The notes under the pieces were generated by a model that searched no databases, was not told the DNA's origin, and was given only the letters and a program-made list of their open reading frames with translations. From a virus, in the IMG/VR virus record IMGVR_UViG_3300025728_000009, positions 27,286 through 91,285 of that record: a DNA stretch of 64,000 nucleotides; one strand, 5' to 3'. Position numbers and translations under genes: made by a program. Below are positions 1-64,000 of this stretch, one piece after another (the stretch's first letter is position 1; each line of letters opens with the position of its first letter).

Positions 1-101
1 CTAACGATGTATTCCAAGCTATTATCTAGCGAACTTTTCGAGCTTTGATAGGCACTTTTACATGCTTCTAGCCGTTCTAGCAACTCAGACAAGTGCTTCA
101 T
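1..101 (-). CDS. Partial small gene at window edge
   Basis: An ORF of 33 codons starts at an ATG that overlaps the stop of the upstream gene (ATGA, 98-101) and runs off the window edge. The visible N-terminus is MKHLSELLERLEACKSAYQ, probably helical. The overlap matches the spacing seen throughout this gene cluster. Function unknown. Confidence 0.6.
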   Translation of the reverse strand, partial: MKHLSELLERLEACKSAYQSSKSSLDNSLEYIV

Positions 102-301
102 GGGGTTGCCACCTTAACAGCTAAAATGAACGGCCAATTGTCGTAAGTTAGCCAACTGAATAGGACAGCGAACACAGAAGGAATAAGCATTTCTGCACCA
201 ACTTTACCAGAGAAGCCTGCTGACACATAGGAACCTACCAAAGTAACTGCCCACAGCCAGATGGAAATTACAAGAAGTACACACCATCCTAGAATTATCA
301 T
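98..301 (-). CDS. Small membrane protein
   Basis: This 67-aa protein has two hydrophobic stretches (about residues 3-25 and 38-50) separated by a short Gly/Ser-rich turn, which suggests a two-pass inner-membrane protein. The start has a strong AAGGAGAG ribosome site. It overlaps the next gene by 4 nt (ATGA). Function unknown; an early membrane modifier is one possibility. Confidence 0.7.
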   Translation of the reverse strand: MIILGWCVLLVISIWLWAVTLVGSYVSAGFSGKVGAEMLIPSVFAVLFSWLTYDNWPFILAVKVATP

Positions 302-535
302 TTATTTACTCTCCTTAGCTTTGTCTGCGTCTATCGCTAAGTCAATCAACCGAACAAGCTCTGTACTTGCCGTGCTAATCTCAGCCTGTGCATCAAAGAA
401 CAGCACCCACTCATCGGACAAGTCTTCGAATCGAACACCACTGTGAATGATGAATTGAGTCCAGCGGTGGCAGTTGGCAACGATTTCATCCGTCAATTTC
501 TTAGAGACTGTTGCTGATTTCCGTGGAATTTTCAT
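302..535 (-). CDS. Hypothetical early protein
   Basis: A 77-aa soluble protein with a basic N-terminus (MKIPRKSATVSKK) and an acidic, helical C-terminal half. It starts inside the upstream stop codon (ATGA) behind CAGGAGT. No family recognised. Confidence 0.7.
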   Translation of the reverse strand: MKIPRKSATVSKKLTDEIVANCHRWTQFIIHSGVRFEDLSDEWVLFFDAQAEISTASTELVRLIDLAIDADKAKESK

Positions 536-774
536 TTGATTACTCCTGTTGCTTCATCCAAAGCATCTTTAAGTTCCCACATGTTCTTCTGATACAAAGC
601 TGCTATATTAGTCAACTCCTCAATCTGCTTATTGGCAGCGTCAAAGGCTGACAAGAAAACTACAGGCTTTCCCCAAAGCCTTCCGGCCTCTTCATTTTGA
701 GTCCAACCGTAGTCATCTGATGCAGCGTTCGGAAGAACATAACCAATAATCTCCACATCACTATTAATCTTCAT
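532..774 (-). CDS. Hypothetical early protein
   Basis: An 80-aa protein beginning MKINSDVEIIGYVLPNA. I chose the ATG at 774 because AAGGAGAATGTT lies directly upstream; a longer in-frame start at 822 would overlap the neighbour by about 38 nt. The C-terminal half is probably a helix (DAANKQIEELTNIAALYQKN). The same GGAGAATGTTATGAA start context recurs at the next gene upstream. Function unknown. Confidence 0.7.
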   Translation of the reverse strand: MKINSDVEIIGYVLPNAASDDYGWTQNEEAGRLWGKPVVFLSAFDAANKQIEELTNIAALYQKNMWELKDALDEATGVIK

Positions 775-784
775 AACATTCTCC

Positions 785-1171
785 TTACCAATCAATATCA
801 ATTGTGTACGTACCAGCTTCAATCAGTTCCATTCGGTAAAGACTGTTTGCAACCATTTGTACATCTGGATAGAAGTTACGACCCCAGAACAGATCAAGGA
901 AACGTTTGTCTTCTGGATCACCATTCCACTCTTTAGGGTCACGAGCAAGCCATGCATCAAAGCTTACACCCATTTCCTCCCCGTTGATTTCTTCAGGAAC
1001 CGTATCATTCTCATAGTCATCTGCACCATCAGGAATTGTCAGTGTAACACGTTGACGTTCTTTACAACCATCTTGTTGCTGAAAGCTGTAAGGGCGACCA
1101 TATGTAGTTTCTACCAAACTATCCCAATCACCTACGCCAATGACTTGTTCTGTTCGTGTTGTGATTTTCAT
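785..1171 (-). CDS. Hypothetical acidic early protein
   Basis: A 128-aa acidic protein rich in Asp, Glu and Trp with no cysteine motif or membrane segment, except one Cys near residue 35. An AGGAGAATGTT ribosome site precedes the ATG. It may be read from the weak promoter-like site at 1241-1269. No family recognised. Confidence 0.7.
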   Translation of the reverse strand: MKITTRTEQVIGVGDWDSLVETTYGRPYSFQQQDGCKERQRVTLTIPDGADDYENDTVPEEINGEEMGVSFDAWLARDPKEWNGDPEDKRFLDLFWGRNFYPDVQMVANSLYRMELIEAGTYTIDIDW

Positions 1172-1202
1172 AACATTCTCCTAAATAATTTGTTTTACAA
1201 GA

Positions 1203-1269
1203 TACAGCCCTTGTATCCCTCTGTTGTGTGCATGGCTGTAAGATTAGCTGATTAGATTGAGTGAGTCAA
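1203..1269 (-). promoter_or_regulatory. Weak promoter-like site and leader hairpin
   Basis: On the minus strand TTGACT (1269-1264) is followed after 17 nt by TAATCT (1246-1241), a poor -10. Just downstream TACAGCC and GGCTGTA (1234-1240 and 1203-1209) form a 7-bp stem in the leader of the 128-aa gene. The site overlaps the end of the Cys-rich gene. Tentative. Confidence 0.3.
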
Positions 1270-1423
1270 GGGTTTCTTCAAGATAAAAGCGACATTCCTC
1301 GATGATTTTGATCGATACAGCCATGCAAATGTAAGGTTGATAGCGTGGCAAGGGTTCGATGAGGAAGCGCTTGCATGTGTCTCTTTTTGTGCAGTCTGTT
1401 CCCTCACATTTACTGATTGTCAT
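1244..1423 (-). CDS. Small Cys-rich protein
   Basis: A 59-aa ORF with an N-terminal cluster of three cysteines (CEGTDCTKRDTCKRF) and two further cysteines, consistent with a small metal-binding fold. It overlaps the upstream gene by 14 nt. The ribosome site (CTGGTGATTT) is weak, so the start is uncertain. The N-terminal pattern is common among phage early proteins of unknown function. Confidence 0.6.
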   Translation of the reverse strand: MTISKCEGTDCTKRDTCKRFLIEPLPRYQPYICMAVSIKIIEECRFYLEETLDSLNLIS

Positions 1424-1592
1424 AAATCACCAGGGGTTTAATTACAAATTTTGTTTGTTCGTTAAAAGTAAATCCTTTGTACTTTGCCCAAGAATTGAAA
1501 CTAGACTTTGCTCCGCTCATTGATTCATACAGAGAGCCCCATCGCATTCCTGTCTCGGTGTCAATGATTATATAGCCTTGAATGTCACTCAT
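1410..1592 (-). CDS. Hypothetical protein
   Basis: A 60-aa protein, MSDIQGYIIIDTETGMRWG at the N-terminus, with Trp/Tyr-rich beta-like segments. It overlaps the upstream gene by 4 nt. The short ITDTETG-like string resembles an exonuclease motif only superficially; the protein is too short to be one. Function unknown. Confidence 0.65.
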   Translation of the reverse strand: MSDIQGYIIIDTETGMRWGSLYESMSGAKSSFNSWAKYKGFTFNEQTKFVIKPLVIYDNQ

Positions 1593-1843
1593 ACAAACCT
1601 CTCTATTGGAATGTCCTGATATCTTTGTGGAAGATTACCACACATTTCTAACCACTCACCACAAACTTCTCTCACATCTACAGATTCTAGATGATGATTG
1701 TTGATAAGTTCTGCCCAATCCTGTGTATGTAAAGAATGGTGTTCGGTCCATAGAGTGTAATTCTCATTACCGTCGTCAAGATAGATTCCTGACCAGTCAC
1801 CGTGGCTGCTGTTTACAACTATTACTTTCTTTTGGATTGTCAC
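1589..1843 (-). CDS. Hypothetical protein
   Basis: An 84-aa protein with a beta-rich first half and a helical second half carrying two cysteines. ATGA-type overlaps with both neighbours mark it as part of the same polycistronic unit. No family recognised. Confidence 0.65.
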   Translation of the reverse strand: MTIQKKVIVVNSSHGDWSGIYLDDGNENYTLWTEHHSLHTQDWAELINNHHLESVDVREVCGEWLEMCGNLPQRYQDIPIERFV

Positions 1844-2046
1844 TTGGACTCCTCCAACTCTTTAATTTTAGCGTGTAGCTGCTGCACATACTTCTCCCAG
1901 TAATAACTGCTATCATTCCAACCGTTGCAATATTTGTAACATGCGCCTAGATTATTTTCATAAGGAATTTCTATTGGTGCAGTATTCTTAATAGAAAGCT
2001 CCGCACCACCCGGAATATTTATATTGTCCCATTCTGGCAGTTTCAA
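1840..2046 (-). CDS. Hypothetical protein
   Basis: A 68-aa protein with a Tyr/Trp-rich middle (YKYCNGWNDSSYYWEKY) and a charged C-terminal helix. It overlaps both neighbours by 4 nt. Function unknown. Confidence 0.65.
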   Translation of the reverse strand: MKLPEWDNINIPGGAELSIKNTAPIEIPYENNLGACYKYCNGWNDSSYYWEKYVQQLHAKIKELEESK

Positions 2047-2375
2047 TTCTTAACCCTCACTCCACAGTTATCGCAGGTTAGCATACCATCCATATCATCG
2101 TAAATAGACATTTCTTTCATTGTGCCTTTGTGGCAGACTGCACAGTTCCCTTCTTTGTAGAATTTCCAATTTCTAATGTTAACCATATCTTCTACACTAA
2201 TACCAAGTGTACGGTATGCACCTTTTCGTCGCCAGACAGACCAACCCCAAACACAGGGCTTACCTGATTTATTGTTGATCTTAACTTTAGTTTCAGTTTC
2301 ATCAGGAGCAATACCAATCAAAGGAATGTCCCAATAATCAGAGTTAAAAGGATCTATGAGTTGCTTGGCTGTCAT
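2043..2375 (-). CDS. Zinc-ribbon protein
   Basis: A 110-aa protein. The C-terminus carries two CxxC pairs (CAVCHKGT near residue 79 and CDNC near residue 101), a typical zinc ribbon that would bind nucleic acid or protein. The N-terminal part matches nothing I recognise. It lies in the overlapping early cluster. Confidence 0.7.
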   Translation of the reverse strand: MTAKQLIDPFNSDYWDIPLIGIAPDETETKVKINNKSGKPCVWGWSVWRRKGAYRTLGISVEDMVNIRNWKFYKEGNCAVCHKGTMKEMSIYDDMDGMLTCDNCGVRVKN

Positions 2376-2527
2376 TCTTCCTCTCCCAAATCAAACTCAA
2401 GTGACTCAATAATTTTCTCAATCTCATCTGTTACACTATAATCGTATTGCAATTCTTTTTCCAACAAATGTTTAGCCTGTTGCAGAAGGGTGATAGTGTG
2501 TTGGATAGTTTGTTTATGTTGGGTCAT
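2372..2527 (-). CDS. Hypothetical helical protein
   Basis: A 51-aa ORF starting MTQHKQTIQHTITLLQQAKH and ending with an acidic tail (FDLGEEE). It is predicted almost wholly helical. An AAGGAGGCTACTAA ribosome site precedes the ATG, and it overlaps both neighbours by 4 nt, which supports it despite its size. Confidence 0.65.
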   Translation of the reverse strand: MTQHKQTIQHTITLLQQAKHLLEKELQYDYSVTDEIEKIIESLEFDLGEEE

Positions 2528-2661
2528 TTAGTAGCCTCCTTATTTGGATAGGTCTCTTCATCTTCTTGTGCCTGAATCCAAGCCAGAGCAAAGTCACTAT
2601 ACGTAATCAAGCCTTCCGAGTACTGTTTGTTCAGCTCTTCTTCACGTTCATCAATTGTCAT
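2524..2661 (-). CDS. Hypothetical protein
   Basis: A 45-aa ORF (MTIDEREEELNKQYSEGLIT at the N-terminus), charged and helical. Its last codons (AATAAGGAGGCT) supply the ribosome site of the next gene. A GAGGAGAAATGAG ribosome site precedes its own start. Function unknown. Confidence 0.65.
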   Translation of the reverse strand: MTIDEREEELNKQYSEGLITYSDFALAWIQAQEDEETYPNKEATK

Positions 2662-2662
2662 C

Positions 2663-2851
2663 TCATTTCTCCTCAAAACTATAACAATGGTTCATCCTAT
2701 CATGATTTCTGATATACGTACATGTCAAGTGATTCAGTTTACCACCTACATCATTCGTATATTTAGGTGCTGTACACCTCCACTCAAATAGCTTTATGTA
2801 TCGCCATTGCGTTGTTAGGGAGCGATGTTTGCAATCGGAGCATTTGTTCAT
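2663..2851 (-). CDS. Small Cys-rich protein
   Basis: A 62-aa protein beginning MNKCSDCKHRS. It has CxxC at residues 4-7, further cysteines near 26, 44 and 56, and several histidines: a probable zinc-binding fold. Function unknown. Confidence 0.65.
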   Translation of the reverse strand: MNKCSDCKHRSLTTQWRYIKLFEWRCTAPKYTNDVGGKLNHLTCTYIRNHDRMNHCYSFEEK

Positions 2852-2852
2852 T

Positions 2853-3107
2853 TCAATTATCTTTAGTCCCGAGTTGTAGAGTTCGTTTATTGTAATAGGA
2901 AGCTTCAGGTTTTACAAACTGATTGCCTCGAAAGTCTGTGTAATCAAAGTGCTTCCCACAACCATATTCCTCGTCTGCTGTGAACTCTTCAACAGATACA
3001 TTTCCGCCTTGATCATAATAACCAGTTCCAGACGAATGTACCAATACTTCTACAGTCGCTTCTTGGTCTTGTGTGAGCAACCACTCACGAAATTCTGCTA
3101 CGTTCAT
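2853..3107 (-). CDS. Hypothetical protein
   Basis: An 84-aa protein, probably alpha/beta, beginning MNVAEFREWLLTQDQEATVE. This N-terminal pattern occurs in many small phage proteins of unknown role. It overlaps the upstream gene by 4 nt and sits 1 nt from the next. Confidence 0.7.
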   Translation of the reverse strand: MNVAEFREWLLTQDQEATVEVLVHSSGTGYYDQGGNVSVEEFTADEEYGCGKHFDYTDFRGNQFVKPEASYYNKRTLQLGTKDN

Positions 3108-3427
3108 TTCTTACTCCTATATTCTTCAGGCCAAGGTATGTCACAATGACGACACTTTCTAAATCCCCACATGTGTAGACCATTAGTCTGTTTACAGATT
3201 GAATAGTCATCTGGTGGATACTCCTCAATATAAACAGGCTTAGCTTTAGCCTCATACTGTGTCTTCAAATGTTCCAACTGATCAGTAGCAAACTCACCTC
3301 GATAATCGCCACCAACATATTCTGCGAAGTTACCTACTCCGTAGGTACGGATAGCATTTTCAAATACATCCATTCCTGTTGTGGCTTCTACTAGTGGTAG
3401 AGCGTTTGGTGCGTATTCGTCTGTCAT
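3104..3427 (-). CDS. Hypothetical protein with CxxC
   Basis: A 107-aa protein with an acidic N-terminus and a C-terminal CRHC motif plus an upstream Cys and His, a possible single zinc site. It overlaps both neighbours by 4 nt. Function unknown. Confidence 0.65.
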   Translation of the reverse strand: MTDEYAPNALPLVEATTGMDVFENAIRTYGVGNFAEYVGGDYRGEFATDQLEHLKTQYEAKAKPVYIEEYPPDDYSICKQTNGLHMWGFRKCRHCDIPWPEEYRSKK

Positions 3428-3636
3428 TTTGAAACCTCGTTAATAACTGTAACTTTCAATTTACTAAAGTCTTCTGCACACCCAGCTATAAGTCTTGGGC
3501 CTAACCACGTAGGAACTGTTACGCTGAAATAATAACCTTTCTTCTGAGCGCAATCAATCATGATTTTATGGTAATCTGGAGATTGAAGGTTGCAGCCTGA
3601 AAGTAATATGGCAATCATTACTAGAAGGACTTTCAC
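3424..3636 (-). CDS. Putative lipoprotein
   Basis: A 70-aa protein with a short hydrophobic signal (MKVLLVMIAILLSGC) ending in a clear LSGC lipobox, so it should be lipid-modified at Cys15 and anchored in the envelope. The remaining 55 residues contain two more cysteines. It sits in the early cluster far from the lysis genes, so a role in superinfection control is more likely than in lysis. That is inference. Confidence 0.7.
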   Translation of the reverse strand: MKVLLVMIAILLSGCNLQSPDYHKIMIDCAQKKGYYFSVTVPTWLGPRLIAGCAEDFSKLKVTVINEVSK

Positions 3637-3866
3637 TTATCCATTTCCTTCAACAATTCCAATAACTGCATCTCAAGACCAGCAGATTCAGCATAAGCAC
3701 CGACTGCTTGAAGGTCATCAATACCTTCTTGAACCAAATCAATCAGCTTCTGTTTGTAGTCTGGTACACATGGTTCTTGTTCCCATCCACATTTTGTGCA
3801 GTCATGTCCATCTACGAAAGCTTCGCAGCGTTGACATAGGATGTTTCCCACAGGATTAAAAGCCAT
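3633..3866 (-). CDS. Zinc-ribbon protein
   Basis: A 77-aa protein starting MAFNPVGNILCQRCEAF. Two CxxC pairs (CQRC and CTKC) lie in the first 30 residues, with a helical tail. I prefer the ATG at 3866; a GTG one codon upstream is also possible. It overlaps the lipoprotein gene by 4 nt. Confidence 0.65.
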   Translation of the reverse strand: MAFNPVGNILCQRCEAFVDGHDCTKCGWEQEPCVPDYKQKLIDLVQEGIDDLQAVGAYAESAGLEMQLLELLKEMDK

Positions 3867-3946
3867 CACTTATACTCCTCAATTCCAGTATGCAAAACAT
3901 AACATTTCCCGCTAGTTTTGTCCACTCCAATCACACAAACATGCAT
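3866..3946 (-). CDS. Possible 26-aa ORF
   Basis: MHVCVIGVDKTSGKCYVLHT begins this tiny ORF. It overlaps the 3' end of its upstream neighbour by 35 nt in another frame and ends on the start codon of the next gene. AAGGGGG lies just before the ATG but very close. It would fill the only gap in the overlapping chain here; support is weak. Confidence 0.3.
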   Translation of the reverse strand: MHVCVIGVDKTSGKCYVLHTGIEEYK

Positions 3947-4112
3947 CCCCCTTACCTAGCTCATCAGGATAGTGTCCAACCTTAATTAGTAGCTCTTTTC
4001 CCGCTAAGTCTTGCCATTTGAAGATGGATTTGTCTAAGCTTTGTTGAATATCAAATGAATAATTACCTGTGTAGACCTCTCCATCCCATTGTTCGTACTG
4101 TTGCTCTTTCAT
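3912..4112 (-). CDS. Hypothetical protein
   Basis: A 66-aa protein beginning MKEQQYEQWDGEVYTGNYSF. The start at 4112 overlaps the upstream stop (ATGA) and has GAAGAGGG upstream, so I prefer it over the longer start at 4133. It ends in a CLCDW motif. Function unknown. Confidence 0.65.
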   Translation of the reverse strand: MKEQQYEQWDGEVYTGNYSFDIQQSLDKSIFKWQDLAGKELLIKVGHYPDELGKGDACLCDWSGQN

Positions 4113-4324
4113 TCTGCCCTCTTCATATTGCACAAATACATAAATTCATCTTTATACATGTCTTTAACTTCTTCTGTGAAGTCCTCATTACCAAACTCAT
4201 GTGTCCACACTGACCTGCCAAAGCGACTCTCTACGTCTGCATGAAAGACTGAGAAATCACACATTACAATACCTGTATAGCCAGTGATAACGATTGCTTG
4301 GTATTTACTCAGCATTTCACTCAT
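4109..4324 (-). CDS. Hypothetical protein
   Basis: A 71-aa protein, MSEMLSKYQAIVITGYTGIV at the N-terminus, alpha/beta in character. The ATG at 4324 follows GGAGAGAAAGATT and overlaps the preceding gene by 8 nt. The longer in-frame start at 4396 lacks a comparable ribosome site. Confidence 0.65.
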   Translation of the reverse strand: MSEMLSKYQAIVITGYTGIVMCDFSVFHADVESRFGRSVWTHEFGNEDFTEEVKDMYKDEFMYLCNMKRAE

Positions 4325-4511
4325 AATCTTTCTCTCCTCCCTGCTGCCTATCTTCATAATCACTAAATTCACACAACAGATTGTAGTATGCATCAAAGCT
4401 TACATATTGTCCAAACTCTGCTGTAATTTTCTGTACAGATGCTTGACCAAAGTCATGATATTCTACTTTAAAATTATAACGTCTTGGATTGCTGTGTTCA
4501 AGACTGCTCAT
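4317..4511 (-). CDS. Hypothetical protein
   Basis: A 64-aa protein ending in a charged tail whose codons (GGAGAGAAAGAT) act as the ribosome site of the next gene. It overlaps its upstream neighbour by 4 nt. No recognisable motif. Confidence 0.65.
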   Translation of the reverse strand: MSSLEHSNPRRYNFKVEYHDFGQASVQKITAEFGQYVSFDAYYNLLCEFSDYEDRQQGGEKDYE

Positions 4512-4741
4512 TTTCCAATTTCCTCGTGATAGTCAGAATGTCGATTGCAGCCACACCACATAAGATAATATAAAGCTTTCACTTCGTCTGTCTGATTGTT
4601 TGGAATGGTTAAGTCACCACCATCTATGCACAAACAACCCGATTCGAAGTAATCAACTAGAAACTTGATATCCTTGGTGGCAGGTAGCTCTTTCTTACGC
4701 TTATCAAATACCTGAAGTGTTGACTCTAGCATTGTGTTCAT
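4508..4741 (-). CDS. Hypothetical protein
   Basis: A 77-aa protein with three cysteines in the second half. ATGA-type overlaps on both sides. Function unknown. Confidence 0.65.
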   Translation of the reverse strand: MNTMLESTLQVFDKRKKELPATKDIKFLVDYFESGCLCIDGGDLTIPNNQTDEVKALYYLMWCGCNRHSDYHEEIGK

Positions 4742-5232
4742 TTATTCAACTCCCCAATCTGTTCATTAATCCGTGTAATAGTCCATTCAGCACTTCTCAA
4801 ATCTTCATGTGCTCGCTGAAGTTGTCCTTCAAGTTTCTTCAATACTGCTGTCTTACTCACATCACTCCCTTTAAGCTTAGCCCACTTCTTTGTACACTGA
4901 TACCCTACAAACACAACACCCTCATAATCATCTTTAGCGTATTCATGCACAAATTCGTAATCATTCAGATTGCAGATGAACTCTAAGTCGAATGACTCCG
5001 CATTCACATATTTCGAATATTCACGAGCCAAGCCTTCGTGTGTGAAGATGTTTGTGTCTTCTTTTCCATCCTTGAAAGGCCAATAGTTGTATGTGTCGAT
5101 TAGAACTATGTCACCGTGTCTGTCTGTACGAGCTACCGCACGTCTGTCTCTGCACCAATACGGATCTGATGATGGACCAAGGTTAGGTTTCCAAGTGTAT
5201 TGGAAGTAATCGCCGTCTTTGATCTGTGTCAT
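4738..5232 (-). CDS. Hypothetical early protein
   Basis: A 164-aa protein, one of the longest in this cluster. The first two thirds are Tyr/Trp- and Asp-rich. The last 45 residues form a likely coiled coil (KKLEGQLQRAHEDLRSAEW). It overlaps both neighbours by 4 nt. No family recognised. Confidence 0.7.
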   Translation of the reverse strand: MTQIKDGDYFQYTWKPNLGPSSDPYWCRDRRAVARTDRHGDIVLIDTYNYWPFKDGKEDTNIFTHEGLAREYSKYVNAESFDLEFICNLNDYEFVHEYAKDDYEGVVFVGYQCTKKWAKLKGSDVSKTAVLKKLEGQLQRAHEDLRSAEWTITRINEQIGELNK

Positions 5233-5573
5233 TTCAAACTCCTAAGCCAATTAATTTTACTCTCTTCAGTCTCACCATTCAATTCAGTCCAGACATTGAC
5301 AATCTCTTCAGTTCTCATGTCACAGAAATCTTTTGGTGGTGACATAATTAGAGTCTTATCTGTCCAATTGAGAATACCACCTTCATAGCGATCTTGCCAA
5401 TAAAACATTTTACCTTCGCTGTAATCAGCTATACCGTGACAATGATAACCATCCATGCTTAGGTAAGTTAGATTAGGATAGAGTTTATTAAGAACAAGGA
5501 AAGCTAGCCATTGAGGTTTATCATCGCTTGGAAATAGTGATTGTTCTACAAAGTGATAGGCTAGATCGCTCAT
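5229..5573 (-). CDS. Hypothetical early protein
   Basis: A 114-aa protein, alpha/beta, with no metal-binding or membrane motif. It overlaps the flanking genes by 4 nt on each side. Function unknown. Confidence 0.7.
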   Translation of the reverse strand: MSDLAYHFVEQSLFPSDDKPQWLAFLVLNKLYPNLTYLSMDGYHCHGIADYSEGKMFYWQDRYEGGILNWTDKTLIMSPPKDFCDMRTEEIVNVWTELNGETEESKINWLRSLK

Positions 5574-5737
5574 TGTTTAATTCCTGCAATTTTGAATTCC
5601 ACATTCTCAGCCACAGCCTTAAACCTGTCAAGCACTGACATAAATTGATACCCTCCAGCTTTGCTCCACACGAGGACAACAGCATTTCCTAGATGTTTGC
5701 GTAAAACGTAGGGTTCGAAGTTTTCAATTGAGTACAT
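5570..5737 (-). CDS. Hypothetical protein, first gene after promoter
   Basis: A 55-aa ORF beginning MYSIENFEPYVLRKHLGNAV, with AGAGGAAAAC before the ATG. It is the first gene downstream of the promoter at 5769-5797 and overlaps the next gene by 4 nt. Function unknown. Confidence 0.65.
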   Translation of the reverse strand: MYSIENFEPYVLRKHLGNAVVLVWSKAGGYQFMSVLDRFKAVAENVEFKIAGIKQ

Positions 5738-5768
5738 TTAGTTTTCCTCTGTGTTTTCTGTTGCTTGA

Positions 5769-5797
5769 ATTTTAGACAAAAGAAAAGGGCCTGTCAA
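5769..5797 (-). promoter_or_regulatory. Sigma70-like promoter inside terminator
   Basis: TTGACA (5797-5792), 17 nt, TAAAAT (5774-5769) on the minus strand: a perfect -35 and a 5/6 -10 at ideal spacing. The -35 lies in the loop and 3' arm of the terminator at 5773-5802. It would restart transcription for the gene chain below 5737. Confidence 0.7.
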
Positions 5798-5802
5798 GGC
5801 CC
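5773..5802 (-). terminator. Rho-independent terminator
   Basis: Read on the minus strand, GGGCCT-TGAC-AGGCCC forms a perfect 6-bp GC-rich stem (5802-5787) followed by TTTTCTTTTG. It lies just after the stop codon of the 405-aa nuclease gene and should end that transcript. Confidence 0.8.
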
Positions 5803-5806
5803 AATA

Positions 5807-7024
5807 TCACGCAAGGTTGAAAATTTCTTTAATCTTAGGCTTTTCAAGCACCTCCAAGCTCATGCACTCAAACATCCCACCCTTAAACGGCACCAAAGGG
5901 TTGTAGTGAAACTCCCTGAATTCCTTGTGTAGTTCGGCTTCCATCTCTAAGACTGAAAGATGTTTGTCTTGCACTGTTGACAGGATTTCAACATCGTAGT
6001 ACCTTCCTATCGACCACATCCTTTCCCTCATATTGAAGGATCTACCAATCTTGATAAAAGATTCCTCTTTATTATACAAGTTTATGAGGTATAGATTGTC
6101 ATCTTCGTCTGCACGACCTTCGTATTCACCATACCCGTTATTTACGGCTGAGGATTTATATCTGCAAGACCCACCACAACCCCTACCTCTCAGGAAGTTG
6201 TTAATGGACGTGGAGTTTTCATGCCCTTCTGCACACAACCAATCAAACTTACTTGTCTGCCTGATATCATCAGTGTTGAAACCAATAAATGTAAAGCCTT
6301 GTGCAGTTACAAGGTTATTCATCTTAAGTTCATATTGTGCTGAAGTTAAAGGTGGATTATCTTTACATCGACAAGGTAGATTACCAGCCTTAAGGCTTGC
6401 ATATGAGGCATTAAAAACACCATTGCAAAGACCAGCCTTTGTATACTCATCTTCTTTACAAATAGGACAGCTAACAAACCATCTTTCATACCTACCAGTG
6501 GAACCGGGCACAGGATCTCTTTCAAACGTCGTACCGCTAACAAAGGAGCCTGTAGATAAAAACAAATCAATATAGTGTTCTATAGGTTTTACTTTGTTTT
6601 TAGATATGAGTCCATCAAGACCAACACACCTTTTATTGTCATCTGAGCCGCCTAAGAATGAATTTATCCTCGGAAGAGTTACTACATCATTAGTTCTTAA
6701 GTCTACAGCCTTGATCTTAGTATTAATCTTACCGTTATATTCCCCATCCCAACCTATGAATTTATAATCCCTCTTAATGCACTCCCGTATTACCAATATC
6801 TTATTTTGTTCTTCTGTTAGGTACGGAGTTCTGGCACAAAGACAAGAACATGATCCTTTACTTAGGCTGTGTGCATGAGAGGTAATTGATCCTAGTGGGA
6901 ATAGTTCAGTATCTAAAGAGCACTTACTACAAGAGACAATCCACTTATCTTTCCCTATCTTACTAACTAATGTCATTATTGAATCTCTTACTTCAAACTG
7001 ATCACCTTCATTGCGTACTGTCAT
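5807..7024 (-). CDS. GIY-YIG / T5orf172-like endonuclease
   Basis: A 405-aa protein. The C-terminal ~100 residues (LYLINLYNKEESFIKIGRS onward, with a later Glu in EMEAELHKEF) look like the GIY-YIG-related T5orf172/MUG113 nuclease domain. The N-terminal ~290 residues contain three Cys-rich modules (near SCSKC...CSCLC, SCPICKEDEY...CRCK and CAEGH...CGGSC). The first two are followed by LTxxQ and look like tandem zinc-finger DNA-binding repeats. This architecture fits a homing endonuclease. The gene has its own terminator and a long structured RNA directly upstream, as if the pair had inserted into the small-gene cluster. Target unknown. Confidence 0.65.
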   Translation of the reverse strand: MTVRNEGDQFEVRDSIMTLVSKIGKDKWIVSCSKCSLDTELFPLGSITSHAHSLSKGSCSCLCARTPYLTEEQNKILVIRECIKRDYKFIGWDGEYNGKINTKIKAVDLRTNDVVTLPRINSFLGGSDDNKRCVGLDGLISKNKVKPIEHYIDLFLSTGSFVSGTTFERDPVPGSTGRYERWFVSCPICKEDEYTKAGLCNGVFNASYASLKAGNLPCRCKDNPPLTSAQYELKMNNLVTAQGFTFIGFNTDDIRQTSKFDWLCAEGHENSTSINNFLRGRGCGGSCRYKSSAVNNGYGEYEGRADEDDNLYLINLYNKEESFIKIGRSFNMRERMWSIGRYYDVEILSTVQDKHLSVLEMEAELHKEFREFHYNPLVPFKGGMFECMSLEVLEKPKIKEIFNLA

Positions 7025-7084
7025 ACTTATTCTTTAATTCTCTTATGTATTTAGTTATTATTTATATTAGATTTATATTATTCA

Positions 7085-7490
7085 ACTGAGTTTAGATAAC
7101 TCCAAGCGAGATTACCCCTACCCATAGCCATAAGAGAAACAATATTCTCCCATAAGACTTAGGTAGGGGTCACGCTTGAAATTATCCTCGCTCTTTCCTG
7201 TGAAGCAGCTTTACGCTGTATTCAACTTGAGATGAGAAAAATAGTCTTTCGACTCTACTAATATGCACAGGTACATTTAGTAGCCAAGGAAGGTCTTTAA
7301 TAAGATTACCTTCTCGAATCACTTTTATAGGCTCTTACAGCCCCGCTAACAAGACCTGATTCTTTCGACTAGTCTTTGCTATGTGTTAGCTCCCCGGTTA
7401 GCTTTAAGCTCTGGCTGCCCGTTGCAGTTGTGTCCGCCACCAGAACCGATGACATTCTAATGTGCTGTCGCTTAGAAGAAGGTCATGTAT
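7085..7490 (-). ncRNA. Structured non-coding RNA candidate
   Basis: About 400 nt with no convincing ORF but dense minus-strand secondary structure. A 9-bp stem ACCCCUACC/GGUAGGGGU sits inside CAAGCG/CGCUUG. Other elements are a long hairpin CUACUAA...UUAGUAG, AGUC-GAAA-GACU, CAGC-GUAAA-GCUG, a GCUAAC/GUUAGC stem enclosing AAGAC/GUCUU, and AAGG...CCUU enclosing UCUU/AAGA. AGUCGAAAGA occurs twice. A promoter-like TTGCAA-17-TAATAT (7521-7493) would start transcription near 7486. I found no tmRNA, RNase P, group II domain V or convincing group I core. It precedes the GIY-YIG-like gene. Confidence 0.6.
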
Positions 7491-7492
7491 AA

Positions 7493-7521
7493 ATATTACG
7501 CCTTTATTTCCTCAATTGCAA
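7493..7521 (-). promoter_or_regulatory. Promoter-like site for the ncRNA
   Basis: Minus strand TTGCAA (7521-7516), 17-nt spacer, TAATAT (7498-7493); both hexamers match consensus at 4 of 6 positions. Its placement just upstream of the structured segment is the main support. Confidence 0.4.
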
Positions 7522-7580
7522 CCTTTCTGACATGATATGTTTTTATAGCAAATCAAGAAAGCGATAACCTAGAGGAATAC

Positions 7581-7718
7581 CTAATCTTCCCCCTCCAACA
7601 CCCTCAACACCTCTTCAAGATCCTCCCTACTCAGCCACAGAGGATGCTCATCATTAGTGTGATAGATGATAATTGCATTACCTACCTTGTCCCAATCTGT
7701 ACCGTTGTCTGTGTTCAT
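7581..7718 (-). CDS. Hypothetical protein
   Basis: A 45-aa ORF starting MNTDNGTDWDKVGNAIIIYH with an acidic helical C-terminus. It overlaps the upstream gene (ATGCAATGA). It is the last small gene before the ncRNA and nuclease insertion. Function unknown. Confidence 0.6.
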   Translation of the reverse strand: MNTDNGTDWDKVGNAIIIYHTNDEHPLWLSREDLEEVLRVLEGED

Positions 7719-7876
7719 TGCATATCCTGCCAAATCTTCTTCAAATGTTTCTTCTTCACATCAGGGAATGCTTGGATAATGTCCTCAAGAAAAACCCTGT
7801 GAAAAGACTTAAAGTGTAATTCAGCTACAAACTGTTCCACTTCTTCAGTTAACGCATCAAATTTCTCTTGTTTCAT
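7715..7876 (-). CDS. Hypothetical helical protein
   Basis: A 53-aa ORF, MKQEKFDALTEEVEQFVAEL at the N-terminus, mostly helical with a basic C-terminus (KKKHLKKIW). It overlaps the upstream gene by 4 nt. Function unknown. Confidence 0.65.
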   Translation of the reverse strand: MKQEKFDALTEEVEQFVAELHFKSFHRVFLEDIIQAFPDVKKKHLKKIWQDMQ

Positions 7877-8139
7877 TTCACTCTCCGAATATTAGCCCAC
7901 TGTTCAGCACCAAACTGATCACGCTTAAACTCACCAGATATCTCGCCCTCAAAGGTAATGTCAAGCTTCATGTTTGTTCGTACTGACTTCTTGTAAACAG
8001 ATTGAAAGGTTGTCCCTACAGATGCATAATCTGATACCCAAGGACTGCTTTCTTCACGAATCTCGGACATGTTGATTGGCTCAACCGCAAAATCTTCTGG
8101 CAAGCTTTCAATCCAAGCGATAAATTCTTTCTTGTTCAT
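7873..8139 (-). CDS. Hypothetical protein
   Basis: An 88-aa protein beginning MNKKEFIAWIESLPEDFAVE. I chose the ATG at 8139, behind GGGAGAAGAGTG and touching the upstream stop, over the longer start at 8157. The second half is beta-rich and basic. No family recognised. Confidence 0.7.
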   Translation of the reverse strand: MNKKEFIAWIESLPEDFAVEPINMSEIREESSPWVSDYASVGTTFQSVYKKSVRTNMKLDITFEGEISGEFKRDQFGAEQWANIRRVK

Positions 8140-8330
8140 CACTCTTCTCCCTTCCAAATCACATTAAACCTCGGACAAACATCAGACAGCTTCCTCACAT
8201 ACGTATCATAATCCATAAAATTCCCTACGATAAAGAAAATCCCTTGGGAGTTCATCACTACCATTTGATTCTCCCCAAGCTTAAGTTTCTCTCCAGAAGA
8301 GGTGTCAATAATTTTAAATTTCTTTTTCAT
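8139..8330 (-). CDS. Hypothetical protein
   Basis: A 63-aa beta-rich protein with a basic start (MKKKFKIIDTSSGEKLKLGE). It overlaps both neighbours by a few bases. Function unknown. Confidence 0.65.
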   Translation of the reverse strand: MKKKFKIIDTSSGEKLKLGENQMVVMNSQGIFFIVGNFMDYDTYVRKLSDVCPRFNVIWKGEE

Positions 8331-8521
8331 TCTTTACTCTCCACAAATACACCTTGTCGACTAGGTTTACTAGACAGAGAACGATAATTCTCATCGATAG
8401 CAACCATGAACTGTCCACCTTCCATGTAAAAGCCATCGTCAAGGGTTTCAATCTCCCAAGTCAACCCTTCGAACTTCCAATCCATTTCTACCCCAACATC
8501 TGGTACGAATTTGTAAGTCAT
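8327..8521 (-). CDS. Hypothetical protein, first gene of left operon
   Basis: A 64-aa beta-rich protein starting MTYKFVPDVGVEMDWKFEGL. A GAGGAGACAAAATC ribosome site lies upstream. It is the first gene transcribed from the promoter at 8551-8578. Function unknown. Confidence 0.7.
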   Translation of the reverse strand: MTYKFVPDVGVEMDWKFEGLTWEIETLDDGFYMEGGQFMVAIDENYRSLSSKPSRQGVFVESKE

Positions 8522-8550
8522 GATTTTGTCTCCTCAATTAATGTAGGCCA

Positions 8551-8578
8551 ATCATAACAGATCAGGAGCTGAAGTCAA
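8551..8578 (-). promoter_or_regulatory. Leftward early promoter
   Basis: TTGACT (8578-8573), 16 nt, TATGAT (8556-8551) on the minus strand; each hexamer matches sigma70 consensus at 5 of 6 positions. It directs transcription into the left small-gene cluster. Confidence 0.7.
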
Positions 8579-8587
8579 GAGGGGATA

Positions 8588-8620
8588 GCGAATAAATTCG
8601 CATAGATGATGAATAAATTT
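8588..8620. repeat. Direct repeat between divergent promoters
   Basis: GAATAAATT occurs at 8590-8598 and 8611-8619, exactly 21 bp apart, and the first copy sits in a small palindrome (GCGAATAAATTCGC, 8588-8601). Two helical turns of spacing between divergent promoters suggests a regulator-binding site. Confidence 0.4.
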
Positions 8621-8652
8621 ACTGAGAGAGCAGGGGGAGAATTTTGTTGGGG

Positions 8653-8680
8653 TTGACAGAGGAGGAGAACGTGTTAGGAT
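8653..8680 (+). promoter_or_regulatory. Rightward early promoter
   Basis: TTGACA (8653-8658), 16 nt, TAGGAT (8675-8680): a perfect -35 and a 4/6 -10. It faces the rightward operon starting at 8717 and is back-to-back with the promoter at 8551-8578. Confidence 0.65.
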
Positions 8681-8716
8681 AGGTGTCATTGAAAGCAAAC
8701 CTAACGAGGAAATGTA

Positions 8717-9016
8717 ATGGACGCTAAATGGGACAACAAACCACCAGTAATCAACGAGGAGGGTCAGCTACAATACCAAGCCTATCTAAACACAGGTACA
8801 ATGCTAATTCTACGTGAAGCTTTGGATCATGACCACCCAGAAAACCTTTACAACCACCTGAAATCTCACGGCATTAAACCTGAAGATTATGGTGTCAAGC
8901 ACCCTATTGACGAGATTGCGGAAGAAGAGTATCGTGGAGTCAGTCGAGAAGAGCTTATTGTTGAGCTAGTCAAAGCCAAGCGTGAACTTGACGCAGCATA
9001 TCGGGCAGGCTACTAA
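8717..9016 (+). CDS. Hypothetical protein, first rightward gene
   Basis: A 99-aa protein. The N-terminus is polar, the C-terminal half is helical and acidic (REELIVELVKAKRELDAAYR). ACGAGGAAATGTA gives a ribosome site. As the first gene of the rightward unit it may be expressed very early. No DNA-binding motif is evident. Confidence 0.7.
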   Translation: MDAKWDNKPPVINEEGQLQYQAYLNTGTMLILREALDHDHPENLYNHLKSHGIKPEDYGVKHPIDEIAEEEYRGVSREELIVELVKAKRELDAAYRAGY

Positions 9017-9100
9017 GCCCTCAATGTCGCTGACATTTCGAAGAAACAATACACGTATGTGGTGTATGCAAGATTAATTTAAATATAGGGATGGAGAAAG
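9017..9100. other. Short intergenic gap with hairpin
   Basis: AATGTC-GCT-GACATT forms a 6-bp stem just after the stop of the first rightward gene. There is no U-tract, so a role as pause site or weak terminator is only possible. No gene seen. Confidence 0.3.
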
Positions 9101-9361
9101 ATGAATCACGAAGACGTAGATTATCCAGAGTATCACTACCAAGGCATGGGTTGTGGCCTTGAGGATCGTGGAATTACAGATCGTTATGAAGCTATGCAGT
9201 ATGGTTGGGATGAGGCTATTGAGCGGTGTGCTGCTGAGGTTGTTGAGCCTTTATTGGAATTGATTAGGGTCCAAGAGATTAACAATATCGAAGCAAACAC
9301 AGCGATTCGTGCTGAGCGGGATTACTACAAAGCGGCTTTTGAAGAGGTGTTGAATAAATGA
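9101..9361 (+). CDS. Hypothetical protein
   Basis: An 86-aa protein. The C-terminal two thirds form a helical region (EAIERCAAEVVEPLLELIRV). A GGGATGGAGAAAG ribosome site precedes the ATG. It overlaps the next gene by 4 nt. Function unknown. Confidence 0.7.
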   Translation: MNHEDVDYPEYHYQGMGCGLEDRGITDRYEAMQYGWDEAIERCAAEVVEPLLELIRVQEINNIEANTAIRAERDYYKAAFEEVLNK

Positions 9362-9582
9362 AACCAGACGGAAGCTTGACAGAATTAGAAATGTGGTCAT
9401 ACTGGCGGGATGATAAAGGTCACACTTATGCATTGGAATCTCAGTATGCTGATTTATTGCATGAGGATTTTATTCTTAAGAATTGTATGTTTCAGATTGC
9501 AATGGCTAAGAAGATGATTGATGAGCGTATGCAGCAACTGGCTGAGACTGAAAATAAACTGAATGGTTGGGAGGATTACTAA
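9358..9582 (+). CDS. Hypothetical protein
   Basis: A 74-aa protein with a C-terminal coiled-coil-like helix (MQQLAETENKLNGWEDY). It starts inside the preceding stop region (ATGA). Function unknown. Confidence 0.7.
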   Translation: MKPDGSLTELEMWSYWRDDKGHTYALESQYADLLHEDFILKNCMFQIAMAKKMIDERMQQLAETENKLNGWEDY

Positions 9583-9583
9583 T

Positions 9584-9805
9584 ATGAACGATGTAGTAGG
9601 CTATGAAGTGGTGCTATTCCAACCAGAACAAGACGGCATTGCAATCTTCCATAGCACATCCTTGGAAGAATGTAAAGATTTTGCAACCAAAGAACGAGAG
9701 CAATTTAACACTTTTGTTGAGAATGGTTTTCCTGTAGAGTCATTGCCAGAGTTTGTGGTAGTGGCTTATTATAGTGATCAGAGTTCTGAGTGTTTGGAGG
9801 ATTGA
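9584..9805 (+). CDS. Hypothetical protein
   Basis: A 73-aa alpha/beta protein beginning MNDVVGYEVVLFQPEQDGIA. The ATG at 9584 follows GGGAGGATTACTAAT; a longer frame from 9563 would overlap the previous gene. Function unknown. Confidence 0.65.
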   Translation: MNDVVGYEVVLFQPEQDGIAIFHSTSLEECKDFATKEREQFNTFVENGFPVESLPEFVVVAYYSDQSSECLED

Positions 9806-9807
9806 TG

Positions 9808-9990
9808 ATGAGTATCGAAGACGTTACAGAAGACCGTAAAGCAATCCTAGCCTGTGAGCTAGAACAGTACATTAGTCGTTTCCTTGATAAACAATGGACA
9901 GTGAGCGATGCTATTGATATGATCACTGAAGATGACGATGAGAAACGATTCTTGCAATCTGCTGGGTATGACTTTAAGGTGTACTACTAA
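9808..9990 (+). CDS. Hypothetical acidic protein
   Basis: A 60-aa acidic helical protein starting MSIEDVTEDRKAILACELEQ. The second of two adjacent ATGs (9805, 9808) has ideal spacing from GGAGG at 9796-9800. It overlaps the next gene by 1 nt. Confidence 0.65.
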   Translation: MSIEDVTEDRKAILACELEQYISRFLDKQWTVSDAIDMITEDDDEKRFLQSAGYDFKVYY

Positions 9991-10253
9991 TGGCTATGTT
10001 CAACATTGCGAAAAACTACAGGCAGCATTCCCCAGAAGAGTTGAGGGATATGGCCTATCGCGGGATTCTTGAGGCTAATGGTCTTGACCTCGGGGACTTC
10101 TTAGAATACATCTTTCAAGACTTCTACACTCAGCAAGATATTGACAAGATAGTAAAAGAAGCTGTAGAAGAAGATCGTGATTCGTATTCACGAGTGGAGA
10201 GTCTTAAACAGAATATTCGTGAGGCTATTGAGATTCTGAAAGATAGTCTGTAG
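9990..10253 (+). CDS. Hypothetical helical protein
   Basis: An 87-aa helical protein ending in a coiled-coil-like segment (SLKQNIREAIEILKDSL). Translationally coupled to the previous gene. Function unknown. Confidence 0.7.
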   Translation: MAMFNIAKNYRQHSPEELRDMAYRGILEANGLDLGDFLEYIFQDFYTQQDIDKIVKEAVEEDRDSYSRVESLKQNIREAIEILKDSL

Positions 10254-10298
10254 GATTAGAGGTTGTGGCGAAGAATATTGATTAGGAGATTGGTGTGA

Positions 10299-12017
10299 GT
10301 GGGCGAAACAAGTTCGCTGTCATTCAATCGCCATTGGGCTTTAAGATCAAAAACTAAATTGGAGAGTAGCTTGTCCTATTTCAAAAAGCTAAAGGAGCGA
10401 GAAGTGGAAGTTTTTAATAAAGAAACAGTTGATGACGTTAAGAAGTATACGTCTGTAGATGCACCTGAGCGTGGTATTCGTAAAGCTACACTTGAGCGAT
10501 TCGGCGTTAAGGTTGCACTGTCTGAGAAAGATGGTAAGACACCAGAAGCTTTCTACTTCCCTTCATACAATCAGAAAGGGAAAGTTGTAGGCTACACAAA
10601 ACAAGATGTAACTAAAGGAAAGGATGAGAAAGGCCATTGGACGGCTGTTGGCAGCGTTTCTATTGGCAATAAGTTGTTTGGCCAAGAAGTTGCTGAAAAC
10701 ACTAACCGCAAGCGTACCAATCTGATTACGACCGAAGGCCAATGGGACTGTCTTAGTGTATGGCAAGCAGCAGTGGAGAACGTAAAAGGTACGAAGTTTG
10801 AAGGTCTTGAACCACTAGTTGTCTCTATTCCGCTTGGCACTGCTAACGCTGTAGAAGCTTTGCTTCACAACGAGGAATACGTAAAGAGCCATGATTCTTT
10901 GACTATTTTCTTTGATGATGATTACTGCACACCAGCAGAGACAAAGAAAGGGGTTATGAAGGGCCACGAAGCTCGTGAAGCTGTTGCTAGTGCATTAGTA
11001 GGTTCAGGGCTGTCTTTGATGACGGTAGTTCCGGCTGATGGCTTTAAGGATGCTTCTGATTACTTGCAAGCTAATCGTTCTGAAGATTTGGCTAAACTTA
11101 TTCAGTTTGGTAAACGTGCATACTCTGCTGAAAAGATTGTTAAAGCATCTGACATTAGTATTGAGGAATTGCTTGAGCCACGTCCCGAGGGCGTGTACGT
11201 TAACGAGTTTCCAAAGTTGATGGATAAACTGCATGGTTTTCGTATGCGTGAACTTGTACTATTGACAAGTCCTAGTGGTGTGGGCAAATCCACTGTGACA
11301 TCCATTTTTGCTAGTTCTTTTATGGAATCTGGTGAAAAGCTTGGAATGATCTATCTGGAAGAATCAAACAAAGAGACAATGCAACGACTGATTGCAGCTA
11401 AACTGAAAGTAAGTTATCTGAAGTTTAAAGATAAACCTCTTGAGTGTGCAACACTGGAGCAGATCACACAGGCTCGAAATGAAATTGTAGATAATGATTT
11501 GCTTGTTATGTTAGGCCACTTTGGCAGTTTGCCAGTTAGTGAACTGATGAACAAAGTAAAACATATGCACTTGGTTGAAGGTTGTAAATACATTCTTATT
11601 GACCACTTGAGTATGGTTGTATCTGGGAGTCATGTAACAGATGAACGCAAAGAATTGGATATTGTAATGACTGAGTTGGCAGCATTCTGTGCTGCAAATG
11701 ATGTTTGTGTGATTGCAGTATCTCACATTAACCGAAGTGCAGCAGAGCAATTCAAAGCACCGAAAGGTAATGAAGACAAACCGTTTTGGGTTAAGGTGAC
11801 AAAGGAAATGATGCGTGGTAGTGCGGCTCTTGAACAATTGAGCTTTGTTATCATTGGTTTGGAACCACAGATTATGCCAGACCGCTCACGCGGTAATGTT
11901 CGACTAACTGTTCTGAAGAATCGACCTTGGAGTTACTTGGGAGTTGCGGATGAATTTACTATTGATGAAAACACTTGGGCAGTATTGCTTGCTCAGGAAG
12001 TTCCAGATGATTTTTGA
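10299..12017 (+). CDS. T7 gp4-like primase-helicase
   Basis: Up to 572 aa. A TOPRIM-type primase/connector region (LITTEGQWDCLSVWQ near 146-160, then IFFDDD near 203) is followed by a DnaB-family helicase with Walker A SPSGVGKST near 327 and Walker B ILIDHLS near 435. No N-terminal zinc-binding primase domain is present, as in the short T7 gp4B form, so priming may be lost or supplied elsewhere. The GTG at 10299 opens the frame. An in-frame GTG at 10404 with a perfect AAAGGAG six bases upstream could give a 537-aa product; I cannot decide between them. It unwinds DNA for the polymerase two genes downstream. Confidence 0.9.
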   Translation: MGETSSLSFNRHWALRSKTKLESSLSYFKKLKEREVEVFNKETVDDVKKYTSVDAPERGIRKATLERFGVKVALSEKDGKTPEAFYFPSYNQKGKVVGYTKQDVTKGKDEKGHWTAVGSVSIGNKLFGQEVAENTNRKRTNLITTEGQWDCLSVWQAAVENVKGTKFEGLEPLVVSIPLGTANAVEALLHNEEYVKSHDSLTIFFDDDYCTPAETKKGVMKGHEAREAVASALVGSGLSLMTVVPADGFKDASDYLQANRSEDLAKLIQFGKRAYSAEKIVKASDISIEELLEPRPEGVYVNEFPKLMDKLHGFRMRELVLLTSPSGVGKSTVTSIFASSFMESGEKLGMIYLEESNKETMQRLIAAKLKVSYLKFKDKPLECATLEQITQARNEIVDNDLLVMLGHFGSLPVSELMNKVKHMHLVEGCKYILIDHLSMVVSGSHVTDERKELDIVMTELAAFCAANDVCVIAVSHINRSAAEQFKAPKGNEDKPFWVKVTKEMMRGSAALEQLSFVIIGLEPQIMPDRSRGNVRLTVLKNRPWSYLGVADEFTIDENTWAVLLAQEVPDDF

Positions 12018-12026
12018 GGATCAAAA

Positions 12027-12668
12027 ATGGCTGAAGATTTAAGCGGAAGAAAATATAATCGTTGGACTATAATTAGCCTTGCAGAGCGGAAAGGAAATCG
12101 GGCATATTGGAATTGTATATGTGATTGTGGGAAAGAAAAAGTAGTCCGTGGGGATCAAATCAAAGATGGTCGCTCACAGTCTTGTGGTTGCCTCAGAGCT
12201 GAACGCTCCTACAGGACACATGGAATGTGGAAGAGTAAGATTTACAGGGTTTGGGGCTCAATGGTTTCAAGAACTACAAATCCAAACGATCCAGCGTGGC
12301 CCTACTACGGTGGAATTGGTTGTGGATTAGACCAAGAGGAATGGAAGCAATTTGAAAATTTCTACAGGGATATGGGAGAAAGCTATAAAGAAGGGTTGAC
12401 TTTAGAACGAGAAGATCCTAAACTTGGTTACTCAAAAGAGAACTGTGTTTGGGAAACATGGAAAGTTCAAAGTTTCAACAAGAAAATGGATAAACGTAAT
12501 AAATCTGGACGTACTGGTGTTGTGCTTATTGAGGCTACTGGTAAATGGAAAGCACGTATAGGTTTTGAAGGTAAAGACATCAATTTAGGTTACTATGCAA
12601 CCTTCGAAGAGGCTTGTGCTGCAAGAGCCGAAGGTGAGCTTAAATATTTTGGAAGAACAAAGGAGTAA
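12027..12668 (+). CDS. HNH homing endonuclease with AP2-like domain
   Basis: A 213-aa protein. An N-terminal Cys module (CICDCG...SCGC, residues about 31-57) is followed by an HNH-like core (YYGGIGC, then a LEREDP...NCVW segment). The C-terminal AP2-like DNA-binding part (SGRTGV, KWKARIGFEGK) ends in KYFGRTKE. It lies between the primase-helicase and polymerase genes. Its final codons AAG GAG form the ribosome site of the polymerase, a neat example of an endonuclease insertion that keeps the downstream gene translated. It is paralogous to the genes at 58462 and, more distantly, 46566. Confidence 0.8.
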   Translation: MAEDLSGRKYNRWTIISLAERKGNRAYWNCICDCGKEKVVRGDQIKDGRSQSCGCLRAERSYRTHGMWKSKIYRVWGSMVSRTTNPNDPAWPYYGGIGCGLDQEEWKQFENFYRDMGESYKEGLTLEREDPKLGYSKENCVWETWKVQSFNKKMDKRNKSGRTGVVLIEATGKWKARIGFEGKDINLGYYATFEEACAARAEGELKYFGRTKE

Positions 12669-12671
12669 AAA

Positions 12672-15110
12672 GTGGATATTACTTGGGACCGGGAAACAAC
12701 AGGTCTTTTGAATCAAGAGGCTATCGATTACACCACCAGCCCATTCAAGCTGAAAGAGACTTTCAAGACTCATTGCACTGTTGTGGAAGAACATCAGACT
12801 GGTAAGATTATTGCCTTCTATGATGGTCCTGAATATACTCTTGATGGTCGCCGTTACGAAGAGGTGATTGAAGGGCAGACTTACATTCTTGAAAATTACC
12901 AACCGATTGAGTTTGAGAAACGATCTATTGCTGAGTTTAAGGATTACGTCCTAAACAACCCACTACATAAAGTGGTGGCTCACAACCAGATCAACTTTGA
13001 CTTAATGGTTGGTAAGATTGAAGAAGATATGGACTTCACCATTGAACAAGATACTTGGTGTGGTAAGCCTGTATTGTTTGAGGATACACTTGTAATCAGT
13101 AAAGCGCTCAACCCAGATCGTCTTGGTGGTCACAGCTTGGATTCCTTGTCTGAGAAGGCTGGACTTCGTAAGTATTCGTTTCGTAAACACATGCATGAGT
13201 CTATTCGATTCAAGCACTTTGCAGCGGACATGCTATTTTATTGCATCATCGACGTGCTGGCTAATACCAAAGTTTACAAGATGTTGGAAGTTGAGAAAGG
13301 TGATTGGGATTGGTCAGACGCTATTAGCCTTGAGAAGGCTGTTGCTGAGATTATCACTCGACAGGAACACCGAGGGTTTGACTTCAAGACAGAACGAGCT
13401 ATTGAACTTGTTCGAGATTTGGATATCAAACTTGAGGCTTTGCGTAGTGAAGTAGAACCTGTGTTGCCGCCTAAGCCTTTGGCAAAGACACGAATGGACT
13501 TCTACACACCTAGTGAAAAGCAGTTCAAGAAGTCGGGCGAACTGAATGAAAACATTAAGAAGTTTGTAGCTAAACACGAAGGAACAATCAGCGAAGATAA
13601 TGTTGCAACAATATTTGGTAAAGAATACTCTCTGCCAATGCCTGCTGTACCATTGTTGACAGAAGTTCCGTCTACTTTGAAAGACACGACTCACATTAAA
13701 GAGTGGTTGGTTTCTAAGTTTGGCTGGAATCCCTCAGCATGGAAAGAGCGGGATTTGACGTGTGATGCAAAGAAGAATCGTCTTACACAAGAAAAGTTTG
13801 AAGCTGCTGTAGATCGGTATGTTGACCAAACATTAGCAAGTCCTTTTTGCAAGTATCGTCTTGAACACCTTAACCTTAATAAGAACAATATTAAGGCAAA
13901 GTTATTGGCAAAAGGTTGTGCTAAAAGCTTCAAAGTTCTAACCAACCCCACACTGACGGTAGGACAGGAGAAAGAGATTTGCCCCGGACTTATTGCGCTA
14001 GAAAGTAGCTTTCCACACGCAAGAAAGCTTGCTGACTTCCTTACTTATAGTCACCGCCGTAATAGCATTCTTGGTGGTGGTTATGATCCAGAAGAGGATG
14101 ATGAGGAGTTTGAAAGCGGGTTTATGCCGAACGTGAGGGAAGATGGACGTATTCCAACACCAGCAGATACTTGCGGGGCTGGGACCAGCAGATTCAAGCA
14201 TCGTTTAGTAGCCAACATTCCTCGTAATTCCTCGCTTTATGGCGAAGAAATGCGTAGTTTGTTTGGTGTTGGTAAAGGATATGTACAACTTGGTTACGAT
14301 TTCGACTCGTTAGAAGCAAAAATAGAAAGCTCGTATGTTTTTCGTTATAAGGGCGGACCTGAGTACGGTATCAGTCTCACAGCAGAGAAGCCGAATGACT
14401 GTCACTCTGTACTAGCACGGAGGATTACTGAGATTATCGGTAAGGAGTTTCCTCGTGGAAGTGCAAAATCTGTTAAATACGGTTGCAGTTACAACGCACA
14501 GGTTGCCCGAGTAGCTAAAATTGTTGGCTGTGATCTTGAAACAGCTCAAATCATCTTTGATGAATTTTGGACTTTGGCTAACCCTCTCAAAGAACTCAAA
14601 GATCGTATGCAACAATATTGGGAAACAACAGGACAGAAGAAGTTCCTTCTTGGGATTGATAAGCGTAAACTTCCAATTCGCTCAAAAGGCAATGTGATCA
14701 ACAGTGCCTTCCAGTCAGCAGGCGTAATTTGTGCAAAACGAGCGATGGTTATTCATGATCGCAAGCTTAAAGCCGAAGGAATGTCTGTAGATTTCTTTAA
14801 GGATGATTGGAAGAACAAGAAATATTGCCAGCAAATGATTGCTTACCACGATGAGGCACAATTAGAGTTGACACGAGAGCTGGTTAAGTTTAAACTCTTT
14901 GACACAGAGAAAGAAGCGAAGGAATTTTCTGAAGAAGGAAAAATCTGGAGCGATGTTGGACATGCAAAAGACGGACGTTTCTTCCGTTCATGGTGTCGAG
15001 CAGGTGAACTTGCAGCAGAATCTGTAAAAGAAGCTGGACAATACTATAAATTGAACGTAGAATTGACAGCAGGCTATGTGATTGGAAGCGGATGGGATAA
15101 TTGTCACTAA
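12672..15110 (+). CDS. Family A DNA polymerase, T7 type
   Basis: An 812-aa replicative polymerase. The N-terminal 3'-5' exonuclease begins at DRETTG (ExoI motif, residues 6-11). The polymerase has motif A YDFDSLEAKIE, motif B RGSAKSVKYGCSYN and motif C YHDEAQLE. Length and order match T7 gp5-like enzymes. The start is a GTG at 12672, 6 nt after an AGGAG provided by the end of the preceding endonuclease gene. It works with the primase-helicase, ssDNA-binding protein and exonuclease in the same operon. Confidence 0.95.
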   Translation: MDITWDRETTGLLNQEAIDYTTSPFKLKETFKTHCTVVEEHQTGKIIAFYDGPEYTLDGRRYEEVIEGQTYILENYQPIEFEKRSIAEFKDYVLNNPLHKVVAHNQINFDLMVGKIEEDMDFTIEQDTWCGKPVLFEDTLVISKALNPDRLGGHSLDSLSEKAGLRKYSFRKHMHESIRFKHFAADMLFYCIIDVLANTKVYKMLEVEKGDWDWSDAISLEKAVAEIITRQEHRGFDFKTERAIELVRDLDIKLEALRSEVEPVLPPKPLAKTRMDFYTPSEKQFKKSGELNENIKKFVAKHEGTISEDNVATIFGKEYSLPMPAVPLLTEVPSTLKDTTHIKEWLVSKFGWNPSAWKERDLTCDAKKNRLTQEKFEAAVDRYVDQTLASPFCKYRLEHLNLNKNNIKAKLLAKGCAKSFKVLTNPTLTVGQEKEICPGLIALESSFPHARKLADFLTYSHRRNSILGGGYDPEEDDEEFESGFMPNVREDGRIPTPADTCGAGTSRFKHRLVANIPRNSSLYGEEMRSLFGVGKGYVQLGYDFDSLEAKIESSYVFRYKGGPEYGISLTAEKPNDCHSVLARRITEIIGKEFPRGSAKSVKYGCSYNAQVARVAKIVGCDLETAQIIFDEFWTLANPLKELKDRMQQYWETTGQKKFLLGIDKRKLPIRSKGNVINSAFQSAGVICAKRAMVIHDRKLKAEGMSVDFFKDDWKNKKYCQQMIAYHDEAQLELTRELVKFKLFDTEKEAKEFSEEGKIWSDVGHAKDGRFFRSWCRAGELAAESVKEAGQYYKLNVELTAGYVIGSGWDNCH

Positions 15111-15180
15111 ACCAAAATATCGCTTGTAATGTCTGAATAAACGTGTCAGAATAGATGCAATCAAAAATAAATGAGGAGAG

Positions 15181-15648
15181 ATGATGAAAGAGCTTGTAGG
15201 TAAGACAATCAAAGAAATATATGTCAATGAAGATCAATCTCTGTTGAAATTCGTCACGGATCAAGTCGAATTGATTTACGAAACCGAAGGTGACTGTTGT
15301 TCTGAGACATGGTTTGCTGATATCATCTTCAATTGGAAATTCTTCACAACACCAGTTACGGATGTTACCGAACTAGATGTACCTGATTGGCTAGACCGTC
15401 TAATTAATAAAGACGGACGTACTCGACAAGAGTTTGATCAACTGTATGGCTACAATATCAAAGCTAATATCGTTGGCGGTAATGCTTACTACGGTAACAA
15501 TGGCACAAGCTGTGATATCATCTTCCGTAACTCAAGCAACGGTTATTACGGCGGCAGTTGTGACTTGATGAATCAGACTTCTAAATGGGGCCAAGAGAAG
15601 CTTGAGAAAGCTGAGTGGACACAAATCACTGAAGATTGGCAAGCATAA
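15181..15648 (+). CDS. DUF7448-like phage protein
   Basis: A 155-aa protein starting MMKELVGKTIKEIYVNEDQS, matching the pattern I associate with DUF7448-type phage proteins (LVGKTIKE then FVTD). The middle is beta-rich with paired cysteines (GDCCSET). A GAGGAGAG ribosome site precedes two adjacent ATGs. Role unknown. Confidence 0.65.
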   Translation: MMKELVGKTIKEIYVNEDQSLLKFVTDQVELIYETEGDCCSETWFADIIFNWKFFTTPVTDVTELDVPDWLDRLINKDGRTRQEFDQLYGYNIKANIVGGNAYYGNNGTSCDIIFRNSSNGYYGGSCDLMNQTSKWGQEKLEKAEWTQITEDWQA

Positions 15649-15673
15649 ATTAATTTAAACTGGGAGAAACAAA

Positions 15674-15847
15674 ATGATTACAAAGTTCAACTACACCATT
15701 CAAAATGAAGATCAAATCTTCTGCGACAATATCGACTCACGACATTCTGCACGCAACCGTCTACGGGAAGTTAAGTCTCTCGGATTCAAGACAGCTAAGA
15801 TTGTCCGAGAAGAATTTGTTAAGATCAGTGAGAAGGTGGTTCGGTAA
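15674..15847 (+). CDS. Small basic protein
   Basis: A 57-aa ORF beginning MITKFNYTIQNEDQIFCDNI, basic and possibly nucleic-acid binding (SRHSARNRLREVKSLGFK). TGGGAGAAACAAA lies upstream. Overlapping frames over the same bases are probably not real. Function unknown. Confidence 0.65.
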   Translation: MITKFNYTIQNEDQIFCDNIDSRHSARNRLREVKSLGFKTAKIVREEFVKISEKVVR

Positions 15848-15848
15848 G

Positions 15849-16031
15849 ATGGGCAGCATCAAGACCAAAGAAACAGAAAGTATTAACGGAATGGTTGTAG
15901 TTATTGAATATGAATTCTCTGACTACAAAGATTACCTTGACTTGCTTGAGCGACGTAGTAATATGCTGAAGGATGCTATTGACTCAGGTATTATGAATGT
16001 TAATGTAAAGAAACGGGAGACGAAACATTGA
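15849..16031 (+). CDS. Hypothetical protein
   Basis: A 60-aa protein starting MGSIKTKETESINGMVVVIE. I took the ATG one base after the upstream stop rather than the earlier in-frame ATG at 15705, which would overlap the previous gene. The C-terminus is helical and basic. It overlaps the next gene by 4 nt. Confidence 0.6.
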   Translation: MGSIKTKETESINGMVVVIEYEFSDYKDYLDLLERRSNMLKDAIDSGIMNVNVKKRETKH

Positions 16032-16237
16032 GTAAAAGTAAATCTGTAAGCTTCCCAATCTTCGGAATTCTAGGTCTGATCTTTGTAACACTGAAGTTGG
16101 CTGAGATTGGAACTGTAGCAACATGGAGCTGGCTTTGGGTATTGAGTCCATTTTGGTTGCCACTTGCTGTAGTCCTAGCTATTGCAGCCGTTGTTGGGCT
16201 GATTGCAATTACGATTGCATATTTGGATAAGAAGTAA
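16028..16237 (+). CDS. Two-pass membrane protein (Fragile-X-F-like)
   Basis: A 69-aa protein with a TTG start and two hydrophobic helices (about residues 9-28 and 35-62) around a Trp-rich loop (TWSWLWVLSPFW). This pattern matches the small phage proteins usually labelled transmembrane Fragile-X-F-associated; their role is unknown. Confidence 0.7.
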   Translation: MSKSKSVSFPIFGILGLIFVTLKLAEIGTVATWSWLWVLSPFWLPLAVVLAIAAVVGLIAITIAYLDKK

Positions 16238-16264
16238 ATAAAGAATTTGTCGGAAGGCAGATAA

Positions 16265-16298
16265 TGATTCGTAAGAATCAATCCCTCACAATATTGTG
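16265..16298. promoter_or_regulatory. Two palindromes upstream of the SSB gene
   Basis: TGATTC-GTAA-GAATCA (16265-16280) is a 6-bp hairpin, and CACAATATTGTG (16287-16298) is a perfect 12-bp palindrome. They occupy the 98-bp gap before the ssDNA-binding protein gene. A repressor site or translational control element is possible. Confidence 0.35.
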
Positions 16299-16335
16299 AA
16301 CTAAATAATATACACAACTAAATAGAGAAAATTAA

Positions 16336-17037
16336 ATGACTACGCAAGTAAGCACTTCTGTAATTGTAAAGCAACTCCCTAAGTCTGGTACTTTGGAAAC
16401 CTTCAACGTTTATGTATTGAACGCTCCTGTGTTCTATGCTGCTGTACATACTCCGAAATCTAAGTACCAGAGCACAGACAAAGAGTTTAGTCTGACAGCG
16501 TTTGTGGATGAAGCAACTAAGGACAAATTGCTGGATGAAGTGATGTTGAATAAAGGCTTTGCACTTGTAGGCAAGGACAAGACAACTAAGCCACCACGCC
16601 GCATCAAATATCCTTTGTCTAAGGACGTTGAGGAGGGTAAGACCAACTACGATGTTGTAGAAGGTATGTACGGTTTTGGTTTGGCTAAGCCTGAGTTCAG
16701 CAAGAAAGGGAACGCTATGTCTGTAAATGTTATTGACAAAGAAGGTCAAGCGTTCACTCAGGATATTGGTAACGGTTCTGTTTGTACTCTGAAACTGTTC
16801 GGCTATCGTAATCCTGAAGGTCAACTGACTGTTACACTGGATACTGTTCAAGTTGTTGAGCACATTCCATATGAAAGTAAAGGTGGTGACGGTAATGTTG
16901 TGGACGATGTACTTGGTACTTATGCAGTGAAAAAGGTTGAGGCTAAACCTGCTGAAGAGGAAGCTCCAGCACCAAAGCCTAAAGCTGCAAAACAACCTGA
17001 ACCAGGAGAGTTTGACGAAGAACAATTGCCGTTCTGA
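16336..17037 (+). CDS. Single-stranded DNA-binding protein
   Basis: A 233-aa protein with a beta-rich N-terminal core consistent with an OB fold of the T7 gp2.5 kind. A Pro/Ala/Lys linker leads to an acidic tail ending DEEQLPF. The acidic tail with terminal Phe is the hallmark of phage SSBs and recruits the polymerase and helicase. Gene position between polymerase and exonuclease supports this. Confidence 0.85.
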   Translation: MTTQVSTSVIVKQLPKSGTLETFNVYVLNAPVFYAAVHTPKSKYQSTDKEFSLTAFVDEATKDKLLDEVMLNKGFALVGKDKTTKPPRRIKYPLSKDVEEGKTNYDVVEGMYGFGLAKPEFSKKGNAMSVNVIDKEGQAFTQDIGNGSVCTLKLFGYRNPEGQLTVTLDTVQVVEHIPYESKGGDGNVVDDVLGTYAVKKVEAKPAEEEAPAPKPKAAKQPEPGEFDEEQLPF

Positions 17038-17085
17038 TCTAACATTAAGGCTCAAGGATGGGCCACTTATTTAAGGAGAATAAAC

Positions 17086-17319
17086 ATGGGTGAAGGTAAT
17101 CTAAACCTCACACTTGAAGAGATTCAAGCACTACAAAAGATTCTTGGGTTTGTTCTGTATCACACAAGCGAGGAGTTGTATTCAGTAGCTGGTAAACTTG
17201 AGAAGTTGAGTAACCCAGACGAAGTTAACTATGACTCTGTTGTGTTTTATAAGAATGATGATTCAGGTAGTCCAAGTAAAGAATATCAACATCGTAACTT
17301 TTCGATTGCAATTAAATAA
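17086..17319 (+). CDS. Hypothetical protein
   Basis: A 77-aa protein with a helical N-terminal half. TTAAGGAGAATAAAC gives a strong ribosome site. Function unknown. Confidence 0.7.
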   Translation: MGEGNLNLTLEEIQALQKILGFVLYHTSEELYSVAGKLEKLSNPDEVNYDSVVFYKNDDSGSPSKEYQHRNFSIAIK

Positions 17320-17332
17320 TTAGGAGATTCAC

Positions 17333-17581
17333 ATGAAAGAACGTCAATCGCTTTATGATCGTGCATACCAATTGGCTCAAGAAGCAATCACCAACAAAGA
17401 AGATGTAAAAGAGCTTGCTGGTGAATTTACATACGACAAAGAATATAACACGGACGGTTTTGATAAAGCTGAAGTGAAGAATATTGTTAAGGCAGCTCAA
17501 GCAAAAGCTAAGCAAGACAATCTTGCAGAGAAAGTTGAAGAGTTGAATAAACTTCAACAGATTCAGGAAGCTTATAGCTGA
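17333..17581 (+). CDS. Hypothetical charged helical protein
   Basis: An 82-aa protein, almost wholly helical with many Lys and Glu and a coiled-coil-like C-terminus (LAEKVEELNKLQQIQEAY). A TTAGGAGATTCAC ribosome site precedes it, and a terminator follows. Function unknown. Confidence 0.7.
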   Translation: MKERQSLYDRAYQLAQEAITNKEDVKELAGEFTYDKEYNTDGFDKAEVKNIVKAAQAKAKQDNLAEKVEELNKLQQIQEAYS

Positions 17582-17594
17582 GTAATTTAATATT

Positions 17595-17617
17595 GAGGGC
17601 GAAAGCCCTCTTTGTTT
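17595..17617 (+). terminator. Rho-independent terminator with GAAA loop
   Basis: GAGGGC-GAAA-GCCCTC (17595-17610) followed by TTTGTTT. A stable tetraloop hairpin with a short U-rich tail, located between two genes of the operon, so it may reduce rather than abolish readthrough. Confidence 0.75.
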
Positions 17618-17631
17618 AAGAGGAGATTAAA

Positions 17632-17943
17632 ATGAATAATCTTTATAGTTTTTACGTTGATTGTGGTCGTATGGGCAGCCTGGATGGTTTGTTTATTGCT
17701 ACACAGGAAGAAGTAGATAAAGCCATCGGTAAAGAGATGTACTTTGGTGAAGTTCTAGGTAAACACTCTGATGTACAAGGAACGCTAGAAGCTCATGAGA
17801 TTAAGCTAGTATCCCGCGATCAGGATAAAGTTGAGTGGCTGCTTGATTTACTTGGTGAAAATGTAAGCGGTTTTAATCCTCTGGACTATATCCAAGATTC
17901 TGATGAGGATGACGAAGAAGAGGAATATGAGGATGACGAGTAA
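17632..17943 (+). CDS. Hypothetical protein with acidic tail
   Basis: A 103-aa protein whose last 17 residues are nearly all Asp and Glu (DSDEDDEEEEYEDDE), reminiscent of a DNA mimic or of tails that contact basic partners. It overlaps the exonuclease gene by 11 nt. Function unknown. Confidence 0.7.
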   Translation: MNNLYSFYVDCGRMGSLDGLFIATQEEVDKAIGKEMYFGEVLGKHSDVQGTLEAHEIKLVSRDQDKVEWLLDLLGENVSGFNPLDYIQDSDEDDEEEEYEDDE

Positions 17944-19015
17944 ACAATACACAGCAATCATTGACGTTGACACTCTCATAATCCATGCTGCATTGGCTGG
18001 ACAAGAAACAAGTGTTCTGGTCACACATAAAGAGACCAATTGGAGTAAAGTCTTTAACAACCAAACGGCCTTCTTTGGGCACTTTAAAAAGAAAGAGGGA
18101 GGATGGCTTGCTGGAGTAAATGTAAATAAGATTGAAAAAGGTCTTGATCCTGTCTCACCGGATGCTTTTGAAATTACACCAATTGTCACAAAGCTTGATG
18201 ATCAGTACACAGAAGATGGAACTGTAATCACAGCAGAGACAGTTGTTAAAGGCAGGTTCAAGAATAAGATTGAAGCTATCACTAATCAAGATTGGTGCAA
18301 AGACTTTAAGATTTGTTTTGGTACTGGTAAGAACTTTCGCTATGATATTGCACAGACTCAACCTTATAAGAATGAACGTCCTGTGAAACCTTTGTTGTAC
18401 GAAGTTGTCAAAGAGTATATGCTTTGGAAGTACAAAGATAAGATGGTCATTGTTGATCAGGTCGAGACAGATGAGATTGTTACACAGGAACTCTGGAAAG
18501 GCTGGATCAAAGCTAAACGAGACTTTAATAAGCTTGATGTTGTCGGTGTGTGGTGTGATAAAGATTTGGCTCAGTTCGCTCAGCTTCACTACAACTTTGA
18601 TAAACCAGAACTTGGCTTAGTAAAGATCGAACCACTAGAAGCAATTAAGAACCTAGCCGTACAACACCTTAAAGGTGATACAATCGACTCTGTACCCGGA
18701 CTCCCAGCATTGCCAGAAGAAATGTATAAAGAGTATTCTCTGCGTAAAACTAAAGGTATTGGGGAGACTACAGCACGAGGCGTACTAGCATCAGCAAACT
18801 CTCCTAAAGAGGTTTTTGAACGTGTTATTGCCGCATACAAAGGGCACTACGGAGAGGAAAAACAACCATTCACATCATTCCGTGGTGAAGAGTCTGAGAG
18901 GGATTGGTTGGATCATTTGAATGAACAGTTTAGACTTCTTAGAATGCGTACTGATGTGACTAAGGATGTTGGGCATGTTAAAGACTTTCTAAAAGCAATG
19001 GAGATTAATGTATGA
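17933..19015 (+). CDS. 5'-3' exonuclease, FEN/T7 gp6-like
   Basis: A 360-aa protein starting MTSKQYTAIIDVDTLIIHAA; the IDVDTL stretch and the downstream Asp cluster (QVETDEIV, VVGVWCDKDL) fit the metal sites of the 5'-nuclease superfamily. GDTIDSVPGLP and KGIGETTARGVL match the H3TH region. I chose the ATG at 17933 behind GAGG rather than an in-frame start at 17903. Expected roles are primer removal, recombination or host DNA breakdown. Confidence 0.85.
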   Translation: MTSKQYTAIIDVDTLIIHAALAGQETSVLVTHKETNWSKVFNNQTAFFGHFKKKEGGWLAGVNVNKIEKGLDPVSPDAFEITPIVTKLDDQYTEDGTVITAETVVKGRFKNKIEAITNQDWCKDFKICFGTGKNFRYDIAQTQPYKNERPVKPLLYEVVKEYMLWKYKDKMVIVDQVETDEIVTQELWKGWIKAKRDFNKLDVVGVWCDKDLAQFAQLHYNFDKPELGLVKIEPLEAIKNLAVQHLKGDTIDSVPGLPALPEEMYKEYSLRKTKGIGETTARGVLASANSPKEVFERVIAAYKGHYGEEKQPFTSFRGEESERDWLDHLNEQFRLLRMRTDVTKDVGHVKDFLKAMEINV

Positions 19016-19353
19016 ATAAGATTACCGAAGATTACCTGCTGGAATACGTATCAGACGTTGGTGAGTTTGAAAAAGAGCATCGTAAATATTCTTCTTTCTA
19101 CTGCACTGTTACACACCGAATCACCCAAGAAGATGTCGAAGCTTTGGCTGAAGATGACGTAGATGCAAGTGACTTCCTGAACGTATTGATTACACGTAAT
19201 GGTATGTGGAGTGATAGTGACGGTACAGATTGGGATAGTGTTACTTACGAGAAGCTGCAAGAATATCAAGAGCTTGTTCCAGAAGTTGTGATTGCGGAAC
19301 ATTGGGTGACTAAGTATAAGACTTCGGCTTTTAAGCCTGTGTTTGTAGAATGA
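19012..19353 (+). CDS. Hypothetical acidic protein
   Basis: A 113-aa acidic protein overlapping the exonuclease gene by 4 nt and therefore probably co-translated with it. No family recognised. Confidence 0.7.
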   Translation: MNKITEDYLLEYVSDVGEFEKEHRKYSSFYCTVTHRITQEDVEALAEDDVDASDFLNVLITRNGMWSDSDGTDWDSVTYEKLQEYQELVPEVVIAEHWVTKYKTSAFKPVFVE

Positions 19354-19363
19354 GAGGTCTTGA

Positions 19364-19957
19364 GTGATCCCATCACAAGCTGACATAGACAAACGTAAAA
19401 AGAACTTAGAAAAACTCTTAAAGCAAATTGATAAAGAGACAGGGAAGTCAATTGAGTGTAAGATGCTTACTGTTGTTCGTGGCGCTATCCGTAAATCTTG
19501 GATGTCAAGTCCTACAAAACTCTCTTATCTAGAGCTGGGCATTGAACCAGACATGGACGACACAAACCGTAGGAAGTGGAAATGCCAGTGCGAGATTTGC
19601 AAAGAATGGTTTAAGCTTGCTGATATTCAGATCGACCACATTGATGGGCATAATACTTTCACACAGAAGTCAGATTTTGAAAGTTATTTTGACAGCATCT
19701 TGATGGTAGGGTATGATGGACTCCAGCGGCTTTGTATAGATTGCCATGCTGTGAAGACTTATGCTGACGCTCACAGCCTTACTTTCGAGCAAGCTGAGAA
19801 GGAGAAAGGTGTAATTAAGATTATTAACCTTACAGCAGCAGCACAGAAGAAGTGGCTGAAAGATAAGGGTGTTAAACCGGGATCTAATGAAGAGATTAGA
19901 CGTAATCAAATTCGTAATGTTTTAGAACAGGAGAAAGATAATGATCGATGTAATTAG
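19364..19957 (+). CDS. HNH endonuclease
   Basis: A 197-aa protein with a GTG start. CQCEIC near residue 70, DHIDGHN near 88 and CIDCH near 122 form a zinc-braced HNH/endonuclease VII-type site. It lacks the AP2-like tail of the other HNH genes and sits within the replication operon, so it may be a resident structure- or repair-type nuclease rather than a homing one. That remains unresolved. Confidence 0.75.
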   Translation: MIPSQADIDKRKKNLEKLLKQIDKETGKSIECKMLTVVRGAIRKSWMSSPTKLSYLELGIEPDMDDTNRRKWKCQCEICKEWFKLADIQIDHIDGHNTFTQKSDFESYFDSILMVGYDGLQRLCIDCHAVKTYADAHSLTFEQAEKEKGVIKIINLTAAAQKKWLKDKGVKPGSNEEIRRNQIRNVLEQEKDNDRCN

Positions 19958-20138
19958 AAAGATTTACTACGGTGATACAGGTTCCGGTGATTTTGCAGAA
20001 GTAACAGTTGACTCAATTGCTAACTATGCTGTCTTACTGGGTAACGAATCTATTACTGGTGATAAACGAACTGTCATTTATAAATCAGACATTGACAATC
20101 TTGTTGAAGCACTTCGTGAACTACAGGGGTATTTGTGA
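19941..20138 (+). CDS. Hypothetical protein
   Basis: A 65-aa protein starting within the last codons of the HNH gene (AGGAGAAAGATA ribosome site lies in that coding sequence). Alpha/beta in character. Function unknown. Confidence 0.7.
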   Translation: MIDVIRKIYYGDTGSGDFAEVTVDSIANYAVLLGNESITGDKRTVIYKSDIDNLVEALRELQGYL

Positions 20139-20353
20139 TGACTGACAAGAAACCTAAAGTTAACACCTTGGCCTACACCGAGCTTTCCATTCAAATTGCA
20201 ACTCTTTCAGCCAAAGTTGATAAGCTGCTTGAGTTGGCTATGAAGCAACAACAGCCTGTGAAGTATTGGGTATGTTCTGAAGATGGATCTCCCGGTAAAT
20301 GGGAAGAAAAGAATCTTTCTGATGATGAACAATTTGGAGAATCTTTTAAATGA
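20138..20353 (+). CDS. Hypothetical protein
   Basis: A 71-aa protein beginning MTDKKPKVNTLAYTELSIQI with a helical segment and an acidic C-terminus. Start and previous stop share one base (TGATG). Function unknown. Confidence 0.65.
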   Translation: MTDKKPKVNTLAYTELSIQIATLSAKVDKLLELAMKQQQPVKYWVCSEDGSPGKWEEKNLSDDEQFGESFK

Positions 20354-20436
20354 ACTATTGGACAGCAACATTAACAGCAGAACTTATTCAGTTTGGTGCA
20401 TTTTTTAATATCTGGTGCTCAATCTTGGGGATTTAG
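20350..20436 (+). CDS. Tiny hydrophobic protein
   Basis: A 28-aa ORF, MNYWTATLTAELIQFGAFFN at the N-terminus, with enough hydrophobicity for one membrane helix. It fills the gap between two overlapping genes with an ATGA start. Modest support. Confidence 0.45.
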   Translation: MNYWTATLTAELIQFGAFFNIWCSILGI

Positions 20437-20438
20437 TA

Positions 20439-20660
20439 ATGGGAGAATTAGTTGATCTATTTCCAAACAAACAAGTTACGGATAAACCAGTTCAACACAC
20501 TATATCTAAGTTAGACTTCTGGAAAGGTAGGAATGAGATTATAAGTCGTGACTTTCATTCGTTCAGCGTGTATCAGAAACAAGAGACACTTGATACAGTA
20601 TTAACAATCAATAACCAACTCTATGAATTGGTATTAAAACTTAAAGGGGAATTGGATTGA
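20439..20660 (+). CDS. Hypothetical protein
   Basis: A 73-aa protein beginning MGELVDLFPNKQVTDKPVQH, mostly helical in its second half. The ATG at 20439 follows TTGGGGATTTAGTA. It overlaps the next gene by 4 nt. Confidence 0.65.
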   Translation: MGELVDLFPNKQVTDKPVQHTISKLDFWKGRNEIISRDFHSFSVYQKQETLDTVLTINNQLYELVLKLKGELD

Positions 20661-21592
20661 TTAGTAAAGAATGGCACAGTGAAGCATTGAGTCTTCGTGA
20701 TAAAGGTTTTAGTGGTCGAGCGATTGCTAATATCATTGGTAAGAGCAAGACTCAAGTTAATGATCTTTTTAAGTTTATGTTTGATAGTCGGCAAGAAGTG
20801 AATCTACATGCTCCTGATATCAAAGGGCCAAAGATTCTATTTATCGACATTGAGACGAAGCCCATCCTTGCCCACGTATGGCGATTGTTTGACCAGAACG
20901 TAGGCTTGAATCAAATCCAAGAAGACTGGGCGATACTCAGCTACTGCGCTAAATGGAAAGGTTCAGAAGATGTAATTTATGAGGATCTTGAAGGTTCACA
21001 AGACTTTGAAGATGACAGTAAACTTCTAGGCAGTCTTTGGAAACTCCTTAATGAAGCAGATATTGTGGTTGGTCAAAACAGTAAACGCTTCGATACAAAA
21101 AAGGTGGCAGCGAGATTGGTTATGAACGGCTATCCAAAGCCAAGCACTTATCGTCAGATTGATACGATGATTATTGCAAAGGCTCAGTTTGGTCTGACCA
21201 GCAACAAACTCCAATATTTAACGGATAAGTTGTGTACTCAGCATAAGAAATTGGATCACGGTAAGTTTGCCGGTCATTTACTTTGGTCTGAGTGCATGAA
21301 GAACAACCCCGCAGCTTGGGCAGAAATGCGTGAATACAATATTGCCGATGTCCTGAGTCTAGAAGAACTCTACGATTTGCTCAGTTCGTGGGACAACACA
21401 CTTCCTAACTTTGATGTGTATGTAGATGAAATTCTAGATATGTCTGTGTGGGAAGAGGATGGTTTCCATTACTCGAACGTAGGTAAATATAAGCGGTATC
21501 GGAATAAAATTACTGGTGTTCAACGGCGTTCTCGTGTTAATCTATTGCCGAAGGAAAAGAGGGACAGCTTGTTGTCTAATATTGCAGGGTAA
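20657..21592 (+). CDS. DnaQ-like 3'-5' exonuclease with N-terminal HTH
   Basis: A 311-aa protein with a TTG start. Residues 1-40 resemble a helix-turn-helix (KGFSGRAIANIIGKSKTQV). A ribonuclease-H-like exonuclease follows: FIDIETKP supplies the DxE motif, with later aspartates in VVGQNSKRFD and EYNIADV. This fold serves proofreading or nucleic acid trimming. The polymerase here has its own exonuclease domain, so a separate role is likely. Confidence 0.75.
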   Translation: MISKEWHSEALSLRDKGFSGRAIANIIGKSKTQVNDLFKFMFDSRQEVNLHAPDIKGPKILFIDIETKPILAHVWRLFDQNVGLNQIQEDWAILSYCAKWKGSEDVIYEDLEGSQDFEDDSKLLGSLWKLLNEADIVVGQNSKRFDTKKVAARLVMNGYPKPSTYRQIDTMIIAKAQFGLTSNKLQYLTDKLCTQHKKLDHGKFAGHLLWSECMKNNPAAWAEMREYNIADVLSLEELYDLLSSWDNTLPNFDVYVDEILDMSVWEEDGFHYSNVGKYKRYRNKITGVQRRSRVNLLPKEKRDSLLSNIAG

Positions 21593-21594
21593 AT

Positions 21595-21903
21595 ATGAGC
21601 ATTCACAACCGAGTACACGAAGCACACCGCTACACAGTCTTAGCTCAATTCAAAGAAAATAAATATCTTCCACAAACACCAGAGGGTCTGTTAGAATTCT
21701 TGTTTGATGAGGATAGTGAATACAGGATTTATTACTATGATGATCCATATACAAAGAACACAATTGGTCAACGATTGAATACTATGTGGATGCTTCCTCT
21801 CTGGTTTGTATGTGCCCCTTTCTTGTGGGTGTTTACAGGTGATACGGGGATTAATCAACACAGTAAGCTTGGTAAGTGGATTAGTAAGATGACAGGAGCT
21901 TAA
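21595..21903 (+). CDS. Membrane-associated hypothetical protein
   Basis: A 102-aa protein with one hydrophobic segment in the second half (MWMLPLWFVCAPFLWVF, about 63-79) after an acidic, Tyr-rich region. Probably membrane anchored. Function unknown. Confidence 0.65.
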   Translation: MSIHNRVHEAHRYTVLAQFKENKYLPQTPEGLLEFLFDEDSEYRIYYYDDPYTKNTIGQRLNTMWMLPLWFVCAPFLWVFTGDTGINQHSKLGKWISKMTGA

Positions 21904-21904
21904 T

Positions 21905-22057
21905 ATGGATTTTCGATTGTATGAACGAGTGAATACACTAGAGAAAGAACTTGACGATATGCGTTTGCTCGTTCATACTCTCAAACAAGAACAAAGCAAT
22001 ATGCTTGAACAAATTAAAAGATTGAAGGAGATTAATAGTGATGGCAGCGGAAAGTAA
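21905..22057 (+). CDS. Small coiled-coil protein
   Basis: A 50-aa ORF with a continuous heptad-like helix (YERVNTLEKELDDMRLLVHT). It overlaps the next gene by 17-20 nt. Function unknown. Confidence 0.6.
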   Translation: MDFRLYERVNTLEKELDDMRLLVHTLKQEQSNMLEQIKRLKEINSDGSGK

Positions 22058-22613
22058 CGAGTTTCAAATTGGAGATATCATAAAAACTAAAGACTTGGCT
22101 TGGGATCAGTACGCAAAAGAACTCCAGCGATTTGGATTTATGCGTGGTGCTACCTACGAAGTGTCTGGTGTATATAATAAAGGATTGACTATTTCTATTA
22201 AAGGAAGCTGGTCAAGCTATTACGCAAAATACTTTGAGTTGCATTGGGGAACTAAGGCAGAGAATGAATCCTCTATCGCACGCCCTGTACTTGAGGAACG
22301 TAAAGTTGGCAAAGTCCAGATGGACTTGTTCGATTCAGGCTTCCCCAATGCAATCACTGAAGTTGCAAAGGTAATGACATGGGCTGCTGAGAATAAAGGC
22401 TATAAACCTCATGATTGGAAAGGTCTTCCAAACGCCGAAACTGAATTCTCTGCTGCTGCTAGTCGTCATCGGGTAAAGGGTTTTATCCAGAAAGCTGAAG
22501 GTGTTGCAGCTATTGACAGGACGGATGAAGAGAGTAATATTGTCCACTTGGCTCATACTGCATTTAATATTCTTGCTGAACTTGAACTTGTTTTAACTGG
22601 TAAAATCAAATGA
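22038..22613 (+). CDS. dATP/dGTP diphosphohydrolase-like protein
   Basis: A 191-aa protein. The C-terminal ~100 residues (AITEVAKVMTWAAENKGYKP, SRHRVKGFIQK and NIVHLAHTAFNILAELEL) resemble the dATP/dGTP diphosphohydrolase N-terminal family (DUF5664-like) common in phages. The N-terminal 70 residues form a separate beta-rich domain. It has a GTG start at 22038 well spaced from AAGGAG; an ATG one codon on is also possible. It probably shapes dNTP pools together with the neighbouring genes. Confidence 0.65.
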   Translation: MMAAESNEFQIGDIIKTKDLAWDQYAKELQRFGFMRGATYEVSGVYNKGLTISIKGSWSSYYAKYFELHWGTKAENESSIARPVLEERKVGKVQMDLFDSGFPNAITEVAKVMTWAAENKGYKPHDWKGLPNAETEFSAAASRHRVKGFIQKAEGVAAIDRTDEESNIVHLAHTAFNILAELELVLTGKIK

Positions 22614-22828
22614 AACAAAGTAGAATAGATTCAGTTAAAGAAGTGGTATGCAATACTGGTGTAGGAATGGTGGGATCATGGCTTATTACAATGGCTTGCC
22701 TGATGTTCTTCACTACACCAGTTGGGATTGCAACATCCACGACTCTAGGATGCACTTGCTGGAGTTTGATGAGAGGTTATGTTGTGAGACGATATTTTGA
22801 TTCAAAGCTAGAAACACAAATTAATTAA
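22610..22828 (+). CDS. DUF7220-like membrane protein
   Basis: A 72-aa protein with the pattern MKQSRIDSVKEVVCNTGVG, two hydrophobic stretches and a C-terminal RGYVVRRYFD. This corresponds to the widespread phage family I know as DUF7220. Probably inner membrane; role unknown. Confidence 0.7.
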   Translation: MKQSRIDSVKEVVCNTGVGMVGSWLITMACLMFFTTPVGIATSTTLGCTCWSLMRGYVVRRYFDSKLETQIN

Positions 22829-22837
22829 GGAGAAGTT

Positions 22838-23323
22838 GTGAAAGATTTGCCAAAGCTTTACAAGAACATCGTAGATTGGAACAAGAAGGCAGGTAGCCGA
22901 TATGAACCATTTGATACAGTGGAGTGGTGGAGTAAGATGGAACTTCAATCAAACCTCCTGAAAGAAGAGTCTAGTGAAGTTGGTGAAGCTGTAGAGTATT
23001 GTGATGCTGAAAACCTTCTAGCTGAAGCCTGTGATGTTTTTGTAATCTGGTCTTACCTTGCTAACCAGTTGGAGAAAGCTGGTTATGATGTCCAAGGTGC
23101 AATTGAAGAGATTGGTCGGGTAAATAACACAAAGATTTTCAATACTTATTCTGAAGCTTCTGATACACTAACGTGGTATGAATCTAAAGGCGAGGAAGGC
23201 TATTATATTGAAGAGTCTTACTTGAACAATCTTCCTTACTACACTGTTCGGAACAAGAATGGTAAAGTAGTTAAACCAAAGGACTTTGTTAAGGTAGTTT
23301 TGAAGGGGTATGTACCTAAATGA
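22838..23323 (+). CDS. MazG-like nucleotide pyrophosphohydrolase
   Basis: A 161-aa protein with a GTG start behind AAGGAGAAGTT. EESSEVGEAVEYCD and EACDVFVIWSYLAN match the metal-binding ExxE...ExxD signature of the all-alpha NTP pyrophosphatase fold, and IEEIGRVNNTK matches its terminal helix. Likely hydrolyses non-standard or excess nucleotides, or (p)ppGpp-like signals as proposed for some phage MazG proteins. Confidence 0.7.
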   Translation: MKDLPKLYKNIVDWNKKAGSRYEPFDTVEWWSKMELQSNLLKEESSEVGEAVEYCDAENLLAEACDVFVIWSYLANQLEKAGYDVQGAIEEIGRVNNTKIFNTYSEASDTLTWYESKGEEGYYIEESYLNNLPYYTVRNKNGKVVKPKDFVKVVLKGYVPK

Positions 23324-23475
23324 ACAAAGAACAAACAATGAATTGGAAGCTTGACGTAACAACAAAAGAATATTATTATCGTCTGGTTGACACAGGACAT
23401 GCGTGGGAGTTCTACCCAGAATTGCCGGGTAGTTGGGAAGAATGTAAAGTAATTTTGGAGGAAGAGAATGAGTGA
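23320..23475 (+). CDS. Hypothetical protein
   Basis: A 51-aa ORF, MNKEQTMNWKLDVTTKEYYY at the N-terminus, overlapping both the MazG-like and ThyX-like genes. Its 3' end (TTGGAGGAAGAGA) is the ribosome site of the ThyX-like gene. Function unknown. Confidence 0.65.
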   Translation: MNKEQTMNWKLDVTTKEYYYRLVDTGHAWEFYPELPGSWEECKVILEEENE

Positions 23476-24439
23476 CCAAGTAAGTGCAAAAGTAATTGCT
23501 CACAGTAAAGCCAAGGAGACAGGTAAAGAAGTCATTACATTTGAGCTTGAGTTTCCACGGATTGTTTTGGCTGAGTTCAATACACACAATGCTCTGTCAA
23601 AGAATTCCAGTTCCTCCCGTGCTATTCCTGTACAAACGATGTTGGCACAAGTACGAGATGATCCGGCAATGCCTGTACGCTTCGGAAAGAAGAATAAAGG
23701 CATGCAAGATGCTGGAGAGCATGATGGGTTAGTTGACCTTTGGAATGATTACTTAGATGATTCTGAGGCTTATGGTGCAGAAGATGCTTGGCGAATGGCT
23801 GCCCAAAGTGCAGCAAGTTTTGCAGGTGCATTTGACGAAGCCGGTTATGCTAAACAAATCTGTAATCGTTTGATTGAACCGTTCCAACGAATGAAAGTTG
23901 TAATGACTGCTACAGAGCTAGCAAATTTTCTTTGGTTGCGTGATCATCCAGCAGCAGATCCAACTATCGAAGCTTTGGCACAGAAGATTAAGAAAGCTTA
24001 TATTAACTCTGGAGCGGTTGAACTTGATGTAGGTGACTGGCATGTACCTTATTTTTGTGGGAGTTGGGGTAAGGGTGTTTGGAAGAAAGGGCTTGAAGTA
24101 GAAAGCCTTCAAGACGCTTTGGACATTAGCGCTAGTTGTGCAGCACAAGTTTCTTACAGGAAGTTAGATGATAGTGCAGAAAAGGCTAAGTCTGTTGTTG
24201 ATCGGTTGAACTTGGGTGTTGACATTACTGAGCCAATGCATGTTTCTCCAACGGAACACCAATGTACACCAATTGGTCAGCCAGATTTATATGGTAAAGT
24301 TAATCACCCTTTCAATCCAAACACTTGGCAAGAAGGTGTGACACACGTTAAAAAGAATGGTACACTTTGTTCAGGCAACCTAGAAGGGTTTGTTCAGTAC
24401 CGGAAACTTATTCCCGGTAATTGCTACGGAGAGAAATAA
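23468..24439 (+). CDS. ThyX-like flavin-dependent thymidylate synthase
   Basis: A 323-aa protein. The region THNALSKNSSSSRAI near residue 38 aligns with the ThyX signature RHRxxSxNxxSxR and its phage variants (THRxxSRNxxSSRAI), but the conserved Arg after His is Asn here. ATELANFLWLRDHPAADP and SCAAQVSYR are also typical of the phage branch. ThyX makes dTMP from dUMP with FAD/NADPH. Adjacent ribonucleotide reductase and MazG-like genes support nucleotide metabolism. The changed motif leaves the activity uncertain. Confidence 0.75.
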   Translation: MSDQVSAKVIAHSKAKETGKEVITFELEFPRIVLAEFNTHNALSKNSSSSRAIPVQTMLAQVRDDPAMPVRFGKKNKGMQDAGEHDGLVDLWNDYLDDSEAYGAEDAWRMAAQSAASFAGAFDEAGYAKQICNRLIEPFQRMKVVMTATELANFLWLRDHPAADPTIEALAQKIKKAYINSGAVELDVGDWHVPYFCGSWGKGVWKKGLEVESLQDALDISASCAAQVSYRKLDDSAEKAKSVVDRLNLGVDITEPMHVSPTEHQCTPIGQPDLYGKVNHPFNPNTWQEGVTHVKKNGTLCSGNLEGFVQYRKLIPGNCYGEK

Positions 24440-24440
24440 A

Positions 24441-24641
24441 ATGAGCTTTGAAAACAATAGTGACTCGCCAATTGAATTCTTTATTTTGGAAGTTGCATCA
24501 CTGATGGCAATTAGGGAGGGTATTGCTCACCGAGAGGCACATGTAAAGATTCTTGAAACATTATCAGAGTGGGTTTTCTTATATGAGTCAGGCTTGACCG
24601 CAAAGCTTTCTTATAATAAATTTCGGAGTAGTAGTGTATGA
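24441..24641 (+). CDS. Hypothetical protein
   Basis: A 66-aa helical protein beginning MSFENNSDSPIEFFILEVAS. GGAGAGAAATAAA precedes the ATG at 24441; the longer frame would overlap the ThyX-like gene. Function unknown. Confidence 0.65.
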   Translation: MSFENNSDSPIEFFILEVASLMAIREGIAHREAHVKILETLSEWVFLYESGLTAKLSYNKFRSSSV

Positions 24642-24805
24642 AAGAACTTATCATTGATTCAGTAGATGATGGTTGTGAAGGGTTTCTGCGAATCGTTGTA
24701 GATGGGGAAAAGATTCAGTCCGACTGTCCTTATAACTTCTTTGACCAGCTTCTTACGGCACTTGGCTTTAATGCAGTTTATAATAATATTGAGGAAGACG
24801 TATGA
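24638..24805 (+). CDS. Hypothetical protein
   Basis: A 55-aa ORF, MKELIIDSVDDGCEGFLRIV at the N-terminus, acidic. It overlaps both neighbours by 4 nt. Function unknown. Confidence 0.65.
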   Translation: MKELIIDSVDDGCEGFLRIVVDGEKIQSDCPYNFFDQLLTALGFNAVYNNIEEDV

Positions 24806-25173
24806 TTGGTTACAGCCTAAGCTTGTCAGATATGTTGTTGGTAGAAGGTTTCAAAGAGGCTTTTGGGGAAGACAATAAAGAACTAATTAATAAGTATCTT
24901 TATGATAACGGGATGGATTGCACTCTTGGTGTAGATGAGGTAGTATGCCGACATCGTAATCTTCGCGGGCAAGTTGTTAATTGCCTTCGTTGGGAAGCAC
25001 ACGAGCGGGATGATCCAAACTGGATGTCTGGGGATGGTTGCTCTTGGGATAATAAAATTGAGAACAGCAGCCTTGACCTTCGCATTCAACTAAAGAATAT
25101 GGGCAAGATTTTGAATACTGGAGACTTCTGTGATTATGCTGAACGTCATGGTATTCAGTCGGATAGTAAATAA
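24802..25173 (+). CDS. Hypothetical protein
   Basis: A 123-aa protein with several cysteines and a central basic segment (CRHRNLRGQVVNCLRWEAHE). Overlaps the previous gene by 4 nt. No family recognised. Confidence 0.65.
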   Translation: MIGYSLSLSDMLLVEGFKEAFGEDNKELINKYLYDNGMDCTLGVDEVVCRHRNLRGQVVNCLRWEAHERDDPNWMSGDGCSWDNKIENSSLDLRIQLKNMGKILNTGDFCDYAERHGIQSDSK

Positions 25174-25187
25174 TTAAGGGGAATGTT

Positions 25188-27356
25188 TTGAAAGTAACAA
25201 AACGAACTGGGGTGTCGGAAGTTTTTGAAGTAGAGAAGATTAAGAAAGTTGTTCATTGGGCGTGTGAGGGTTTGGAGGTCAATCCTCTGGCCCTTGAATC
25301 TAAGTTTGATGAGTTCCTTTTTGATGGAATTAGCTCTAAACAACTTCAAGCCAATATTATTGACAATGCTAAGACTCTAGCAACTCCACAAGAACCTGAC
25401 TGGGTATTTGTTGCTGGTCGTCTTGAGACTATGAATCGTTGGGCTGAAACACGGACTTATGAAATCCCGTTCCTTGAGTTCGTGAAAGAACAAGAAGTGC
25501 TTGGTTTCTGGACTCATGAAATGTTCAAACAATATTCTGATGAGGACATTGAAGAGCTTGGTGAGTACATTGTACAAGAGCGTGACCTTGACCATTCAAT
25601 TGCATCTGTTCTGACAGCGAAGAGTAAATATCTTCTACCTAATGAATGTATCCAACACATGTTCATGGGTAACGCAATGATTATTGCTGGGCCTGAAGAA
25701 CAAGATAAAGTTGGTTTTGCTAAGAAAGTATATGATGCATTGAGCGAACGTAAGATCAGCCTTGCAACCCCTTGGCTTAGTAACCTTCGTAACGCTGGTA
25801 ATATTAGTAGCTGCTTCATTATTTCGGTTGATGATAATATCCATTCGATTTATGACAACCTGAAGAATGCGGCTCTGGTAAGTAAGAATGGTGGTGGACT
25901 AGGTGTGGACCTTGCTCGTGTTCGTTGCCGTGGTAGTAAGTTGATGGGGCAAGAGGGTGGAAGTGGTGGTATTATTGGATGGGTAAAACTGTTTAACGAT
26001 ACAGCAGTCAGTGTGAATCAGGGTGGTAAACGAGCTGGCGCTTTCACCGTAGCTGTGCCTATTTGGCACGGGGATGTGGATGTCTACTTGGATGTACAGA
26101 CTGAAGCTGGTGATCAACGCCTTAAAGCCCATGACATCAAAACTCAAGTTGGTATCTATGACTTGTTCATGGAAACAAAGAATGATTCAACTAAAGAGTG
26201 GTATACATTCTGCCCTTATGAAGTAGAAGAGAAACTCGGTATTCAGTTGTTCTCTGTGTTTGGTGAAGAGTTTAATCAAGCTTATAACACTTGTGTACTT
26301 GCAGCAGATCAAGGGAAGCTCAAGACGGTTCGTAAACACAATGCTAAAGAACTGTGGAAGAAAGTGTTGCGTGTTCAGTTTGAAACAGGGATGCCTTATG
26401 TTGCTTTCTTAGATGAGATCAACAAGCATAATCCAAACAAACATATTGGCAACATCCCTTGTGTAAACCTTTGCACTGAATCGTTTAGTGTTGTGATTCC
26501 AGACAAACTTAGCCATACATGCAACTTGGCAAGTTTGGTCGTTGGTCGTATTACTCTGGAGCAACTGGTAGAGTCTGCAGCACTGGCAACACGGATTCTG
26601 GATAATGGTATTGCGCTGACTAAGGCACCAACGAAAGAGAGTGAAGATCATAATAACCTTCTTCGCACAATTGGTGTTGGGATTCAGGGATATGCTGACC
26701 TAATTGCTCGGGAAAATAAGAGCTTTCTAGACGTTGAGTTCGCAAGCTTGGTGGCAGAGTCAATTGAGTACGGATGCGTCTCTGAGAGTGTAAAACTCGC
26801 TAAAGAACGTGGTCCTTATCCGGCTTTTGAAGGTAGCGAGTGGAGTAATGGTAATCGAGTATCTACTTTCATCAGTAATGCAAGTGGTCGTTACGATTGG
26901 GTAGAACAACAGAACCAGATTGATTTGTTTGGTATTCGGAATAGTCAACTAACTAGCCCAGCACCGAACACAAGCACTTCAATTTTCATGGATGCTGCTG
27001 CTAGTATGATGCCTGTGTACAGTGCCTTCTTTTATGAAGATAACCGTGACGGTTTGAATCCAGTTACATCAATGTACTTGAAAGAGAATCCACTTAGCTA
27101 CGCTCGTGATATTACTAAATTCAAACCTTGGGATTTGACGAAAACAGTTGGTGCAATGCAGAAATGGATTGACACAGGAATCTCAGCAGAGTATGTGATG
27201 GATAAAAACCAAACAGGCTTCAGTGCTAAATGGTTGTGGGATACTCATGAAAGTGCTTGGACCAACAAGAATAAAGCTGTATACTACATCCGCACCGTGA
27301 AGCAAGGTGAACGATTAATTAAAGATGCAGTGGACTGTGTAGGCTGCGCTGGGTGA
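25188..27356 (+). CDS. nrdA: Ribonucleotide reductase large subunit, class I
   Basis: A 722-aa protein with a TTG start behind AAGGGGAATGT. An N-terminal ATP-cone-like region is followed by the catalytic barrel: C209 (NISSC), N427-L-C429-T-E431 for the thiyl radical site, a Cys in SHTCNLASL, a YY pair in AVYYIRT for radical transfer, and a C-terminal CVGC (717-720) for re-reduction. All key residues of a class Ia enzyme are present. It forms the holoenzyme with the product of the next gene. Confidence 0.95.
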   Translation: MKVTKRTGVSEVFEVEKIKKVVHWACEGLEVNPLALESKFDEFLFDGISSKQLQANIIDNAKTLATPQEPDWVFVAGRLETMNRWAETRTYEIPFLEFVKEQEVLGFWTHEMFKQYSDEDIEELGEYIVQERDLDHSIASVLTAKSKYLLPNECIQHMFMGNAMIIAGPEEQDKVGFAKKVYDALSERKISLATPWLSNLRNAGNISSCFIISVDDNIHSIYDNLKNAALVSKNGGGLGVDLARVRCRGSKLMGQEGGSGGIIGWVKLFNDTAVSVNQGGKRAGAFTVAVPIWHGDVDVYLDVQTEAGDQRLKAHDIKTQVGIYDLFMETKNDSTKEWYTFCPYEVEEKLGIQLFSVFGEEFNQAYNTCVLAADQGKLKTVRKHNAKELWKKVLRVQFETGMPYVAFLDEINKHNPNKHIGNIPCVNLCTESFSVVIPDKLSHTCNLASLVVGRITLEQLVESAALATRILDNGIALTKAPTKESEDHNNLLRTIGVGIQGYADLIARENKSFLDVEFASLVAESIEYGCVSESVKLAKERGPYPAFEGSEWSNGNRVSTFISNASGRYDWVEQQNQIDLFGIRNSQLTSPAPNTSTSIFMDAAASMMPVYSAFFYEDNRDGLNPVTSMYLKENPLSYARDITKFKPWDLTKTVGAMQKWIDTGISAEYVMDKNQTGFSAKWLWDTHESAWTNKNKAVYYIRTVKQGERLIKDAVDCVGCAG

Positions 27357-27370
27357 ATTAAGGAGAAAAG

Positions 27371-28390
27371 ATGAAGTTGAAAGCAACCCCGCTGTTCAAT
27401 GAGAACGGCGGTGATGGATACGAGGACCAAGAGATTATCAATGGTAATCCAACGGGTATTGCAAACCTTAATAATGTACGCTACTCGTGGGTAAATCCTT
27501 TGTACCGCACTATGGTTGGCAACTTCTGGGTTCCGCAGAAAGTGAGTCTGGTTGAGGATCGAATTACTTTATCTGAGTTGGATGAACAAGAAGAGGAAGC
27601 TGTTCGTAAGACACTTTCATTCTTGATCTTTCTTGATTCTTTCCAAGTTAATAACCTACCTAACGTGGCAGAGTTCATTACTTGTCCGGGTGTTAAGAAC
27701 CTTCTTGCGGTACAGGCTTTTCAAGAAGTGATTCACAGTGAAACTTATCAGTATATCTTGGAAGCTCTATATCCAAGCATGAAGCGTGACGAGATTTACA
27801 ACATGTGGCGTACCCATGAACCACTGCGTAAACGTATTAAGTTTATCTCTGACATTGCACAGAAGTTTGTAGATAACAAAGATAAAGATTCATTTATTGA
27901 TGTGGTGATTGCTAACTTTATTCTTGAGGGTTTGTACTTCTATCAGGGGTTTGGTTACTTCCATCAGCTTGCACACCGTAAGAAGTTGGTGCAGACAGAC
28001 AAGGAAATCACATACATCCAAACAGATGAACTGACTCACATGGGTATTTTTATTAATATCTTGAAAGAGTTGGGTGTTGAGCAATACAAGGAACGTATTA
28101 TTGACATGTTCAAGCAAGCTGTTGAACAAGAGATTGAATGGTGTCATGATGTTTATGGGGATAAGATACTTGGTATCTCTAAGAAATCATCTGAGCAATA
28201 TGTGAAGTGGTTGTGTAATGATCGCCTTGGTCGGTTGGGTATTCCAGAGGTTTATGAGGGTGTTGATAATCCTTACAAGCATATTGAGAATGCTTCAAAG
28301 CAAGGTGCTACCCGAGGTAATTTTTTTGAATCCTCTGCAATCACTAGCTATGACACATCTGAATCTGTGGATGGTTGGGATGATTTGTAA
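27371..28390 (+). CDS. nrdB: Ribonucleotide reductase small subunit, class I
   Basis: A 339-aa R2 subunit. Di-iron ligands are visible in LDSFQ, EVIHSET, ILEGLYF and TDELTH. The Tyr in IHSETYQYI stands where the stable tyrosyl radical forms in class Ia enzymes. The C-terminus (ESVDGWDDL) is the acidic peptide that docks on NrdA. It follows nrdA with a TTAAGGAGAAAAG ribosome site. Confidence 0.95.
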   Translation: MKLKATPLFNENGGDGYEDQEIINGNPTGIANLNNVRYSWVNPLYRTMVGNFWVPQKVSLVEDRITLSELDEQEEEAVRKTLSFLIFLDSFQVNNLPNVAEFITCPGVKNLLAVQAFQEVIHSETYQYILEALYPSMKRDEIYNMWRTHEPLRKRIKFISDIAQKFVDNKDKDSFIDVVIANFILEGLYFYQGFGYFHQLAHRKKLVQTDKEITYIQTDELTHMGIFINILKELGVEQYKERIIDMFKQAVEQEIEWCHDVYGDKILGISKKSSEQYVKWLCNDRLGRLGIPEVYEGVDNPYKHIENASKQGATRGNFFESSAITSYDTSESVDGWDDL

Positions 28391-28398
28391 AATAAAAT

Positions 28399-28427
28399 TT
28401 GACATAGCTTTGAAAGAAGCCTAAACT
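28399..28427 (+). promoter_or_regulatory. Sigma70-like promoter
   Basis: TTGACA (28399-28404), 17 nt, TAAACT (28422-28427). It would start transcription just upstream of a hairpin and of the RNA ligase gene. The same hexamers and spacing recur at 47525-47553. Confidence 0.6.
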
Positions 28428-28428
28428 G

Positions 28429-28466
28429 AGGACCAGAGCATCTCTGCCTTGGTCCTTTTCTTTGTT
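28429..28466 (+). terminator. Hairpin terminator after nrdB
   Basis: AGGACCA (28429-28435) pairs with TGGTCCT (28450-28456), followed by TTTCTTTGTTT. It lies between nrdB and the RNA ligase gene and overlaps the start region of the promoter just upstream, so the ligase transcript would also carry this hairpin. Confidence 0.65.
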
Positions 28467-28484
28467 TAAAATAGGAGAAATATT

Positions 28485-30464
28485 ATGGAATTCAAACGCT
28501 TCAGTTCACTAGAGAATAGCTACCGTCAGAACCTCATTGACAAAGTTCAATATGAAGGTAAAGATGGTGGTCTGTGGATGGCTACCGAAAAGCTACACGG
28601 CTGCTTTCAGGATAAGACCAAAGTAACTCTACCTGATGGCAGTTATAAGACTATTCAAGAAATTGTAGAGTCCAAATACAGTGGTGAGGTTCTGGGTGTA
28701 GATAAAGAAGGCAAGCTTGTCCCAACCAAAGTTGTTAACTGGTATGAAAACGGGAATACAACTGAGTGGCTTAAAGTAACCTTCCAGACTTATGGTGGTA
28801 AGGGCGGTAACAGTCGTGCTGTAAAATGTACACCAAACCATAAGTTCTTTTCTCAAGGACAATATCTACCAATGTCGGAGTTGGTTGTTGGAGACTCTGT
28901 GGAGTACACCTATTCCGGTTGCTCTTTGAGTTTTATTCAAGAGCAAGTTCTCATTGGTAAGATGCTAGGAGATGGTTCTCTGACAAACTCCTCTGTGGCT
29001 TTTGGTCATAAAGAGTTGCACGAGGACTATACTGATTTTACCCTTAAATGTCTTGGTTCCTTGGCAGGTAAACGTCAGGCTGATACAATGTCGGGATATG
29101 GCACAACCATCAGCCGTGGTCGTAGTATCTCTACAGAAGAAATTGATAAGCTGTTTGAATCGTGGAGTAAGTCTGTTGGTCATGTGCCCAAACTCACTTT
29201 GACGCCAATTAGTCTTGCTTTCTGGTACTTGGATGATGGCAGTGTTTGCTTGAATGACAATCAGAAACCTCGTGCAAGCTTTGCTACCTGTGGTTTTACA
29301 AAAGAGTCTTGTCTTAACTTGAAAGCAAGCCTTGCAAATCTGGGTATTACTTCAGAAGTGAATGGCGAAGAGGGGCGTTTGAGGGTTACTTTGTCAGCAG
29401 ACTCAACAGATTTGTTGTTCTCTTATATTTGCAACTTGGTTCCTGAATCTATGCAGTACAAGTTGCCCCCACAGTTTAGAATTCAAGGGTCTGGTGCAGG
29501 TTTTGTGGAACAAGCTACCCACGATTTCACATCTCGTAAATCTTATGCTGTTATTAAAAGTATTGAACAAGTCTGTGAAGATAAACAGCGGTACGATATC
29601 GAGACTGAAACTCACAACTACTTTGCCAACAATCTGCACGTACATAATTGTAACTTTAGCTTCTGGTGTGATGGTAAGGAAGTAAAGTTTGCATCTCGTA
29701 CACAGTTTGTTGATGGGACATTCTTTAATTGTCAAGCCGTTATGAATCAGTATTCCCAAGGCGTACTTGATGGATTCCCATACTTCGCTAAAGAAGGTCA
29801 GATACTGGTAATTTATGGGGAGTTGTTTGGTGGTAACATTCAGAAAGAAGTAGAGTACGGAGAGAAAGACTTTAAAGCTTTCGATGTTGTAATTGACGGA
29901 CAACCCGTTCAAAAACAATCGGCAATTAATATTGCAGACTCTTGTGGTATTGAGTTTGTCCCTGTCATCCATACTGGTACATTAGCCGAGTGTTTAACTC
30001 TGTCAAACACGTTTAAGTCCACATTGACACCAGAGGGTTACAAAGAAGAGAACACGTCTGAAGGCTTGGTAATTGAGCCTGTAGAGCCTAATTGGTTTAA
30101 CAATGGAAGTCGTATCTACTTCAAAAATAAGACAGAAGGGTTTAGTGAGAAGAAACGTAAACCAAAAGAACATATTGTGTTTGAGTTGTCTGATGAAGAA
30201 TCAGAGTTGATGAATGAGCTTCTGACTTACAACACTATTCAACGTGTGTCTAATGTAATCAGCAAGATTGGTCAAGTAACCAATAAAGACTTTGGTAAGA
30301 TTCTTGGCCTCACTACACAAGACTTGCTTGAAGAGTTCACCAAGGAAACTGAACAAGATCCTAAGCAGATTGCTGAAAGTAATTGGAAATCTTTCCTGAA
30401 GCTGCTACAATCAGAAGTAGGTAAAGAGGTTCGTAGTCAATTTGTTGTGGCTTTGGAGGATTGA
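28485..30464 (+). CDS. Rnl2-type RNA ligase containing an intein
   Basis: A 659-aa precursor. Excising residues 40-388 as an intein gives a 310-aa ligase. The extein junction reads TEKLHG/CNFSFW, recreating nucleotidyltransferase motif I (KxHGxN) with Lys36 as the predicted AMP-binding residue. Later motifs include FASRTQFVDG, VIYGELFGG and EGLVIEPVE. Rnl2-type enzymes seal nicked duplex RNA and could repair cleaved host tRNA. TAGGAGAAATATT precedes the ATG. Confidence 0.9.
   Translation: MEFKRFSSLENSYRQNLIDKVQYEGKDGGLWMATEKLHGCFQDKTKVTLPDGSYKTIQEIVESKYSGEVLGVDKEGKLVPTKVVNWYENGNTTEWLKVTFQTYGGKGGNSRAVKCTPNHKFFSQGQYLPMSELVVGDSVEYTYSGCSLSFIQEQVLIGKMLGDGSLTNSSVAFGHKELHEDYTDFTLKCLGSLAGKRQADTMSGYGTTISRGRSISTEEIDKLFESWSKSVGHVPKLTLTPISLAFWYLDDGSVCLNDNQKPRASFATCGFTKESCLNLKASLANLGITSEVNGEEGRLRVTLSADSTDLLFSYICNLVPESMQYKLPPQFRIQGSGAGFVEQATHDFTSRKSYAVIKSIEQVCEDKQRYDIETETHNYFANNLHVHNCNFSFWCDGKEVKFASRTQFVDGTFFNCQAVMNQYSQGVLDGFPYFAKEGQILVIYGELFGGNIQKEVEYGEKDFKAFDVVIDGQPVQKQSAINIADSCGIEFVPVIHTGTLAECLTLSNTFKSTLTPEGYKEENTSEGLVIEPVEPNWFNNGSRIYFKNKTEGFSEKKRKPKEHIVFELSDEESELMNELLTYNTIQRVSNVISKIGQVTNKDFGKILGLTTQDLLEEFTKETEQDPKQIAESNWKSFLKLLQSEVGKEVRSQFVVALED
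28602..29648 (+). mobile_element. LAGLIDADG intein in RNA ligase
   Basis: 349 residues from Cys40 to Asn388. The splicing blocks are CFQDKTKV (block A), CTPNHKFF (block B) and YFANNLHVHN before Cys+1 (blocks F/G, penultimate His and terminal Asn). Between them lies a homing endonuclease with two LAGLIDADG-like motifs (IGKMLGDGSL and FWYLDDGSV). All expected splicing residues are intact. The insertion is three residues after the catalytic lysine. Confidence 0.9.
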
Positions 30465-30466
30465 AA

Positions 30467-30643
30467 ATGAAAGGTTATGAAGACATTGCGGCCACTCTCG
30501 CCCTACTAATTGTTGTACTTGTAGGTGGTTACGTGTATCTAAACAGCGAAGTAATCAAACAACAAAGAGAAGAGTTACGTACAGCACCAAAGAAACATGT
30601 AGAGTCGAAGACTTTCGAGTCGTTGGTAAAAGTCACTGAATAA
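30467..30643 (+). CDS. Small membrane protein, last rightward gene
   Basis: A 58-aa protein beginning MKGYEDIAATLALLIVVLVG with a single N-terminal membrane helix (about residues 8-26) and a charged tail. GGAGG sits 7 nt before the ATG. Function unknown. Confidence 0.7.
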   Translation: MKGYEDIAATLALLIVVLVGGYVYLNSEVIKQQREELRTAPKKHVESKTFESLVKVTE

Positions 30644-30658
30644 CTTTATTCAAGACAA

Positions 30659-30691
30659 AAGAAAGCCCGAGAGACTCACGTCCTCGGGCTT
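30659..30691. terminator. Bidirectional terminator
   Basis: AAGCCCGAG (30663-30671) pairs with CTCGGGCTT (30683-30691). On the minus strand the stem is followed by TCTTTTG, and on the plus strand by AATC only, so it is stronger for leftward transcripts. It separates the convergent replication and late regions. A second weaker hairpin AAGCTG/CAGCTT lies about 15 nt further right. Confidence 0.8.
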
Positions 30692-30745
30692 AATCATATC
30701 TGAGATAAGCTGTTGGCTCAGCTTTCTGTGCCTAGTGGCTTCTTA

Positions 30746-31102
30746 TTATTGTTCTTTGCCGCTGTATATAACAGCGTTAGAATTATTATTGTTTATAATC
30801 TTTGGATTATTTTTGTATGTTGATTGCATGGTTTTCATCTGCATCTCAAGTATATATACACGTTGATCCGTACTCACTTGATAATCATCTTGCCTTTCAG
30901 AAACCTTATTCAACCTTGTCTCTAGATAATCCACATTATTAGCTACGACTTTCATAACCTCTTGCTGAACCAAAGTGAGCTTCTGAGCATAATTATTAGC
31001 TCCAGCATTCTCACTTGCGTTATTCATCAAGATTGTTATTAGAATTGTAGATAAAAGAAGGTAGGCTATTGTCCCTGCTCGATCCAGTATTTTCCAAAAC
31101 AA
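30746..31102 (-). CDS. Membrane-anchored coiled-coil protein
   Basis: A 118-aa protein with one N-terminal hydrophobic helix (YLLLSTILITILM, about 14-26), then a long helical/coiled-coil region and an Asn-rich tail. It is the last gene of the late transcript, next to lysis genes, so a holin or antiholin-like role is possible but unproven. Confidence 0.6.
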   Translation of the reverse strand: MFWKILDRAGTIAYLLLSTILITILMNNASENAGANNYAQKLTLVQQEVMKVVANNVDYLETRLNKVSERQDDYQVSTDQRVYILEMQMKTMQSTYKNNPKIINNNNSNAVIYSGKEQ

Positions 31103-31115
31103 CTAGACCTCCGAC

Positions 31116-31397
31116 TTACTTCCGTGATTTTAAAGTTCCGAAATACAAATCAAGCCTCGCCAAGAGGTCGGATCGCATCCCTTCAATATTAGTAACCAAT
31201 CTTTGCTCTGTATCCTTGAGCTGCTGATTACTTACTTTGTCTGTATAGAGGAATAGCACTCTACTTTCTAACTCTTTGTTTTGTGTTCGGATGTCTTGAA
31301 TAACAAGAATGCCAAGGGCCATCACAACTGAGATAAGACCTAACGCGAGCCTTTCCCACAAAGCAGAAATACGATTGTTCGCGCTATCATTTGACAT
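31116..31397 (-). CDS. Small membrane protein, holin-like
   Basis: A 93-aa protein starting MSNDSANNRISALWERLALG. One transmembrane helix (about residues 19-36) is followed by a charged coiled coil. I chose the ATG at 31397, 10 nt inside the Rz1-like gene; a longer frame from 31490 would overlap it by 104 nt. The layout suits a single-pass holin or accessory lysis protein. Confidence 0.6.
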   Translation of the reverse strand: MSNDSANNRISALWERLALGLISVVMALGILVIQDIRTQNKELESRVLFLYTDKVSNQQLKDTEQRLVTNIEGMRSDLLARLDLYFGTLKSRK

Positions 31398-31677
31398 TGT
31401 ATAATCCCATCTGAGCCTTCTTATTCTTGCGGATAGCTTCCATCTGCTTTTCCCACAAACCAATACAACCAACATTCTTGTTTTGTGCAAGAGCTAGATC
31501 AATCAGACTTTCACCAGCAGGCTTAGCTTTGCAAGGGCTGGCCAACAAAGCATCACTTGGAAACACATTCACTATCGGTTGGGTAGACGGCACAGTATCC
31601 CTCCCGAAGCATCCCGATAAGACTAGTAGAGAGCATCCCATCATCAGGCAACACATTAGTTTCTTTAAGGTTTTCAT
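31387..31677 (-). CDS. Rz1-like outer-membrane spanin lipoprotein
   Basis: A 96-aa protein with a signal peptide ending in SLLVLSGC (lipobox at about Cys23). Its start lies inside the Rz-like gene in another frame, with 125 nt overlap. An outer-membrane lipoprotein nested in the 3' end of an inner-membrane coiled-coil gene is the diagnostic arrangement of two-component spanins, which fuse the membranes in the last step of Gram-negative lysis. Confidence 0.75.
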   Translation of the reverse strand: MKTLKKLMCCLMMGCSLLVLSGCFGRDTVPSTQPIVNVFPSDALLASPCKAKPAGESLIDLALAQNKNVGCIGLWEKQMEAIRKNKKAQMGLYNVK

Positions 31678-31993
31678 TCTTAATTATCTCTTGTTTTACA
31701 TGAGGCTTTCTTAGCTGCTCAATCTTGTCAGATACTTCGTTAGTTTTAGTTTCTGCTACTTTCTTCTCAGCCTCAACTTCAACCACCGAAGCACTATCTG
31801 TTTCACAAGACAAATGCTTCAAGTTGAGGGACTTTTCATACTCTGCAATCGTTTCCTTGGATTCTTTGAGTGCGTATATAGCCACAGCTTTATCGTTACT
31901 GAGAGAGTAGGAAAGATAGCCAAATCCTAAAGTGCTTATAGATAAGCCAAGGATGATGTAGAACGTTATTGAATTGAATAGGTTGAACATCAT
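31553..31993 (-). CDS. Rz-like inner-membrane spanin
   Basis: A 146-aa protein with an N-terminal membrane helix (about residues 9-30) and a long periplasmic coiled-coil region (KKVAETKTNEVSDKIEQLRK). Partner of the overlapping lipoprotein gene. The order fibre, Rz, Rz1 at the end of the late operon is typical. Confidence 0.75.
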   Translation of the reverse strand: MMFNLFNSITFYIILGLSISTLGFGYLSYSLSNDKAVAIYALKESKETIAEYEKSLNLKHLSCETDSASVVEVEAEKKVAETKTNEVSDKIEQLRKPHVKQEIIKNENLKETNVLPDDGMLSTSLIGMLREGYCAVYPTDSECVSK

Positions 31994-32010
31994 CCTTTCC
32001 TTATTATCTA

Positions 32011-33306
32011 TTAGGTTTCCATCAACCCGCTAATCCAAAGATTAGAAAGTGCAAAATCCCACTGAGACATGTCTATTTGCACATGGCCGATATGAACGTG
32101 TAACTTACCTGCCGGTGTTTGGTCGAGCGCGGTAAACCCCCTATCAAAATAAAACCCCATGTCTGTTGGAGTACCTACCGGAATAGAGCCGTCAGACAGT
32201 TTACGGAATTTAACTTGAAATCCTGTACCAGTAGACGCAAGTACCAGCGGCACATAGTCTACAGCAGCATTACCATAAGCCGTTACAACAGGCTGCACAT
32301 TACCATTGATAGTAGGGTGAGTTACTGTTAAAATCCCCGTACCTGTATCATAGGTAGATGTAATAAGAGAGTTGAACGGGGAGTTTGATGTCCCCCACAC
32401 AGACCCAGTGTAGTTAATCCTGCCAGCCATACGACGCAAGAGGAAGAGAGTTGTCAACCCAGAAGAAGGTGTTCTGACATCAAAGGGTATCCTAAGTTCA
32501 GCAGAAGAACTATCTGTGTAAGCTTGAACAATAGCCTTGAGGTTTGTTTGCAGTTGAGGGTGTGTAATAGTAATCAACCCACTTCCTGCCACAGATACAC
32601 TAAAGCGGCTAGCACCAAAGAACCTGGAGTCTGGTGTAATAGTGTTGGTTGCAAGGTCGATTGTAAATGAACAAGGAACACCAGCCCTAACAAATGCTTG
32701 TGTAGCGCCTACAGATCCGCCCACAGTCACACCGCAGGCCGCCGCCCGCTCATCTGGTGCAACAATCAAGGTGCCGATTTTACTACCTAGATAATCCAAC
32801 TCAAGTTCTGTGCCACCAACAACACCTGTAAAATTTACTGGGATGTGGGCGCTGTCACTAATTATCTGCCAGTTGGGGTTGATCGCTGTATCCCGACGCA
32901 CTGTTGCAGCAATGACGTTGTACTTCTTATCATCATTACCTTTTACCTTATCATCTTCTAAGGATGTAACTCGTGTTGCCAAGGAGTTGCTAGAAGGGAT
33001 CTCAGCCCAAGACCCGGAGTACAGCCACCTTTTCCCAGTAGTTGTTTCATTAACCTCCATACCACTTTGAGGGGTAATAAATAGCCAAGATCCACCAATT
33101 CTTACGTAGAACTTATTGTCAGTCGTAAGTACAACAGAGTTCCCCTCACTTGGACTACCCGGAAGGGCTGCTACAAACGAATCAACAGCTCCCTTTCCGA
33201 GAAAAGAGAGGGCTTTGAAGTTAGAGTTGATAGGATCACCCCAGCTAGCCTCACCAGTAGTCCAACCATAGTTAATGCCGAAAAACGGACTTGTAGTAGC
33301 TGGCAT
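32011..33306 (-). CDS. Tail fibre protein with DUF2793-like N-terminus
   Basis: A 431-aa protein. Residues 1-105 (SPFFGINYGWTTGEASWGDP, then TTDNKFYVRIGGSW) resemble the DUF2793-type adaptor found in fibres, and the same module opens the 551-aa spike at 34101. The rest is beta-rich and repetitive, probably the receptor-binding shaft and tip. It is located between the holin and spanin genes. Confidence 0.75.
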   Translation of the reverse strand: MPATTSPFFGINYGWTTGEASWGDPINSNFKALSFLGKGAVDSFVAALPGSPSEGNSVVLTTDNKFYVRIGGSWLFITPQSGMEVNETTTGKRWLYSGSWAEIPSSNSLATRVTSLEDDKVKGNDDKKYNVIAATVRRDTAINPNWQIISDSAHIPVNFTGVVGGTELELDYLGSKIGTLIVAPDERAAACGVTVGGSVGATQAFVRAGVPCSFTIDLATNTITPDSRFFGASRFSVSVAGSGLITITHPQLQTNLKAIVQAYTDSSSAELRIPFDVRTPSSGLTTLFLLRRMAGRINYTGSVWGTSNSPFNSLITSTYDTGTGILTVTHPTINGNVQPVVTAYGNAAVDYVPLVLASTGTGFQVKFRKLSDGSIPVGTPTDMGFYFDRGFTALDQTPAGKLHVHIGHVQIDMSQWDFALSNLWISGLMET

Positions 33307-33558
33307 TTAGCCTCCTTGATTCTCTTCTAAATTATCAGTGGTGAATTGTTTAATGAACTTACCCACTGTGCCAAGACTGGCTACAACACCCATTGCGATA
33401 ATAATATAAACGGGACTTAGGGAAACCAGACCCATACCAAAAGCTAAACTTACACCATAAGACAATGCGATAAGAATGTTGGCCACTAGACTTAAGAAAG
33501 AATAAGTACGAAGGTGTTGTTTTGGGTTATCAACTAATTTTGGTTTACTTAATTTCAT
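33307..33558 (-). CDS. Holin, two-helix
   Basis: An 83-aa protein with a basic N-terminus (KLSKPKLVDNPKQHLR) and two membrane helices (about 20-43 and 48-66). The pattern matches the small phage holins with a DNxKQxWR-like start. It overlaps the endolysin gene by 14 nt and would form the membrane lesion that times lysis. Confidence 0.75.
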   Translation of the reverse strand: MKLSKPKLVDNPKQHLRTYSFLSLVANILIALSYGVSLAFGMGLVSLSPVYIIIAMGVVASLGTVGKFIKQFTTDNLEENQGG

Positions 33559-34096
33559 TTACTAAATCCTTTACTTCTTGTGGGACATCACCTATACACC
33601 ATTTCCATTCTTTAGTTGCTCTGTTGATCAAACCATTCATGATAACCTTTTTACCTTCAGAGTTTTTTCCATGAACCCATTTGGTCAATTCATCACAAAC
33701 AAGCTCATGTTTACCGGCATTGAAATATCTAAGCATGGTGCTTGACTGTAAGTTTCCAATACCCTTGTTGAAGGTGAAGTCTAGCAATGCTCCATATTCC
33801 CAATCTGATTTAAACGGAACTTTAGTCACTGAGCGAAGTTGTTTGTCATGTTTGATAAGATCTTCAGCAAATTTCTGAATGCATTGATCGTAAGTGAGGT
33901 TTTGACCAAGTTTAACGTCCGGTCCAGTGTGACCTAGACAATTCGTGGGCACGCCACCGGTATCTAGATAGGTCTTTAATACTGGTTGCCCATTGGGTGC
34001 TTCAGAGGGAGCAGTTAAGAAGGCACCAGCCAAAGCCAAGGAGCTAGCAAGACCAACCCCAAGAAGCTTTTTATACAAATTAGAGTTGGTGCTCAT
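33545..34096 (-). CDS. Endolysin, phage lysozyme (GH24) with signal anchor
   Basis: A 183-aa protein beginning MSTNSNLYKKLLGVGLASSL. An N-terminal weakly hydrophobic, Ala/Gly-rich segment suggests a signal-anchor-release or signal sequence. A lysozyme domain follows with YLDTGGVPTNCLGHTGP carrying the catalytic Asp and Thr. The presumed Glu (SEAPNGQ) lies 13 rather than the usual 9 residues before Asp, implying a local insertion. Several cysteines could govern activation. The ATG at 34096 has GAGGGA upstream; a GTG start at 34123 is less likely. Confidence 0.8.
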   Translation of the reverse strand: MSTNSNLYKKLLGVGLASSLALAGAFLTAPSEAPNGQPVLKTYLDTGGVPTNCLGHTGPDVKLGQNLTYDQCIQKFAEDLIKHDKQLRSVTKVPFKSDWEYGALLDFTFNKGIGNLQSSTMLRYFNAGKHELVCDELTKWVHGKNSEGKKVIMNGLINRATKEWKWCIGDVPQEVKDLVNEIK

Positions 34097-34100
34097 TATC

Positions 34101-35756
34101 TTAATTCCCTCTTTGTACTGCACATGAAAGTGTACCGGATGACAAGTCTACAGGAGAGCCACTAAGATTGAGCAGTGTCACAGTTACAGTGTCTGTTGCA
34201 GTAACTGCTGCCACCATTACCAGACCACCAATATCTAAACTGAAAGAGGCTGTGGCTTTATCTGTGAGCTTGGCACCACTAACTGTAACTGTAGTCTGAG
34301 CTATTGCACCAGATGCAATGGAAGGTGGATCATAAGTTTTACTACCTGTCAGATAGAGGGCATTGTTACCACCATTTCTGCAACCACGTACAATACTATT
34401 AGTACCTAGGTCTGTAACAACTCCACCAGTATTGCTGCGGTTGAATATCAAATCTGTAGCTGAACAACCTGCTGCACCAACATCAATCAGTACAGTTTTG
34501 TGCCGACCGCCTCTGACTTGGCAGAGTGTAGCTGTTGTACCAAAGATAATCTCGTTGTCAGAGTCACATGAGATAACCTCAATACCACTTCCTAGTGCAT
34601 AAACATCGCCCACACCGTTTGCTTCGAAGTCTGTTCCAAAGAACCGATCACCACTGGCACCTATTGGAGCAAACACACCATACTGTGAACATGCTTCAGA
34701 TGTACCACCAATGAAGATATTCCCCAGAGTGTTGACCAAATGAATCCCTACATCTGGACCTTCAATGATAGGATTAGGGAAGTAACAGTAGGAAGTTTGT
34801 TCATTCACCAAACGCTTGTCTAGCATAACCCCGACTGCTGGCTTAGAGCCCAGATACCAACCTTCTTCGTTAACTGAGACTGCAACATCAATTTCAGTAC
34901 ATACGGCAAACTCAACAAGTACACCGGCTGATGCAGTACCAGCACCACGAACCGAAGCACCGATTTTAGAGTGGTGAACACCGCGAACGTAAACAGCATT
35001 CAGTGCAGTAGATGGACACTCAATGATGAATTTATTTCCCGCACCAAACTTCATGTTATACACAAGATCAGGAGCTGTTGGGCCAGCATCAAGAATTACT
35101 GCATTACCCACGCCGGAATATCGTAAGCGAACTTCGCCGCGAGCCTCAATCATCGAATCTTGAATAGCCCAGTTTGGAGAGACTGTATATTCGTAGATTC
35201 CAGCAGGGAATACGAGAAGTGTTGGAGTTGTTTGAGCAGCAATGTAGTTACGTGCTGCAAGAAAGGCTGCGTCCCAGTCGAGTTGTCCAACCACTTTAAA
35301 ATCAATAATGCTGATTTCTTCACGAAGTCGGTCAAAGACTTTACGCCCCAAGAAACCAATTTTGTTGGCTCCCTTAGCGACATCTGTAGAGTTATTTAGA
35401 TTTGATTCTAAGTTAGCTACGGTTGTGGACAGATCAGTATTGCTGGGGATAAGAAGAAGTGAAGTACCGTTAAACTGGTAATATTGACCAGTGGTTCTCA
35501 AAGTCACCACAAACCATTTAGGTGTTGGACTAGAATACCGCTGGCCACCTACATCAAAATAAAGTCTATTATCTGTAGTGTTAAAATGAGCTGTGCCAGT
35601 TGAATAGGCTGGAAGGGTGGCTGTAATACTGTCAATGTTTTTATCAAACATGTAGGAGAACTTGACAAGGTTTTCATCCATCCCCAAGTTCCAGTTTGAC
35701 TCCCCAAGAGCCCACCCAAATTTCCCCTCTAAGAAGGGCGATGTTTGTTGAGTCAT
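34101..35756 (-). CDS. Tailspike-like protein, beta-helix
   Basis: A 551-aa protein. The N-terminal ~110 residues (TSPFLEGKFGWALGESNW) are the same adaptor as in the fibre at 32011. The middle (DFKVVGQLDWDAAFLAARNY, then LLVFPAGIYEY) is the classical entry to a pectate-lyase-like beta-helix, followed by repetitive strands. Such spikes often bind or cleave capsule or O-antigen. Whether this one is an enzyme is not visible. Confidence 0.8.
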   Translation of the reverse strand: MTQQTSPFLEGKFGWALGESNWNLGMDENLVKFSYMFDKNIDSITATLPAYSTGTAHFNTTDNRLYFDVGGQRYSSPTPKWFVVTLRTTGQYYQFNGTSLLLIPSNTDLSTTVANLESNLNNSTDVAKGANKIGFLGRKVFDRLREEISIIDFKVVGQLDWDAAFLAARNYIAAQTTPTLLVFPAGIYEYTVSPNWAIQDSMIEARGEVRLRYSGVGNAVILDAGPTAPDLVYNMKFGAGNKFIIECPSTALNAVYVRGVHHSKIGASVRGAGTASAGVLVEFAVCTEIDVAVSVNEEGWYLGSKPAVGVMLDKRLVNEQTSYCYFPNPIIEGPDVGIHLVNTLGNIFIGGTSEACSQYGVFAPIGASGDRFFGTDFEANGVGDVYALGSGIEVISCDSDNEIIFGTTATLCQVRGGRHKTVLIDVGAAGCSATDLIFNRSNTGGVVTDLGTNSIVRGCRNGGNNALYLTGSKTYDPPSIASGAIAQTTVTVSGAKLTDKATASFSLDIGGLVMVAAVTATDTVTVTLLNLSGSPVDLSSGTLSCAVQRGN

Positions 35757-35765
35757 ATTAAATCC

Positions 35766-36131
35766 TTATTTCTTGTCTGGGGCAGTTGGTCGAGACTCTT
35801 TGTTAGGGAACCCAGTGGTCTCAGGAAGCCCACGAAGAAGCTTCCTATATTCCCGCCATTCAGCCACAGTCCCCTTGGCTTTAGGATCAGAGTCCTGAAC
35901 CTTATTAAGCTCAGAATCGGCCCTAACAAGCTCTGCATCTCTCCAAGATTTTTCCCTACTTTCTAGAACTTCTTTTGTTTCTTGTACCCAATAGAAGCCA
36001 CCATTATCATAGGTCATACCAACTCGGGCGTGAGGTGGGGCACTCTTCATAATAAGAGAGGGGTGGTATCTGCCTTCAGGATCAATATCCGTAAGTTCAA
36101 TAACTTTGTCTGAAAGAATAATAGCCCACAT
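35766..36131 (-). CDS. Tail fibre assembly chaperone
   Basis: A 121-aa protein starting MWAIILSDKVIELTDIDPEG. The C-terminus has the typical WREYRKLLRGLPETTGFP and RPTAP motif of tail-fibre assembly proteins. I took the ATG at 36131 (ribosome site AGGTGG); a GTG three codons upstream is possible. It directly follows the fibre gene it would assist. Confidence 0.75.
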   Translation of the reverse strand: MWAIILSDKVIELTDIDPEGRYHPSLIMKSAPPHARVGMTYDNGGFYWVQETKEVLESREKSWRDAELVRADSELNKVQDSDPKAKGTVAEWREYRKLLRGLPETTGFPNKESRPTAPDKK

Positions 36132-36133
36132 AT

Positions 36134-37042
36134 TTACCACCTAATAATCACAAGACCGTTTTTACCAGCGCCACCAGCAGCACCGCCTGTACCACCACTA
36201 CCACCGCATCCAAAACCGGTTGCGACAAGACCTGTGAGAGTTCCACCTTCTACTGAGGCACCGCCGCCATCACCACCACCTTTACCGCTGATAGTTGTAG
36301 TGGTGAAAGTTGCTCGTTGGAAGCCCGGACCTTTGGTGTCGTTAACATCACCACCAATACCGACACCACCATCACCACGATCTTGTCCAGATGCAGAAGT
36401 GGCCCCAAGACCACCAGTAGCACTACAGAAAGCACCAAAAGAAGAGTTACCACCAGATTGTGCAGGAGTTCCCCCACCAACTGTCGCTCCATTACCACCA
36501 GCACCAACTGTCACTGAAACGGATGTTACTCCAGTAAGATCTTGTAGTTTTGTGGCAATGCCGCCTGCACCACCACCACCACCTGCTGTAGCGTTTGAAC
36601 CACCACCAGCACCGCCTGCAAGTACATACACCTCTGCTTTTTTAAGGCCAAGTTTGAGGATAGAAGGAACAGTCCAACTTGAAACACCTGCTGTAGAAAA
36701 GACAACAAGGCCCGGTTTCAATACATCTGCCCAATATGTTTCGGGAGTATCTGTAGTCGGGTTTTGGTTTGTATTAGTTTGCACTGCTACATAGAGCTTA
36801 CCATTACCACCTGTCACATAAGACTTACCAGCTTGGTATTCAGTTACAGAATCCCAAACAGCAATACCATGTTGCAGAACGTGAGCAATAGCTTGGTCTT
36901 GGCGATTCTGTGACCAGTTTTCCCATTGGTAAGGTGGTACTTCGGCAGTCCACCCTGTTTGAATTTTTACATTACTAGGTGCAACAATAGCACCACCAGA
37001 GGACCAGATATACTGGTAGTCGGGTTTCGATAGCTCAGCCAA
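36134..37042 (-). CDS. Tail fibre with glycine-rich receptor-binding tip
   Basis: A 302-aa protein. The N-terminal region (YQYIWSSGGAIVAPSNVKIQ) and WENWSQNRQDQAIAHVLQHG are fibre-like. The last 150 residues consist of Gly-rich blocks (GGAGGGSNATAGGGGGAGG) ending in LVIIRW. Poly-Gly sandwich tips like T-even adhesins bind host surface proteins. Length and domain order suggest a short fibre. Confidence 0.75.
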   Translation of the reverse strand: MAELSKPDYQYIWSSGGAIVAPSNVKIQTGWTAEVPPYQWENWSQNRQDQAIAHVLQHGIAVWDSVTEYQAGKSYVTGGNGKLYVAVQTNTNQNPTTDTPETYWADVLKPGLVVFSTAGVSSWTVPSILKLGLKKAEVYVLAGGAGGGSNATAGGGGGAGGIATKLQDLTGVTSVSVTVGAGGNGATVGGGTPAQSGGNSSFGAFCSATGGLGATSASGQDRGDGGVGIGGDVNDTKGPGFQRATFTTTTISGKGGGDGGGASVEGGTLTGLVATGFGCGGSGGTGGAAGGAGKNGLVIIRW

Positions 37043-37068
37043 AGTGGACTTCCTTAAATTTAAATAGA

Positions 37069-37929
37069 TTAAAGTAGAGATGCATACTTACCACCTCCAA
37101 TAACAACAGCTCCGGGGCCACCATAACTAATACCGTAGGTGAGGCCATATCCACCTTCAACGCTCCCACCAAAGTACAAGTCAAACTCTAAATCCCACCC
37201 ACCGGCAAGGCCCAGTGTTGTTAGATCACCATAACCTTTAGCACCGATAACACCTTGGAATGCGAAAGCATCTCCAGCCACGTATGAGCCGTAATTAACT
37301 CTTACACCAATTGGCTTAGGCACAAATCTAGACGGATAGCCACTTGAATAACTAACGTAGTTGAGAAGTACAGTTTCAAAAGAACTTAACTCTTTACCAA
37401 CAAGGAGGGTGTAAGCTGCATCACCCTCTTCAATGATTTGATTCTGAGGGCTATCGAATACAAATTTGACAAACTCTAATAATTGGTTAGGTGTGGCATT
37501 GGTGCTATTCTTAATGATCTTAGCTTTAATGAAAAGTCTATATTGATCATCATTGAGGAGGGTGTTACCAGCAAGAGGATCGTCTATTCCTCTATAAAAT
37601 CCACCGACAGAACTATCATTCAAATCACCAAAAGATTCTGCATCTGGATAACCAAGGTATGCAAAATAGGTGAGAAGTGCTGTGTCGATGAGTTCCCTTG
37701 GCTGACCAACAATATCACCGAGGATGTCTAACTGAGTACCAGTAGCAGTGTCAAGAGAGCGCTCTTGCATCAGTTGGCGGAAGACTTCTTGAAGTTCTAT
37801 CTTTCCGCCAAGGAGGAGTTGTAAATAAGAGTCGAATATCGGATGGTCTTCAGTGCGAAATTGTTCAGTTACTCGACCTCTGGCAACATCTAAATATTGT
37901 TGAATCTCAAAAAGGTTGACTTCTGACAT
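37069..37929 (-). CDS. Baseplate protein, DUF2612-like
   Basis: A 286-aa protein with LDTATGTQLDILGDIVGQPR near residues 54-73, the signature of the DUF2612 baseplate family. The C-terminus is Gly/Tyr-rich. It sits between the fibre and the baseplate J-like gene, as in compact contractile baseplates, and probably links fibre to wedge. Confidence 0.75.
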   Translation of the reverse strand: MSEVNLFEIQQYLDVARGRVTEQFRTEDHPIFDSYLQLLLGGKIELQEVFRQLMQERSLDTATGTQLDILGDIVGQPRELIDTALLTYFAYLGYPDAESFGDLNDSSVGGFYRGIDDPLAGNTLLNDDQYRLFIKAKIIKNSTNATPNQLLEFVKFVFDSPQNQIIEEGDAAYTLLVGKELSSFETVLLNYVSYSSGYPSRFVPKPIGVRVNYGSYVAGDAFAFQGVIGAKGYGDLTTLGLAGGWDLEFDLYFGGSVEGGYGLTYGISYGGPGAVVIGGGKYASLL

Positions 37930-37938
37930 ACAACCTCC

Positions 37939-39378
37939 TTAAGTGATGACGATGTTGATAGAACTTAGACTAGCTATATCGCTGAAAATAATTGGAATGT
38001 TAGTTGTTCCAATAGGACTTGGTGAAGTACCAATAGTTAGAGATTCAACTTGATGACCCTGAACCGCGTTGATCGGTGTATACAAACGACTGTAGATAAC
38101 ATCGTCACCAGTACCAAAGTTAGCTTGGAAGTACGCAATGAGATTGCTACGAATCAGGTCATTTCCGTTAGCCGGGAAGTTCACGTCAGTTGTAATATCC
38201 ATATTGATATAAATAACAACAGGGTTAGGACGTGAGAAACTTACAACGTGTGTACCACCTTGAATATCAGTGACGTTTACACTCGTATTACCGTAACTCA
38301 AAATGCCAGTTGGTTTGTTTTCCCAAATAGCATTACCAATGTCTTGACTCAAACCACCAGAAACAATAGGAAGGAAGCTGTGGGCTGGAACACCGTTACC
38401 GTCTACAACGCTTGTATCATTCTCATAGATAGTTACTTCAGTAACATTATCAAGATTGATTAGGGCTGAGTAGATAGCATCATATGTATTGGTTGCACGA
38501 TCAAACTTACCATTACGGAAGCGTAAGCGAAGTTCTTCATCCGTCTCACGATTGGTGCCTGCTGACGCAGCCACGGGATTGATTATACTATCCCAACCAA
38601 GCATTGGTGTAAGAATAGTATCAATGGTGTTTGCAGGTTGTTCAATTGGTCCAGCATTGACAGCAACAACTTCACCAATGGTACGAACTTTGTTAATGCC
38701 GAGATTAACAGAAGTGGTGAAGTTTACAGTGCTGAAGATATCATTTCTATCAATTACTAATGTAGTGCCAACAACAGAACTAGTCAGTGTTGGATGACCA
38801 CCAGCAATAACACTTTGCAGACCAGCAAGAATCTCAGCAATCGTTGCACTACCATCTGATGTAAATGTGATGGTGTTAGAGGTCGTTGTGTCGGCATAAG
38901 TGATGGTATAAGCTGTGCTGTCCGCTAGGACTACTACGGAGACGGTTATGCCGCTAGCGTTGCTCGCAGCTAAGGAAATAGCACCAGTTGTAGTGAATTG
39001 TTCACCAGTTGTAGAGCTACTTACTGTCTGCCCTACAGGGATCAGTGTGTTAGTGTCGCCAGCAATTAGAATAGAAGCAGTTGTAAAGGTTTGTTCTTTA
39101 CGTGTAATACCTGCCAATGCTACAAGGTTATCAAGAGCAATACCTGTTGCAGCGTTTGGATCAAACGCTGCATAAACTTCTTGGGCAGCTTCCCAAAGGT
39201 CAGCTTCACTTGGGGCAGCTAGGGAGATAAGGCGACCGAGTGCAGACGAATCTGATACATCAACTACATCGCCTACGGCAACAAGATCTATGAAAAGTTG
39301 TACAGCCAGAGCCCTATCACTTGCTAAGATATCGGCTAAGCGCTTAATGACAAAACCGGCGTCTGTTAAACCTGCCAT
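37939..39378 (-). CDS. Baseplate wedge protein, gpJ-like
   Basis: A 479-aa protein with the baseplate_J pattern: N-terminal ALDNLVALAGITRKE, a beta-rich insertion, then ASAGTNRETDEELRLRFRNG and a C-terminal half ending in a beta strand. Corresponds to P2 gpJ or T4 gp6, which forms the wedge ring that opens on contraction. Confidence 0.9.
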   Translation of the reverse strand: MAGLTDAGFVIKRLADILASDRALAVQLFIDLVAVGDVVDVSDSSALGRLISLAAPSEADLWEAAQEVYAAFDPNAATGIALDNLVALAGITRKEQTFTTASILIAGDTNTLIPVGQTVSSSTTGEQFTTTGAISLAASNASGITVSVVVLADSTAYTITYADTTTSNTITFTSDGSATIAEILAGLQSVIAGGHPTLTSSVVGTTLVIDRNDIFSTVNFTTSVNLGINKVRTIGEVVAVNAGPIEQPANTIDTILTPMLGWDSIINPVAASAGTNRETDEELRLRFRNGKFDRATNTYDAIYSALINLDNVTEVTIYENDTSVVDGNGVPAHSFLPIVSGGLSQDIGNAIWENKPTGILSYGNTSVNVTDIQGGTHVVSFSRPNPVVIYINMDITTDVNFPANGNDLIRSNLIAYFQANFGTGDDVIYSRLYTPINAVQGHQVESLTIGTSPSPIGTTNIPIIFSDIASLSSINIVIT

Positions 39379-39388
39379 GTGCGTTCCT

Positions 39389-39763
39389 TTAGTTTAACGG
39401 TTGAATTACGATAGGTGCACTGACCTCACCGGTTACAACGCGAACTTTGAATGTTAGGGAGTACTGACGATTTGCAAAAGAAGAGTCAAAAGATACAATT
39501 TCTTTCACACCTTCTTCTGCTAGAATCTGTTGCTGAAAAATCAAATCAGCCGCTGCTTTAGAAGTTTGCTTGATACCGAGTAGACGTTGCCAGTACGGGA
39601 CACCATAAGTAGTGTCCAAAAACCATTCATTTTGGAAGGTAAGCAGCCTGATTTTTAGTCTTTGAGCAACTGTCTCTGTGAATGGTTGAGTAGTATCTTC
39701 AACCTGCAACGGCCCGTTGTGCCAGATGATGTCCCAGGATGTGGGATCGAGTTTGAAATCCAT
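39389..39763 (-). CDS. Baseplate wedge protein, gp25/DUF2634-like
   Basis: A 124-aa protein starting MDFKLDPTSWDIIWHNGPLQ. QRLKIRLLTFQNEWFLDTTY is characteristic of gp25/gpW-type wedge proteins. The ATG at 39763 follows AAGGGG; a longer frame from 39883 overlaps the spike gene and is unlikely. It nucleates sheath assembly in relatives. Confidence 0.8.
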   Translation of the reverse strand: MDFKLDPTSWDIIWHNGPLQVEDTTQPFTETVAQRLKIRLLTFQNEWFLDTTYGVPYWQRLLGIKQTSKAAADLIFQQQILAEEGVKEIVSFDSSFANRQYSLTFKVRVVTGEVSAPIVIQPLN

Positions 39764-39773
39764 TACATACCCC

Positions 39774-40541
39774 TTAAGGATTAGATGGTCCCGGTCCGGG
39801 GATGTGGTCATGCGTGCTGAAGATGATACCGTTGAAAGTTTGGATACCAATACCAGTGTAGTTGCCAGTATGCGCATAGTCACCTTGATGCACGATACTG
39901 CCTATCCAAGTTGTGTTTGGAATATCAACAACCATTGTCTGGGCATTCAAATTAATAGAGCTTGAAGCATTAACAGTAGCATCTGAACAATTAATAACTA
40001 CGGGTTGGTTACTTGTATTAATCTCAATACTACCATCAACTTTAATTCTAACTTCAGCTTCAGCACCGCCAAGGTTTCCAAAAATAACCGTATCTTTGGT
40101 ATCATGGGTGAGTACATGCTTTGCTGGATTATTTACGGCCATTCCCGGAGGTTGAATCCCCGGAAGAAAGATGGCATCACCTTTATCCATTTTAGCGAAG
40201 TTCGCGGGACTTGATGGCCTGCCGTTACCAGCTTTCCAGCCATCCATGTTTCTCATAGAGAATAGAGCAGTGCCTGTATCACCAACTTCAATCGGGAACG
40301 TGAATCCGGCCTTCTTAGACACTTGGAAAGAAACTGGAACACCTCCAATGGTTGGACGTTCCGCTACAGTTCCATCTTGTTGCTTCTGATTAATGGTTGG
40401 TTGAATATCTACCATCTGCCCATTCAATCCATCGCGGACAGCAACCACAATACAAGGCATGATTGTGTACACATTATTCATTTGGCTATCAAAAGCACTC
40501 ATCATTGTGCTTTGAATAGCTGCTACTGCTTCTGCACTCAT
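39774..40541 (-). CDS. Membrane-puncturing spike, Gp138-like
   Basis: A 255-aa protein with an N-terminal OB-fold domain of the Gp138 type (IVVAVRDGLNGQMVDIQPTI), a beta-helical stem and a C-terminal HDHIPGPG. The HxH near the tip matches the iron-binding apex of P2 gpV and phi92 gp138. It pierces the outer membrane when the tail contracts. Confidence 0.85.
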   Translation of the reverse strand: MSAEAVAAIQSTMMSAFDSQMNNVYTIMPCIVVAVRDGLNGQMVDIQPTINQKQQDGTVAERPTIGGVPVSFQVSKKAGFTFPIEVGDTGTALFSMRNMDGWKAGNGRPSSPANFAKMDKGDAIFLPGIQPPGMAVNNPAKHVLTHDTKDTVIFGNLGGAEAEVRIKVDGSIEINTSNQPVVINCSDATVNASSSINLNAQTMVVDIPNTTWIGSIVHQGDYAHTGNYTGIGIQTFNGIIFSTHDHIPGPGPSNP

Positions 40542-41437
40542 GATCCAGCTCCTGCCTGAACAACCTTCTCTAAGCTGGTAGCTCTAATCTCGGTGTACCA
40601 AGTAGGAGAACGCCAACCACCTGTGTGGCGAAGAGAGTCAACTTTAAGCCAGCCGGTAATCAAAGTGTCTTCTAGATAAATAATATCTCCAGCACTAATA
40701 TCTGGGTTAAGAAGAATCTTCATTTGAATGCCGGGCTTTTTAACTTTATCTTTGGTTGACCTTTGACGATCACCAGAAACACGATAGGGTGTTTCAATCA
40801 AACCTGTATACTTAGAAATCACATAAGCTTGTTGAAAGTTTTCTGTGTTAGCTCTGTCATTGTCATGGATGTAGACTACATTATCGTCTAACTGCCAATT
40901 GCAGGCATATTTCTCACAAATCTCATTCAACATCTCTTTCGGAGTGCCACTAAGCGGATAACCATATATAAGAGGGTTGTTGAGGTTAGTTCCGTTGAAA
41001 ACCCCACGATCAGCACCAATGGCTCTGATAAGTCTTTCAGCAGCGACTTTAGGAGACTGGCCCTCTGGGACAAACTCAGATAATACTTGTTGATTCAGCT
41101 CAACATAGCCACTACCCAAGGTCAGTTGGGTGACTCTATCCGTACCAGCTTTCCGGGTTGTTACATGAGTGACTTGACCCGAGAATAAACGCTTAGGTCC
41201 ACCAGTATCCAAATACCCAGCTGAAAAGACTGCTGCTGGGTAGTCAGTGTCTAGGAGTTTAATGTGCTCAGTGCTAAGATTGTAGACCTCAATACTTGCA
41301 CTATTCGTTTTCTTCTTGTTGTCCGTACTTTTACTAATGTCAAACGTAACTTGAAGATCGGTGACCTGCAAACCTTCTCCAGTTTGAAAATCCCCAATGA
41401 TAAGTTCGTACTGGCGATTCCTCTGGATTAAGTCCAT
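40538..41437 (-). CDS. Baseplate hub protein
   Basis: A 299-aa protein with beta-rich N- and C-terminal parts. VTFDISKSTDNKKKTNSASI and YNLSTEHIKLL are typical of phage hub proteins of the gpD/gp27 kind. It overlaps the spike gene by 4 nt, consistent with a hub that holds the spike. Confidence 0.75.
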   Translation of the reverse strand: MDLIQRNRQYELIIGDFQTGEGLQVTDLQVTFDISKSTDNKKKTNSASIEVYNLSTEHIKLLDTDYPAAVFSAGYLDTGGPKRLFSGQVTHVTTRKAGTDRVTQLTLGSGYVELNQQVLSEFVPEGQSPKVAAERLIRAIGADRGVFNGTNLNNPLIYGYPLSGTPKEMLNEICEKYACNWQLDDNVVYIHDNDRANTENFQQAYVISKYTGLIETPYRVSGDRQRSTKDKVKKPGIQMKILLNPDISAGDIIYLEDTLITGWLKVDSLRHTGGWRSPTWYTEIRATSLEKVVQAGAGS

Positions 41438-41772
41438 TAATCTTCCTCGGTATAGATGTAGAAAAGATTGTAGTACTGATCAATCGAGTCAGGATAGGTT
41501 TTGTAAGGTTCACTAATAATATCAGCTTTCTCTTCCATCCAGATAAAACCTGTCAACGGGAAGATTGCATAATCTAAAAAGATTGGGTAATTAGGAACTA
41601 AAGCCTCACCTAAAACAATTGGATGGTTGTCAGCATCATACAAATTAATAAAATACAACTTAGACCGTTCATTGTAGATAAACTCAAAGATATATGAGTC
41701 ACCCTGAAAAGCTATGGTGTAAGTATAGTACGGATCAGGGAACAACGACATAGCAACATATTTATCAGCCAT
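41437..41772 (-). CDS. Baseplate plug-like protein (Pam3 gp18-like)
   Basis: A 111-aa protein rich in Tyr and Phe (FQGDSYIFEFIYNERSKLYF). Its size, beta character and place between hub and Dit-like genes resemble the plug protein gp18 of cyanophage Pam3. That comparison is from memory and tentative. Confidence 0.55.
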   Translation of the reverse strand: MADKYVAMSLFPDPYYTYTIAFQGDSYIFEFIYNERSKLYFINLYDADNHPIVLGEALVPNYPIFLDYAIFPLTGFIWMEEKADIISEPYKTYPDSIDQYYNLFYIYTEED

Positions 41773-42550
41773 TCGCTCGTGCCTGCCTTAATGGATCGGT
41801 ATCTTTGGGAGAGTTACCAGTGCCAACATCTTGTGGTGTACTGTCTTGTTTACCCTTAGATGATTTACTTGCAGATTTCTTTGAAATAGAAGCCTGTACA
41901 TCTTTAGGGATAGTTGTTTTCTTCAGGAAAGCAAAAGTAACTTGTTCAAAAGTGATATCACAGTAAAGGCCATAACCGGTGTTAGGATCTTCCTTGAAAG
42001 TGATCTTAGTCATTACAAGATTATTAATAACTTTACGCAGGAGGGTATTATCATATTCAAACAAACGAACAAGTTGAATACTCGGATCAAACTGACCTGT
42101 CTTATCGTTGAAGATTACACCAGCAGTCAGATCAATAAGAGCTTGTCTAATCTGTTCAAGAAGATCTACACGGGCTGAGTCAACAACTACATCAGGACGG
42201 GAATCAGACAAGAATTGTCCAATGCTATCAGGGATGAACCTCTTCAGAACACTTTGATCTGTGGAGTTAACACTAACAGCATCTGGGGCAGGGCCGCTGT
42301 TGTAGGGAGAATTACTTTCCAAATCTTGAATTAGATAAGTCCCGGTACTAATATCCACACCAGTAATCACAGCACCAATTGTAAACACTGGGTTATCTTT
42401 GATGTAGTGGTCTGTGACGTTCCCCCCGGAGTCTATTGGGTGACGGGTGACACTACCCTTATAATTTTGAGTGTAGCTGGAAACCGCATCAAAATAGATG
42501 AAGCCCCCGTTTTCAACAGAGGAGTCACCCCAAGAGATAGCTAGTGACAT
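41765..42550 (-). CDS. Baseplate / Dit-like protein
   Basis: A 261-aa protein, beta-rich until about residue 220, then a Lys/Ser-rich disordered tail (SKKSASKSSKGKQDS). The order tape measure, this gene, plug, hub, spike suggests a distal-tail or hub-wedge adaptor. Assigned by position and general character. Confidence 0.6.
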   Translation of the reverse strand: MSLAISWGDSSVENGGFIYFDAVSSYTQNYKGSVTRHPIDSGGNVTDHYIKDNPVFTIGAVITGVDISTGTYLIQDLESNSPYNSGPAPDAVSVNSTDQSVLKRFIPDSIGQFLSDSRPDVVVDSARVDLLEQIRQALIDLTAGVIFNDKTGQFDPSIQLVRLFEYDNTLLRKVINNLVMTKITFKEDPNTGYGLYCDITFEQVTFAFLKKTTIPKDVQASISKKSASKSSKGKQDSTPQDVGTGNSPKDTDPLRQARANG

Positions 42551-42559
42551 GGATGCTCC

Positions 42560-44392
42560 TTATTGTTTAACTGGGAATTGTACTTGAGCTTGTTCAAACA
42601 AACCTACAACCAGCCCCCTGAATTCATTAGCCAATGCATCAGCCTGACCCTCAACGTCTAGTTGTGCCATTGTTACAGGATCAATATTTAAACCAACTTG
42701 AAATTGGAAGGTTTGAGCAATATCTTTTAGTTGTTGTTCGTCAGCAACAGACTGAGCACCACGAGCATATTCATTAGACACATAGTCTTTGTATTGATTG
42801 GACTCATCTACACTAAAAGGAGCTGAGACATACGCACTTGCACCGGCAATGCTTCCCGCTAAGCCGTAAGCAAAATTACTGAAAGGCCCAGTGCCACGAT
42901 TTGCAATGTCCATTTGGACAATATCAGCACTTGCGGAAGCATTGTCATTCCACTGTTTAAAGCTAGCAACGGCATTCATGATACCAGCAATTTCTCTGGT
43001 AGTGGCTTCGACGGTCGGTAGAAAATTACCAAATGCATCCGAAGGCTTGATTGCCATGATTTGATCCCAAAGGATCTTAATATCTTGCCAGTCTTTTACA
43101 AGTTGTCCGGTTTTATCTACACCAAGCCAATCACCAATAAGACTATCTTTCCCTTCAAGTGCACGAACAAACGATTGGGGCCAAAGAAGTAAGTCATCCG
43201 CGTATTTAGTGGCCTCATTAAAGCCTTCAGACAACACCCTTACCAAGTCACCGCTTTCACTTAGTCCGCTGTTTAAGGTGCGGAATATGCGGGCAAAACC
43301 CTCTTCTACGCCTGAATTAGAGGCAAGAACTGCCATGTCATTTACAGAGTTTTGATAACGGGCTTGTTCAGCTTGAGATGCTTGAGATGCAGTGCCTAAA
43401 GCACCGCCTTGATTAGCTCTTTGTGATGCAGCAGCACCTGCATATGTCAGAATATCACTTGTGACCTTACCTTTTTTCATGTCAGCCAAGAGCTGTTGAA
43501 TAGCATCAGCGCCAGTTTTATTACCGCCAAGCTTAGCTTGATATGCCTGAGCAAACAGTGCTGTACCACCCGGAAGTGCCTCGGCAATTTGACCGGTAAG
43601 TTCCTCAGACATCAACTTACCTTTACCTGCCACTTGGGACAAAGCACGGAATAAACGATTTTGAGTAGTCTTGTCTAGTTTATTAACTCGGGCAAGTTCA
43701 GCAAAGCCACTAAATACTTTCTGGCTCTCTTTTAATCCAATACCTGAACCAGTAAGACCAGAGATTAGTTTGTTGTAGTCTTGACTTGCGTCGAGGAAGT
43801 TGAAACCTACGCGCTGTCCCTCCGATCTAAGGTATTGAAAAGATTCTTTACCTTGCTCTGGTGTACCTCCCGCTTGTTGAACTACAGCAGAAGATTGCAG
43901 CTGGGCACTAACTACTTCTTGGTTTCTTCGATTTAAAGCACTAAGGCCATATCCACCAAAACCTAATGCAAGAGCAGGGCCGTAGAATCCCGAGATACCT
44001 CGACCAATTAAGCCTCCACCTACAGCAGCACCAGTAACATGAGCTGTCTTACTTCCAGTTGGATTAGTACGCTGATTAACATGCATCGGTTGAGCAGATG
44101 CCCTATTCAACGCACTACCAACTGAGCGATTAAGCGCTGCTTGGTTTACAACAAAATTACTCACTTCGAAGACAAGCTTATTACTTGCCATATCCAAAGC
44201 GTTGCCGAGGGCAAAATTAAGCTTCTTCTGATCTACGTTAAAGTTACCGATGTTAAGAACAATTGGTTTATTAGCAAAAGTACCTAACTTCCTCAGCCTG
44301 TTCTCAACATGGTCTAAAGCTTTGTCTGCCTTAGCGACAGAGCTTTTTTCGACCTCTATTCCAAGACTTGCGAAGTAGCGCTGGATCATCAT
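42560..44392 (-). CDS. Tape measure protein
   Basis: A 610-aa mostly helical protein. The centre (GKGKLMSEELTGQIAEALPG) matches the tape-measure N-terminal family, and Ala/Gly-rich segments (GAAVGGGLIGRGISGFYGP) may interact with membrane. At about 1.5 angstrom per residue it predicts a tail near 90 nm. It follows the frameshifted chaperone pair, as in most long-tailed phages. Confidence 0.85.
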   Translation of the reverse strand: MMIQRYFASLGIEVEKSSVAKADKALDHVENRLRKLGTFANKPIVLNIGNFNVDQKKLNFALGNALDMASNKLVFEVSNFVVNQAALNRSVGSALNRASAQPMHVNQRTNPTGSKTAHVTGAAVGGGLIGRGISGFYGPALALGFGGYGLSALNRRNQEVVSAQLQSSAVVQQAGGTPEQGKESFQYLRSEGQRVGFNFLDASQDYNKLISGLTGSGIGLKESQKVFSGFAELARVNKLDKTTQNRLFRALSQVAGKGKLMSEELTGQIAEALPGGTALFAQAYQAKLGGNKTGADAIQQLLADMKKGKVTSDILTYAGAAASQRANQGGALGTASQASQAEQARYQNSVNDMAVLASNSGVEEGFARIFRTLNSGLSESGDLVRVLSEGFNEATKYADDLLLWPQSFVRALEGKDSLIGDWLGVDKTGQLVKDWQDIKILWDQIMAIKPSDAFGNFLPTVEATTREIAGIMNAVASFKQWNDNASASADIVQMDIANRGTGPFSNFAYGLAGSIAGASAYVSAPFSVDESNQYKDYVSNEYARGAQSVADEQQLKDIAQTFQFQVGLNIDPVTMAQLDVEGQADALANEFRGLVVGLFEQAQVQFPVKQ

Positions 44393-44409
44393 TGTAAAAT
44401 ACTACTCCG

Positions 44410-44678
44410 TCATTTCTGTTTATTTTTATCTGCGGCTCTATCTCTGGCTTGCTTCGTAAGGGCATCATGCACATCGAGCATTTCCAACATATCGTAGAGC
44501 TGTTTAGTGCTATACTTCCAACCCATCTCTGCTGCTAATTCAAGACCGCCTTTCTCATGCATTGCAATTCTGTATATCTGCCACGACTGAGAGAAACTAT
44601 CGTTGATTTCTTTTTCTAAAGGACTTGGCTTAATCCCCGATACAGTGGTTACTCTTCTGTATCGGGCGCCTGAAAAAG
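44410..44678 (-). CDS. Second tail assembly chaperone, via -1 frameshift
   Basis: An ORF in the -1 frame relative to the upstream chaperone. It encodes about 75 residues after the stop of that gene (KEINDSFSQSWQIYRIAMHE, ending DRAADKNKQK). There is no start codon upstream of the conserved part. The shared slippery run CTTTTTC (44678-44672) allows the Phe tRNA to slip back on TTT. The fused product 44410-44954 would be the equivalent of lambda gpGT. Confidence 0.6.
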
Positions 44679-44954
44679 TTCTTCGAAGTTGAAGTCCAGC
44701 ACCTCTTTATAAAGTTTATTGAGGTGGGCATAGCGACGAGAGAACTTTACATCAAAGGATTTCTCAGTCATACCAATCGATGGGCAAATGATTTGTTTCA
44801 TTTGACTAAGATCAGCCTTACCACTATCAATTGCTGCTTGATGCTTCTCCATGAACATCAAGCCCAATGTTGCTGGTAAGGCTGTTACAAGATATTCGGT
44901 ATCATCAATTGTCAGAGTTGTTTGTTCTAGAACTTCAAACTTTGGAGCTGCCAT
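44649..44954 (-). CDS. Tail assembly chaperone, gpG-like
   Basis: A 101-aa protein starting MAAPKFEVLEQTTLTIDDTE, located just upstream of the tape measure gene and after the tube genes, the universal position of gpG-type chaperones. It ends APDTEE in frame 0. Coats the tape measure during tail assembly. Confidence 0.75.
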   Translation of the reverse strand: MAAPKFEVLEQTTLTIDDTEYLVTALPATLGLMFMEKHQAAIDSGKADLSQMKQIICPSIGMTEKSFDVKFSRRYAHLNKLYKEVLDFNFEELFQAPDTEE

Positions 44955-44971
44955 TTATTTTATCTCAGAAA

Positions 44972-45469
44972 TTAAAATATGTTGTTGATAAAATTAGTAG
45001 CCTCACTCACCGCACTGTCAAAGAGACTCGTAGACGGACGTGTGTTACCACCAACTTCATATGTATCTGTTGTTTGTGCAAAGATTTCCCAGTTCCTATA
45101 CTCAAAACCACCAGAATAAGTGGTTGTTGGGAAGCCTGTAATGTACGCTTCATTTGTTGAGAATACACTGCCGCCAGAACCATCTTTCAATGTCAGAGCA
45201 ATCCTTGAGGTTCCAGTTTCTTCATCAGCAATAAGGATGGTAGACATCACATCATTACTTGGAGAAAACTGAGCCAAAGAGAACTGAATAGTTGCAGAAG
45301 TATCTCTATTAGGAACCCGTGTGTGTTTACCACGAATACCACGAACAACAGTAAAGGACTTTGCACTTCTGGAGATTGAGATGCTTTGCCAACCGACAAC
45401 TTGATAACCACCAATCGTAAGTTTAACTTCGTTGGGTGAATATGTAGTCACAGTGAATCCATTTGCCAT
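44972..45469 (-). CDS. Tail tube paralogue 3, DUF3277-like
   Basis: A 165-aa protein sharing with its two upstream neighbours an N-terminal YSPNEV, a central FSLAQFSPSNDVM, a LKDGSGG turn and a conserved RNW near the end: the DUF3277-like tail tube pattern. It differs by a longer basic loop and a Cterminal amphipathic helix. It may form a specialised tube segment or initiator ring. Confidence 0.7.
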   Translation of the reverse strand: MANGFTVTTYSPNEVKLTIGGYQVVGWQSISISRSAKSFTVVRGIRGKHTRVPNRDTSATIQFSLAQFSPSNDVMSTILIADEETGTSRIALTLKDGSGGSVFSTNEAYITGFPTTTYSGGFEYRNWEIFAQTTDTYEVGGNTRPSTSLFDSAVSEATNFINNIF

Positions 45470-45972
45470 CAGATAATTCCCTCTAGAATTGGTAAAGCAC
45501 CCGTGGCAATGTTAATCAAGTCTTGCAGAATACTTTGTTCATCTGCGTTGCTGCCAATATTGATAACCGCTTGAGAAGAGCGTAATACCCAAACTCGGGT
45601 ATCAACAGAAGCACTTTTAGAAAGAGTTGGAAGTTGTTCAATCCAAGTAGTGGTTGAGAAGAACAAATCACTACCGGAAGAATCTTTGATTAGGAGATTG
45701 AATTTCCCACGCTGACTAATCTCATCAAGCTGCCAAAACTTAGTCAGTACATCATTTGAGAAAGATCCACAATGAAGTGTCAAAGTAATTGTATATGTCT
45801 GGTCACTTTGATAAAGCCTGCCCATCTGCCCATCTGCTGTTTTGATGGATGTAAAAGGCATCATATCTTTATTAATAGATATGAAAGTTCCATCTACAAA
45901 CCCTTCAACAGCTAATATGCCGCCAATAAGGCAGGTTACTTCATCAGGAGCATAGTTGAATATTCCGGCCAT
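45469..45972 (-). CDS. Tail tube paralogue 2, DUF3277-like
   Basis: A 167-aa paralogue (YAPDEVTCLIGGILAVEGFV, LTLHCGSFSNDVLTKF, IKDSSGSDLFFST). Start abuts the 45972 end with AAGGAGCTTTT upstream. It is more divergent in the central loop than its neighbours. Confidence 0.7.
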   Translation of the reverse strand: MAGIFNYAPDEVTCLIGGILAVEGFVDGTFISINKDMMPFTSIKTADGQMGRLYQSDQTYTITLTLHCGSFSNDVLTKFWQLDEISQRGKFNLLIKDSSGSDLFFSTTTWIEQLPTLSKSASVDTRVWVLRSSQAVINIGSNADEQSILQDLINIATGALPILEGII

Positions 45973-46026
45973 AAAAGCTCCTTAATAAAAGGAGGGGACA
46001 AAAGTCCCCGCACAGTTATGGTTAAA

Positions 46027-46557
46027 TCAGACGTTCAGTTTCCAACGGTCTGGAACATCACCACCTGCTGCTTCAACAGCAGCAACTTCTGAATCACTAA
46101 GTGGGATATTACCGCCGATGAACAAGTCACTACCAAACAGGTAAATTGCCCAATCACGAGTACTAGTATCAGAAGCAAACTGGACTGCTGGCGGTGCAAC
46201 AATAATTGCGGTATTGGAACTGGCAACAGTCATACCGCTAGGATCTTTCAGGGTACAATTAAATACCCAATCGTTATTAGTAGTGTTAGCATCCGCAAGT
46301 TGTAGTTGCTGAAGTACTGTATTACTTGGGGAATACTGGTGAAGTGTAATAGTTACGTTCATTCCAGTATTGCGGCGGCGGACCCGACCAAAGGCTGCTT
46401 GCCCAATACCTTGATATGGAATCGAACTCGGCTGCAATCTATCCATACTTACAAAAGTTCCATCAGCGAACCCCGTTACAGTATGGACGAAATCACCTTT
46501 TGAAATTACAATCGTAAAGTCGTCAGGTGAGTAGCTCCCGATAAAATTATCTGCCAT
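46027..46557 (-). CDS. Tail tube protein 1, DUF3277-like
   Basis: A 176-aa protein (YSPDDFTIVISKGDFVHTVT, ITLHQYSPSNTVLQQL, LKDPSGMTVASSN, TRDWAIYLFG). Closest to the usual tail tube position after the sheath, though an HNH gene separates them. Probably the main tube subunit. Confidence 0.75.
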   Translation of the reverse strand: MADNFIGSYSPDDFTIVISKGDFVHTVTGFADGTFVSMDRLQPSSIPYQGIGQAAFGRVRRRNTGMNVTITLHQYSPSNTVLQQLQLADANTTNNDWVFNCTLKDPSGMTVASSNTAIIVAPPAVQFASDTSTRDWAIYLFGSDLFIGGNIPLSDSEVAAVEAAGGDVPDRWKLNV

Positions 46558-46565
46558 AGTTACCT

Positions 46566-47492
46566 CTAAGTTGTTTGGGAATCATCCCTTGTCGTTTTGT
46601 TGGGGCGATCCCCGTATATCTCTTCAGAAACATTATCGTATGCAAGGGCTGCTTCTAACTCTGTTTCAAATCTTTTCTGTAGGTACACGATACCATTACG
46701 GTTAATTCGGGCCATCCACTTATCACGCTCTTTATCATAATAAACGCCCTTATAGATTGATGTACAATCTTGAGGTTTAGATTTATTATGATTACCTATA
46801 TCTCGATTAACCCAACGACAATTATCTTTGCAGTAATTACCATCAAAGTCTATACGGTCAATATCAGCACCTTCAAACCAACCTTCAGACATGTCCAACC
46901 AGAAACCTTCAAAAGTCTCCCAATCTATGGGGTAAGAAATCCCACGTTCTCCATACCTATTCCATCGAGAATTGTTTGGGTTGGTGCATCTGTCCTTAAG
47001 TCCCTGCCAAGAGTAGTAGGCTCCTGTACCAGACATTCCGTGAGTAGTCACCAGACCGGAAACTATCTCTTTTTGCAGGCAACCGCACGATTTGGTATTT
47101 CCAGAAACCAATGCCTGTTGTCTTACGCTGAACTGTGAGGACTCCCCGCAAGAACAGATAACCAGAGTCATGTTCCTTGGTGTCTTGCCATTCTCATAGA
47201 ACATGCCGAGATTTTCCAAAACCTCCAACCTACCGTATACATCCCCAACACTCAAATCATTAGTATTTTTAAGTTTTGTCATTTCCCGCTGGTAACAACC
47301 ACAGGAGAAACTAGGTTTAGTTGGGGAGGTTAGAGCTGCGGCCCTGAGAACAGATATGGTTCCGCAATCACAGGTGCACTCTACGAACTTTGCTTTTGAC
47401 CCGTTGGGAAAAGTTTTGTAGAAAACATCTGAGGTAACTTCCCACCTATTGTACTTGTCACCTATATTAATTTGGATAGCTTTAGTTGACAT
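46566..47492 (-). CDS. HNH homing endonuclease with AP2-like domain
   Basis: A 308-aa protein with two N-terminal Cys modules (CTCDCG...SCGC and CSCGESS...SCGC), an HNH-like core (RWNRYGERGISYP, IDRIDFDGNY, NCRWVN) and a C-terminal AP2-like part (SIYKGVYYDKERDKWMARIN). It lies between the sheath and tube genes with its own promoter (47525-47553). It is a free-standing mobile element related to the genes at 12027 and 58462, with one additional zinc module. Confidence 0.8.
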   Translation of the reverse strand: MSTKAIQINIGDKYNRWEVTSDVFYKTFPNGSKAKFVECTCDCGTISVLRAAALTSPTKPSFSCGCYQREMTKLKNTNDLSVGDVYGRLEVLENLGMFYENGKTPRNMTLVICSCGESSQFSVRQQALVSGNTKSCGCLQKEIVSGLVTTHGMSGTGAYYSWQGLKDRCTNPNNSRWNRYGERGISYPIDWETFEGFWLDMSEGWFEGADIDRIDFDGNYCKDNCRWVNRDIGNHNKSKPQDCTSIYKGVYYDKERDKWMARINRNGIVYLQKRFETELEAALAYDNVSEEIYGDRPNKTTRDDSQTT

Positions 47493-47524
47493 CTTATTTC
47501 ACCTACTCTATTAGTTGAGTATTA

Positions 47525-47553
47525 AGTTTAACACTCCTAAGCGTAGATGTCAA
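47525..47553 (-). promoter_or_regulatory. Promoter of HNH endonuclease gene
   Basis: TTGACA (47553-47548), 17 nt, TAAACT (47530-47525) on the minus strand, identical in hexamers and spacing to the promoter before the RNA ligase. It lies downstream of the sheath gene stop and upstream of the endonuclease start. Confidence 0.65.
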
Positions 47554-47576
47554 CACTCCAAGCTATCCTTTTATAG

Positions 47577-48857
47577 TCAAACTGACAAGAACCCGTTGAT
47601 CAAAATGCGTCTAATACTTCCCGCCAAACGAGCACGGAACACAAATACACCAGCAGTACGTTGAGCACGAAGAGTAGGACTAATGGTGCTTACATCCGGG
47701 GTAGTGACGCTCCATCCGCGATCAATCAAGCCATTAGCTTCCGCTTGCGAGAGTACAGAACGAATTTCATTTTCGATAATGGCCAGCCCCGGATTTGTCA
47801 TCGGAACTTTCAAGCTATTAATCAAGCGAAAATAAACACCTTCTTGTAAGCGCGCATAAAGCCAGTCGATACCCACAATCTCATCAATTGGTGAACCGCC
47901 GAAAGTGTCACCGTCTTGGAAGATATTCACACCAGCAACAGTAGTGTACATGTTGCAATTCTTATTGCGAAGATTAACACGCTGGGTGTCAGTAAGGTTA
48001 CTTACAGTTACACCTACAGCACGCTTGAAGTCCCAATCGTTGCTACCCGGAGTGTATGGAAGTTGAGAACCCATCCAAGCAGCTTCAGGGAATTCTGTAT
48101 CAGCAGTTGGCAGATAAATACCATAAGTGCGGTCAGCAGTTTTAGCATTAAGTTTGTAGGCAATATCAGTGATACCAGTAGTAGGCGCTACAGTATCAGC
48201 AGTCGAGGTGCCATACAGCTTACGACGTGCGTTAATAGCATCACTCAGGGCTTCTACATCAGCAGAAACATGAGTCTCAGATACAATACCATACCAAGTG
48301 TTATTCTCTTGCTCTACAGCTTCAAGGGCTTCAACCCAATCTTCAGTAACAGTGTTGACACCAACAAGGTTAGTGGAAGCTACTACACTCCAAGGACTAC
48401 CAAGCACGGTGGTAGTCAGGATCAGAGTGGTGGTGCCAGTTACGGTAATGCCTACAGGAGAACCGATAGCTGCTTTCAGGCCAGTTACAATAGTAGTAGC
48501 AGTAGCGCCTGCACCAGAGGTAAAGGTAAAAGGAACACCATTCAATGTGACCGAATATAAAGTGTTATCAGCAACAGTTGGGGTGAAGGTTACAGCATCT
48601 ACTTGGCGGCGGCCTACAACAATAGAAGGAGGCACAGCACCAACGGACGATTGACCAAAGAGCTTGGTTGCAATCTTATGAACGTTACTAGTGGACGCAA
48701 AGTCATCACCTACAGCCGTAATGTCGGTATAGGTACGAGTACGTTCAGAGAAATTTGTAAAGGTTGCCAGAACCAACGGAATCTGGAAACTTGCGGTGGC
48801 TACAGCAGTAGACTCGCGGGTAATCGTAATAGAAACGATTTGATCAAGTTCGCTCAC
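47577..48857 (-). CDS. Tail sheath protein, DUF3383-like
   Basis: A 426-aa protein beginning MSELDQIVSITITRESTAVA. The N-terminal part and the segment FTNFSERTRTYTDITAVGDD match the DUF3383 sheath family of contractile phages. The C-terminus (LAGSIRRILINGFLSV) is typical of the strand exchanged between sheath subunits. Confidence 0.85.
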   Translation of the reverse strand: MSELDQIVSITITRESTAVATASFQIPLVLATFTNFSERTRTYTDITAVGDDFASTSNVHKIATKLFGQSSVGAVPPSIVVGRRQVDAVTFTPTVADNTLYSVTLNGVPFTFTSGAGATATTIVTGLKAAIGSPVGITVTGTTTLILTTTVLGSPWSVVASTNLVGVNTVTEDWVEALEAVEQENNTWYGIVSETHVSADVEALSDAINARRKLYGTSTADTVAPTTGITDIAYKLNAKTADRTYGIYLPTADTEFPEAAWMGSQLPYTPGSNDWDFKRAVGVTVSNLTDTQRVNLRNKNCNMYTTVAGVNIFQDGDTFGGSPIDEIVGIDWLYARLQEGVYFRLINSLKVPMTNPGLAIIENEIRSVLSQAEANGLIDRGWSVTTPDVSTISPTLRAQRTAGVFVFRARLAGSIRRILINGFLSV

Positions 48858-48933
48858 AGGCTCACCTCTTTGTAATTAAAAGACATTCGTTAATCCTTAT
48901 TTTGTTGTTTAACTGCGGCATACGAATGCCTTC

Positions 48934-49530
48934 TTACGGAATTATGATACCTTCAGGAACTGTAAAAACTCCTGTTTGTTCTGAATCTACTATTACAGAC
49001 TCCACCCAATCAACAAGTTGTATCGTCTGAACAATATAATTAAACGTCACATCCATATTGTGATATTCAACCCACTTAGTATCTCTCTTTTGCGGAGCCC
49101 TACGTATTTGACTCTTACGCATTAGCCCCAACTTGTTCTTCTTAAGTTCTTCAAGAGATACTGGATTGTTGTTAATTCTTTGTGTAAAGCTTTGAGCCAT
49201 GTCACCAGACAAACTACCAATAAAACTCATCTGCACTAAGATTTCATAACAGACTTGAACAGGCAGGAAGTAGCCCGTACTCTCACTAAAGTGAAGTCCC
49301 CATTGCTGATCAAAACCAAAGGCTTCTGGTGCAGTTGAGATGCTTGCAAGAGTGGATGTACTGTGATGGCCAATTTGGTTAATGCTGAGAATATTGATTA
49401 CAGCGTAACTTTCTGCTGGTTCAGTACCCCCAGAATTACTGAAGATCACAGGTGCAGTAGGAAACTCACTTAGGGAAGCTAATGCTGCTGTTCGTATTGC
49501 TTTTCTGACATCGCTGTACGTTCCTGCCAT
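48934..49530 (-). CDS. Neck/tail terminator protein, LIC_12616-like
   Basis: A 198-aa protein with VRKAIRTAALASLSEFPTAP at the N-terminus and a region (CYEILVQMSFIGSLSGDMAQ) like the neck terminator gp12-like family. Position between neck and sheath genes supports a terminator ring that joins tail to head. Confidence 0.65.
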   Translation of the reverse strand: MAGTYSDVRKAIRTAALASLSEFPTAPVIFSNSGGTEPAESYAVINILSINQIGHHSTSTLASISTAPEAFGFDQQWGLHFSESTGYFLPVQVCYEILVQMSFIGSLSGDMAQSFTQRINNNPVSLEELKKNKLGLMRKSQIRRAPQKRDTKWVEYHNMDVTFNYIVQTIQLVDWVESVIVDSEQTGVFTVPEGIIIP

Positions 49531-50033
49531 TAATTAGCTCCTTTCTTTTCTACTTTAGCTGTCACGTTAGCAATCAGCTCGCTGGAGTTAACCAATGGGT
49601 CATCGAAACCTTTAAGCTCAACTGTGAGTGGTGCGTTAGGTGGTGTATCCCAATCAAGCATTACTTTACGAAGTGTGCGTTCAAAGTTATTGGTGGTTTT
49701 CTGCATAGCTGTTAGGACAGATTCACCCTTGAGTACAGCAACCACCATATCCTTGAAATCATCCTTGTTAGCACCAGCTTTGAATGCGCCGGGAAGACCC
49801 ACTGTCATGAAGGGTCGTGGAGGAGTAATTGCACCGGGAACTAGAGAGTTACTTCCATTGATATGACCCTCGTTGTTCCACTGAGCAACCTGAGCCATCT
49901 TTAGGTTATCGTTGTCAGTACCATATTGATTCTCTTCAAACCAGCCTAATTGAACTTCGTGAGATTCTGCTTTAAGGAAATTCTTTTTAAGTTTCTCCCA
50001 GCCAGATTTATCAACCTTAAGTTTAAAGGACAT
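49530..50033 (-). CDS. Head-tail joining protein, HK97 gp10-like
   Basis: A 167-aa protein starting MSFKLKVDKSGWEKLKKNFL. GWFEENQYGT, VAQWNNEGH and PPRPFMTVGLPGAF are typical of this neck family. I chose the ATG at 50033 behind AAAGGATG rather than a start at 50087 that overlaps the previous gene. Confidence 0.75.
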   Translation of the reverse strand: MSFKLKVDKSGWEKLKKNFLKAESHEVQLGWFEENQYGTDNDNLKMAQVAQWNNEGHINGSNSLVPGAITPPRPFMTVGLPGAFKAGANKDDFKDMVVAVLKGESVLTAMQKTTNNFERTLRKVMLDWDTPPNAPLTVELKGFDDPLVNSSELIANVTAKVEKKGAN

Positions 50034-50044
50034 TTGCACATCCT

Positions 50045-50431
50045 TTAGTTTGGGGTGAGGCTTTCGCGAGCAGCCCAACCCTTCCAATGATCAATACACG
50101 AATCCTTAAACCTATAAGTCTTCATGATTTTGAAAGTATATGGAACACCTTCAATGATAGAGTCCCACTGAAATTCATCGGCATCAAACCCAGCCGATCC
50201 CTCAACTTGAGAGCGTAAGTTGTGAGTGTTGCAGTAAACTTTAAGCCACTCTCTGGAACGATCTGATTCTGGGAACTGTAGAAGCTCAAAAGGTTTTACT
50301 GGTTGGACTTTTAGTCCGGCAGTAAATGTCTCTGTAGTTCCTTCTACCCAATCTCCGTCTACAAAGGAGCCAGCACTTCTGCGAGTGATTTCTACATCAG
50401 TAAACTTAATAAGGTTAAATTTTAAAGCCAT
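50045..50431 (-). CDS. Head closure-like protein
   Basis: A 128-aa beta-rich protein (DVEITRRSAGSFVDGDWVEG near the N-terminus). It is located between the adaptor and joining genes, where head-closure (stopper) proteins usually lie. Assigned mainly by position. Confidence 0.6.
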   Translation of the reverse strand: MALKFNLIKFTDVEITRRSAGSFVDGDWVEGTTETFTAGLKVQPVKPFELLQFPESDRSREWLKVYCNTHNLRSQVEGSAGFDADEFQWDSIIEGVPYTFKIMKTYRFKDSCIDHWKGWAARESLTPN

Positions 50432-50443
50432 AACTTAACCTCA

Positions 50444-50902
50444 TCAGATTACAATAAATTCAATGCCGAAAGTGTCTGAACAACCGCAACCTTCGTGACA
50501 TTTATTATCCCAATCACAAGTTTTAATTTGCGTTAGTTTAGGACGGACATTATCTGGATTGCTGTTGTTGGCACATACTTCAGACCACGAAATACCACCA
50601 GCCCATGGCATCATGCCATTAGGAAGGTTAATTATTGGGTTATCAATAACATTCTTAAGAGCTGCGAGATACTGAGTAGACAGGGAATTCCATATTTCCT
50701 CATCACCAACTCTTTCGCGAGTATTGTAGCCAGCAAGTTGAAAGCTAGCACTAATAGCAGCCATCCTAGCAGCCAGTTGTACGTTTCCATTATTCTGATC
50801 AAGGAAGAATTGAATCTCATCGTCCGTAAATAGCATATAAAAGGGTGATGTGGGCGTATCACCGATCAAAAGCCTAACCTGTTCGACAGGCGTCAAAGCC
50901 AT
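50444..50902 (-). CDS. Head-tail adaptor protein
   Basis: A 152-aa protein starting MALTPVEQVRLLIGDTPTSP. LFTDDEIQFFLDQNNGNVQL and AARMAAISAS are typical of gp6-like adaptors that sit on the portal. The C-terminus has a Cys cluster (CDWDNKCHEGCGCSD), an unusual addition that could bind metal. I took the ATG at 50902 behind GGAGAAATACT. The start region overlaps a LAGLIDADG gene by 29 nt. Confidence 0.7.
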   Translation of the reverse strand: MALTPVEQVRLLIGDTPTSPFYMLFTDDEIQFFLDQNNGNVQLAARMAAISASFQLAGYNTRERVGDEEIWNSLSTQYLAALKNVIDNPIINLPNGMMPWAGGISWSEVCANNSNPDNVRPKLTQIKTCDWDNKCHEGCGCSDTFGIEFIVI

Positions 50903-51692
50903 AGTATTTCTCCAAATAAATGTTGTACTTTCTAGATAACTTATATTTACAATCTCTGTACAATTCATCTAGAATTTGTTTAGAGTATACTTTGCTGCAA
51001 AGACTGAATACGTGGAGAGTTCCTTTCACGTAGTAGTTAGGTTTGCAGTCGGGGAATAATGATTTACAATACTCCCCAAAAGCCTCCACTACCTCTTGAC
51101 TTCCAACCAAACCAATCTCGTTTGAAGATTTAGAAATAGATCCATCACCCTCAATCATTCCACGCCAAAAATGTCGGTTATATTTGAATACTTCAGGACA
51201 AACTTCTTTAGCTGATTTACGCTGTGACATCCCTAATGCAACTAGTCGTTCTGTCATTAGATCGTGTTTAAAATAGAAAGAGGCTCGATTGTACACAGAA
51301 CCATTCCGTGAATCTGTATGAGTACCAACTGAGATTTTATTTTCAGTTCCTACATAAGCTTTGAGATTCTCCAAAACTTCAATGTCTTTAGAGTTAATCG
51401 CAACTACCATCGCGTTATTTGTATAGCAGCCATCGCTCAAGAGCCATCCATAGAAGTAGGCGCAATCTTCTTCGGTTGTATCTAAGAACGCAGAATCATT
51501 AGCGTGTTGTTCTCTGTAAAACTTAAGTGTCTTTGGTTCTACTTCAAACTTCTTAAAGACTTTCCTAATATCTTGGATACTACATTCTTTCAGTTTTTGT
51601 ATCTGACGAATTGAGTTACCTTGATCGTAAAGTTCGACAATTTCAAGTTCAACTTCTTCAGACAAGCCTTTTGATCGTTCTTTGTATTTCAA
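50874..51692 (-). CDS. Free-standing LAGLIDADG homing endonuclease
   Basis: A 272-aa protein. An N-terminal helix-turn-helix-like part (LYDQGNSIRQIQKLKECS) precedes two LAGLIDADG motifs (FYGWLLSDGCY near residue 80 and FWRGMIEGDGSI near 175). A GGAGTGAACC ribosome site lies upstream. It sits between the head fibre and adaptor genes and runs 29 nt into the adaptor. Not in an intron or intein here, so it moves as an intergenic insertion. Confidence 0.85.
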   Translation of the reverse strand: MKYKERSKGLSEEVELEIVELYDQGNSIRQIQKLKECSIQDIRKVFKKFEVEPKTLKFYREQHANDSAFLDTTEEDCAYFYGWLLSDGCYTNNAMVVAINSKDIEVLENLKAYVGTENKISVGTHTDSRNGSVYNRASFYFKHDLMTERLVALGMSQRKSAKEVCPEVFKYNRHFWRGMIEGDGSISKSSNEIGLVGSQEVVEAFGEYCKSLFPDCKPNYYVKGTLHVFSLCSKVYSKQILDELYRDCKYKLSRKYNIYLEKYYGFDACRTG

Positions 51693-51747
51693 TTTGGTTC
51701 ACTCCTAAATAAATTCAACTTGTATTCTAGCATCTATTTAAAGGAAT

Positions 51748-51769
51748 GAAAAGGGGTTTTGACACCCCT
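51748..51769 (-). terminator. Rho-independent terminator
   Basis: On the minus strand AGGGGT-GTCAAA-ACCCCT (51769-51752) is followed by TTTTC. It lies just after the stop of the 109-aa head gene, upstream of the LAGLIDADG gene, and could give higher capsid-side transcript levels. Confidence 0.7.
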
Positions 51770-51775
51770 ATAATT

Positions 51776-52105
51776 TTAGCTTGCAGGCATAATACCAGCA
51801 GTAATCAACTTGGTGAGCAGAGCATTATAGGCTACAGTTACAGCAGCCAAGGTTGCAAAGTCAGGGGATTGTTGAGCAGTAAAAGTAATCTGTTTTACGA
51901 TACCAGCAGCAGCGGTGGTCGCAGCAACAGTACCAATAGCAGTACGTGCAGCAGCAGCATCTGTGGCAGTCAGTACAGCACGGCCAACAGTAGTAGAGTC
52001 AGTAATGTCAGCGGCTTGTACGGAACTACCACCAGCATTAATTTGTGCAGCCAAATCGTTTACAGCTACAATGTAGCCAGCCCCAACAACGGGAGTAATA
52101 GCCAT
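51776..52105 (-). CDS. Head fibre/decoration-like protein
   Basis: A 109-aa Ala/Thr-rich protein (GGSSVQAADITDSTTVGRAV, then TATDAAAARTAIGTV). This low-complexity pattern is common in small capsid-associated fibre proteins, including those grouped with phi29 head fibres. It follows the capsid gene. Function inferred. Confidence 0.55.
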   Translation of the reverse strand: MAITPVVGAGYIVAVNDLAAQINAGGSSVQAADITDSTTVGRAVLTATDAAAARTAIGTVAATTAAAGIVKQITFTAQQSPDFATLAAVTVAYNALLTKLITAGIMPAS

Positions 52106-52117
52106 TTGAATCTCCTA

Positions 52118-52150
52118 AATAATGAGGGCTATATTTCAAACCCTCTTATT
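52118..52150 (-). promoter_or_regulatory. Hairpin between capsid and head-fibre genes
   Basis: GAGGG and CCCTC (52145-52124) with flanking AATAA/TTATT extend to a near-continuous 10-bp stem. There is no U-tract after it on the minus strand, so it may be an attenuator or mRNA stabiliser below the capsid gene. Confidence 0.45.
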
Positions 52151-52162
52151 ATAAGCTCTTAT

Positions 52163-53251
52163 TTAAGGAGCAATGCTTACACGTACAAGTGCTTGTGGGC
52201 GCAGTACGGCGTTCATGAAGTTCGATTCAGACATGATTTCAATGAAATCGTCTTTTTCGTTCATGTATTCGAACCAGTAAGCCTCAGAAGCAACTTGGTT
52301 CACGGTAGCAAAACGGTTAGCCGGAGCATAGTAGGTTTTGAACAGTGCTTCAGATGCAACCTGTGGGAATACACGGCATTCGCCAGCAGGGATGTAAGGA
52401 ACGGTGGCGCCAGTGTTACGATCAACATAGCTGCCACGGTATTCGATCCAGAGGATACCACCGTAGTAGAAGTTGCGATAACGAGCGTCAAGACCAAACA
52501 CGTTAGCAGTCAGACGACCATTCAGAACAGCAGTACCTTGGGTTTGGCTGAAGTACTTGTAAGTATCAACAACAAACGGGTGGGTAATCAGGGCATTGAA
52601 GAAGCTTGGCGAGCAAACTGCAATCAAACCATCAACTACTGCACCAGACTGAACACCATCTTGTACAGCTGCAACAATTGGCTCAACTTCAACCAGTGGA
52701 TCAGCGGCAAGGTTGGTCAGGTCCATAGTCAGTTCGGTACGGGTAACACCGAACTCGTTGTACCAGTTGATAGTGCTGCCATACGAAGTAGCCAGAGTCC
52801 CACTAGGAGCGTAAACACCACCAGTTACCATCAGTTGAGCACGAGCAGCCTCAAGAGTCAGTGCGTGGTTCATACGCATTTGAATCATTTTACGACTACG
52901 AGTAGACGCCACGGATTCAGTTTGGATACCAGCAAACACGTTATCCCACGAAACAACACCGTCGATGTCGTTAGGAGTGATTGCATCGTCCAGAGGGAAG
53001 TGGGGAATACTTGCAGTCAAGTACGAACGGGTTGGACCACGGGAAGCGTTGTTACGTTCATCCCAGTTACGGTCAGGAATCAGACCTTCGTTCCAAACAG
53101 TGCGAGGAACCAGAACGGTTTTCTGAGACTTGGCTTCGGTGTCGAAAATACCCAATTGGTTAAACAGGCCCCATTGGTTAGGGACAATGTTAACGGTTTC
53201 GGATAGGTCTACTACGCGGTTGAAATCCTGCGGATTATAAGAAAGTGGCAT
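52163..53251 (-). CDS. Major capsid protein, lambda gpE-like
   Basis: A 362-aa protein with the gpE-family pattern: NPQDFNRVVDLSETVNIVPN near the N-terminus, SRKMIQMRMNHALTLEAARA in the middle and FATVNQVASEAYWFEYMNE towards the end. Preceded by decoration and protease genes in the expected order. Confidence 0.9.
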   Translation of the reverse strand: MPLSYNPQDFNRVVDLSETVNIVPNQWGLFNQLGIFDTEAKSQKTVLVPRTVWNEGLIPDRNWDERNNASRGPTRSYLTASIPHFPLDDAITPNDIDGVVSWDNVFAGIQTESVASTRSRKMIQMRMNHALTLEAARAQLMVTGGVYAPSGTLATSYGSTINWYNEFGVTRTELTMDLTNLAADPLVEVEPIVAAVQDGVQSGAVVDGLIAVCSPSFFNALITHPFVVDTYKYFSQTQGTAVLNGRLTANVFGLDARYRNFYYGGILWIEYRGSYVDRNTGATVPYIPAGECRVFPQVASEALFKTYYAPANRFATVNQVASEAYWFEYMNEKDDFIEIMSESNFMNAVLRPQALVRVSIAP

Positions 53252-53265
53252 ATTAGTATTAGTCC

Positions 53266-53700
53266 TTAGATAGTGATTTCAACAATTACGCCCTGTTCTT
53301 TCAACAGGTGACGCAGTGCTTCAAATTGTGGTGCGCTCAGGAACCCCGAGGTAGCGGTTTTAATCAGGTAATCTTTCAGGATCACGTTGTCACGAACATA
53401 ACCAACAGCGTTGTCAGTAGTGTCAGCAGCCAACAGAGTGAAACCTTGTGGTTTTGCTTGGTAACGATCACCGAACAGAACAACAAATTCGTTAGTGGTA
53501 ACGAGTTGGGAAGCGTTGCTCAGAAGAGCATATGCAGTGTCAGTTGCAGCTTTTGCCCGGAAAGCAACCATGCCCATAACAACTGGGGTATCGGAGGCTA
53601 CGTCAACAAACACAACTTCGCGAGCATAACCAACACTAGGATCACGTTCGTGAACTACAAGGTCAGACAGTTGGGTGAAGCCACGGGTTACTAGAGGCAT
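53266..53700 (-). CDS. Head decoration protein, gpD-like
   Basis: A 144-aa protein between protease and capsid genes. The N-terminal VVHERDPSVGYAREVVFVDV resembles lambda gpD-type decoration proteins of this cassette. It probably caps capsid threefold axes. Confidence 0.7.
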   Translation of the reverse strand: MPLVTRGFTQLSDLVVHERDPSVGYAREVVFVDVASDTPVVMGMVAFRAKAATDTAYALLSNASQLVTTNEFVVLFGDRYQAKPQGFTLLAADTTDNAVGYVRDNVILKDYLIKTATSGFLSAPQFEALRHLLKEQGVIVEITI

Positions 53701-54122
53701 TATTTAGCACCTTCTTTTTGAAATTGAGCTTTAAGTTTTTCGGCGGTAAGATCAGCGCCTTGGGGTTTTTCTGGTTTTACTTCAGCGCCTTGACCACCAA
53801 CTTCACCCATCAGGGCAGATTGATCAATAACTTCAGCTTGTGCTTTAAAGCCTGCGACAACTGCTTCAAACGATGCATCATCCAGAATAGACAGAGAAGC
53901 AAGCAGTGCATCTTGTTTAACGGCTGCGAGTGCGGTTTTACGGGTAGAAAGTTTAGCTTCTACTTTTTCAGCTTCTAGTTCAGCAACTTTGGCTTTGAAC
54001 GTAGAGAGTTCAGAACCTTGAGTTACGAGGGTGGCTTGGAGAGTTTCTTTAACAGAGGTAAGCTCTGCAAGTTGCTCTTGGGACGCAGTAAGCTGCGCTT
54101 GCAATTCAGCAAGTTGGGTCAT
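53700..54122 (-). CDS. Nested scaffold protein, internal start
   Basis: An in-frame ATG (MTQLAELQAQL) at 54122 has GAGGAAA about 8 nt upstream and would give a 140-aa stand-alone scaffold, comparable to lambda Nu3 inside gene C. Inferred from position and ribosome site. Confidence 0.55.
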   Translation of the reverse strand: MTQLAELQAQLTASQEQLAELTSVKETLQATLVTQGSELSTFKAKVAELEAEKVEAKLSTRKTALAAVKQDALLASLSILDDASFEAVVAGFKAQAEVIDQSALMGEVGGQGAEVKPEKPQGADLTAEKLKAQFQKEGAK

Positions 54123-55031
54123 ATCTAGAGTTTCCTCTGTTGGCTTATTAAATTTAAAAATGCGATTACTCACAGAACTTCCTTCTTTATTACTTTGGGC
54201 TTCGCCCGACAGGTAAGAGTAAAAATCTTCTTGTGTCATTACCTTATCAGCTAGGCCCAAGGCAATTGCATCTTCCGCAAGGAAGGTGTTTGCTTGAGTA
54301 TTCCTAACTGCTTCTACAGACAAGTTACGATGTTCCGCAACATACTCTGTAAAATCTTTGTAGAGAGCATCTACTTTATATTGCAAGTCATCCAAGAACT
54401 CTTTACGGAAAGAGCCATCTTCAGCAAACGGAATCTTTTCAGTTCCTGCTGAGATAAAGCTACGTTCATAGCCTTTCATTTCAAGGGCTTTGGAATCATT
54501 CATCAATCGAATCAGAACACCAATAGAGCCAATCTCTGAATTCTTATTAGAGATGATTTCATCGGAGATAGCAGTAAGACCATAGGCAGCAGAGGCAGAC
54601 AAACCGTCAACATAGGAGATGATTTTTACACCTTTTTCGTCTGCTTTTTTACGCAGATAATTACCAGTGTCCATCATACCGTAAGCTTCACCACCACCAG
54701 ACTCCACCATAAAGGCTACAGTCTTTACACCTTCTTCAAGGAGGGCCTCAAAGTCTTCCTTAATACTTTCGTAAGATGTGCCACCACAAAATGCTTCCCA
54801 ACCAGTTGACTTGTTAGTCAGTGGGCCAGAGATATGAATTACGCCAAGATTAGATTCTGCATAATGCAGAGTGCTATACATGGAGAATTCACTATCAGCT
54901 TTTGGTGTTACATCAACAGTTCCTTCGCAACGCTTATCTACATAGTTCAGAATAGATTCAAAACTTTTAGAGTCCACTAGGAGAGGAGTGTCGAACAGCT
55001 TCGACCTAAGTCGGGCTAATTCATGGGCCAT
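53700..55031 (-). CDS. Head maturation protease (S49) fused to scaffold
   Basis: A 443-aa protein. The first 280 residues form an SppA/ClpP-like S49 peptidase. VESGGGEAYGMMDTG precedes the nucleophile in DGLSASAAYG, and EIGSIGVL matches the conserved strand. The last 140 residues are a helical scaffold (QLAELQAQLTASQEQLAEL) with a flexible Lys/Glu-rich tail. This is the lambda gpC/Nu3 plan, in which the protease degrades the scaffold after shell assembly. Confidence 0.85.
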   Translation of the reverse strand: MAHELARLRSKLFDTPLLVDSKSFESILNYVDKRCEGTVDVTPKADSEFSMYSTLHYAESNLGVIHISGPLTNKSTGWEAFCGGTSYESIKEDFEALLEEGVKTVAFMVESGGGEAYGMMDTGNYLRKKADEKGVKIISYVDGLSASAAYGLTAISDEIISNKNSEIGSIGVLIRLMNDSKALEMKGYERSFISAGTEKIPFAEDGSFRKEFLDDLQYKVDALYKDFTEYVAEHRNLSVEAVRNTQANTFLAEDAIALGLADKVMTQEDFYSYLSGEAQSNKEGSSVSNRIFKFNKPTEETLDMTQLAELQAQLTASQEQLAELTSVKETLQATLVTQGSELSTFKAKVAELEAEKVEAKLSTRKTALAAVKQDALLASLSILDDASFEAVVAGFKAQAEVIDQSALMGEVGGQGAEVKPEKPQGADLTAEKLKAQFQKEGAK

Positions 55032-55043
55032 AAATGGACTCCT

Positions 55044-56528
55044 TTATGAGTTTTCAGTGTTCCCAACAGAAGCATCATCGCCTCCGTTTGGACTAGTTGA
55101 AGTTCCTTCACCTGCTGTTGCCATACCTTCACCTGCACCAGAAGAGTAAGTTGTAAGTTGTTCCCTCACATCTTCAATATTTTCAGTGCCGTAGAACGGA
55201 CAAGGCATACCAGCTTGATCAGCAATCCAGTTGATCGTATCAGCGTCTTGCGACATAAGGCCAACAGAAGCAACTCGCTGAATGAACTTGGACAATACAT
55301 CGAGGTCTTGCTGTGCCAGCTTACCGAAGTCGAAATAAGGTGTTACTGTGGTATCCCAACCATTCAGAGCGAACAACTGAGGAATGAGGTCATGGTTAAG
55401 TTGATCCCGAATCTCAATCAGCTTGGCTTCAATTGCCATCTCAGCTACAGATACTTTACTTTCTGCAAGCGAGAACGAGCCAGAACCGTTATTACCAAGG
55501 CTAAGAAAATCAGCAAACAAACATGTCAAGATTTCTTGTGCGTAGCGAGAGATAATCGCACTTGTATCAAAGGCTTTCTGTCCAGTAACAGATACAATCT
55601 CAAACGAAAACTCTTTGTTGCCGTCAGAATTCTGTACCATTGGTAGAATAAAGCCCGACTGCTCAGCTACAGCAGCATTACGCATCATCTTCTTATAATA
55701 CTCGTAAACAGCCTTATCTTCTGGAGAAGCATTAGGATCCATATAACGAGGAGGAAGATAAAGAACTTTGAAGCCTTGCATATCTTGGGATACACCGATT
55801 GCCTCTGATTCCTCAAAAGCTTTCTTGTACTTCCAAGACTCCCAAGCACCTACAAGTGGACTTTGCCCATTTGGGTCATCTTTAACGCTACCGTTACGAA
55901 AGAGTAGGAACTTTTTACGTGGGATTTTAACTTTATCCCCGTAGATACTGTCTACACCGTCGTAAGTGAACTGGTTCAACCCCGTAGGTTTAATAATCTG
56001 TTGCCATACACCAGAAAGGTCACGACCTTCGTTTTCCCACTCCCAGCCTATAATAGAGTCTTGTGCTCGCTGGGGGAGTTTCTTAAGCCCAATCAAACCA
56101 TCGTCATATTTAGATCCGTTGGACTTTTGGCGTCTGCGGTAAACCTTTTCTTGGACATCAAAACCATAACGATTAAAGCTAACAACTTCTTTGATGAATT
56201 GATTCCACGAGTGGTCCATATCATCTTTGCACTGGGAGACAAATGTTGCTTTTGCTTTAAGCTCTTCTTCATAACCTTCAGGAATTTTCACAGTCCAAGG
56301 TACACGAGCAATCATCATTTCAACTAAGTTCAATGCAGGAGCAATTGTACCGTCTTTTGACATCTTCTTGAAAGTGTTGATTGCCCAAGGCCAGCGAAGC
56401 TCGAAAGCGCATTCATCGAATACTTGACCACCCGAAACCTTAAGTGAATTGAAGCCTGTCTCTCCCAACTTCAATCTAATGGGTGTATTTTCACCCGTAC
56501 TAAGGGTTTCTGTATTTTCTTCAGCCAT
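55044..56528 (-). CDS. Portal protein, DUF935-like
   Basis: A 494-aa protein. SLKVSGGQVFDECAFELRWP and the central RNGSVKDDPNGQSPLVGAWE match DUF935/phage portal families, and the C-terminus is a disordered Gly/Ser-rich tail. It lies directly after the large terminase and before the protease. It forms the dodecameric DNA channel. Confidence 0.85.
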   Translation of the reverse strand: MAEENTETLSTGENTPIRLKLGETGFNSLKVSGGQVFDECAFELRWPWAINTFKKMSKDGTIAPALNLVEMMIARVPWTVKIPEGYEEELKAKATFVSQCKDDMDHSWNQFIKEVVSFNRYGFDVQEKVYRRRQKSNGSKYDDGLIGLKKLPQRAQDSIIGWEWENEGRDLSGVWQQIIKPTGLNQFTYDGVDSIYGDKVKIPRKKFLLFRNGSVKDDPNGQSPLVGAWESWKYKKAFEESEAIGVSQDMQGFKVLYLPPRYMDPNASPEDKAVYEYYKKMMRNAAVAEQSGFILPMVQNSDGNKEFSFEIVSVTGQKAFDTSAIISRYAQEILTCLFADFLSLGNNGSGSFSLAESKVSVAEMAIEAKLIEIRDQLNHDLIPQLFALNGWDTTVTPYFDFGKLAQQDLDVLSKFIQRVASVGLMSQDADTINWIADQAGMPCPFYGTENIEDVREQLTTYSSGAGEGMATAGEGTSTSPNGGDDASVGNTENS

Positions 56529-56537
56529 GAAGGCTCC

Positions 56538-58465
56538 TTAGCGATTAAATGGATTTTTAGTTGAGAGGTCAGCAGTAACTAGACCACCAAGGAAGTTTCC
56601 GATATGTATCTTTTGAGCCAACGTAATGAAAGCATCACTAGTTGCGTCAACTTGCATTATCTTAAATAAGATTCGTTAATTCTTATTCAGCCTCTCGGCT
56701 GCTATACATCGCTGTATAGAGGAGACTATCTCTTCAAACAAAATTGTTTGCCCACTGCTTCGCTTCACTTGAAGCTACTCTACTCACTTCCATCTTACAG
56801 ATGTGTTTTCGATAGTCGTTACACGTTCTCATTTCTGAGCTTCGCTCGGTATTGTCTCAAAGAGAGGTTCACCGAATTCAATGGGTTTATAGACGACCAA
56901 TATTTAAAAAATCGTCTTTAATATTTCGACTTCCGTCAAAGCCTTCCAGTTCAAAAAAGTAAGCTTCGTTCCAAGGGCCTTCAACATAGTCTACAAGTCC
57001 GGCTTCAGCAGCAGATGCAAAAGGCTGGAATCTTGTTACTTTAGATTTATTTGAGGGACGCATTCTGGAAGAGAAGCCTTCCTCAATCAATTCTCTAATC
57101 ATCATTTGACCAGCAGCTTTACCAGCTTGACCGGGCTCTTGAGGCAGAATGATTTGAGTGTTTTCAGGATCATCTTTTGCTGTTTGTATAATCCTCTGCA
57201 TCACCTCACCGAAGCGTGCTCGGAATCTAACAGAGTCACAAACTATGTACCTGCCTTGTTTTGTCTTGCCAATCAGTACACCAGCCGTCCAGTCAGGATT
57301 AGGCAGGCTATCTGATGGCAATGAGCCAGCTATATCCCAAGCCCTGCAATATGAAACAATCTGCTGTTCATGTTCTCTAACTGGCGTCACGAACTCACGT
57401 TTAAAGAAGCCGCTGGAAGATTCTCGCACAAACCAGTTACCTTCCAAGAGCCGCTGACGCTCGACTCCACGAAGTCCTTTCAGCCAACTAACATATTTTG
57501 GGTTAACTTCTTGAACAATTTTGTTATCGTAAACGTTGGCACTAATAAAGGTAAAAGACAGAGCATCTTTTTCTTCAATACCGTACTCTTCCCAAAGCTG
57601 TTGTTTTGTATCTCCCCAAACAAAGTCACCATCCATAAAGGAAAAGTAACGAATAATTCCGTCTTTATCTCTATCTGGTGTTCCGTCTGCTTTCAAATAA
57701 GGCTCAACCCACTTTCGTAGCCCATGATCGGCTGATGGGTTGCATGTGATTTTTAGGTGGGGTTTTACTGAAGGACAAGATGGGTTACGCATACGAGACA
57801 TGATATATTGAATCATGTACATCGTAAATTGAGTTCCCTCATCTATATAGAAAAGATTTGCTTCACTACCTTGCCAGTTTACATCGGCTTGGTCGTTCTC
57901 AAAGTGCTTAAGATAAATCTCAGCGCCTGATTTATGAAAAACAAACTTACCATCTTTAGCTCGCCAAGTATATTCATCTGAATTATAAGCTTGGTTAAAA
58001 ATCCTTCGACACTTCGTCAACAACCCACCGGGACCATTTAGTTGGGGAGTTGTTCGACGAGTCATTACGCCAATAAAATTTGGAATGTCTGTATACTTCA
58101 GAAAATCAATTACTCCGATTTCTGACTTACCAGAACCTGCTGCCATTAAGTTATAGAGTTCGTTACACTCTCTTCGCTCTCGCAAAGGATCGGACTATAT
58201 CTTCTACTTTCGTAGCCCCCCGTTTCGATTGCACTTGCAACCTACTCGCCTACATTCATCAGCGTTAGTCTCTACACGTTACTTATAAATAAGTCTTCGC
58301 TCGGTATTGCCCACGTCTTTACGTTTGGGTTTCACCGAATTAGAGGGGTTTTAATTGGAGGCGCTAAAGTTCACCACCAAACAGCGTCACGTCAGCTTCT
58401 GACACACAGTACATATGCTGACGTTTTCCGCAGGGTCCGGGTAGCACCTTTTCAGGTTCACTCAT
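56538..58465 (-). CDS. terL: Terminase large subunit, split by two group I introns
   Basis: Three exons on the minus strand: 58465-58367, 58143-56911 and 56654-56538. Joined, they encode 482 aa with no frameshift. Exon 1 ends FGGEL and exon 2 begins AAGSGKS, completing Walker A. Exon 2 has the Walker B-like NLFYIDEGT and nuclease aspartate in RAWDIAGS. Exon 2 ends KDD and exon 3 starts QVDA, giving the C-terminal KDDQVDA nuclease motif. The start ATG overlaps the preceding HNH stop (ATGA). N-terminal QHMY supplies an adenine-contact Gln. Without splicing, the ATPase and nuclease domains are broken. Confidence 0.9.
56655..56910 (-). mobile_element. Group I intron 2 in terminase gene
   Basis: A 256-nt ORF-less intron between KDD and QVDA. 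The minus-strand core includes AATTCGGTGAA and AATACCGAGCGAAG (P4/P6 side), CTCA-GAAA-TGAG, a P7 pair ACGACTATC / GATAGTC, and peripheral hairpins CTATACA-GCGA-TGTATAG and CAGCC-GAGA-GGCTG. The last base is G (AATG/CAA), as expected. It shares its core with intron 1. Confidence 0.85.
58144..58366 (-). mobile_element. Group I intron 1 in terminase gene
   Basis: A 223-nt ORF-less intron within the Walker A coding region (GAA CTT / GCA GCA). Minus-strand core: AATTCGGTGAA...AATACCGAGCGAAG, P7 pair GAGACTAAC / ATATAGTC, P8 CTAC-GAAA-GTAG immediately before AGAAGATATAGTCC. It follows a U and ends in G. The nearest endonuclease gene lies only about 96 nt upstream of it. Confidence 0.9.
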
Positions 58466-59160
58466 TCTTTATTCCGTCCGAAATATTTAATCTCAGCGGC
58501 TTCACGAGCTTTAACTGCTTCTTCAAAAGTATCAAACCTTCCAAGACCAATTACTTCGCCCATGTATCCGATTTGAGAAGTCCATTTACCACGTTCTTCA
58601 CTCCAACCAACTCCAGTTCTACCTGATGTATTGTGGGATTTGATTCGTGTGTTATATGACTGGTTACTCTTAGTGTCCCACTTGCAATTCTCTGGAGAAT
58701 AGTCTTCGTTAACTTCAATTCGTTCAAGAGTAAGACCGTTACATGGTCCCATATCTTCGTAGAAGTTAATAAAGCCTTGAGGGGCAGCTTCTAACCAACG
58801 CTCACAAATACCAATTCCTCGACCACCGTAGTAATCAAATCCTGTATCGTTTGGGTTGGTACATCTGTTTAACATTTCTCGGTGTGACCTGTATTCAGGA
58901 CTTTTCACCATCCCATGCTTTGTAATTTTATCTTCAAGGTAGCAACCACAAGATAATGTGTGATTCCTAAGAAGATTACTTTGCTGTACTATAAGAGTAT
59001 TACCGCACTCACAAGCACAGAGCCACAAACCCTTACGTTGGCCAGATGGCTGAACTTTCCAACCATCAAAGTCTAGTACGGTAAGTCTCTCAAACACTTG
59101 ACCAGTCAAATCTTTTCTTGGTCTTTCCAGCAAAGGTCTTACGTTAACTACTTCATTCAT
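58462..59160 (-). CDS. HNH homing endonuclease with AP2-like domain
   Basis: A 232-aa protein: N-terminal Cys module (CACECG...SCGC), HNH-like core (YYGGRGIGICERW, LERIEVNEDY, NCKWD) and a C-terminal AP2-like part (SGRTGVGWSEERGKWTSQIG) ending KYFGRNKE. The latter is strikingly like the gene at 12027 (KYFGRTKE). Its stop overlaps the terL start, and the ORF-less intron 1 begins 96 nt downstream, so it may be the endonuclease that mobilises that intron in trans. That is inference. Confidence 0.8.
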   Translation of the reverse strand: MNEVVNVRPLLERPRKDLTGQVFERLTVLDFDGWKVQPSGQRKGLWLCACECGNTLIVQQSNLLRNHTLSCGCYLEDKITKHGMVKSPEYRSHREMLNRCTNPNDTGFDYYGGRGIGICERWLEAAPQGFINFYEDMGPCNGLTLERIEVNEDYSPENCKWDTKSNQSYNTRIKSHNTSGRTGVGWSEERGKWTSQIGYMGEVIGLGRFDTFEEAVKAREAAEIKYFGRNKE

Positions 59161-59297
59161 GTTTTAGTCTCTTATTAAACTAAGATAACTGTGTGCCTCA
59201 CGGCAAGACATGAGTATAGGAGCGTTTCACAACGTGTCCTGAATAGGGTGAGGGCGTCATCCCGACGAGCCTCATGTTGCTGCAAGCAGCGAACTCT

Positions 59298-59660
59298 TTA
59301 TTGAGTAACTTTAGAAGCCTCTACAGCTTCAATGTACTCTTTGATCATAAGGCGTTTATCGCGGCCTTTGATGTTACGGCTGGCCAGAATTGGACGGATA
59401 TCCTCGATAGGCATAGCTTCAAGTTGTTCTTTGGTATAAACCTTTTCACTCAAAGCTACCGGGATAGCATTCACACCCGGAGTATTTTCGAGTGTTACAA
59501 TGCCTTCAACTTGAAACACTAGCTCAGCCGCATAAGGCAGTCCCTTCAACCGTGGACATGTACGCTCTTTCAGCGTAGCGCCTTTAGCCCCAAGTTCAAG
59601 TAGTCGCTCTACAAAAGTTACAGGGTTTGTTGCTGTTACATTAATATTTTGAGTTGCCAT
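59298..59660 (-). CDS. Hypothetical protein with masked ribosome site
   Basis: A 120-aa protein (NINVTATNPVTFVERLLELG at the N-terminus; KRLMIKEYIEAVEASKVTQ at the C-terminus), apparently structural or DNA-related. Its GGGAGAA ribosome site lies inside a 9-bp leader hairpin. A strong promoter (59698-59726) drives it. Function unknown. Confidence 0.65.
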   Translation of the reverse strand: MATQNINVTATNPVTFVERLLELGAKGATLKERTCPRLKGLPYAAELVFQVEGIVTLENTPGVNAIPVALSEKVYTKEQLEAMPIEDIRPILASRNIKGRDKRLMIKEYIEAVEASKVTQ

Positions 59661-59665
59661 TTAAT

Positions 59666-59698
59666 TTCTCCCATGTGTTTCTTTCTTTGATGGGAGAA
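59666..59698 (-). promoter_or_regulatory. Leader hairpin hiding a ribosome site
   Basis: TTCTCCCAT (59666-59674) and ATGGGAGAA (59690-59698) pair perfectly over 9 bp. On the minus-strand mRNA the 3' arm contains the GGGAGAA ribosome site 5 nt before the ATG at 59660, so translation should be repressed unless the stem is opened. Confidence 0.55.
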
Positions 59699-59726
59699 TT
59701 TTAGCAACTTTTATTCTCAAAGTCAA
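59698..59726 (-). promoter_or_regulatory. Strong late-region promoter
   Basis: TTGACT (59726-59721), 17 nt, TAAAAT (59703-59698): both hexamers match at 5 of 6 positions. Transcription would start near 59690, so the mRNA leader consists almost only of the ribosome-site hairpin. Confidence 0.7.
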
Positions 59727-59770
59727 GCTTTTACAAAATATATTTGATTTATTTTCAAATTGCCTTATTG

Positions 59771-59796
59771 AAGCTACTTATATTTCAAAGTAGCTT
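59771..59796. terminator. Hairpin between structural genes
   Basis: AAGCTACTT (59771-59779) and AAGTAGCTT (59788-59796) form a 9-bp stem after the stop of the 114-aa gene. Only a poor U-tract follows on either strand, so it may be a weak terminator or mRNA end protector. Confidence 0.5.
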
Positions 59797-59814
59797 TGTA
59801 AAACAACTTATTAA

Positions 59815-60159
59815 CTACGCTGTAAACGTCTCACCAATCGCTATAACATGAATTACAGTGCCGTCTGGAACTGTCCTCGCTGTGCTTCCAAGCAATGCCA
59901 AGTTAGCCCAACGTGTACCGTAGCCGGAGGCTGATGTTGTGGTTGGTGCTGTACTCAAACTTGCATCAGCTCTATCGTAAACGTTAGCTGAAGATAGTTG
60001 AGCTGTTGCTTGGACTACAGGAGCACTTACAAAACCTGCCTGAGAGTAATCTACTGTCCAAGCTCCACCGTTAGTGGTGGTTGTTCCAACCCAAATTAAA
60101 GGGGAGCGTAATTGAGCATTACCGCTCCACACAAATGCTGCTGGATGTTCACCTGCCAT
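59815..60159 (-). CDS. Putative small structural protein
   Basis: A 114-aa Ala/Thr/Ser-rich beta protein (SGNAQLRSPLIWVGTTTTNG). It follows the 625-aa fibre-like gene by 2 nt. Its composition suggests a virion component such as a tail or head fibre tip. Not confidently assigned. Confidence 0.6.
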   Translation of the reverse strand: MAGEHPAAFVWSGNAQLRSPLIWVGTTTTNGGAWTVDYSQAGFVSAPVVQATAQLSSANVYDRADASLSTAPTTTSASGYGTRWANLALLGSTARTVPDGTVIHVIAIGETFTA

Positions 60160-60161
60160 AA

Positions 60162-62039
60162 CTACATGACCTCATATTGAAAGATATAGTAAAAGTCATG
60201 TGCAGCAGAAGATCCTGACACAAACCGCAATGATGTCCTATCTGCCGCCACATCTGCAAGTACTGCTGCTGATTGACCGGCTACTTCTGGACAGACCGCT
60301 GTACCTGCTGCATCTTCTAGACTAAGAAAGTTAGAAGCAATTGGAAGTGACATGCCTAGAATAGTATCTTGGTTGTTACTGGTTGGGTCAATCGATACAC
60401 GCCCGGACACCGTAATCATATTACCAACCCTGTTCCATCTTGCGGGAAACGAGGAAGAAGCTGCAATATTAGCTACGTTAAACAATGTTGGTGTATATGT
60501 ACCAGCAGCTAACGTTGGAACCGTCAGAGTAATATCATTGGCGTTTAAAGTAGCACTGATACCCCCTGTTGCAATAATACTCCTAAACTCAAGATTACCA
60601 ATGCTGTTCTGTTTGTAAACAGCACTACCACTGCCGAGAGAGCTAGCAGACTTTACAGTATAACCTGTGGCTGTAAGATAACTTTGTACGCGACCATCAT
60701 TGTAATAAAGGCTGCCACCTTCAGGAATGTTCGTAGTCGTTAGAGATACGTTTCCAGTGAGGAGGTTAACGCTCTGTACTGGCGCAGCAGCACTGGCTTC
60801 AACAGTAGTTGTATACTGAGGATGGGGATCGACAGCAGCATTGTGCTGAGACATCTTCAAATCAATCGAAGCTTGCTGAGCAGTGGATGTTGGTTTGTTT
60901 GCATCCGACGTATTATCTACGTTACCAAGACTAAGAGATGTCTTAGAGACGACCACATCCCCGAAGGCTCCATTGACCGTGTTTACAACGTCTTCAATGG
61001 CACTTTTACCGAGCTTATTTGGACTGCTCAGCGACTCTAGCTTAGTTTTGATATCAGAGGCAGTGTAAGTATTCTCGGTGATTACATCAACAAAAACACC
61101 CTGCTGAATCATAGCTGTAAAATAAGGGATGTTTGAAGCATTGCCCTTTAAAGAAACTGTGTCAGCATAGATTTCAAATTTGATGAGCATCCCGGTTTCA
61201 AGGTTGAGGGGTGTATCACCAAAAGCAACTACGTTGTCTCCAAGTGTCCAGTTAAATCCACCAAAGCCTTCTTCCCACGCCTGACGACTAGGAAAGTATT
61301 TCAACGCTACGCCATTACTAATAAGGCTGATCTTAGCCCTTACGTTAGTCATAGGTGCGTAGGTGCGGAACTTCAGGGAGTGGCTACGAGCGGTATTTTG
61401 TACTGTGTAGTTAAAGATAAGTGGATTATCTGGGATGTTGGTAGTATCTACACCCTGAGCTGCAAACTCAGCGGCGGCAGTTGTCAAGTAGAAAATATGT
61501 GGTTCTGAAGATGCGGCTGTAGGTGGTGTGTAGAAGTCAACTACGGTGTAAAGATTACCGTTGATATGGTTACTAAGACCAAGGAAACCACTTACTTCGG
61601 AAAGCGTAAGTGCCTCACCAAACGTAATAGAGCCAGATTCTACTGTGAAGCCGGGAGGTGCTAGGATAGCTCCACTCTCAAGCACTCGCATATTAGAACC
61701 AGCGAAGGAACCAGAGATTGTCTTGTAGGGAATTTCACCTACAGGGACATCTATCAACGAGGCAACTTCACCCGGAAGACCTTGAAGAAAAGGAGTGTAG
61801 TCAAACCAAGCACCAGAAAGCCTACCTTGTGCTCTAGTGGTGCTGCCCTCAACTGTCGTATAAGTCAGACGAATGAGATAAAAGCTATTACTATCGTAGA
61901 TAACTAACTTAGATGGATTAGCTGAAAAATAAGTATCTCGTGCAAGTTCTGCTGCTGCTTGGTCAACACCATCAAATGTGTTTTCTGTAGGACCAAGTCT
62001 GTAGCCACCTCGTGTACTAGGAAATTCACTGATAGCCAT
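60162..62039 (-). CDS. Large fibre-like structural protein
   Basis: A 625-aa protein beginning MAISEFPSTRGGYRLGPTEN. The first 350 residues are beta-rich. A central DAxxKPxSTAxQ-type motif (SDANKPTSTAQQASIDLKMS, then HNAAVDPHPQY) is typical of phage fibre shafts. The C-terminus is a beta-rich domain. I took the ATG at 62039. Its place upstream of the terminase suggests a virion fibre, on the head or collar, rather than a baseplate fibre. Confidence 0.65.
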   Translation of the reverse strand: MAISEFPSTRGGYRLGPTENTFDGVDQAAAELARDTYFSANPSKLVIYDSNSFYLIRLTYTTVEGSTTRAQGRLSGAWFDYTPFLQGLPGEVASLIDVPVGEIPYKTISGSFAGSNMRVLESGAILAPPGFTVESGSITFGEALTLSEVSGFLGLSNHINGNLYTVVDFYTPPTAASSEPHIFYLTTAAAEFAAQGVDTTNIPDNPLIFNYTVQNTARSHSLKFRTYAPMTNVRAKISLISNGVALKYFPSRQAWEEGFGGFNWTLGDNVVAFGDTPLNLETGMLIKFEIYADTVSLKGNASNIPYFTAMIQQGVFVDVITENTYTASDIKTKLESLSSPNKLGKSAIEDVVNTVNGAFGDVVVSKTSLSLGNVDNTSDANKPTSTAQQASIDLKMSQHNAAVDPHPQYTTTVEASAAAPVQSVNLLTGNVSLTTTNIPEGGSLYYNDGRVQSYLTATGYTVKSASSLGSGSAVYKQNSIGNLEFRSIIATGGISATLNANDITLTVPTLAAGTYTPTLFNVANIAASSSFPARWNRVGNMITVSGRVSIDPTSNNQDTILGMSLPIASNFLSLEDAAGTAVCPEVAGQSAAVLADVAADRTSLRFVSGSSAAHDFYYIFQYEVM

Positions 62040-62041
62040 AA

Positions 62042-62311
62042 TTACACGGTATCCTGTGATACGTGGAGACGACCTGTGCCGAAAGCCCAAAGACCTTCAG
62101 AAGCATTCTGGACACTAACAGATTTACCGGGATAAATGAGGAAACCATCACGATCTGATGCCGGAGGAGCTACAGTGGCGATCTGTGCATAAACAGGCGT
62201 AGAGGACTTGTTCTGTAGAATTAGTGGTGTACCAAGGATGATACTGGTAGCTGTATAGATATCTTGATAGACAACACCAAGAAGGTGTACGTCATTTATA
62301 GTTGCCGTCAT
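62042..62311 (-). CDS. Putative small structural protein
   Basis: An 89-aa beta-rich protein (YTATSIILGTPLILQNKSST, then VSVQNASEGLWAFGTGRLHV). This pattern resembles small phage head/fibre subunits that use a beta-sandwich. TTAGGGGAGATAAGC gives a strong ribosome site. It precedes the large fibre-like gene. Confidence 0.6.
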   Translation of the reverse strand: MTATINDVHLLGVVYQDIYTATSIILGTPLILQNKSSTPVYAQIATVAPPASDRDGFLIYPGKSVSVQNASEGLWAFGTGRLHVSQDTV

Positions 62312-62597
62312 TGCTTATCTCCCCTAAAGAGATGACCCTTATGGATCTTATTGTTATTGTTACAAAGGGGAATATACACTTCAACTGTGCAAACAGTTGT
62401 ATATTGAATAGTTGACTGATGCCACGCTTGCCTGCATTCAGCCGTGAAGTCCAGAGTGACTTCCTCTCCACAACGAAACATCTAAGATGCTCGTAAATTG
62501 ATGCTTAAGTAGCGATCACACTTTACAACAGGCATCCGCCAGAATGCCGGGGGTGTGGGAACTAGGATTCCCGATACCAGACCGAAGCCTGATTCTT
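62312..62597. other. Non-coding gap rich in hairpins
   Basis: No credible ORF in 286 nt. Visible inverted repeats: GGGAA/TTCCC (loop TCCTAG), GAAGTC/GACTTC, AACTGT-TTGC-ACAGTT and GGCAT/ATGCC. It also carries one copy of a 26-nt repeat (62499-62524). I saw no tRNA. It could be a leader or packaging-related site given the adjacent terminase-like gene. Confidence 0.5.
62499..62524. repeat. 26-nt repeat, copy 1 (copy 2 at 63565-63590)
   Basis: TGATGC(T/A)TAAGT(A/T)GC(G/A)ATCACACTTT occurs at 62499-62524 and 63565-63590, identical at 23 of 26 positions and in the same orientation. Both copies lie in non-coding gaps flanking the small terminase-like gene. A protein-binding or packaging-related site is possible. 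Confidence 0.5.
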
Positions 62598-62993
62598 TTA
62601 CTCATCGTCCTCATCTGGTGCTTCATACACCAAGGACAAACGAGGTTTTAATTGAGCTTCAATTTCTTTTGGGGTTTCTTCACCAGCTTCCAAAGAATCC
62701 TTAACCTCAAACTTGAGTTTGTTATAAGAGATTTCTTCAGCGTTAGCTGATTTGGATACTGTCACAATGCTGTTGACCAACCACTTACTAGAACCAAGCT
62801 GCTCTGTATCAATAGATTCACCATTAATACTTTTCTTGATATTCTCAAGAGCTTTATCTTTCATTTCCAGAAGTTGTTCTTCTAGAATGCGAAGTTTGCT
62901 CTTAGTGATACGCTTACTATTTCCACCAGTCGTCTTACGGTTAGATTTACTACCGTTGAAACGTGTTTCTGGACTTGGGTTCTTTCCAGCCAT
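62598..62993 (-). CDS. Probable small terminase-like protein
   Basis: A 131-aa protein: basic, disordered N-terminus (NPSPETRFNGSKSNRKTTGG), then a helical core (KLRILEEQLLEMKDKALENI, KWLVNSIVTVSKSAN) and an acidic tail (EAPDEDDE). This domain order and a location at the head of the packaging/structural genes resemble small terminases of the DUF5681 type, but the assignment rests on general features. Confidence 0.5.
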   Translation of the reverse strand: MAGKNPSPETRFNGSKSNRKTTGGNSKRITKSKLRILEEQLLEMKDKALENIKKSINGESIDTEQLGSSKWLVNSIVTVSKSANAEEISYNKLKFEVKDSLEAGEETPKEIEAQLKPRLSLVYEAPDEDDE

Positions 62994-63010
62994 CTGTATT
63001 TACCTATAAT
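62983..63010 (+). promoter_or_regulatory. Plus-strand promoter
   Basis: TTTCCA (62983-62988), 16 nt, TATAAT (63005-63010, perfect). The expected start near 63016 coincides with the first base of the structured leader. It overlaps the start of the divergent minus-strand gene. Confidence 0.5.
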
Positions 63011-63014
63011 TTGT

Positions 63015-63193
63015 GATTTTCTAAAACTAACTCGGCAGGACATAACCTGCAATATTGCTGAGCAAAGAATTAGTTTTAGAAAATCCTCTTGAAACCGATA
63101 GGAGAGGATCGGTCAAAAGGATGAAAGACTTTAGGGAGGAGAGGGAACCTAAGTCTTTAAGATGCTGAAGGAAGAGGAGAGAAAAACTTCAGC
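63015..63193 (+). ncRNA. Structured RNA with three AGGAGAG hairpin loops
   Basis: A 16-bp perfect stem (63015-63030 with 63070-63085) encloses a smaller hairpin (CTCGGC/GCTGAG or GCAGG/CCTGC). Three hairpins follow: ACCGAT/ATCGGT (63094-63113), AAAGACTT/AAGTCTTT plus AGG/CCT (63124-63158) and GCTGAAG/CTTCAGC (63164-63193). Each loop contains AGGAGAG (AGGAGAGG; GAGGAGAGGGAA; GAAGAGGAGAGAAAAA). Alternative pairing ATCCTCT/AGAGGAT (63083-63089 with 63103-63109) would break both the first stem and hairpin one. Repeated GGA loops resemble CsrA/RsmA-binding sRNAs or ribosome decoys. Confidence 0.6.
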
Positions 63194-63230
63194 GTTTGAA
63201 GACATCAATCTTAAAGGAATTTAGACTTGT

Positions 63231-63395
63231 ATGATGTCGGGTGAAGTAGTTCTGGTATTATGTACCGCCAGAACGGTAACATCATTGTACACACTGGTAC
63301 ACGATATGGTGCCGCATGTGCGGGCTACGGCAGAATTGATAGAATACTCTATTATTTTATGCCCTGTCTTTGCTCCGTGTTCAGCTCCATGCTGA
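63231..63395 (+). CDS. Possible 54-aa ORF downstream of structured RNA
   Basis: MMSGEVVLVLCTARTVTSLY opens a 54-codon ORF with AAAGGA 12 nt upstream. It contains hydrophobic patches and a Cys/Pro-rich end. It ends at an ATGCTGA junction with another frame. It competes with the overlapping frame at 63260, so at most one is likely to be the main product. Confidence 0.4.
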   Translation: MMSGEVVLVLCTARTVTSLYTLVHDMVPHVRATAELIEYSIILCPVFAPCSAPC

Positions 63396-63454
63396 CTCTG
63401 CACCGAAGACTCTATGTTCACGTTCAACACTACAAGTCCTTAAAGGAGATTTAA
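63260..63454 (+). CDS. Possible 64-aa ORF, alternative frame
   Basis: MYRQNGNIIVHTGTRYGAAC starts a 64-codon ORF overlapping the one at 63231. An internal ATG at 63389 lies on the stop of that ORF and would give 21 residues ending HYKSLKEI. Its last codons (TTA AAG GAG ATT) contain the ribosome site of the next ORF. Confidence 0.35.
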   Translation: MYRQNGNIIVHTGTRYGAACAGYGRIDRILYYFMPCLCSVFSSMLTLHRRLYVHVQHYKSLKEI

Positions 63455-63457
63455 CAA

Positions 63458-63574
63458 ATGTCGTCACACTTGAGAGATGGTCTACCATCGTTTTACAACA
63501 AGTGGCTCAGAGGCCGATACAACACAAAGATATGGTTTGTATTTATCAAACAATCTCGTGGAAATGATGCATAA
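63458..63574 (+). CDS. Small basic protein
   Basis: A 38-aa ORF, MSSHLRDGLPSFYNKWLRGR at the N-terminus, strongly basic. TAAAGGAGATTTAACAA gives an almost ideal ribosome site, the best evidence for translation in this region. It ends within a 26-nt repeat. Function unknown. Confidence 0.5.
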   Translation: MSSHLRDGLPSFYNKWLRGRYNTKIWFVFIKQSRGNDA

Positions 63575-63873
63575 GTTGCAATCACACTTTGTAGATGCTG
63601 CTAGACTTGTATGGCTCTCGTAGTCCACCCTTGTTACTCTAGCATCCCAGTTGAATGGACTGAGCCTACTCGTCAACGTACTACGCCGCGTATGAACGTA
63701 GTATCCGTATCTGATGTTTAGGAATTGCACCTAACTAGCTAAGCAATACCCTTGGAACATCCACTTTCTACATCCGAGTTGAACGGATCAAGGACAGCCG
63801 CATTCACAACTAAGCACATCAAATTCTTTTAACAAGTAATCTGAACTGGATTAAACTTCCAATAATTCTCATC
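63575..63873. other. Non-coding gap with duplicated motif
   Basis: No credible gene. CCCTTG followed by CATCCSAGTTGAAYGGA appears twice (about 63628-63660 and 63750-63787). AGTCCA/TGGACT (63622-63662) and TACTACG/CGTAGTA (63679-63703) can form hairpins. TAGACTTGTATG at 63602-63613 also occurs at 63222-63233. The second copy superficially resembles a tRNA T-arm on the minus strand, but no full cloverleaf is present. Confidence 0.4.
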
Positions 63874-63926
63874 CCACTGCTTACCACTGCTTACCACTGC
63901 TTACCACTGCTTACCACTGCTTACCA
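63874..63926. repeat. 10-bp tandem repeat (5.3 copies)
   Basis: TTACCACTGC repeats four times in full (63881-63920) with partial copies at both ends. On the minus strand the unit reads GCAGTGGTAA and coincides with the last codons and stop (AAG CAG TGG TAA) of the partial gene at 63911. Looks like a replication-slippage array. Confidence 0.85.
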
Positions 63927-64000
63927 ATTAGATCAACTGGCTTAGGACGCAGAGCTTTAAGAATTTCATCGTAACTAGGATTCTTGTATTCCGCCCTATC
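63911..64000 (-). CDS. Partial gene at right window edge, C-terminus
   Basis: The last 29 codons of an ORF that enters from beyond the window: EYKNPSYDEILKALRPKPVD then LIGKQW and TAA at 63913-63911. The frame is open to the edge while the other two minus-strand frames are closed. The stop lies in the 10-bp tandem repeat. Product unknown. Confidence 0.5.
   Translation of the reverse strand, partial: DRAEYKNPSYDEILKALRPKPVDLIGKQW

What the first reader, a model, noticed from the sequence alone, without database searches (positions are those of the whole stretch)
7085..7490. Large structured non-coding RNA next to a GIY-YIG-like nuclease gene
About 400 nt without a credible ORF contains at least seven stable minus-strand hairpins, repeated GAAA tetraloop elements (AGUCGAAAGA twice) and a closing 9-bp stem, and lies directly 5' of a 405-aa nuclease gene with its own terminator. 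I cannot match it to tmRNA, RNase P, 6S, SRP, a group II or a clear group I intron. The pair looks like a mobile RNA-plus-nuclease module inserted among tiny genes. RNA-guided or ribozyme function is speculation.
Basis: partly seen in the sequence, partly recalled or inferred. Interest (0 to 1): 0.78.

Follow-up and report, generated by a model that had tools for sequence, protein, structure and literature searches.

The report
New twin-repeat noncoding RNA of phages
The stretch is a real, highly structured noncoding RNA belonging to an unnamed family found in roughly 180 sequenced Pseudomonas phage records, where each RNA carries a short variable sequence twice that changes in step, while the neighbouring nuclease is an ordinary selfish homing enzyme that settled next to it.

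Summary
The 7490-7079 minus-strand region is non-coding, folds better than all 100 shuffles (z -4.96) and matches no Rfam family. Relatives at the same locus (L012, L033) led to a wider family: RNAs of about 330-450 nt in Otagovirus, Pakpunavirus, KIL-type and other Pseudomonas phages (179 records from one query, mostly unannotated, often two copies per genome). P1 and P6 helices show clear covariation. A variable 7-13 nt sequence X occurs twice in direct orientation, on either side of P6, matching within an RNA but differing between RNAs (0 of 100,000 permutations). No complement of X was found consistently in the RNA or genomes. The window RNA is a likely, divergent member: shared promoter and 5' hairpin, P1, X pair, and a weak P6 model hit at the right place; the 5'-domain model does not match. 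The nuclease is a T5orf172/CapR homing endonuclease; most family RNAs lack it, other nuclease types use the same slot, and its relatives elsewhere lack the RNA. So it is not an obligate RNA-nuclease module. Best guess for X: the RNA pairs with its own template DNA (an R-loop, as in ColE1 RNA II) to prime replication or control transcription. This mechanism is untested.

The parts
7493..7521 (-). promoter-like TTGCAA-17-TAATAT directly upstream of the RNA
   Evidence: Sequence; 8 of 12 consensus matches only, so below the scan threshold, but the same hexamers and spacing recur in L012 and L033. Otagovirus members have TTGACG-17-TAGTAT; PAK_P4's record marks a putative promoter just upstream of its copy.
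7079..7490 (-). the noncoding RNA (5' end inferred from the -10 box, 3' end set at outer X)
   Evidence: No ORF, z = -4.96; family relationship.
7449..7486 (-). 5' hairpin with GNRA tetraloop (GACA)
   Evidence: Conserved with promoter in L012 (87% over 114 nt) and L033 (82% over 100 nt).
7408..7447 (-). P1 helix GGTTCTGG/CCAGAGC (7447-7440 with 7414-7408), followed by UUAAA
   Evidence: Same place as P1 of the family, which is paired in all 13 distinct P1 variants but for one terminal U-U; coordinates.
7361..7370 (-). AGUCGAAAGA copy 1 (GAAA tetraloop candidate)
7243..7255 (-). GAGUC-GAAA-GACU hairpin (copy 2), candidate partner of the P6 receptor
   Evidence: docking is inferred
7219..7231 (-). 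inner X: CUCAA-GUUGAAUA (exact repeat AGUUGAAUA at 7227-7219)
7088..7193 (-). P6 domain: long stem with CCUAAG (7163-7158) / UAUGG (7126-7122) internal loop, an 11-nt GAAA-receptor-like motif
   Evidence: Fold; P6 covariance model's best match in the region is 7183-7097, minus, 12.4 bits, E 0.019.
7079..7090 (-). outer X: CUCA-GUUGAAUA (exact repeat AGUUGAAUA at 7087-7079)
5807..7024 (-). homing endonuclease, 405 aa: CapR zinc-finger repeats and C-terminal T5orf172 GIY-YIG domain
   Evidence: Pfam CapR 1.1e-34, T5orf172 8e-4; PHROG 681 endonuclease 2e-65
5787..5802 (-). intrinsic-terminator-like hairpin after the nuclease gene
   Evidence: a similar hairpin with TTTTCTTTTG tail follows the nuclease in L012 and lies further downstream in L033

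Best explanation
Shown: the family exists as a set of conserved structured phage RNAs (P1 domain, middle hairpins, inner X, P6 domain, outer X) with their own promoters at or near divergent-transcription junctions, and the window's RNA is very probably a divergent member. The nuclease is best read as a separate homing endonuclease that settled downstream. Inferred: X works because the inner copy, exposed in the folded RNA, is identical to the outer copy and so complementary to the template DNA strand about 100-140 bp downstream. As polymerase passes outer X, inner X pairs with that template and anchors an R-loop, comparable to the persistent hybrid formed by ColE1 RNA II. The anchored RNA then primes phage DNA replication or controls the downstream operon. 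Identity of the two copies is therefore selected while the sequence itself drifts.
For: Family and structure; covariation. Membership of L033: 5' model E 0.001 at the right register, P6 model E 0.015 as best local hit. Window: shared 5' end, X pair, P6 model best hit E 0.019. X coupling: within-RNA matches of 7-13 nt, permutation 0 of 100,000, with parallel changes in both copies between close relatives (AGCGTC / AGTGTC / AGCTTC; ATCTAC / ATCTGC). No consistent complementary third segment in the RNA; the central 9-mers of X in phiPsa374 (AGCGTCATG, GCGTCATGA) and ITTPL (ATCTGCATG) have no reverse complement in the genome, which leaves the RNA's own template as the obvious partner. RNA loci lie near local minima of cumulative GC skew in ITTPL, phiPsa374 and the window's record and at divergent gene junctions, as origins often do. 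ColE1 RNA II is the precedent for a structured transcript priming replication through an R-loop (PMC5043065).
Against: No direct evidence of an R-loop, priming or even transcription. GC-skew minima also follow from gene orientation. 7-13 bp is short for a persistent hybrid. Outer X sits against a ribosome-binding site in L050, L057 and SYP, which suggests translation-level alternatives. In the window record AGTTGAATA also occurs on the opposite strand 4 times, so a trans partner is not excluded there. The window RNA does not match the 5'-domain model.
Confidence: 0.3

Rival explanations
1. Same RNA family, but the two X segments are RNA elements that both bind one common partner in trans (a host RNA, another phage RNA, or a protein dimer), for example as a sponge or two-site clamp.
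For: Inner X is often a hairpin loop with a CUC(A)..(U)GAG stem and outer X sometimes is too (CUA..UAG), as expected of displayed loops.
Against: X varies between phages of the same host species (several X types in P. syringae phages), so a conserved host partner is unlikely. No reverse complement of the central X 9-mers in the ITTPL or phiPsa374 genomes.
Confidence: 0.22
2. A 5' leader RNA that modifies RNA polymerase (processive antitermination, like HK022 put or EAR), serving tRNA and other operons that it heads.
For: Position: own promoter, 5' end of rightward operons, often before tRNA clusters.
Against: Gives no reason for coupled X copies; much larger than put (own knowledge); in the window no tRNAs follow.
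Confidence: 0.2
3. A self-splicing or self-cleaving ribozyme (intron-like) whose two reaction sites are the X copies, the P6 domain being removed.
For: Large fold with GNRA loops and a receptor-like motif; recurrent homing endonuclease neighbours, as with introns; conserved CUCA/CUNA before each X.
Against: No group I or II match although the same search found two group I introns elsewhere in the window; no interrupted gene; no internal guide complementary to X.
Confidence: 0.12
4. The first reader's module: the RNA guides or regulates the neighbouring GIY-YIG nuclease, X being the guide and the flank its target.
For: RNA directly upstream of nuclease genes in window, L012, L033, SYP and KIL1; outer X adjoins the RNA's 3' end.
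Against: Most family members have no nuclease next to them; nuclease type varies; CapR relatives elsewhere have no RNA; X changes in place during vertical descent with the downstream gene unchanged.
Confidence: 0.04

Closest known systems
GOLLD and ROOL RNAs
   Same: Large ornate phage RNAs of unknown function, often beside tRNA islands (PMC12286853).
   Different: No Rfam match; different length and sequence; coupled X copies are not among the features described for them in what I read.
ColE1 RNA II (replication preprimer)
   Same: Proposed: structured transcript pairing with its own template downstream of its promoter.
   Different: No sequence relation, no antisense RNA I found, phage not plasmid, priming untested.
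T5orf172/CapR freestanding homing endonucleases (ICP1, Vibrio phages; PHROG 681)
   Same: The 405-aa neighbour has both domains and about 32-38% identity to them.
   Different: The four examined stand beside other genes, without this RNA.
Group I introns with GIY-YIG genes
   Same: Structured RNA with GNRA loops near a homing endonuclease.
   Different: No match to RF00028, no exons seen, no complementary guide to X.
HEARO/IscB and other RNA-guided nuclease RNAs
   Same: RNA directly 5' of a nuclease gene.
   Different: No Rfam match, no HNH/RuvC effector next to the window RNA, RNA usually lacks the nuclease.

Membership tests
the phage RNA family described here | P1 helix after the promoter followed by the conserved 5' domain | tested here: inconclusive
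   Window: P1 in place and UUAAA conserved, but 5' model R1 gives no significant match. L033 matches (E 0.001).
the phage RNA family described here | direct repeat X on both sides of P6 with CUCA-like lead | tested here: met
   AGUUGAAUA twice with CUCAA/CUCA lead
the phage RNA family described here | P6 domain with UAAG/UAUGG-type internal loop | tested here: met
   Best local match of R2 at 7183-7097, E 0.019 for 901 bases; weak alone and not found in the wider scan
group I intron | conserved P3-P8 core (RF00028) | tested here: not met
   No match in the RNA; two positive hits elsewhere in the same scan
GOLLD / ROOL / HEARO | match to the Rfam covariance model | tested here: not met
   No match up to E 5
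T5orf172 homing endonuclease (the neighbour gene) | GIY-YIG T5orf172 domain plus zinc-finger DNA-binding domain | tested here: met
   Pfam scores above cut-offs for both
T5orf172 homing endonuclease (the neighbour gene) | sequence-specific DNA cleavage | not testable with these tools
   needs protein
ColE1 RNA II-like preprimer | RNA-DNA hybrid at the origin and RNase H-made primer | not testable with these tools
   only the template complementarity implied by X is shown

The most novel reading that the evidence does not exclude
A new class of phage RNA that recognises its own template DNA through a duplicated, freely drifting sequence, forming a programmed R-loop that starts phage DNA replication or gates an operon.
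Probability: 0.28. Interest if true: 0.92.

Novelty: categorically new. Interest (0 to 1): 0.74.

Why it matters
A structured RNA found in well over a hundred Pakpunavirus and Otagovirus records is unannotated and missing from Rfam. Its two drifting but matching segments are an unusual evolutionary signature that demands a mechanism, and it can be tested by swapping X in a laboratory phage. If X pairs with template DNA, it would give an RNA-primed origin or R-loop switch for large virulent phages whose origins are not described in anything I found. It also suggests that homing endonucleases can flag important noncoding elements.

Tried and rejected
Rfam matches at lax threshold (mir-3070, DUF3800-XI, SNORA2, SCARNA18): chance. 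blastn matches of the window RNA to phiKZ-like phages and Serratia phage KNP4: short matches inside coding sequence. Pattern hits L039-L041 and L049: inside protein genes. Three bacterial-genome hits of the core pattern: about three expected by chance, and no P1 seen. A third RNA segment complementary to X: no consistent place; alifold's pairing of GCUGAG with outer X does not hold in other members. PAK_P3 small RNAs: no family core in the 50 kb read. Direct search for relatives of the nuclease protein in IMG/VR: none. The single-sequence fold of L012 alone is only modest (z -1.86).

Full report
What is in the window. The window is part of a 91-kb virus record. On the minus strand from about 7490 to 7079 there is no credible ORF, and the RNA folds well beyond chance (z -4.96; the opposite strand -2.4). 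Rfam has no match, while the same scan finds two group I introns near 56.7 and 58.2 kb, a useful positive control. A promoter-like TTGCAA-17-TAATAT precedes it. A 405-aa gene follows, with CapR repeats and a T5orf172 GIY-YIG domain, then a terminator-like hairpin.

Relatives at the same locus. Phages sharing the replicative helicase include L012 and its near copies. These keep the window's promoter and first RNA hairpin (87% over 114 nt) but carry a diverged RNA and a diverged CapR nuclease. A pattern search on the 5' hairpin found L033, with the same 5' end, about 450 nt of non-coding RNA and an unrelated 126-aa protein with GIY-YIG-like sequence (homing-endonuclease PHROG 314, E 9e-7). Other relatives (L009, L010, L030) have different genes there.

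A wider family. The L012 RNA matches mostly unannotated sequence in Pseudomonas phages. Alignment shows a shared core: P1, AGAGANAUGUC, a small hairpin, CACUCACCGG, P1', AUGAAGAGG and more. One member (ITTPL) hits 179 phage records, 124 over at least 80% of its length (RefSeq and GenBank duplicates included). Pakpunaviruses carry a second copy near 54 kb and Otagoviruses one near 60 kb. Copies examined in isolate genomes mostly lie where genes diverge, the first copy usually just before a tRNA cluster. The record of PAK_P4, annotated with RNA-seq, marks a divergent promoter pair there but no ncRNA. Three matches in bacterial genomes look like chance.

Structure is conserved. P1 is a 7-bp helix read without any alignment: in 13 distinct variants it is paired throughout but for one terminal U-U, with up to five pair types per position. 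In P6, 13 of 23 pairs show double changes, 94.6% of cells pair, none of 500 shuffles reaches the covariation score, and slid controls collapse. P6 contains an invariant AGGC..GUAUG internal motif. In the window it reads CCUAAG..UAUGG, the canonical 11-nt GAAA receptor as I know it, and the RNA also has GAAA loops; docking is inference.

The coupled repeat. Each RNA holds a variable sequence X just before and just after P6, in direct orientation, 76-170 nt apart. Across 17 RNAs the inner-outer match within an RNA is 7-13 nt against a mean of 5.0 between RNAs; no permutation in 100,000 equals the observed sum. One row, L065b, used a wrong outer site in that script, which only weakens the result. 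Rows are not all independent, because some RNAs are close relatives; but close relatives change both copies alike (AGCGTC, AGTGTC, AGCTTC; ATCTAC, ATCTGC). No complementary third segment is consistent. The central 9-mers of X in phiPsa374 and ITTPL have no reverse complement anywhere in those genomes. For the window alone, a 9-nt repeat in 400 nt would not be significant; it counts because of its place and lead sequence.

Does the window RNA belong? For: common promoter and 5' hairpin with two members, P1 followed by UUAAA, the X pair with the family's CUCA lead, and P6, whose model's best local match is exactly there (E 0.019). Against: the 5'-domain model does not match, and the P6 match is too weak for a wide scan. 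L033, also far diverged in sequence, matches the 5' model at the right register (E 0.001). I take membership as likely (about 0.85).

The nuclease. Behind the RNA lie CapR/T5orf172 (window, L012), CapR without a detected GIY-YIG (SYP), a homing-endonuclease-like protein (L033), HNH (KIL1), or no nuclease: a small zinc-ribbon-like protein in Otagovirus, DUF4326 at a second copy. CapR homing genes in four Vibrio phages have short upstream gaps and no such RNA. CapR is described as a DNA-binding zinc finger of homing endonucleases (PMC10448857). So the nuclease is probably a hitchhiker, and the slot a preferred one.

How it may work. Identity of two drifting copies, with no complement elsewhere, is what would be seen if the inner RNA copy pairs with the template strand of the outer copy. 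ColE1 RNA II shows that a structured transcript can open an origin through an RNA-DNA hybrid (PMC5043065). RNA copies lie near skew minima, although gene orientation also explains that. I give this 0.3, with trans-partner, antitermination and ribozyme readings as rivals.

Limits. Transcription is not shown. Searches covered phage, plasmid, IMG/VR and one bacterial collection; the paper library is partial, and none of the papers found describes this RNA. 'Categorically new' refers to the RNA family and its coupled repeat; by context it resembles GOLLD and ROOL (PMC12286853).

Noticed in passing
window 56702-56947 and 58171-58382, minus: Two group I introns (Rfam RF00028, 66 and 67 bits) flank or interrupt what looks like a terminase gene.
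   Followed up: no
window 28485-30464, plus: 659-aa ORF with an intein-like start (CFQDKTKVTLPDGSYKTIQEI) inside what looks like an RNA ligase.
   Followed up: no
window 12027-12668, 46566-47492, 58462-59160: Several ORFs that look like HNH/AP2-type homing endonucleases (CxCDCG..SCGC-like motif) in structural and replication regions.
   Followed up: no
L079 and L080 (Pakpunavirus second copy): The inner X region holds a second copy of ATCTGCAT within a TATACATATATGTA-like insertion, absent from L087.
   Followed up: partly
L009 5138-6421 and L030 4514-5854, minus: At the orthologous region, large proteins (427 and 446 aa) without Pfam match that resemble each other in motif (EIDFSNLHYRL / ELDYSANHPHI).
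   Followed up: no
window + strand 17541, 35598, 42072, 45954: AGTTGAATA, the complement of the minus-strand RNA's X target strand, occurs four times on the plus strand, more than the roughly 0.3 expected; possible trans sites or AT-rich chance.
   Followed up: partly
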